DNA of 22,312 bases from a virus: positions 1 through 22,312 of the IMG/VR virus record IMGVR_UViG_3300030101_003089; one strand, given 5' to 3'. The notes beneath the pieces were generated by a model. That model made no database searches. It was not told where the DNA came from and saw only the letters and a program-made list of their open reading frames with translations. A program made the translations under genes and the position numbers. Shown one piece after another: positions 1 to 22,312 of the stretch (its first letter is position 1; each line of letters opens with the position of its first letter).

Positions 1-2960
1 TTCTCTAACACTACAGCAGATAATAATGCTGCAGTAGGTTATCAAGCACTTTCAGTTAATACGACAGGTGCAAGTAATAACGCATTTGGTTATAGAGCGT
101 TACGTTGTAACACTACAGCATCAAATAACACAGCAATGGGTTTTTGTGCTTTATTTGCTAACACAACAGGTTCTTTTAATACTGCTGTAGGACTTTGTTC
201 TCAACATTCTGTTACAACAGCTGGTTCTAATGTTTCTATAGGTGCAAATTCTCTTAGAGATAATGTAACAGGAACACAAAACACTGCTCTAGGTCATGCA
301 GCATTAATTGTAAATACTGCATCAAATAATACTTCTGCTGGTTGGCTTTCTTTATCAGCTAACACATCAGGTGCAAATAATACAGGAATTGGTGTTCAAT
401 CATTAGCTGGTAACACAACAGCAGATAACAACACAGCGATTGGTTATCATTCTTTAAAAGCTAACACAACAGGAACACAAAATGTTGCTGTTGGTGCATT
501 TGCTGGAGATGCAATTGATACTGCATTGTATAACACAGCTGTAGGTTATGCCGCTTTATCAGCTGATTCTGGAGATGCAAATACCGCAATAGGAAGATGT
601 GCTTTAAATTCTAACACTGCTTCAAATAATACAGGTATAGGTTATCATTCTTTAAAATCTAATACCTCAGCATCAAACAATACAGCTGTTGGTATAAATT
701 CTTTAACAGCTAACACAACAGGAACACAAAACACAGCAGTGGGTTCTTGTGCTTTAAATGCTAACACTACAGCATCAGATAATGTAGCAGTTGGCTACCA
801 AGCATTAGACACTAATACGACAGGAAATTGTAATACGTCTGTAGGTCATAGTTCTTTATTTTCTAACACTACAGGTTCACATAATACAGGACTAGGTAAA
901 AATTCTTTAATATCTAACACTACAGGAGATTTTAACGTTGCTGTTGGAGGAGATGCATTACTTTCAAATACAGAAGGAGAAAATAATGTTGCTGTTGGTA
1001 AAAATGCACTTGAAGATAATACTACAGGAACAAGAAATACAGCAGTTGGTAGAAGTGCTTTAGGTTCTAACACAACAGCAAATGAAAATGTGGCTATTGG
1101 TAGAGATTCTATGTGTACCAATACGACAGGAACTTTAAATGTAGCAGTAGGTAATAATGCTTTATGTTCTAATACCACAGCAAATTGTAATGTAGCTGTA
1201 GGTTATGAATCTTTAAAAGCCAACACTACAGGTGCTGAAAATACAGCAGTAGGTTTTAGATCACTTTGTACTAATACAACAGGTGAACATAATACAGCCG
1301 TAGGTCGTCTTGCACTTACTGCTAATACAACAGGAACAAGAAATGTAGCGATTGGCAGTCAAGCATTAGATACAAATTCTACAGGTGATTGTAATGTGGG
1401 AGTAGGTAGAAACGCATTATTTTGTAACACGACAGCTAGTTGTAATACAGCTATTGGTCATGATTCACTTTTTCACAACACAACAGGAGCAAGAAATGTT
1501 GCTATTGGTGCTCTAACTCTTGATAATGGTAATGCTAATAGCGATTCAGTTGCGATTGGATTTGGAGCATTAAGTAATACATCTGATTCATCAACTCAAA
1601 ATACAGCAGTAGGTAGTAGAGCATTATTAAGTAACACAGCAAATTTTAACACAGCAATGGGTTTTTGTGCTTTAACATCTAACACAACAGGTAACTCTAA
1701 TGTTGGTGTAGGTTTAAATGTTTTATGTGCTAACACAACGGCGTCAAATAATACAGCAATTGGATTAGAAGCATTATTATTAAATACAACAGCTTCCAAC
1801 AACACAGCAATAGGTAAAGATAGTTTAAGAGCTACCACAACAGGTGCATCTAACACAGCAGTTGGTGTAGATTCTTTAACAGCTAACACAATAGGACAAA
1901 ATAATGTTGCAGTAGGTAGAAGTTCTTTAGAATCTAACACAACAGGAACAAATGTTACTGCATATGGTTCATATGCTTTAAGATGTAATACAACAGCTGA
2001 CGGTAATGTGGCTGTAGGTTATGTCTCTTTATATGAAAACACAACAGGTAGTAGTAATTCAGCATTAGGTTGTGGTGCATCATGTTCTAATACTACAGGA
2101 TCAAGAAACACAGCGTTAGGTTTTAGAGCGCTATGTGCTAACACTACAGGAAGTGACCACATAGGAATTGGTTGTGGTGCTTTATTAAATAACACAACAG
2201 GAGAAGCAAACGTAGCAGTTGGAAGAGCTGCATTAGTATCAAACACTACAGGTGATTGTTCTGTGGGCATGGGTTATTTTGCTTTGGCTGCAAATACAAC
2301 TGGCAAAAGAAATGTTGGTTTAGGATTTTTTGCATTAAGATGTAATACTACAGCTTTCAATAATTCAGCATTAGGTACACATGCTTTAGCTTGTAATACT
2401 ACTGCAGGTAATAATACAGCTTTAGGTTTTCAGGCACTTTGTGCTAACACGACAGGGGGAAGCAATACAGCAGTTGGTTTTCAAACACTTCTTGCTAACA
2501 CTACAGGAGGATGTAACACAGCAATAGGTGTTTGTTCTTCAAGAACTCAGACAGATGCAGTATGTAATACAGCTTTAGGTTTTCAAGCCTTGTTATGTAA
2601 CACTAGTAACCAACACACAGCAATAGGAACAAGAGCACTTCAACAAGCAACAACAACTTTTCGTAGTACAGCTGTTGGAGGTGCCGCTGGGGAACATACT
2701 ACTACAGGAGCTTATCAAACATATGTGGGTTGGGGTGCTGGTACAGCAAATACTACTGGTTTTGGTAATACTGTTGTTGGTGCTAGAGCATATTGTACTG
2801 GTACTACAGCTGGTAATAATGCTGCCTTTGGATATTCAGCTTTACAATTATCAACAGGTGGCTGTAATACAGGTATTGGTGCTTCAGCTTTATCTAGTAA
2901 TACATCAGGTTCAGATAATACAGCTCTTGGAGAAGCTGCTGGTAATACAGTAACAACAGG
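1..2960 (+). repeat. 51-bp tandem repeat array inside the fibre gene
   Basis: The 17-residue protein repeat is visible in the DNA as a degenerate 51-bp tandem repeat with a core like AAYACWRCAGSWRYW followed by GCAGTAGGT-type sequence. Most units have diverged at synonymous positions, but some long identical blocks remain: 126-153 equals 1647-1674 (28 bases), and 459-482 equals 708-731 (24 bases). Such blocks could support unit gain or loss by recombination. The right boundary is approximate. Long antisense open frames across the array are artefacts of the 51-bp period. Confidence 0.85.
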
Positions 2961-3429
2961 TTCGAATCTAACTATTCTAGGTCACAACGCACAAGCATCG
3001 TCTGCAACAGCTACCAATGAGATTACACTTGGAGATGCTAATGTTACTACTCTTAGAATGGGTAATGGTGTCAACATAGTTAGTGGTGGTGCTTTAGTTG
3101 GTGGTAGCGGAGTAGGTTCAGTTAAAGCATACGTCAATTTCGATGGAACTGGAACAGTATCTGTAACAAATAGTGCTAACGTAAGTAGTGTTACTGATAA
3201 TGGAACTGGAGAATATATAGTTAATTTCACAAATGATTTAGATGACGCTAACTATTGTGTTGCTGGTTCAGCTAGAGATATAAATAATAATACTTCGATT
3301 GCTAATGGATTTGGTATGGGTAGATCAGATAGTACTAAAGAAGATGGTAGATGTGAAGTATGTACTTATAATGATGCTACCAACGCTTTTACTGATAACC
3401 CAGAAATAAATGTAATTTTTGTAGAATAA
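1..3429 (+). CDS. Giant repetitive tail fibre / receptor-binding protein, 5'-truncated
   Basis: The reading frame is open from the first base, so the true start lies to the left. An internal ATG at 136 falls inside the repeat and is not a credible start. Nearly the whole visible protein is a tandem 17-residue repeat of the form NTAVGxxALxxNTTGxx, roughly 55-60 copies, with a few irregular units such as those near nt 495-590 and 1510-1610. The repeat resembles the left-handed beta-roll head repeats of trimeric YadA-like adhesins, so a trimeric fibre shaft is inferred. The repeats end near nt 2960. A linker containing ITLGDANVTTLRMGNG follows, and then a tip domain starting VKAYVNFDGTGTV and continuing through GEYIVNF, a type often seen at the C-terminus of marine phage fibres. 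No peptidase S74 intramolecular chaperone is present. The product is also unusually rich in Cys, with about 33 by hand count. Two small genes and a glycosyltransferase follow directly. Confidence 0.85.
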   Translation, partial: FSNTTADNNAAVGYQALSVNTTGASNNAFGYRALRCNTTASNNTAMGFCALFANTTGSFNTAVGLCSQHSVTTAGSNVSIGANSLRDNVTGTQNTALGHAALIVNTASNNTSAGWLSLSANTSGANNTGIGVQSLAGNTTADNNTAIGYHSLKANTTGTQNVAVGAFAGDAIDTALYNTAVGYAALSADSGDANTAIGRCALNSNTASNNTGIGYHSLKSNTSASNNTAVGINSLTANTTGTQNTAVGSCALNANTTASDNVAVGYQALDTNTTGNCNTSVGHSSLFSNTTGSHNTGLGKNSLISNTTGDFNVAVGGDALLSNTEGENNVAVGKNALEDNTTGTRNTAVGRSALGSNTTANENVAIGRDSMCTNTTGTLNVAVGNNALCSNTTANCNVAVGYESLKANTTGAENTAVGFRSLCTNTTGEHNTAVGRLALTANTTGTRNVAIGSQALDTNSTGDCNVGVGRNALFCNTTASCNTAIGHDSLFHNTTGARNVAIGALTLDNGNANSDSVAIGFGALSNTSDSSTQNTAVGSRALLSNTANFNTAMGFCALTSNTTGNSNVGVGLNVLCANTTASNNTAIGLEALLLNTTASNNTAIGKDSLRATTTGASNTAVGVDSLTANTIGQNNVAVGRSSLESNTTGTNVTAYGSYALRCNTTADGNVAVGYVSLYENTTGSSNSALGCGASCSNTTGSRNTALGFRALCANTTGSDHIGIGCGALLNNTTGEANVAVGRAALVSNTTGDCSVGMGYFALAANTTGKRNVGLGFFALRCNTTAFNNSALGTHALACNTTAGNNTALGFQALCANTTGGSNTAVGFQTLLANTTGGCNTAIGVCSSRTQTDAVCNTALGFQALLCNTSNQHTAIGTRALQQATTTFRSTAVGGAAGEHTTTGAYQTYVGWGAGTANTTGFGNTVVGARAYCTGTTAGNNAAFGYSALQLSTGGCNTGIGASALSSNTSGSDNTALGEAAGNTVTTGSNLTILGHNAQASSATATNEITLGDANVTTLRMGNGVNIVSGGALVGGSGVGSVKAYVNFDGTGTVSVTNSANVSSVTDNGTGEYIVNFTNDLDDANYCVAGSARDINNNTSIANGFGMGRSDSTKEDGRCEVCTYNDATNAFTDNPEINVIFVE

Positions 3430-3433
3430 TGTT

Positions 3434-3439
3434 AAGGAG
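3434..3439 (+). promoter_or_regulatory. Ribosome binding site AAGGAG of the 77-aa gene
   Basis: A full AAGGAG Shine-Dalgarno lies five bases before the ATG at 3445, in the short gap after the fibre stop codon. It fixes the start of the small downstream gene and shows that this gene is translated independently of the fibre. Confidence 0.75.
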
Positions 3440-3444
3440 AAACA

Positions 3445-3678
3445 ATGAGTAAAATAATATATAAAAATAAATTACCAAATAGAGATAGCGATATATCAAT
3501 CATAACACCAACACCAGAAGCATTAGAAACAATGACAATTGATGAAATAGCTAAAAAAGATGTGCCTACTGGTTTTTCATATAAAATTGTAGATGACAGT
3601 GTTATTCCTACAGACAGAACTTTTAGAAATGCCTGGACTATTGATGAATCAGAATTAACAGATGGAGTCGGAGAATGA
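3445..3678 (+). CDS. Small conserved phage protein, possible fibre-assembly/tail chaperone partner
   Basis: This 77-residue acidic protein contains the stretches MTIDEIAKKDVPTG and PTDRTFRNAWTIDESEL. I recognise this pattern from small proteins encoded just downstream of tail fibres in many tailed phages, some of which are grouped with tail assembly chaperone-like families. No signal peptide, membrane segment or catalytic motif is visible. It starts with a strong AAGGAG ribosome site after the giant fibre gene and shares an ATGA stop/start overlap with the next gene, so the two are probably translationally coupled and act together. A role in folding or trimerising the fibre is inferred from position and from the lack of an intramolecular chaperone in the fibre. 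The molecular function is unproven. Confidence 0.7.
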   Translation: MSKIIYKNKLPNRDSDISIITPTPEALETMTIDEIAKKDVPTGFSYKIVDDSVIPTDRTFRNAWTIDESELTDGVGE

Positions 3679-3914
3679 TCACAATAGATATTTCAAAAGC
3701 TAAAGATATTTGGAAAAATAAAATAAGAGTTGCAAGAAAACCCGCATTAGAAAAATTAGATGTTGATTATATGAGAGCAAATGAAAGTGGTGAAGATACT
3801 ACCTCTATTGTCGCCGATAAACAAACACTAAGAGACCTACCAAGTGAAGTAAATACAGCCACAACAACAGATGAAATACAAGCTGTATGGAATGATATGT
3901 TAGGTGAAAAATAG
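3675..3914 (+). CDS. Small phage protein, possible tail-assembly chaperone-like
   Basis: This 79-residue protein begins ITIDISKAKDIWKNKIRVAR and continues with KPALEKLDVDYMRA and KQTLRDLPSEV. The order KA-x-x-(I/W) ... RxARxPxLExLDVxxxRA ... KQxLRDxP is one I associate with small helical proteins next to phage fibre genes, similar to tail fibre assembly/tail chaperone families. It is predicted to be helical, soluble and charged. The ATG overlaps the preceding TGA as ATGA, which points to coupled translation and probably a functional pair. It is followed by about 57 bases with no gene before the preferred start of the glycosyltransferase. The function is inferred from context only. Confidence 0.65.
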   Translation: MITIDISKAKDIWKNKIRVARKPALEKLDVDYMRANESGEDTTSIVADKQTLRDLPSEVNTATTTDEIQAVWNDMLGEK

Positions 3915-3959
3915 GATATTGAAGTATAAATTATTTTTGTTATAACTTATTGAAAAATG

Positions 3960-3967
3960 AAAGGAAA
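3960..3967 (+). promoter_or_regulatory. Shine-Dalgarno (AAAGGAAA) deciding the GT9-like start
   Basis: The purine run overlaps an upstream in-frame ATG at 3957 and lies about six bases before the ATG at 3972. The 3957 ATG has only an A/T-rich leader with no purine-rich ribosome site. This favours initiation at 3972, which also places the Gly-rich loop at the expected distance from the N-terminus. Confidence 0.55.
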
Positions 3968-3971
3968 TGTA

Positions 3972-4853
3972 ATGTTAAATACATACGTCGTAGAAGGTGG
4001 TGTTGGTAAATGTGCTGCATTTACTGCTTTACTGCCAAAATTAAAAGAAAAATCAGAGGTGCAGATATACACACCTTACATCGATTGTTTTGCAAACAAT
4101 CCTGATGTTAAACTTGTATTAGAACAAACTTTACCTTTGAGTGATCCAAGGATCATGGCATCTGATAATATATATTATTCAGAACCTTACAAATCTAATT
4201 TTCAATTTGGTAAACAACATCTTATAGAAAGTTATTGTGAGCATCACGGTGTCAAGTATGATAAATCAATGACTCCTAAATTATACACAGAGCAGCATAA
4301 AGCATCTGTTAACAAATGGTTAGGTGATAATAATATTGGTAAGTACATAATGATTCAATTTAGTGGTGGTCAATCTAATTGGAATTATGGAAGCAACGTT
4401 CAATATCAAAACATAAATCCAAATAGAAATTATCAACCATTTCTTGCCCAACAGGTTGTTAATATGTTGTTAGAAGAATACAAAGATACAACTATTATAA
4501 ATTGTGTTTTACCTAACGAACCTCATTTTGAAGGTACTATTGGATGTGATTTACACTGGGCCCTGATTCATGAAATGTTAAAAGGAGCTGAAGGGTTTAT
4601 TAGTATCGATAGTTGCTTACAGCATTTTTCAGCATCAGCAGAAAAACATGGGGTAGTTATCTGGGGGTCAACTAGATGGACGCAGTTTGGTTATTCTCAC
4701 AATAAAAATCTACATTTTCACATGGAAAAAGAGTGGGACGAATCTAAATTTATTGATAGTGATCCAAGAAATAATATGGTAGAACCTAGATTAATTATCG
4801 ATAATTTTAAAAAATTAGATAAGACCAAAACTGTTGCATGTGCAACAAAATAA
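3972..4853 (+). CDS. GT9-like (ADP-heptose transferase-type) GT-B glycosyltransferase
   Basis: From the preferred start the product is 293 residues; five more would be added from the ATG at 3957. The N-terminus reads MLNTYVVEGGVGKCAAFTAL, matching the GG-x-GK/D acceptor-side loop of family 9 glycosyltransferases. In the C-terminal half, FISIDSCLQHFSASAEKHGV followed by VIWGSTRW matches the GT9 donor-site pattern D-S-(G/x)-x-x-H-x-A-A-x-x-x-x-P-x-V-x-x-(F/W)-G-x-T. GT9 enzymes normally transfer heptose or related sugars to lipopolysaccharide in the cytoplasm. Here the gene lies between fibre-accessory genes and further tail genes, so the acceptor could be a virion protein instead of LPS. It is slightly shorter than typical bacterial heptosyltransferases, and the conserved glycine of the DSG motif is replaced by Cys. 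Donor and acceptor cannot be read from the sequence. Confidence 0.7.
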   Translation: MLNTYVVEGGVGKCAAFTALLPKLKEKSEVQIYTPYIDCFANNPDVKLVLEQTLPLSDPRIMASDNIYYSEPYKSNFQFGKQHLIESYCEHHGVKYDKSMTPKLYTEQHKASVNKWLGDNNIGKYIMIQFSGGQSNWNYGSNVQYQNINPNRNYQPFLAQQVVNMLLEEYKDTTIINCVLPNEPHFEGTIGCDLHWALIHEMLKGAEGFISIDSCLQHFSASAEKHGVVIWGSTRWTQFGYSHNKNLHFHMEKEWDESKFIDSDPRNNMVEPRLIIDNFKKLDKTKTVACATK

Positions 4854-4865
4854 GGAGAAAACAAT

Positions 4866-5114
4866 ATGAGTGAAGTAAGAAACGCTGAACAATTGGCACA
4901 AGACTATACAGCTATGGGTCATTCTGTAGATTTAATCAATGCTATAATTGATGGATCTCAAATGGCAGATGAGTCAGCTGAAGATAGACAAAGTACAGTT
5001 GACAGAAATGTTGAGCACTTAGAATTAATGGTTGCTAAAGAAGATTGGGGAAGTGAAGATATGACTTCCGCTAACTCAGCTATCACTGCAGGTAAAGCAT
5101 ATACAGCTAGCTAG
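4866..5114 (+). CDS. Small acidic hypothetical protein
   Basis: I do not recognise this 82-residue protein with certainty. It is acidic, rich in Asp, Glu and Ala, and predicted to be helical, with stretches such as AEQLAQDYTAMGHSV and VEHLELMVAKEDWGSED and a Ser/Thr/Ala tail. There is no signal peptide or membrane segment. It has a good AAGGAG ribosome site immediately after the stop of the glycosyltransferase and ends just before the next structural gene, so it belongs to the late virion operon. A small structural, assembly or adaptor role is the most that can be inferred. Confidence 0.6.
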   Translation: MSEVRNAEQLAQDYTAMGHSVDLINAIIDGSQMADESAEDRQSTVDRNVEHLELMVAKEDWGSEDMTSANSAITAGKAYTAS

Positions 5115-5125
5115 GAGTCTAAGTA

Positions 5126-5887
5126 ATGGCTTTCGGTTTAACAGCATTTGCAGAAGCACCTTTTGCATCATTAGCTATAAGTGGGAGTGCAGGAGCTGCA
5201 GTAACCGGCCTAGCTTTATCTTCTAACTTAGGTACCACTGCTCAAGTAGGTGCAGGTAATGTTTCGTTAACAGGTCAACTAATAGCTTCTAATCTTGGAA
5301 CAGCTATTGGTAGAGCTGGTGCTGATGTTCCTGTAACCGGAGATCTTTTAAATTCTAATTTAGGAATTGTTGATCCATCACCGGATGCAACAGTAACTGG
5401 ACTTGGAATGACTGCTTCTTTAGCAGTTGGAACAGTTTTTGTAGGAAATGCAAATGTTTCTTTAACAGGTCAGTTAGCAACTGCAACATTAGATTCTGTT
5501 ATAGCTAGAGCTAACGCTGATGTTTCTGTAACTGGAAATATTTTAGATTCTAATTTAGGAGTTGTTGACCCAGCTCCAGACGCAATAGTAACTGGTATTG
5601 GAATGACTGCTGCTTTAGCAGTTGGAACAATCGTTAAAGCAGATGCAAATGTTCCTGTTACTGGTCAGTTAGCAACTTTAACATTAAACTCTGCTACAGT
5701 CACAGCAGATGCAAATGTTTCTGTTACTGGACAACTGTTAACAAGTGCTTTAGGTATAGCAGGAATTAGATGGGCAATAGTACCTACAGGAGATAATACT
5801 ACTTGGACACCTGTTTCTGAAGGTTCAAATAGTACATGGACTGAAGTAAATCAAGGGTCATCATCTACATGGAAAGAAGTAGCTTGA
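5126..5887 (+). CDS. VTG-repeat virion/tail structural protein
   Basis: This 253-residue protein consists mainly of nine tandem units of 21-22 residues with the core (A/N)(D/N)xxVTGxLxxSxLG, predicted as a beta-rich solenoid. Units 3-5 and 6-8 form a higher-order duplication of 65 residues. The C-terminal 35 residues carry three short Trp repeats, NTTWTPVSEGS, NSTWTEVNQGS and SSTWKEVA. No enzyme motif, signal peptide or membrane segment is visible. Position between the fibre genes and two further tail-tip genes, together with the Ser/Thr/Asn-rich beta repeat style, supports a virion surface or tail-fibre component. I recall similar repeat proteins ending in Trp motifs in marine metagenomic phages. 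The exact virion location is unknown. Confidence 0.7.
   Translation: MAFGLTAFAEAPFASLAISGSAGAAVTGLALSSNLGTTAQVGAGNVSLTGQLIASNLGTAIGRAGADVPVTGDLLNSNLGIVDPSPDATVTGLGMTASLAVGTVFVGNANVSLTGQLATATLDSVIARANADVSVTGNILDSNLGVVDPAPDAIVTGIGMTAALAVGTIVKADANVPVTGQLATLTLNSATVTADANVSVTGQLLTSALGIAGIRWAIVPTGDNTTWTPVSEGSNSTWTEVNQGSSSTWKEVA
5321..5710 (+). repeat. 195-bp direct duplication within the VTG-repeat gene
   Basis: Bases from about 5321 recur from about 5516, an offset of exactly 195 bases or 65 codons. The two copies encode closely matching series of three VTG units, for example DVPVTGDLLNSNLGIVDP against DVSVTGNILDSNLGVVDP. The preserved frame and offset point to an in-frame segmental duplication of a three-unit block. 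Confidence 0.75.
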
Positions 5888-5919
5888 TTTACAATATAAA
5901 TATAACTATAATATAAAGT

Positions 5920-6588
5920 ATGGCAAATACTACGACAGCTAGTTTAAAACTTACAGTTCAAGCAACAGGAGATAATTCTGGAACATGGGGTCAGATAACT
6001 AATACAAATTTACAAATTTTAGAACAGGCTATAGGTGGTTTTGACACTGTTAGCGCCGCATCTGGTGCTACCTTAACTTTTTCAAATGGTGTATTATCTA
6101 ACGGTAAAAACCAAGTATTAAAATTAACAGGAACTATATCAGGAAATGTTAATGTAGTTATTCCTGATTCTATTGAAAAAACTTATATTGTAGAAAATGC
6201 AACAAGTGGAGCACATACTGTAACTTTTAAAACAAGTTCTGGAACAGGCATTACTTGGGGCACAGCTGATAAAGGTAAAAAAATATTATATTCTGATGGA
6301 ACTAATGTTTTAGAAGCATTAAGTTCAACAGGTGCTTTAAGAGTTTCAGGTCATATCTTACCTGGTGCAAATGATACTTATGATCTAGGAGCTTCCAATA
6401 ATGTTTTTAGAGACATATATACAGGTGACTTACATCTTACTAATAGATTTAAAGAAAAAGGTAACGTGGTCGATGGAACTAAAGGCCACTGGACTTTACA
6501 AGAAGGTGAAAACGATATATTTATGATAAACAATATATCTGGAGAAAAATTTAAAATTAATTTATCCAAGGTAAAAGGAGACTCATAA
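5920..6588 (+). CDS. Tail fibre/tail-tip protein with YDLG-type C-terminal domain
   Basis: This 222-residue protein starts MANTTTASLKLTVQATGDNS and GTWGQITNTNLQILEQAIGG, an N-terminal module common in phage fibre proteins. The middle is beta-rich and contains YIVENATSGAHTVTFKTSSG. The C-terminal part has ILPGANDTYDLGASNNVFRD, then IYTGDLHLTN and a closing block with HWTLQEGENDIFMINN and GEKFKINLSKV, a recurrent tip module of marine phage fibres. There is no clear ribosome site before the ATG, which is preceded by a very A/T-rich 32-base gap. The stop codon overlaps the next ATG as TAATG, so it is co-translated with the collar-domain gene. It probably forms part of the distal tail or adhesion device. 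Confidence 0.75.
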   Translation: MANTTTASLKLTVQATGDNSGTWGQITNTNLQILEQAIGGFDTVSAASGATLTFSNGVLSNGKNQVLKLTGTISGNVNVVIPDSIEKTYIVENATSGAHTVTFKTSSGTGITWGTADKGKKILYSDGTNVLEALSSTGALRVSGHILPGANDTYDLGASNNVFRDIYTGDLHLTNRFKEKGNVVDGTKGHWTLQEGENDIFMINNISGEKFKINLSKVKGDS

Positions 6589-7205
6589 TGGCACTGTTTT
6601 CAGGTGGAACAGAAATGATCAATGCAGGAACTCTTTTAGTAGGAGGAATTCCAACAGCAACTATTGTACCTTGGTCAAAGTCTTCAGTTCCTTCAGGTTT
6701 TTTAGAATGTAATGGAGCAGCTGTTTCAAGATCAACTTATTCAGATTTATTTTCAGCCATAGGCACAACTTATGGTGCAGGTGACGGCTCATCTACTTTT
6801 ACTTTACCAGATCTACAAGATAATGTAGCAATTGGAAAATCAGGAACCAAAGCTTTAGCTTCTACAGGTGGTGCTAATACAGTTGCAAATTCTGGAAGTG
6901 TTTCTGGTACCGTTGGTGACACAGCTTTGACAACAGCTCAACTTCCATCTCATACACACAATCCTGTCAGTGTTACTATAAATAAAAATATTGGATCACA
7001 AGTAGGAGAAAATCAGGCTGGTCAAACAGGGATAGCATCAGTACGTATTTCTAATAATGCTTCTTCACCTCTTACTGGAACTGGAACTGCTGCAAATGCA
7101 GGATCAGGGGATACACACACTCATAGTTTAAGTGCAAATTTTTCTGGAAGTGCAAACTCAGTTGTTCAACCTTATTTAGCATTAATTTATATTATAAAAA
7201 CATAA
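6588..7205 (+). CDS. Phage tail collar domain protein (tail-tip/fibre)
   Basis: Residues about 24-80 match the phage tail collar domain: IVPWSKSSVPSGFLECNGAA, then SRSTYSDLFSAIGTTYGAGD and STFTLPDLQDNVAIG. A low-complexity Ser/Thr/Gly region follows, with two His-x-His motifs (LPSHTHNP and GDTHTHSL). In other phage fibres such HxH motifs sit in the tip and can bind metal. The ending VQPYLALIYIIKT is the characteristic C-terminus of this family. The length of 205 residues is normal for a short collar-domain fibre protein. An AAGGAG site lies inside the end of the preceding gene and the start overlaps its stop. It probably contributes to the receptor-contacting tip of the tail. Confidence 0.88.
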   Translation: MALFSGGTEMINAGTLLVGGIPTATIVPWSKSSVPSGFLECNGAAVSRSTYSDLFSAIGTTYGAGDGSSTFTLPDLQDNVAIGKSGTKALASTGGANTVANSGSVSGTVGDTALTTAQLPSHTHNPVSVTINKNIGSQVGENQAGQTGIASVRISNNASSPLTGTGTAANAGSGDTHTHSLSANFSGSANSVVQPYLALIYIIKT

Positions 7206-7213
7206 GTTTTTAT
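7194..7213. terminator. Possible bidirectional terminator between convergent genes
   Basis: A perfect 8-bp inverted repeat ATAAAAAC-ATAA-GTTTTTAT overlaps the end of the collar gene and lies just before the convergent end of the oxygenase gene. It is followed by T-rich sequence on both strands. The stem has only one G-C pair, so it is weak. The position exactly between two convergent genes is the main argument for it. Confidence 0.35.
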
Positions 7214-7216
7214 TTA

Positions 7217-7837
7217 TTATCTCAACATCATCCAAGAAGTTAAAATATATTTTTCTCCTGATAAAGGTGGATTACCTCTATGAACATAAGGAAAACCTGC
7301 AGGCCAAATAACAATTCTACCTTTTTTTGGTTTTACTCTTTTAGAAAAATGTAAAAATTCTGTTTCTCCACCTTCTTCCACATCATTCAAATATATAGAA
7401 AAAACAAAAGCTCTAGCTGAGGTTTCATAACTTTTTCCATGTTCAACATGCCAAATGTGATAACCTTCAGTAGGTAATGTTTTTTGTATTTTTAAATTAG
7501 TGTAAAAAAATTTATCTATATTATAAGCAGTGCCTGCACCTGTATTCTGTACATAATGTTTCCAAGACATATCATAATTTATTATTATTGTTTTTAAATC
7601 TTCCCACCAAATATTTAAATTACTTGGACTTGCAAAAAACTGTTTATCTTGTTTTTGTGTTATAGGCGAGTTTTCAGAAGACATTCTATCCATTGTATTG
7701 TTAAATTTATTTTGATCTTCAAATAGTTTAATGACTCTATCACACTCTTCAGGTAAAATATAATTATCATACACACCTATAAAATTATTTATATTAATTT
7801 CTCTTTTTATCTTAACAATTGCTTCTAAATCGTTCAT
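7217..7837 (-). CDS. 2-oxoglutarate/Fe(II)-dependent oxygenase (prolyl 4-hydroxylase-like)
   Basis: This 206-residue protein has the double-stranded beta-helix core of the P4H-type 2OG-Fe(II) dioxygenases. The core appears as GYHIWHVEHGKSY, AFVFSIYLNDVEEGGETEFL, then KPKKGRIVIWPAGFPYVHRG and EKYILTSW. Likely iron ligands are H130, E132 and H186, and K196 is placed to bind the 2-oxoglutarate carboxylate. The first motif is H-x-E in place of the common H-x-D. Such enzymes couple decarboxylation of 2-oxoglutarate to hydroxylation of protein, nucleic-acid or small-molecule substrates. The gene is the only minus-strand gene inside the structural region, converging on the collar gene and divergent from the next structural gene, so it needs its own promoter. 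Comparable oxygenases are frequent in marine phages. The substrate is unknown; a virion protein or a modified base are candidates. Confidence 0.88.
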   Translation of the reverse strand: MNDLEAIVKIKREININNFIGVYDNYILPEECDRVIKLFEDQNKFNNTMDRMSSENSPITQKQDKQFFASPSNLNIWWEDLKTIIINYDMSWKHYVQNTGAGTAYNIDKFFYTNLKIQKTLPTEGYHIWHVEHGKSYETSARAFVFSIYLNDVEEGGETEFLHFSKRVKPKKGRIVIWPAGFPYVHRGNPPLSGEKYILTSWMMLR

Positions 7838-7884
7838 TATTATGTTACTTTCTTTATATATAAAATTATTGTATAAGGCATTAT
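7838..7884. promoter_or_regulatory. Divergent intergenic region, probable promoter site(s)
   Basis: This 47-base, very A/T-rich gap separates divergently read genes, so at least the oxygenase and perhaps the nozzle-like gene must be transcribed from here. It contains TATATATAAAATT- and TTGTATAA-like elements. I cannot assign a convincing -35/-10 pair on either strand. An AAGG close to 7875 is a weak ribosome site for the rightward gene. Confidence 0.3.
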
Positions 7885-9837
7885 ATGCTACAAAAATTAA
7901 ATTTCAAGCCTGGTTTTAATAAACAAGTCACAGAGTCGGGAGCAGAGTCTCAATGGATAGATGGAGACTTTGTTAGATTTAGATATGGTCTTCCTGAAAA
8001 AATAGGTGGCTGGTCACAAATTACATCAAATACTTTACCTGGTGCAGCTAGAGCACAACATGCTTTTTCTAGTTTAGCAGGAGAAAAATATGCAGCCATA
8101 GGAACAAGCAAAGGTTTATTTTTATATTATGGAGGAAATTTTTTTGATATTACTCCTTTAGATACAGCTATAACAGGAGCAACTTTTACAGTAACATCAG
8201 GGTCTGCTACAGTTACAGTCAATAAAACAGGTCATGGATTATCTGATGGTGAATATATAACTTTTTCAAGTGTGACTAGTCCTACGAACTCTGGTTATGC
8301 TACTACTTTATTTACAGATAATTCTTTTGAAGTTTTAAATTCACAATCAAATACTTTTCAAATAACAATGCCATCAAACTCTGCAGGAGCTAGTAGTGCT
8401 ACTGGTGCTGCAACAATTAATCCATACATAACAGTTGGTCCATCTGTTCAAACTCCTGGTTATGGTTGGGGTACATCTACATGGGGAGCTAGCACTTGGA
8501 ACACACCTAGAGCAACTACTAACGTAACACTAGATCCAGGTCTTTGGTCTTTAGATAATTTTGGTGAAGTTCTTATTGCAACTGTGCACAATGGTAAAAC
8601 ATTTACATGGAATGCAGGAGCAACTAATGCCAGAACAATTAGAGCCTCTACATCAACATCTGGTTTTTCTACGTCAGCTAATCCAACAGCAAGTAGATTT
8701 ACTTTAGTGTCTGATAGAGATAGACATGTATTTCATTTTGGAACAGAGACAACTATAGGTGATACATCAACACAAGATCCTATGTTTATTAGATTTTCTG
8801 ATCAAGAAAATCTAAACGAGTATACTCCAAAAGCAACAAATACTTCAGGTACTTTTAGACTAGATACAGGTAACGAGATTAGAGGAGCTGTTCAAGGTAA
8901 AGATTACACATTAGTTTTAACAGATAGTGCTGCTTACATTATACAATTTGTTGGAGCACCTTTTACTTTTAGTATAAGACAAGTCGGTACTAACTGCGGA
9001 TTAATTGGACAGAGCGCTTTGAGTTATTCCAACGGTAGTGTTTTTTGGATGTCCGGTGAAGGTGGATTTTTTGTTTATGATGGTACAGTTAAACTTCTTC
9101 CATGTCTTGTAGAGGATTTTGTATTTACAACAGGAGGAGATAATCTAGGTATTAATTACACTGCTGCAGGAATAACTTATGCAGAACATAATAGTTTATA
9201 TAATGAGGTTAGTTGGTTTTATCCTAAAGCCGGATCTACACAAATAGATAGATGTGTTTCATATAATTATGGTGAGAATTGTTGGACAACTAGTTCTCTT
9301 GCAAGATCTACATACATGGATCAAGGGGTGTTTGATCTACCTTATGCAACAGAATATAATAAAACAGCAACTCCTGTTTTTGATATACAAGGAATTACAA
9401 ATACAGCAGGTTCTAGCACATATTATGAACATGAAAAAGGAACTGATCAAGTAAATTCTTCCGGCACCACATCTATTAATGCATTTATTAGATCAGGTGA
9501 TTTTGACATAACTGCAGGAGTAAATAGATCAGGGAAAGCAACAGGAGCTGTTAACTATAGAGGTGATGGTGAATTTTTTATGTCTGTAAAAAGATTCATA
9601 CCAGACTATCAATTAATCTCTGGTAATTCTAAAATAACATTGTTTGTAAATGATTATCCAAATAATACATCTACTAGTTCATCTCTTGGACCCTTTACAG
9701 TTAGTGCTTCTACTGATAAAATAGACACACGTGCTAGAGGACGATTAGTTTCACTTAAAATAGAAAACGATGCTGTAGGTGAAACATGGCGTTATGGAAC
9801 ATTTAGACTTGATGCACAACCAGATGGACGTAGATAA
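7885..9837 (+). CDS. Large neck/tail structural protein, possibly P22 gp10-like
   Basis: This 650-residue protein begins MLQKLNFKPGFNKQVTESGA and ESQWIDGDFVRFRYGLPEKI. I recognise this opening from a widespread marine phage virion protein. The body is beta-rich with repeated blade-like segments, for example YAAIGTSKGLFLYYGGNF, HVFHFGTETTIGD and VFWMSGEGGFFVYDG, which suits a propeller or tail-hub fold. The family has been linked in my memory to podovirus tail nozzle/stabilisation proteins of the P22 gp10 type; that link is tentative. It opens the second plus-strand block and its stop overlaps the next start as TAATG. No enzyme motif or membrane segment is visible. Confidence 0.65.
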   Translation: MLQKLNFKPGFNKQVTESGAESQWIDGDFVRFRYGLPEKIGGWSQITSNTLPGAARAQHAFSSLAGEKYAAIGTSKGLFLYYGGNFFDITPLDTAITGATFTVTSGSATVTVNKTGHGLSDGEYITFSSVTSPTNSGYATTLFTDNSFEVLNSQSNTFQITMPSNSAGASSATGAATINPYITVGPSVQTPGYGWGTSTWGASTWNTPRATTNVTLDPGLWSLDNFGEVLIATVHNGKTFTWNAGATNARTIRASTSTSGFSTSANPTASRFTLVSDRDRHVFHFGTETTIGDTSTQDPMFIRFSDQENLNEYTPKATNTSGTFRLDTGNEIRGAVQGKDYTLVLTDSAAYIIQFVGAPFTFSIRQVGTNCGLIGQSALSYSNGSVFWMSGEGGFFVYDGTVKLLPCLVEDFVFTTGGDNLGINYTAAGITYAEHNSLYNEVSWFYPKAGSTQIDRCVSYNYGENCWTTSSLARSTYMDQGVFDLPYATEYNKTATPVFDIQGITNTAGSSTYYEHEKGTDQVNSSGTTSINAFIRSGDFDITAGVNRSGKATGAVNYRGDGEFFMSVKRFIPDYQLISGNSKITLFVNDYPNNTSTSSSLGPFTVSASTDKIDTRARGRLVSLKIENDAVGETWRYGTFRLDAQPDGRR

Positions 9838-10001
9838 TGGCTAAAATAAGTGTATATATACCAGAGCCTCAAGAAGAGTATAGTTCTGAAAATCAAAGAC
9901 AGATAATAGAATCTATTGATACTGTAAAGAATCAACTTAATTTTGCTTTTCAACAAGATTTAAAACAAGAACAAGATGTATTTAATTATTTTATGTCATG
10001 A
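9837..10001 (+). CDS. 54-aa small structural-module protein
   Basis: A short gene of 54 codons begins at the ATG overlapping the preceding stop (TAATG) and ends in an ATGA overlap with the next gene, so it fills the only gap in the chain exactly. The product starts MAKISVYIPEPQEEYSSENQ and ends with QDVFNYFMS. It is predicted to be a soluble helical protein with a Gln/Asp/Glu-rich second half. I recall similar short proteins in this position after the large neck protein in marine phages. A structural or assembly-accessory role is inferred. Length, tight overlaps and sensible codon composition make it a real gene rather than chance. Confidence 0.7.
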   Translation: MAKISVYIPEPQEEYSSENQRQIIESIDTVKNQLNFAFQQDLKQEQDVFNYFMS

Positions 10002-10333
10002 CAATACAATATAAAAACGCTACATTTGATTTAACTACAACAAACTTAACAACAACATTAAGTATAGCTACGTCTGCAATAGCTATTGTAAAAACAGTGC
10101 AAGCTGTTCATGATACAGCCAGCAACGTAGACGTGCATTTAGTTTTAAAAAAAGTAGGTGGATCAGATGTTAAGATTGCTTATGAAGAACTTAATAAAGA
10201 AACACAAAATATGTTAAAGGGCACTATAAATTTAGAGGGTGGAGATGTTTTAAAACTACAAGCAGGTACAGCAAACGAGATTACTGGACAAATAAGTTAT
10301 CTTCTGGTAGATAGATCTCAAGAAAATGGATAA
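9998..10333 (+). CDS. Small virion structural protein (probable)
   Basis: This 111-residue protein starts MTIQYKNATFDLTTTNLTTT and is rich in Thr and Val, predicted as a small beta-sandwich: AIAIVKTVQAVHDTASNVDV, DVHLVLKKVGGSD, then a closing section with GGDVLKLQAGTANEITGQIS. This architecture matches small beta-rich proteins encoded near neck/tail genes in marine phages. It has no signal peptide, no enzyme motif and no membrane segment. It overlaps the previous gene by ATGA and the next by eight bases, so it is part of a coupled translational chain. A head-tail joining or decoration role is possible but not demonstrable. Confidence 0.65.
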   Translation: MTIQYKNATFDLTTTNLTTTLSIATSAIAIVKTVQAVHDTASNVDVHLVLKKVGGSDVKIAYEELNKETQNMLKGTINLEGGDVLKLQAGTANEITGQISYLLVDRSQENG

Positions 10334-10514
10334 AGATATAGCAAAAATTAATTGTACAACTGTTGTAACATACAGAAATACAAAAACAGGTGAGGTCTTT
10401 AAAGAAAAAAAAGAAGGAGAGGATATCGTGCAAGATGTAACTGTGCAGGTTTCTCCAAAAGGTTTAGAGATTTTACAGAAAGTTATGAAAAAAGATAATG
10501 AACCAAAACCCTAA
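10326..10514 (+). CDS. Small hypothetical protein
   Basis: This 62-residue protein has a central beta-hairpin-like segment, KINCTTVVTYRNTKTGEVF, followed by a charged Lys/Glu stretch and a C-terminal VTVQVSPKGLEILQKVMKK. I do not know a function. It overlaps its upstream neighbour by 8 bases and its downstream neighbour by 17 bases, and appears to be carried as a fixed part of the string leading into the glycosyltransferase genes. Short proteins with the same CTTVxTYxNTxTGE pattern are, as far as I recall, common in marine phage structural modules. Confidence 0.6.
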   Translation: MDKDIAKINCTTVVTYRNTKTGEVFKEKKEGEDIVQDVTVQVSPKGLEILQKVMKKDNEPKP

Positions 10515-11436
10515 AGGGGGGACTGAGTTACAATTTGAATATTTAAAAAAACATGTTGATTCTAAACTTTTAGATCAAGTTCAAATATGTACATCTGTTC
10601 CAGAAAAGATACCTTTACATAAAGATAAAGTAAATATTCTTTGGCAAAAAAATTCTTGGGATCAACCCAACCTAAAACCATGGTTTGAAAATAAATCAAA
10701 CCATGACAAGTATGATTGGTATGTGTTTAATTCTAATTGGAACTTTGAACAATTTACAAAACGATTTGATCTACCTACAGAAAAATGTTTGGTTATTAAA
10801 AATGGTGTAGATAATATTGAACCTATCTCAACTACATATAGAAAAAAAGACCCAATAAAAATAATACACCACTGCACTCCATGGAGAGGTTTATCTGTAT
10901 TACTAGGAGCCATGCAGTTAGTTAAGAACCCATCAATTAGTTTAGACGTGTATTCTTCAACTGAGGTATATGGTAAATCTTTTTATGACCATAATGATCA
11001 TTATTATCATGAGCTATATGATCAAGCAAAACAACTACCTAATGTTAATTATATTGGATACAAATCAAATGAATATATTAAAAAACATTTGAAAGACTAC
11101 AGGTTATTTGTTTATCCAAGTATATGGGAAGAAACTTCTTGTATATCTTTATTAGAAGCTATGTCTGCAGGTCTTTATTGTATAACAACAAATTTTGGTG
11201 CTCTTTATGAAACAGGTTCTGAGTTTCCAATGTATGTCCCTTACTCTAATGATTATAGAAGTTTAGCAAAAAAATTTGCAAAAAGTATTGATATTGCTGC
11301 ACTATCTTTACACGAATCAAGCATCAAGGATCATTTAAAAATGCAAAAAAATTTTGTTAACAATTTTTACAACTGGAAAATAAAAGGTAAAAGCTGGACT
11401 AGATTTTTACAAGGAGCAATAGATGCAAAACAATAA
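10498..11436 (+). CDS. GT4-family (GT-B) glycosyltransferase
   Basis: The 312-residue product starts directly with MNQNPKGGTELQFEYL, the Gly-rich loop of retaining GT-B enzymes. It continues with VIKNGVD (about 99-105), the linker to the donor domain, and IIHHCTPWRGLSVLLGAMQL. The EX7E donor-binding motif, EETSCISLLEAMSAG, has Glu at about 212 and 220. These are hallmarks of GT4 sugar transferases that use nucleotide-sugar donors in the cytoplasm. An in-frame stop at 10486 fixes the start at or after 10495, so the protein lacks the first beta-strand usually seen before the Gly-rich loop. The gene overlaps the previous gene by 17 bases and the next glycosyltransferase by 14 bases, suggesting that the two enzymes act in one pathway. 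The acceptor may be a virion protein, host glycan or DNA. Confidence 0.82.
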   Translation: MNQNPKGGTELQFEYLKKHVDSKLLDQVQICTSVPEKIPLHKDKVNILWQKNSWDQPNLKPWFENKSNHDKYDWYVFNSNWNFEQFTKRFDLPTEKCLVIKNGVDNIEPISTTYRKKDPIKIIHHCTPWRGLSVLLGAMQLVKNPSISLDVYSSTEVYGKSFYDHNDHYYHELYDQAKQLPNVNYIGYKSNEYIKKHLKDYRLFVYPSIWEETSCISLLEAMSAGLYCITTNFGALYETGSEFPMYVPYSNDYRSLAKKFAKSIDIAALSLHESSIKDHLKMQKNFVNNFYNWKIKGKSWTRFLQGAIDAKQ

Positions 11437-12313
11437 ACCTATCTGGTTCAATGAAGATACATATCAGACAATAAATCACGATAAAGTAGAACCTGAAACA
11501 ATAGAGATAAATCTAGATAGAAAACCAATAGCTAAGATAATGGTCTGTACTCCTTGTCATAGTGAGGTTTCAATGCACTACACCCAAGCTGTATTAAAGT
11601 TTCAAATGGAATGTATGAAACAAAATATATTGGTTAGTTTTAGTTTGTTAAAATCATCACTTGTTACACAAGGTAGAAACCTGTGTGTAGCAGAATTTAT
11701 TAATCATGCTGATAATTATGATTACTTATTGTTTATTGATTCAGATATAGATTTTGAATCTAAGACAATATTTAAAATGATAGGAGCTGACAAGGATGTC
11801 ATTGCTTGTCCTTATCCAATGAAAATGATTGATACAGATAGAATGTGGGCAAAATTACATCAAACAGAACTAATAAAAACAAGAGATGATTTGTTAAAGG
11901 CAGGTTACTCTTTTCCATTAAAGATGGACAACAAAGATAGAATAAATATAAACCATGGTATTATAGAGGTTAGTCATGCTCCAACCGGATGCATGTTAAT
12001 CAAAAGAGAAGTTATAGAAAAAATGATAAAACATCACCCAGAATTACAGATATATCAGCCAACCATAGTTAACGGCAAAGAAACAGCAAAAGAAAATTTT
12101 TATAATCTATTTGATACATTACATGATTTAAAAACCAAACGTTATTTTGGTGAGGACTTTGGTTTCTGTCAAAGGTGGACAGATATGGGTGGTAAAGTTC
12201 ATATTTATGTGCTAGATTATATAACCCATGTAGGGGAGCATCAATATTGTGGTAGATTCTATGATCAATTAGAAGCTTTAAAACGTATTGACGACGAAGA
12301 AAAAACCAAATAA
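11423..12313 (+). CDS. GT-A fold (GT2-like) glycosyltransferase
   Basis: The 296-residue product has an N-terminal extension of about 35 residues, then a GT-A core: KIMVCTPCHSEVSMHYTQAV, SSLVTQGRNLCVAEF and YLLFIDSDIDF. D106 and D108 form the DxD-type metal/nucleotide-sugar site. A later GEDFGFCQRWTDMGG (about 243-257) carries the acidic catalytic region, and ITHVG (about 267-271) has a His in the position of the third metal ligand. I recall this family as one of the commonest glycosyltransferases in marine phages, without a defined substrate. It starts inside the end of the GT4 gene, so the two are translationally coupled. There is no membrane segment; it would act in the cytoplasm during late infection. 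Its place inside a structural operon suggests modification of virion proteins, which is an inference. Confidence 0.8.
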   Translation: MQNNKPIWFNEDTYQTINHDKVEPETIEINLDRKPIAKIMVCTPCHSEVSMHYTQAVLKFQMECMKQNILVSFSLLKSSLVTQGRNLCVAEFINHADNYDYLLFIDSDIDFESKTIFKMIGADKDVIACPYPMKMIDTDRMWAKLHQTELIKTRDDLLKAGYSFPLKMDNKDRININHGIIEVSHAPTGCMLIKREVIEKMIKHHPELQIYQPTIVNGKETAKENFYNLFDTLHDLKTKRYFGEDFGFCQRWTDMGGKVHIYVLDYITHVGEHQYCGRFYDQLEALKRIDDEEKTK

Positions 12314-12322
12314 AATAACAAA

Positions 12323-14053
12323 ATGGCCATCACAAGAGCACAACAAGCTAGACAACTTTATAAAAACGGACAAGGTCCTGCAGGAGGAGCTACTATAGGT
12401 AGTGGCAGTCCTCAAAGCGGTAGTCCAAGTAGAGACACCGGAAGTGATTATGGACAATTTGATAGAATAACAGAACGTCAAAGAAAACAAGATTTAAGAG
12501 ATCTTGCTACAAGACAAGCTGAAGATAGAGCTGAGGAAGCTGTAGAAGTTTTTAGAAGTAGAAACAGAGAAAATAATTTTAATAAATTATTAAATTTTGT
12601 TCCTGGTATTGGAGCTGCAAGAAGAATAGCATCTATGGCAGGGCCATTAAATAATAGAGATTTTTTTTTAGAAAAAATAGCACCTAAAAATTTTAATTCA
12701 TTACCAATTTCTCAACAAGAAAAAATGTTTAATAAATACATGAATAAAAGATCATTAGGAGAAATAGATGCGTATGGAAATCCTATAGATCAAGATAATG
12801 ATAACAACAATATTATTATACCAGATTCTACAATGAACCAAGGATCAAGCACCACGGAACAAGAAGAAGATAATCCTTTTGTGCCTTATAGATTTATGGC
12901 AGATGGTGGACGAATAGGTGCTCAACAAGGTGGGATTATGCCTAGACTAAATGAATTAAGTGGTGATGTATCTTCTGCAGAACAAATGTTACAAGAAATA
13001 AATCAAAGATTACAATCAGCTGAATCTACTTTAGGTGAAGGTGGTGGAAATACAACACCTATTGGTTCTGGTATTATGCAACCTGCATTTGAAACTAAAA
13101 AACCTTTGTTTGATGAAGATGGATTTAGATTAGGAGATCAAAGATATGGAACCGGTTTAGTTGATGGACCAAAAATGACAGTACCTAGTTTATTAAATCA
13201 AACATCAGAAGGTCCAATACAATCACCAATGCAAGATGCTATTAAACAACAGTTTGCAGATGGTGGTATGGCAGAAGAAGATGATCCCGTAGGAGGAATC
13301 ATGGACCTTGAATCAGGAAGACAGATGTATTTCTTAGGTAAGTTAGTTAAGAAAGCAACAAGAGCTGTTAAAAAAGTTGTTAAATCTCCGTTTGGTAAAG
13401 CTCTTATACTTGGTGGATTAACATTTGGAATTCCTGGAGTAAGCAAAGGTTTTTTTAGTAAGGGATTGATGGGGACTAAATCTGGAATAGGTCTTAAAAA
13501 TTTAATTATGGGTAAACCATTAGGATTTAAAACAGCGGGAGACTCTGTAGCTAGATCAGGTGGTCTTTTAAATTTTATAAAAAACAATAAAGCATTATCT
13601 GGTATATTAGGAGCTTCAACTTTAGCAGGATTAAGTGCACCTCAAAGCACTTATGATGCAGAAAAAGAAGATGAGTTTAGTTTAAATATACCCGAAGAAC
13701 AATATAGGTTTTATGCAGAAGGTGGGAAAGCAGAACCGGTAGCTAAAAAGACCATGCCATTATTAGATATGGATGGTAAAGAAAAAGACTACAGAGAAAC
13801 AGGTGGTTTTGTAGACATGGGTAGAATGGAAAGAGCTGATGATGTGCCTGCAAGATTATCTAAAAATGAATTTGTATTTACAGCTGATGCTGTAAGAAAT
13901 GCTGGTGAAGGAGATATAGACAAGGGCGCAGAAGTCATGTATAACATGATGAAAAACCTTGAAGCCGGGGGTGAAGTATCAGAAGAATCGCAAGGCTTAG
14001 ATGGCGCTAGAAACATGTTTCAAACATCACAAAGATTAGAGGAAGTATTATAA
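12323..14053 (+). CDS. Internal virion/tape-measure-like structural protein with A-(D/E)-G-G motifs
   Basis: This 576-residue protein starts MAITRAQQARQLYKNGQGPA and has a low-complexity Gly/Ser/Gln first half. Its features are FMADGGRIGAQQGG and a short coiled coil LSSAEQMLQEINQRL-type segment around 215-235. These are followed by QQFADGGMAEED, a Lys-rich amphipathic stretch LVKKATRAVKKVVKSPF, glycine-rich hydrophobic segments, and YAEGGKAEPVAKK. Near the C-terminus, DDVPARLSKNEFVFTADAVR resembles the VPA(L/R)L(T/S)xGEFV element seen in many tape-measure and minor tail proteins. There is no clear ribosome site before the ATG, only an A-rich leader. It overlaps the next gene (TAATG), which starts a four-gene block of internal-type proteins ahead of lysis. 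A tape-measure, scaffold or ejection role is likely but not fixed. Confidence 0.6.
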   Translation: MAITRAQQARQLYKNGQGPAGGATIGSGSPQSGSPSRDTGSDYGQFDRITERQRKQDLRDLATRQAEDRAEEAVEVFRSRNRENNFNKLLNFVPGIGAARRIASMAGPLNNRDFFLEKIAPKNFNSLPISQQEKMFNKYMNKRSLGEIDAYGNPIDQDNDNNNIIIPDSTMNQGSSTTEQEEDNPFVPYRFMADGGRIGAQQGGIMPRLNELSGDVSSAEQMLQEINQRLQSAESTLGEGGGNTTPIGSGIMQPAFETKKPLFDEDGFRLGDQRYGTGLVDGPKMTVPSLLNQTSEGPIQSPMQDAIKQQFADGGMAEEDDPVGGIMDLESGRQMYFLGKLVKKATRAVKKVVKSPFGKALILGGLTFGIPGVSKGFFSKGLMGTKSGIGLKNLIMGKPLGFKTAGDSVARSGGLLNFIKNNKALSGILGASTLAGLSAPQSTYDAEKEDEFSLNIPEEQYRFYAEGGKAEPVAKKTMPLLDMDGKEKDYRETGGFVDMGRMERADDVPARLSKNEFVFTADAVRNAGEGDIDKGAEVMYNMMKNLEAGGEVSEESQGLDGARNMFQTSQRLEEVL

Positions 14054-15733
14054 TGGCGATACAGACAACAGTAAATAAACCTGCACCATTTGTAGAACAA
14101 TTAGGAAAAAATTTAGCTGAACAAGTAACAGCACAAACAGGTGTTCCAATAGTATCTTCTGGAGTAGGTTCTCTTTCACAATTAACAGGAGAAACAGCTG
14201 ATCAATTTGCGGCTAGACAAAAAGCTGCTGAACAATTTGATGTTAGAAAACAAAGTCTAGCAGGAATTGCTCCAACTGTTGCGGCTCAGGATGCATTACA
14301 AAAACAAGCACAAGCTTTAGCACAATCAGGTATCGGTTCTTTTCAACCATTTTTACAATCAGCACAAGCTGCTACAGGTCCACAAGCTTTTCAACAGTTT
14401 ATGTCGCCTTATCAATCACAAGTTATTGACACAACATTAGCCGAGTTTGATAGAAATCAAAAAATACAAGAACAACAAATTAGAGACCAAGCAGTCGCTT
14501 CTGGAGCATTTGGTGGCGGTAGAGAAGCAGTTCAGTTAGCAGAGTTTGGTTCAGGAATGGCTAGACAAAGAGCAGGACTAAAAGCTAACTTAGAACAACA
14601 AGGTTTAGAATCTGCACAAAGAGCAGCACAACAACAGTTTATAAATCAACAAGGTTTAGCACGACTACTACCTGGTTTACAAAGTCAAGATGTTTCAACA
14701 TTAGGAAGACTAGGTTCTGTTAATCAAGCTCAAGCTCAGGCAGAATTAGATGCACAAAGACAAGCAAATAGAATGGCTACATTCCAACCACAAGAACAGG
14801 TTGATAGATTTTCAAACATAGTAACTGGAATCATGGGTGGATATCCAGGAGGAACACAAACAACTAACGTACCTAATCCATCACCATTACAAACTGCAGT
14901 AGGAACAGGAGTAACTCTTGCAGGTATATATAGTGGTTTAGGTGGAAAATTATTTGGATAATGAATAGAACTTTAAAAAGACCGATGTTTAGAATGGGTG
15001 GTTCAACAGGAACTGGTATTACATCAGGTCTTGATACACCAAAAAGAGGTATTGTTGATGGACCAGGAAAATATTCACAACCAGCAACAGATGCTGAATT
15101 AGTTCAAAAATCTTTATCTAGAACTAAAGAAGTATTACCTATCTTAGAAGAGTTACAAGGAACACAATCACCTTTTTCAGCAGCGGGTGGTCCAGGATTT
15201 TTAACATCGTTTGGTTTAGATTTAATGTCTAGACCTTCAAGAGGTAGAGGTCTTACTGGATTTTTAAATACCGCAGCAGAATCTGCAAAAGGACCTTTTG
15301 AAAATTTACAAGCAGCACAAATGATGAATAGAAGAAGAAAGGGTGAACAAGCTGCGGATACTTTTTCAAACATTCTTGCATCAGAATATAGTTTAGAAGA
15401 AGAAAAACAAAAACAAGCAAATGAAACATCTCAAAAATTTGAAAGAATTGAAAGAGCTAATTTATCAAACGAGTTTTATGATAATAAAATTAAAGAAAAA
15501 GAAAATGATTTATTAAATGCTAGTCCTCAAGAAAGAGAAAATGTTCAAAAAGAAATTAATCTTTTAATTGAAAAAAAAGATGATCAATATAACTCAATTA
15601 TATCAGGTAAAATGTCAAATGATGAATTTGTAAAAGATATTATTATTGCTGGTGTTAAAAACGATATATTTGATCCTGAAAAAGTTGCAAAAAAATTTCC
15701 TGATTTAGCTAATTTATTATATGCAGATGGTGG
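12899..15733 (+). repeat. Dispersed GCAGATGGTGG element encoding A-D-G-G
   Basis: The 11-base string occurs exactly at 12899-12909, 13256-13266 and 15723-15733. One near match (GCAGAAGGTGG) lies at 13715-13725. All four are in the same coding phase and give A-(D/E)-G-G in two different proteins. The shared DNA spelling may reflect common descent of a mobile protein module rather than a DNA signal. Confidence 0.55.
14053..14961 (+). CDS. Gln/Ala-rich internal virion (ejection-type) protein
   Basis: This 302-residue protein is mostly alpha-helical, very rich in Gln and Ala. A central block, MSPYQSQVIDTTLAEFDRNQ, is followed by QQIRDQAVASGAFGGGREAV and QRAGLKANLEQQGLESAQRA. I recognise this F-x-SPYQxxVIDxTLxxxD...AFGGGREA arrangement from conserved podophage and marine phage proteins of unknown structure, thought to be internal or ejected virion proteins. 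The C-terminus has short Gly-rich hydrophobic segments (GTGVTLAGIYSGLGGKLFG) that could insert in or contact a membrane. It is linked to both neighbours by stop/start overlaps (TAATG). A helical internal core or ejection component is inferred. Confidence 0.65.
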   Translation: MAIQTTVNKPAPFVEQLGKNLAEQVTAQTGVPIVSSGVGSLSQLTGETADQFAARQKAAEQFDVRKQSLAGIAPTVAAQDALQKQAQALAQSGIGSFQPFLQSAQAATGPQAFQQFMSPYQSQVIDTTLAEFDRNQKIQEQQIRDQAVASGAFGGGREAVQLAEFGSGMARQRAGLKANLEQQGLESAQRAAQQQFINQQGLARLLPGLQSQDVSTLGRLGSVNQAQAQAELDAQRQANRMATFQPQEQVDRFSNIVTGIMGGYPGGTQTTNVPNPSPLQTAVGTGVTLAGIYSGLGGKLFG

Positions 15734-15986
15734 CAGAGCTGGTTACAATTTAGGTGGTCAAGCAATGATGCCTGGAGTAGCTAATGCAGAAGAAGAGCAA
15801 GTTCAAGATTTATCTTATAATGAATTAAGATCAAGACTACCACAATCTATAAGCAATGATGTAGTGCAAGTTATTTCACAAAGTAAACAAGCTTTGTTGG
15901 ATTTTGCTAACATAAGAGATCAACAAGACGTACAAGAATTTAACCAAAAGTATAACGTAAGTTTGAATATCGCACAGGAGGGTTAA
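14961..15986 (+). CDS. Internal virion-type protein with RMGGS start and ADGGRAG motif
   Basis: The 341-residue product begins MNRTLKRPMFRMGGSTGTGI and TSGLDTPKRGIVDGPGKY, an opening I associate with marine phage internal proteins. A long charged helical or coiled-coil region follows at about 120-215, with segments such as KEKENDLLNASPQERENVQK. Then come LYADGGRAGYNLGGQAMMPG and a C-terminal helical part. The ADGG motif is shared with the protein encoded at 12323-14053. There is no enzyme motif or signal peptide. It overlaps the preceding gene by one base, and its own tail contains the strong ribosome site of the next, largest gene. It probably belongs to the same internal/ejection complex. 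Confidence 0.6.
   Translation: MNRTLKRPMFRMGGSTGTGITSGLDTPKRGIVDGPGKYSQPATDAELVQKSLSRTKEVLPILEELQGTQSPFSAAGGPGFLTSFGLDLMSRPSRGRGLTGFLNTAAESAKGPFENLQAAQMMNRRRKGEQAADTFSNILASEYSLEEEKQKQANETSQKFERIERANLSNEFYDNKIKEKENDLLNASPQERENVQKEINLLIEKKDDQYNSIISGKMSNDEFVKDIIIAGVKNDIFDPEKVAKKFPDLANLLYADGGRAGYNLGGQAMMPGVANAEEEQVQDLSYNELRSRLPQSISNDVVQVISQSKQALLDFANIRDQQDVQEFNQKYNVSLNIAQEG
15976..15981 (+). promoter_or_regulatory. Strong ribosome binding site AGGAGG of the 1398-aa gene
   Basis: An exact AGGAGG lies five bases before the ATG at 15987 and inside the end of the preceding gene. It is the best Shine-Dalgarno in the window, and it precedes the largest complete protein, whereas the start at 12323 has none. 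Confidence 0.75.
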
Positions 15987-18900
15987 ATGGCCGACCCTTT
16001 TAAACAAAAAGAAAAAAGCATAGAACGTGCTGAAAGCATAACAGGACTTGCAAAAGAAGTTTTAAACAAAAAGAAAAAACCTGTAAAGTTTACTTGGAAA
16101 GGTTTTGCTAATCTTGCATCTAATTTTTTAACAACAAATCCTTTTGATAAATTAAAATTAGATAGAATAAAAGAATTACAAGAAGGTTCCGAAGCAAAAG
16201 AAAAAGATTATATAGATTTTTTTGAAGACATAGAAAAAAGTTTGTATGGTGGTGTTCAAGATTTAGGTTATGCTGTAGGTGATTTATTAACTTCAGGTGT
16301 TGATGCTGCGGTGGGGACAGATCTTGCAGAAAAATTAGAGAAAGTTTATGAAGAAAATAAAATAAAAGATCCTGAAACACTTACAGGAGAAGTTACTAAA
16401 GTTCTTACACAATATGGTTTACCAGGTGGTGCAGCGTTTAAAATATTAAATAGATTTAAAATATTTCAAAGAAATAGAAAATTAGCAGACACAGGAACTA
16501 AATTACAAAAAGCATCACAGATTGCAAAAAGAGCTGGGTATATGTCTAGTGCTCTCGCTGCAACAGATTTTGTTGCATCTACTCCAGATAAAGAAACTTT
16601 GTTTGTTGAAGAAGAAAAAACAGAAGGACTAACTGGTAGAGATTTAGCATTAGCTAAATTAAGAAATAGAGTTAGATTTGGTACAGAGGGTGCATTAATT
16701 GGTGGTGGTTTTTCTTTAGTTGGTAAACCAGTAGCTCTTGGTTTCAAGTATGGTATCTTTAAACCTGGTGCAAAGGTAGCGGGTATTGGATTGAAAGCAA
16801 TAGACAAGGCTGTTGTATCACCGCTCACGTACCTTGGATCAAAAGCAATACCAGCTCCTGCAGGTAAAGCATTAAGAAACGCAAGTTCTTTTGTAGTTAA
16901 TAAAGCATTAGCACCAATTAGATTAGGCACTGGAGCAAAACAACTACCTAAGTTTCAAGAATGGAAATTATTTAGTAGAGATAGCAAAGACCCTCTAGAA
17001 AGAAGATTAAAAAAACTTTCTGGTTTTTTAGAAAAGTTTACATCACAAGGAAAACTAACTGGACTTGGTTATCAAATATCATCAGAAGCTAAAAGAGAAA
17101 TAAAAGCACAATCAAGAACTATAGAAAAATATTTAGAGTCTATTGAAAAGAAAGCATATAATCTTGCAAAAGATTTTGAAACAAAACACAATACAAAAAC
17201 TACATCAGAAGCTAGTCAAGATTATTATTTAGATCAGATACTTGCTTACTTAAAAGGTAATGCACAATTAAAATCTGTAGCACCTGATCTACAGGGAAGT
17301 GCAAAAAGTTTAAATAATGAATTATTACAAATAAAACAAAAATTTGCGGATTTATTACCTGAAGGCGATCTTAAAAATTTCATGTTAGATAATTTAAAAA
17401 CATACATGAGACAATCATTTAGTATTTTTACAAACCCCAACTATCAACCAGATAAAAAAATATATGATGGTGCAGTAAACTGGGTAGCTAAAAATGTTGT
17501 ACAAGCAAACAAAGATTTAAGAGGAGAAGCTCTAAAAACATTAAAGACTGGTAAAATGACAGACAAACAAGCTATTGATGAGATGGCTGAGTCTTTAACA
17601 GATAAGATATTAAAAGCAGGTAAGCAGGATGGTGCAGATCCGTTACAAGTATTAAGAAATGTAGCAGGAAAAGATTTTTTAAGAACAGATAGAATAATAA
17701 GAACTGGTGAAGAACTGCCTGATGCTATTAAAAAATTATTAGGACAAGAAGATAATTTAAAAGCCTCAGTGTTAACCACTACATCACATGCCATAACACA
17801 TGCTGTTAATAAACAATCTTTTGATAAACTAGCTAGAATAGGTTTAGATGAAGGTTGGTTGTTTAGAAGTAAGGCAGCGGCAGAAGCTAAAAGATATTTA
17901 GATGCAGAAAAAATAGGTGATGTAAAAAGTTTAGGTTTACTTAAAAGTGAAATGTCTAAATTATATGCAACACCAGAACTTACAGAAGTGTTTAGACAAA
18001 CAAGAAAAGGTTTAGATACGTGGATACAAAACGGTGTATATAGAAATATATTACAATTAAAAGTAGCAGCACAATATGGTAAGACTGTATTATCACCTGT
18101 TACACAAGTGCGTAACGTTTCATCTGCAAGTTTATTTCCATTAGCTAATGGTCACATAGGTGGTAGAGCATCTGTATCAGAATCATTAAAAATGACAATT
18201 GATGATATATTTGGTGCAGGGAAAGTTATAGATGAAGACACATTTATTAAAAATGTAGAAAATAAAATACGTCTTGGTGTTCTAGATGAAAATATTGTAG
18301 CTTCAGAACTTAAAGCAGTATTACAAGAAATAAAAAATACAAAAGGTCTAACAAGTTTGGATAAAATTATAAGAGCATTATCAGATGGTAAGTTTGCATT
18401 TGATGACACAGTTCTTAAAAAAACTGGAGAAACAATAAGTAAATTTGGTAAAGGTGCTGCTAGAGTATACGCAGGTGGTGATAACATGTGGAAATGGTAT
18501 GGACATGAATATGTAAAATCACAACTAAGAGGTTTATATAGTAAAACAAGTGATATTGCTAAATGGTATGATGAAATAGTTGGTAGAAAGTTTGATCCTA
18601 AAAATACATTTACAGGTAAACTAAAAACATTTGATGAAGCAGTAGATGAAGCTGCAGCATGGTATATTAGAAATACGTATCCAACATACAGTAAAGTTCC
18701 TGAGTTTGTTCAGTCAATTAGAAAATTACCTTTTGGTAATTTCGTATCTTTCCCAGCAGAAATGATAAGAACTACATACAATATTATAGAGTTAGGTGCT
18801 AAAGAAGCAACATCAGCAAATCCTAAATTAAGACAGATGGGTCTTAGAAGATTATTAGGTGCTTACGTAACATTATCTGGAACGGGACTCGCTGTTGGTA

Positions 18901-20183
18901 AGACAGCACAAGCATTAACTGGTGTAACAATGGATGAAATAGAGGCATATAAAAGAAGCCTATCAGCACCATGGGAAAAGAGAGCACAAATTATACCTAT
19001 TAACAAATGGAAAGAAGGTGTTGGTAAAGCAATTAACTTCTCATACTTTAGTCCGTACGATGTAGTAACAAAACCAGTTGAAGCTATATTTAAACAATGG
19101 CAAGAAGGGACTGTTAGAGATCAAGATGTAGGAGATAAATTACTTGCTCAAGCTCTTGATCAAGATGGACCTTTAAGAACATTATTAGATCCTTTTATTA
19201 CTCAATCAATTGCACTTGAAAGATTTACTGATGTATTACCAGCAGAAGTAGGACTGGGTAATAGAGGTGGTGTAACTAAAACGGGTTCAAAAGTATATTC
19301 AAAAACAGATACAGCTGGTGATAAAATTTCAAAAAGTTTTATACATATATTAAAAGGTATAGAACCAGGAGCAGTTACAACAGGAAGAAAACTTGTTCAA
19401 GGTTTACAAGGCGATGTAAAAAGAGGTGGCCAACCCGTATCACTACAAGATGAAATACTTGCTCTACTATCAGGTATTAGAATTATTAATATAGATGCAC
19501 CACGAACCATGCAATATAAAATCACAGAATATAATAACAACAAAAGATCTGTTACAGCTACAGAAAAATTTTTTAGTTTAGAAGATTTTAGACAAAGAGG
19601 ACCAGAAGTTTTAGCAGAAGAATTTAAAGATATTCAAGAAGAAAACCTAAGAGTTAATAGAGATTTTTATCAAGTGTTAGAAGATGCTCAAACAATGGGT
19701 GTGCCTAAACAAAAATTAAAAAAGATAATGAAAGACAGAGGTATATCTTCTAAAAACTCTAACAAACTTTTAAGAGGAGTTAATATACCTTACTCAGGAT
19801 ACGAGGGTCGTATGAAAAAAAGAGTTATTGATGCTAGAAAATTATCTAAAGAATTAAATGAAGGATCTATAAATAGAAATTATTTTTATCCTAGAAGATT
19901 ATTTAAACAAATAGAGAGAGAATACAAAAGAAAAAACATTAAGCCTATTGAATTAGGTCCAGGTCTTATTGAAAGAGGTATAAGAGGAGCACAAGATTTA
20001 TTGGGTAGTGTACCTCAACAAGATACAACAGTTCAACAAGCTAATATACAAACACCACCATTACCAAATACACCAATGCCTACAGTAAAAACAGCGCAGA
20101 ATATTAACCCAAATACTAACTTGACACGGACAGAGACTGCGTTACTATCTCCAGAAGAACAGGTTATAGCGAGTAGAACATAA
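15987..20183 (+). CDS. Large internal virion / DNA-ejection protein
   Basis: The 1398-residue product is charged and mainly helical. An N-terminal Lys-rich part (KKPVKFTWKGFANLASNFLT) leads to Gly-rich, weakly hydrophobic amphipathic segments at about 234-275 (GALIGGGFSLVGKPVALGFK and following). A very long helical middle comes next, then a basic region around residues 1255-1335 and a Pro/Gln/Thr-rich tail ending in RTETALLSPEEQVIASRT. The length is close to that of T7 gp16, and the position just before lysis fits a large internal core or ejection protein that would cross the cell envelope with the DNA. I see no lysozyme-like transglycosylase domain at the N-terminus, unlike T7 gp16. It starts right after the previous stop with a strong ribosome site, and its last codons overlap the holin-like gene (TAATG). 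Confidence 0.65.
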   Translation: MADPFKQKEKSIERAESITGLAKEVLNKKKKPVKFTWKGFANLASNFLTTNPFDKLKLDRIKELQEGSEAKEKDYIDFFEDIEKSLYGGVQDLGYAVGDLLTSGVDAAVGTDLAEKLEKVYEENKIKDPETLTGEVTKVLTQYGLPGGAAFKILNRFKIFQRNRKLADTGTKLQKASQIAKRAGYMSSALAATDFVASTPDKETLFVEEEKTEGLTGRDLALAKLRNRVRFGTEGALIGGGFSLVGKPVALGFKYGIFKPGAKVAGIGLKAIDKAVVSPLTYLGSKAIPAPAGKALRNASSFVVNKALAPIRLGTGAKQLPKFQEWKLFSRDSKDPLERRLKKLSGFLEKFTSQGKLTGLGYQISSEAKREIKAQSRTIEKYLESIEKKAYNLAKDFETKHNTKTTSEASQDYYLDQILAYLKGNAQLKSVAPDLQGSAKSLNNELLQIKQKFADLLPEGDLKNFMLDNLKTYMRQSFSIFTNPNYQPDKKIYDGAVNWVAKNVVQANKDLRGEALKTLKTGKMTDKQAIDEMAESLTDKILKAGKQDGADPLQVLRNVAGKDFLRTDRIIRTGEELPDAIKKLLGQEDNLKASVLTTTSHAITHAVNKQSFDKLARIGLDEGWLFRSKAAAEAKRYLDAEKIGDVKSLGLLKSEMSKLYATPELTEVFRQTRKGLDTWIQNGVYRNILQLKVAAQYGKTVLSPVTQVRNVSSASLFPLANGHIGGRASVSESLKMTIDDIFGAGKVIDEDTFIKNVENKIRLGVLDENIVASELKAVLQEIKNTKGLTSLDKIIRALSDGKFAFDDTVLKKTGETISKFGKGAARVYAGGDNMWKWYGHEYVKSQLRGLYSKTSDIAKWYDEIVGRKFDPKNTFTGKLKTFDEAVDEAAAWYIRNTYPTYSKVPEFVQSIRKLPFGNFVSFPAEMIRTTYNIIELGAKEATSANPKLRQMGLRRLLGAYVTLSGTGLAVGKTAQALTGVTMDEIEAYKRSLSAPWEKRAQIIPINKWKEGVGKAINFSYFSPYDVVTKPVEAIFKQWQEGTVRDQDVGDKLLAQALDQDGPLRTLLDPFITQSIALERFTDVLPAEVGLGNRGGVTKTGSKVYSKTDTAGDKISKSFIHILKGIEPGAVTTGRKLVQGLQGDVKRGGQPVSLQDEILALLSGIRIINIDAPRTMQYKITEYNNNKRSVTATEKFFSLEDFRQRGPEVLAEEFKDIQEENLRVNRDFYQVLEDAQTMGVPKQKLKKIMKDRGISSKNSNKLLRGVNIPYSGYEGRMKKRVIDARKLSKELNEGSINRNYFYPRRLFKQIEREYKRKNIKPIELGPGLIERGIRGAQDLLGSVPQQDTTVQQANIQTPPLPNTPMPTVKTAQNINPNTNLTRTETALLSPEEQVIASRT

Positions 20184-20401
20184 TGCCAAACGGAGATAAA
20201 ATTAGACCTAAAAATACTAGAGAGCATTTAATTGCTATCTATGGGTATATTACCGGATTAAAAAAAGATGTTAAACATATGCATGAAGGTGTTCACGATT
20301 TGGGCGGTAAGATAGACAAGATCTATTGGGTGTTATTGGGTACTGTAGGGGCAGTATCACTTCTGTTGCTAGAAAAAGTTTTAGACAAAGGTTGGTTTTA
20401 A
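20183..20401 (+). CDS. Holin-like small membrane protein
   Basis: This 72-residue protein has a charged helical N-terminal half (NTREHLIAIYGYITGLKKDV and HEGVHDLGGKIDK) predicted as a short coiled coil. It is followed by one transmembrane segment at about 48-64 (YWVLLGTVGAVSLLLLE) and a short Lys-containing tail. This layout, a soluble coiled coil then a single C-terminal membrane helix, resembles XhlA/haemolysin-type holin proteins. It is immediately followed by the endolysin gene with one base between them, so a lysis role as holin or holin partner is well supported by context. It would sit in the host inner membrane. A structural membrane-anchor function cannot be excluded. Confidence 0.65.
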   Translation: MPNGDKIRPKNTREHLIAIYGYITGLKKDVKHMHEGVHDLGGKIDKIYWVLLGTVGAVSLLLLEKVLDKGWF

Positions 20402-20402
20402 A

Positions 20403-20879
20403 ATGCAGTTATCTAGAAACTTTAGTCTACAGGAATTAACTAAATCAGATACAGCTATACGTAAAGGTATTGACAACGAACCTAACGCTGATCAGATAGA
20501 TAAATTAAAATCATTATGTGAAAATATTTTACAGCCAGTACGTGATCAGTTTGGTAGAGTAAAAGTTACTAGCGGCTATCGTAGCCCTGAGCTGTGTGTT
20601 GCCATCGGCAGCTCGATCGGATCACAACATGCAAAAGCTGAGGCGGTTGATTTCGAATGTATGGGAGTTGACAACGCTGAGGTAGCAGACTGGGTTAAAA
20701 TGAACTGTGAAGTAGATCAATTAATTTTGGAGTATTATACTCCTGGTGAGCCTAACTCTGGATGGATACACGCAAGCTATGTACCATTCAATCCAAGACA
20801 TCAATATCTAAGAGCATACAGAGAAGATGGAAAAACTAGATACAAACCAGTTATTGGAAAAGCAGTAGACCTGGTTTAG
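20403..20879 (+). CDS. Endolysin, M15-type D,D-/L,D-carboxypeptidase-like metallopeptidase
   Basis: The 158-residue product matches the peptidase M15_3 family. VTSGYRSPELCVAIGSSIGS is followed by SQHAKAEAVDFECMG and GWIHASYVP. The zinc ligands are probably H76, D83 and H123. The N-terminus (LSRNFSLQELTKSDTA) is the usual start for this family. These enzymes cleave the peptide stems of peptidoglycan; in a phage lysis cassette it would serve as endolysin. It has no signal peptide, so it depends on a holin, which fits its upstream neighbour. The part encoding the active site, nt 20571-20670, is far richer in G+C than the rest of the window (53 of 100 bases by hand count). Its stop overlaps that of the convergent helicase gene by four bases. 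Confidence 0.85.
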   Translation: MQLSRNFSLQELTKSDTAIRKGIDNEPNADQIDKLKSLCENILQPVRDQFGRVKVTSGYRSPELCVAIGSSIGSQHAKAEAVDFECMGVDNAEVADWVKMNCEVDQLILEYYTPGEPNSGWIHASYVPFNPRHQYLRAYREDGKTRYKPVIGKAVDLV

Positions 20880-22306
20880 ATCCAATCTTTTAATTCTTCA
20901 CCCATAACTTCAGATGCAATGTTTATTTTTTTACGTAAAGCTTCTACTATTTTTTCATCAATAGTATCCTCAGCAATGAGATCAATATATGTTACAGTTT
21001 TTTTCTGACCTATTCTATGAGCTCTATCTTCTGATTGTAGTCTTTTTTCTAGATCATATCCATTAGAATAATAAATAACAGTATTAGCTTGTGTAAGCGT
21101 AATACCGTAACCACCTGTTTGAGGTGTACCTACAATAAATCTACATTTAGGATCGTTTTGAAATCTACGTATATAGTTTTGTCTATCTTCTTGTGGTGTC
21201 AAACCATAGTAATGAACGTAAGAATCTTTGCCATATACTTTAATTAATTTCTGTATAATCTCTCCTACACTTAACTGATAGTTAGCCCAGATAATAACTT
21301 TACCCTCAGTATCTTCTAAGATAGACATCAACTCATTAAGTCTATTACTTTCTACTGCTTGAGTTGTACCATCATCAGCTGCTACGTAACCACATGTAAT
21401 TTGATGTAGTCGCATCAGCTGTGTTAACACAGTCATGGTAGTTGTAACTTTACCATTGAGCACAGCTATAGCTGCTTTCTTCATCTGTTCATAAACTTTC
21501 TTTTGTTCTGGTGTAAGTGTTACATGACGTTTGATAAATACTTTAGGTGGTAGATCTAAACAATCTTCTTTTAATACTCTGTAAGAAAATTGTTTTACTG
21601 TATCAGATAACTCGCTTAAATTTTGAAACTTATCAACTACCTGGATAGAACGTCCATGCACATGCATCGTTTTCATTTCAGCATACCTATTACGAAACGC
21701 GTAGTAAGAACTAAAGTCCAATAACCACGGATCAAGGAACTCACATTGTGTGTACAAATCCAACGGGTTTTTTGTAATAGGAGAACCTGTCATTATTCTT
21801 TTATACTTTGCATGTTTACCAATACCTATTATGTTTTTAGTTCTTCTTGCAGACGGTGTTTTGATAGTTGTTGATTCATCAATGGCCATCATAGCTTTGT
21901 GAGTATTAATAAATTTACTAGCAAATTTAACACCTTTATCTGTAGATAACGCTTCAACATTCATAACTAAAATATGAAACGCAGATTCTATTTCAAACAA
22001 AGATTCTAATTTTTCTCTTTGAGTTTTTGTAATATTTGGTTGCCACAATACAGACACATTTTCTATATGGTCTGGCAAATGTGTAGGTAGTTCTTGTTCA
22101 TACCAAGTTTTAACAACACCTTTTGGTGCAATAATTAAAGCACCATCTATCTTGCCTTTGTCATACAACATAGCAATATTATCTATTAATACTTTTGTTT
22201 TGCCTGTACCCATTTCCATAAAGTAAGCAAAGTTTTCTTTGTTCCACGATTTTTCCAACGCAGTTAATTGATGTGCGTATGGTTTAGTTTTAAATTTATA
22301 ATTCAT
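20876..22306 (-). CDS. SNF2-family DNA helicase/translocase, compact phage type
   Basis: The 476-residue protein begins MNYKFKTKPYAHQLTALEKS, a typical Q-motif-like start. It then has Walker A MGTGKT (32-37), a DEST Walker B/motif II (143-146), motif III MTGSP (172-176), motif V GGYGITLTQA (398-407) and motif VI QSEDRAHRIGQ (424-434). This is the SNF2 superfamily-2 core without extra domains. Phage copies of this size are thought to act in replication, recombination or transcription switching as dsDNA-dependent ATPases. An upstream start cannot be fully excluded because only six bases lie beyond the ATG, but the present start gives a natural N-terminus. The gene faces the late operon and shares four bases with the endolysin stop. 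Two weak nested inverted repeats at 20844-20886 might help end transcription. Confidence 0.88.
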   Translation of the reverse strand: MNYKFKTKPYAHQLTALEKSWNKENFAYFMEMGTGKTKVLIDNIAMLYDKGKIDGALIIAPKGVVKTWYEQELPTHLPDHIENVSVLWQPNITKTQREKLESLFEIESAFHILVMNVEALSTDKGVKFASKFINTHKAMMAIDESTTIKTPSARRTKNIIGIGKHAKYKRIMTGSPITKNPLDLYTQCEFLDPWLLDFSSYYAFRNRYAEMKTMHVHGRSIQVVDKFQNLSELSDTVKQFSYRVLKEDCLDLPPKVFIKRHVTLTPEQKKVYEQMKKAAIAVLNGKVTTTMTVLTQLMRLHQITCGYVAADDGTTQAVESNRLNELMSILEDTEGKVIIWANYQLSVGEIIQKLIKVYGKDSYVHYYGLTPQEDRQNYIRRFQNDPKCRFIVGTPQTGGYGITLTQANTVIYYSNGYDLEKRLQSEDRAHRIGQKKTVTYIDLIAEDTIDEKIVEALRKKINIASEVMGEELKDWI

Positions 22307-22312
22307 AATATT

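Follow-up and report, generated by a model that had tools for sequence, protein, structure and literature searches.

The minus-strand gene at positions 7217–7837 of the window (the whole 22,312-base virus record that was analysed) encodes a predicted Fe(II)/2OG oxygenase of the prolyl 4-hydroxylase (P4H) clade, and this gene is the one constant member of a cassette that runs against the surrounding tail genes. In the loci sampled, the oxygenase is constantly paired with a tail-collar-type gene. Our best explanation, to which we give a probability of about 0.5, is that the protein is a hydroxylase with an H-x-E iron motif, kept as the constant member of its cassette, and that it most likely hydroxylates a protein of the host-recognition interface.

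The open reading frame consists of 206 codons plus a stop, and the preliminary description's reading of it as a genuine gene for a P4H-like oxygenase is upheld by its family and fold matches, its residue conservation and its low dN/dS. The 206-residue protein matches PF13640 (E 2.5e-11), its 44.8 bits lying above the curated Pfam cut-off of 27, and its best match of 5 families is PHROG 61 (phrog_61, E 1.9e-48). Sequence comparison thus gives good support to placing it among the Fe(II)/2OG oxygenases of the P4H clade, with a predicted activity to match. The protein also matches the second half of phrog_3531, labelled ‘ferrochelatase’, and a PADLOC ‘2OG’ model (E 7.5e-16), which describes an 81-residue CRISPR-associated domain. 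The ortholog and best match among phage records, 464 of which match the protein, is gp73 of pelagiphage HTVC027P (70.8% identity). Gene order in the window is that of HTVC027P in this region, and the virus is an HTVC023P-type pelagiphage. A scan of viral contigs gave at least 599 relatives (599 of the 600 listed stretches encode one), of which the best 80 were retained, and further relatives are found in bacterial genomes, among them those of picocyanobacteria, Massilia and Alteromonas. Comparison with 8 orthologs gave dN/dS values of 0.22–0.29 for the window gene, and all 15 pairs computed fell below 0.35.

Structure prediction, proposed earlier as a check, returned a P4H-like fold, but neither model resolved the metal site in three dimensions. 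A first, poorer model gave Foldseek TM-scores (by query) of 0.42–0.57, with an E value of 2.5e-8 and TM-scores of 0.46 and 0.48 to Bacillus anthracis P4H. The second model, built from 56 sequences, had a mean pLDDT of 81.6 and a pTM of 0.84, and aligned in VIA-align with the algal P4H bound to (Ser-Pro)5 (3gze; Z 18.0, 2.8 Å over 170 residues), with the Pseudomonas putida P4H:EF-Tu complex (4iw3; Z 17.9, 3.2 Å over 180 residues) and with several PHD2 entries (Z of 17 or more); Z differences below 1 were treated as ties. The best listed matches are mostly prolyl and lysyl hydroxylases, with prolyl hydroxylases foremost, and the models are consistent with a P4H-type double-stranded beta-helix, a fold that makes a protein substrate likely. 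Because the H130–E132 loop is weak in both models (pLDDT below 50 for residues 129–136 in the first; averages of 69 and 63 for blocks 121–130 and 131–140 in the second), the metal site rests on conservation. The window protein has its predicted fold and its C-terminal motif in common with the named prolyl hydroxylases of B. anthracis (3itq) and P. putida (4iw3), for both of which the substrate is known; identity in the structural alignments is 28–29% to the B. anthracis entries and 14% to 4iw3. The first motif of both these enzymes is H-x-D. A viral collagen prolyl hydroxylase, PBCV-1 vCPH (5c5t), is likewise a virus-encoded P4H of similar size (Foldseek E 3.8e-8), but comes from a eukaryotic virus; it acts on peptide substrates.

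The putative iron site is correctly numbered in the preliminary description. By sequence, H130 and E132 (codons at 7442–7450, minus strand) would provide the first and second iron ligands and H186 (7280–7282, minus strand) the third, and K196 (7250–7252, minus strand), 10 residues after H186, is the likely 2OG anchor. H130, E132, R142, Y149, H186 and K196 are invariant in all 72 non-redundant orthologs, the window counted in. In an alignment of 56 sequences (30 orthologs, 2 paralogs and 24 cyanophage-type relatives), H130, E132, R142 and H186 are again invariant and K196 is present in at least 90%. Every one of the 72 orthologs therefore appears to hold two histidines, one carboxylate and a Lys/Arg anchor, and every one has Glu where a strict prolyl 4-hydroxylase would be expected to have the Asp of H-x-D. 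The carboxylate position is also Glu in all 66 collar-anchored orthologs. Among cyanophage-type relatives, H-x-E was printed in 37 of the 39 non-redundant sequences drawn from 53 of 80 loci; in the other two a loose pattern had caught another spot, and one of these (L239) belongs to the 56-sequence alignment in which H130 and E132 are invariant. In bacterial genomes a strict pattern was found in 20 of 80 loci and a loose one in 36 of 73, always with Glu, the remaining 37 having no match and hence being unread. H-x-E is, on these sequences, the rule within the subfamily, including the cyanophage and bacterial members in which the motif was found. The earlier suspicion that it marks something odd can be dropped, and the D/E alignment that had been proposed gave a subfamily-wide answer, although a search for a characterised member of the H-x-E subfamily found none.

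Two other assignments of the first ligand were considered. Sequence alignments with B. anthracis P4H were shifted to H127, but no acid stands at +2 of this residue, and H130-x-E132 was therefore kept as the ligand pair. Another alignment, containing PKHD-like rows, scored H133 rather than H130 as invariant; we think that those rows are probably set three residues off. Glu is reported as the sole residue that can replace Asp414, the H-x-D aspartate of human P4H, with activity kept (PMC2767507). The Phold paper describes phage proteins resembling human EGLN3 that have two conserved histidines and ‘glutamine’ as the next most conserved triad residue (PMC12774648), a word that in our own reading was meant for glutamate.

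The oxygenase gene lies between a tail-collar-type gene (6588–7205, plus strand; PHROG tail and tail-collar matches), its partner in 66 of 66 intervals, and a gene for a virion structural protein, which we call stab (7885–9837, plus strand; phrog_3287, E 1.2e-81), from which it is separated by an upstream gap of 47 nt (7838–7884). The preliminary description had it alone on the opposite strand. It is indeed the only minus-strand gene inside the tail module, but an ORF at 20876–22306 is also on the minus strand, and the same slot in relatives holds several genes. The ORF at 20876–22306 is helicase-like, as named by eye, and the helicase gp06 of HTVC027P runs with structural genes. A stab gene suited to the comparison was present in 149 of the 161 loci used, and the genes adjoining it were on the opposite strand in 82, in the sense orientation in 62 and undecided in 5. 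Seventy-one of the 82 opposite-strand runs were complete to the collar gene, with 1 to 9 genes each; both one-gene runs are the window's sister contig, and relatives have 2–9. These run and arrangement counts include overlapping or identical contigs repeatedly; L001, L084 and L325, for example, turn out to be a single contig, whose reported matches to the window show 100% identity.

All opposite-strand runs together contain 335 genes in 35 clusters, ten of which (0, 1, 3, 5, 9, 12, 13, 14, 15 and 20), judged by their representatives, score above a Pfam cut-off for 2OG or JmjC families. These ten hold 208 of the 335 genes, or 127 of 254 without cluster 0, which had guided the choice of about half of the loci. 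Other cassette genes encode a carbamoyltransferase, a methyltransferase and a tryptophan halogenase, the last being a flavoprotein of tryptophan-halogenase type (L029:3596–5014; PF04820, E 1.6e-90) seen in one opposite-strand cassette. Beside the cassettes of five loci (L003, L004, L005, L012 and L018), three collar-type genes lie close together. Eight non-orthologous 2OG genes, often near each other, had already been reported in this phage group (PMC9599517). The group's wealth of oxygenases is thus known; the opposite-strand cassette with one constant member appears to be a new form of phage cargo in a variable region for host recognition, and neither the cassette nor the constant pairing was found described in the literature passages searched.

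Phages of the sense arrangement carry related oxygenase families between their fibre and stab genes, nearly all on the sense strand, and 116 of 266 such genes match cassette clusters (62 sense loci, 60 of them in L084–L163). The member shown of one cluster of 7 genes from these loci reads H-x-E. A further small cassette protein, cluster 2 (31 genes; for example L045:4463–4993), matches PHROG ‘ferrochelatase’ models (phrog_2954, E 9.6e-41); yet at E 1 no ferrochelatase model of Pfam matched any of 18 members, and three residues (H90, D92 and H136) are invariant, so the label may be wrong. This motif alone suggests a 2OG enzyme: profile comparisons were unsupportive (probability 0.5 and 0.3) and a PDB profile search gave nothing useful. 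Two pelagiphage papers consider ferrochelatases as partner enzymes of 2OG oxygenases (PMC9599517, PMC11561400), and we infer that these are the cluster 2 family.

All frequencies of the oxygenase were taken solely from samples chosen by other genes. In the collar-anchored sample, made up of the best 80 collar matches, 66 loci reach the stab gene, and the oxygenase is present in all 66 of these intervals (49 of 49 when near-duplicates are removed); some contigs recur across samples. In the 14 loci that do not reach stab, the oxygenase was seen in 8 and not in 6. The survey looked for 22 clusters between collar and stab, and the next commonest cassette family occurs in 32 of the 66 intervals (23 of the 49). 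Each of the other 16 cassette families seen is absent from at least half of the 66 intervals, whereas the oxygenase is absent from none. Counted from the collar, the oxygenase comes first among the recognised cassette genes in 31 of the 66 and first or second in 63. The stab-anchored sample contained 15 opposite-strand runs, of which 11 are complete, one of them being the window's sister contig; the oxygenase family is present in all 11, with the next families in 8 and 6, and was not shown in the 4 incomplete runs. The fibre gene is reached in 26 of the 60 sense loci anchored on stab; a collar homolog and an ortholog of above 50% identity were each seen in one of the 60. Both were shown in L158, which an extra ORF had put into the sense class. 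The synteny comparison suggested earlier, of loci with and without the gene, found no gene-free locus in the 66 collar-to-stab intervals among the best 80 collar matches. We also looked for extra co-evolution of oxygenase and collar through distance correlations in 45 loci. These were no higher for the collar (r 0.40) than for stab (0.46), with partial correlations of 0.17 and 0.31, and extra co-evolution was not found.

HTVC027P gp73, like the window gene, lies on the opposite strand between collar gene gp70 and stab homolog gp75, but is flanked by gp74 and gp72 of the same cassette, whereas the window gene is on its own and has foreign first 11 codons. A close relative of the window, L088, indicates how this one-gene form may have arisen. 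Its cassette has three genes, encoding a PKHD-like oxygenase, a second small protein and the 2OG oxygenase. The first 33 nt of the window gene (7805–7837, minus strand) match the start of the L088 PKHD-like gene at 30 of 33 positions and the stretch before codon 3 of the L088 2OG gene at only 12 of 33, whereas over the 90 nt that follow, identity is 86 of 90 to the 2OG gene, beginning at its codon 3, and 31 of 90 to the PKHD-like gene. The two loci differ by about 1,030 bases (1,057 between the start codons, plus 6, minus 33). We read this, from the sequences, as a deletion of about 1.03 kb that fused the PKHD-like start in frame to the 2OG gene, with loss of the PKHD-like and second small genes; our reason is that a PKHD-like gene standing first usually has this start (17 of 24). 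The fused start was found in one of 8 non-redundant family members in first position and in none of 65 in later positions, and was seen in no lineage but that of the window. This fusion accounts for the fact that matches to most orthologs begin only near residue 10. A leader peptide kept by whichever gene comes first was also considered, and outside the PKHD cluster it is weak: 2 of 48 genes in first position show it, compared with 0 of 207 further on (p 0.03). The window gene is therefore not the self-contained lone insert of the preliminary description, and is better seen as the last gene of a larger cassette, fused to its neighbour's start.

Upstream of the gene, the gap noticed earlier proves to be a conserved 47-nt leader with a promoter-like site. 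The leader (7838–7884, minus strand) is identical to that of L088 at 46 of 47 positions and contains a GAAAG block resembling a ribosome site (7848–7852). The leader form AATGAAAG is present in 51 of 69 antisense against one of 49 sense loci, the window reading AAAGAAAG at this site; a TTATATA...TGAAAG leader is common to other antisense loci (35 of 69, against one of 49 sense). A sigma70-like candidate promoter, TTGAAA-N16-TATAAT (7880–7907, minus strand), overlaps the start of the divergent structural gene. It is the single exact match in the window, where 0.03 are expected, and such a match was present in 3 of 100 shuffles. It is also linked to the antisense arrangement: among non-redundant loci, 26 of 60 antisense but none of 48 sense ones have TTGAAA plus TATA[AG]T in this position (p 2e-8); here and in the count for TTGAAA alone, relatedness between the phages is ignored. 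This sample derives from 142 of the 149 loci, which gave 110 distinct stretches, two of them undecided; in the other 7 (5 antisense) no start was found by pattern. TTGAAA alone is found in 34 of 46 antisense against 6 of 46 sense MLQKL-type starts, a difference that depends partly on codon choice in the divergent gene. The exact promoter is not a universal feature, the −35/−10 pair being missing in 34 of the 60 antisense loci, and a general promoter scan came out near chance (10 sites where 8.8 were expected and, in the window when up to 2 mismatches were allowed, 15 where 11.5 were expected). Two loci (L014 and L073) have another version of stab, yet retain the usual stab start stretch with its promoter-like site, likely a recombination scar. 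HTVC027P has no RNA polymerase gene and relies on that of its host (PMC12753301), with which a host-type promoter at the cassette would fit.

At the convergent end, the hairpin that had been reported exists as an 8-bp A/T stem (7194–7213), but it is weak, is not conserved and has no support as a terminator. The folding energy of a 61-nt stretch here is −4.1 kcal/mol for the plus strand, a value equalled or bettered by 20 of 200 shuffles (z −1.45); for the strand of the gene it is −6.4, equalled or bettered by 26 of 200 (z −1.09). Hairpins at the same junction in 61 loci are near control level (mean z −0.36 and −0.39; −0.19 for 160 control stretches), and 7 of the 61 have stems of at least 7, as do 19 of the 160 controls; a search for a terminator-like site found none. 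The preliminary description had further supposed that the gene may be expressed at another time than the fibres. A search of the text on the HTVC027P infection transcriptome (PMC12753301) for the timing of gp73 found none. Three genes, gp30, gp33 and gp34, have odd timing in this transcriptome, and all three are on the opposite strand in HTVC027P (L324), which by analogy is a hint in favour of separate timing.

Phage morons are recognised by an empty site in relatives, a promoter and a terminator of their own, and a base composition apart from that of their neighbours. Like the morons of tailed phages, the window gene is cargo that runs counter to the late genes, as the earlier description had it, and is low in G+C; it also has a candidate promoter upstream. 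Its G+C content of 27.2% is the lowest among 11 genes measured and compares with 33.8% for the window, in which only 1.2% of 621-nt stretches reach a value as low. Unlike morons, it has no conserved terminator, relatives have several genes in the slot with one of them constant, and no insertion between genes that are adjacent in relatives was observed among the best 80 collar matches.

A role at the recognition interface is what the constant pairing suggests. We propose that the protein would be an Fe(II)/2OG hydroxylase of the P4H clade in which Glu replaces Asp as the carboxylate ligand, and that HTVC023P-type pelagiphages of the collar type would encode it in their host-recognition module, as the one gene common to their opposite-strand cassettes. 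The cassette would be transcribed from its own leader by the host RNA polymerase, the enzyme would most likely act on one of the recognition-interface proteins, among which the adjacent collar protein would be the first candidate, and this tail-tip type would always be inherited with its enzyme. Hydroxylation of the collar is what we infer from the pairing; the in-frame retention of the oxygenase after the deletion of about 1.03 kb also counts for this explanation. Fe(II) oxygenases were found among the host-recognition genes of marine phage islands (8 of 390) in a 2014 survey (PMC3909814). Several points speak against it. The opposite orientation argues against simple co-expression with the late tail genes, and relatives occur in Massilia, Alteromonas and other bacteria, where a phage tail target is not expected. 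Cyanophage 2OG-Fe(II) oxygenases of PHROG 61, such as CPPG_00178 of P-RSM1, belong to the same subfamily (33–40% identity in 24 relatives) and share with the window protein the pattern EG-Y/F-H-x-W/F-H-x-E...H...K, but the P-RSM1 gene sits elsewhere: flanked by zwf and, near uvsY, a gp3-like gene, it has the same direction as its neighbours. Finally, collar and oxygenase are near neighbours, and linkage alone could explain their pairing. If so, the gene might be a passenger of generic metabolic function, unrelated to tails and kept beside the collar by a recombination hot spot, as would suit the lack of any excess in the collar distance correlations and the related enzyme families between fibre and stab in sense-arrangement phages (116 of 266 genes). 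We consider this improbable, given that the 16 other families seen are each missing from half or more of the 66 intervals and the oxygenase from none, and that dN/dS is below 0.35 in all 15 pairs.

Substrates away from the virion were weighed as well. The cassette enzymes might tailor secreted compounds or the glycans of the host envelope, for instance so as to keep competing phages out, with the H-x-E enzyme as one of several oxidative steps. The carbamoyltransferase, methyltransferase and flavin-type halogenase of other cassettes and a glycosyltransferase in the window would suit such a role, as would a Prochlorococcus relative (L253) that lies in one gene run with a DAHP-type synthase, a GT8-like gene and a cytidylyltransferase. 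Nevertheless, the companions vary while the oxygenase is constant, the best listed fold matches are protein hydroxylases, and the few Massilia and Alteromonas loci listed share no glycan neighbourhood by eye, which leaves this role unlikely in our estimation. A protein substrate of another kind, EF-Tu or a ribosomal protein hydroxylated as by bacterial P4Hs in a way that steers host translation, is suggested by the structural matches to the P. putida P4H:EF-Tu complex and to an entry for B. anthracis P4H whose title has it modifying EF-Tu. Such comparisons, however, give similar scores to many proteins of the P4H fold, and a constant pairing with one tail-tip type is not what this role predicts; we hold out little hope for it. 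AlkB-like repair or modification of DNA or nucleotides was proposed for P4H-domain genes of Syn9 near uvsY and uvsX (PMC2984593), and the P-RSM1 relative likewise lies near uvsY and uvsW, but the window gene is in a tail module and its best listed fold matches are mostly prolyl and lysyl hydroxylases, making such an activity very improbable here.

A more specific form of our preferred reading, that of a hydroxylase acting at the recognition interface, would make the H-x-E enzyme the dedicated maturation enzyme of one receptor-binding tail-tip type. Its independently expressed, O2-dependent hydroxylation would set or tune adsorption, and phages with this collar would have to carry the enzyme. 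We offer this tentatively, as a rather unlikely proposal; if it were true, the variable oxygenases around the constant one would be swappable modifiers of the same recognition interface. In the one-gene cassette of the window, nature has in effect removed the other members and kept the oxygenase. 2OG oxygenases are frequent accessory genes of marine phages, and the literature searched offers no tested substrate for them; it includes a remark on iron demand for gp73 (PMC12753301) and one on collagen-like tail fibres for viral P4H genes (PMC9301287). With a constant pairing to one tail-tip gene, and with HTVC027P in culture on HTCC1062, what has been an ‘auxiliary metabolic gene’ may become a testable case of virion protein hydroxylation.
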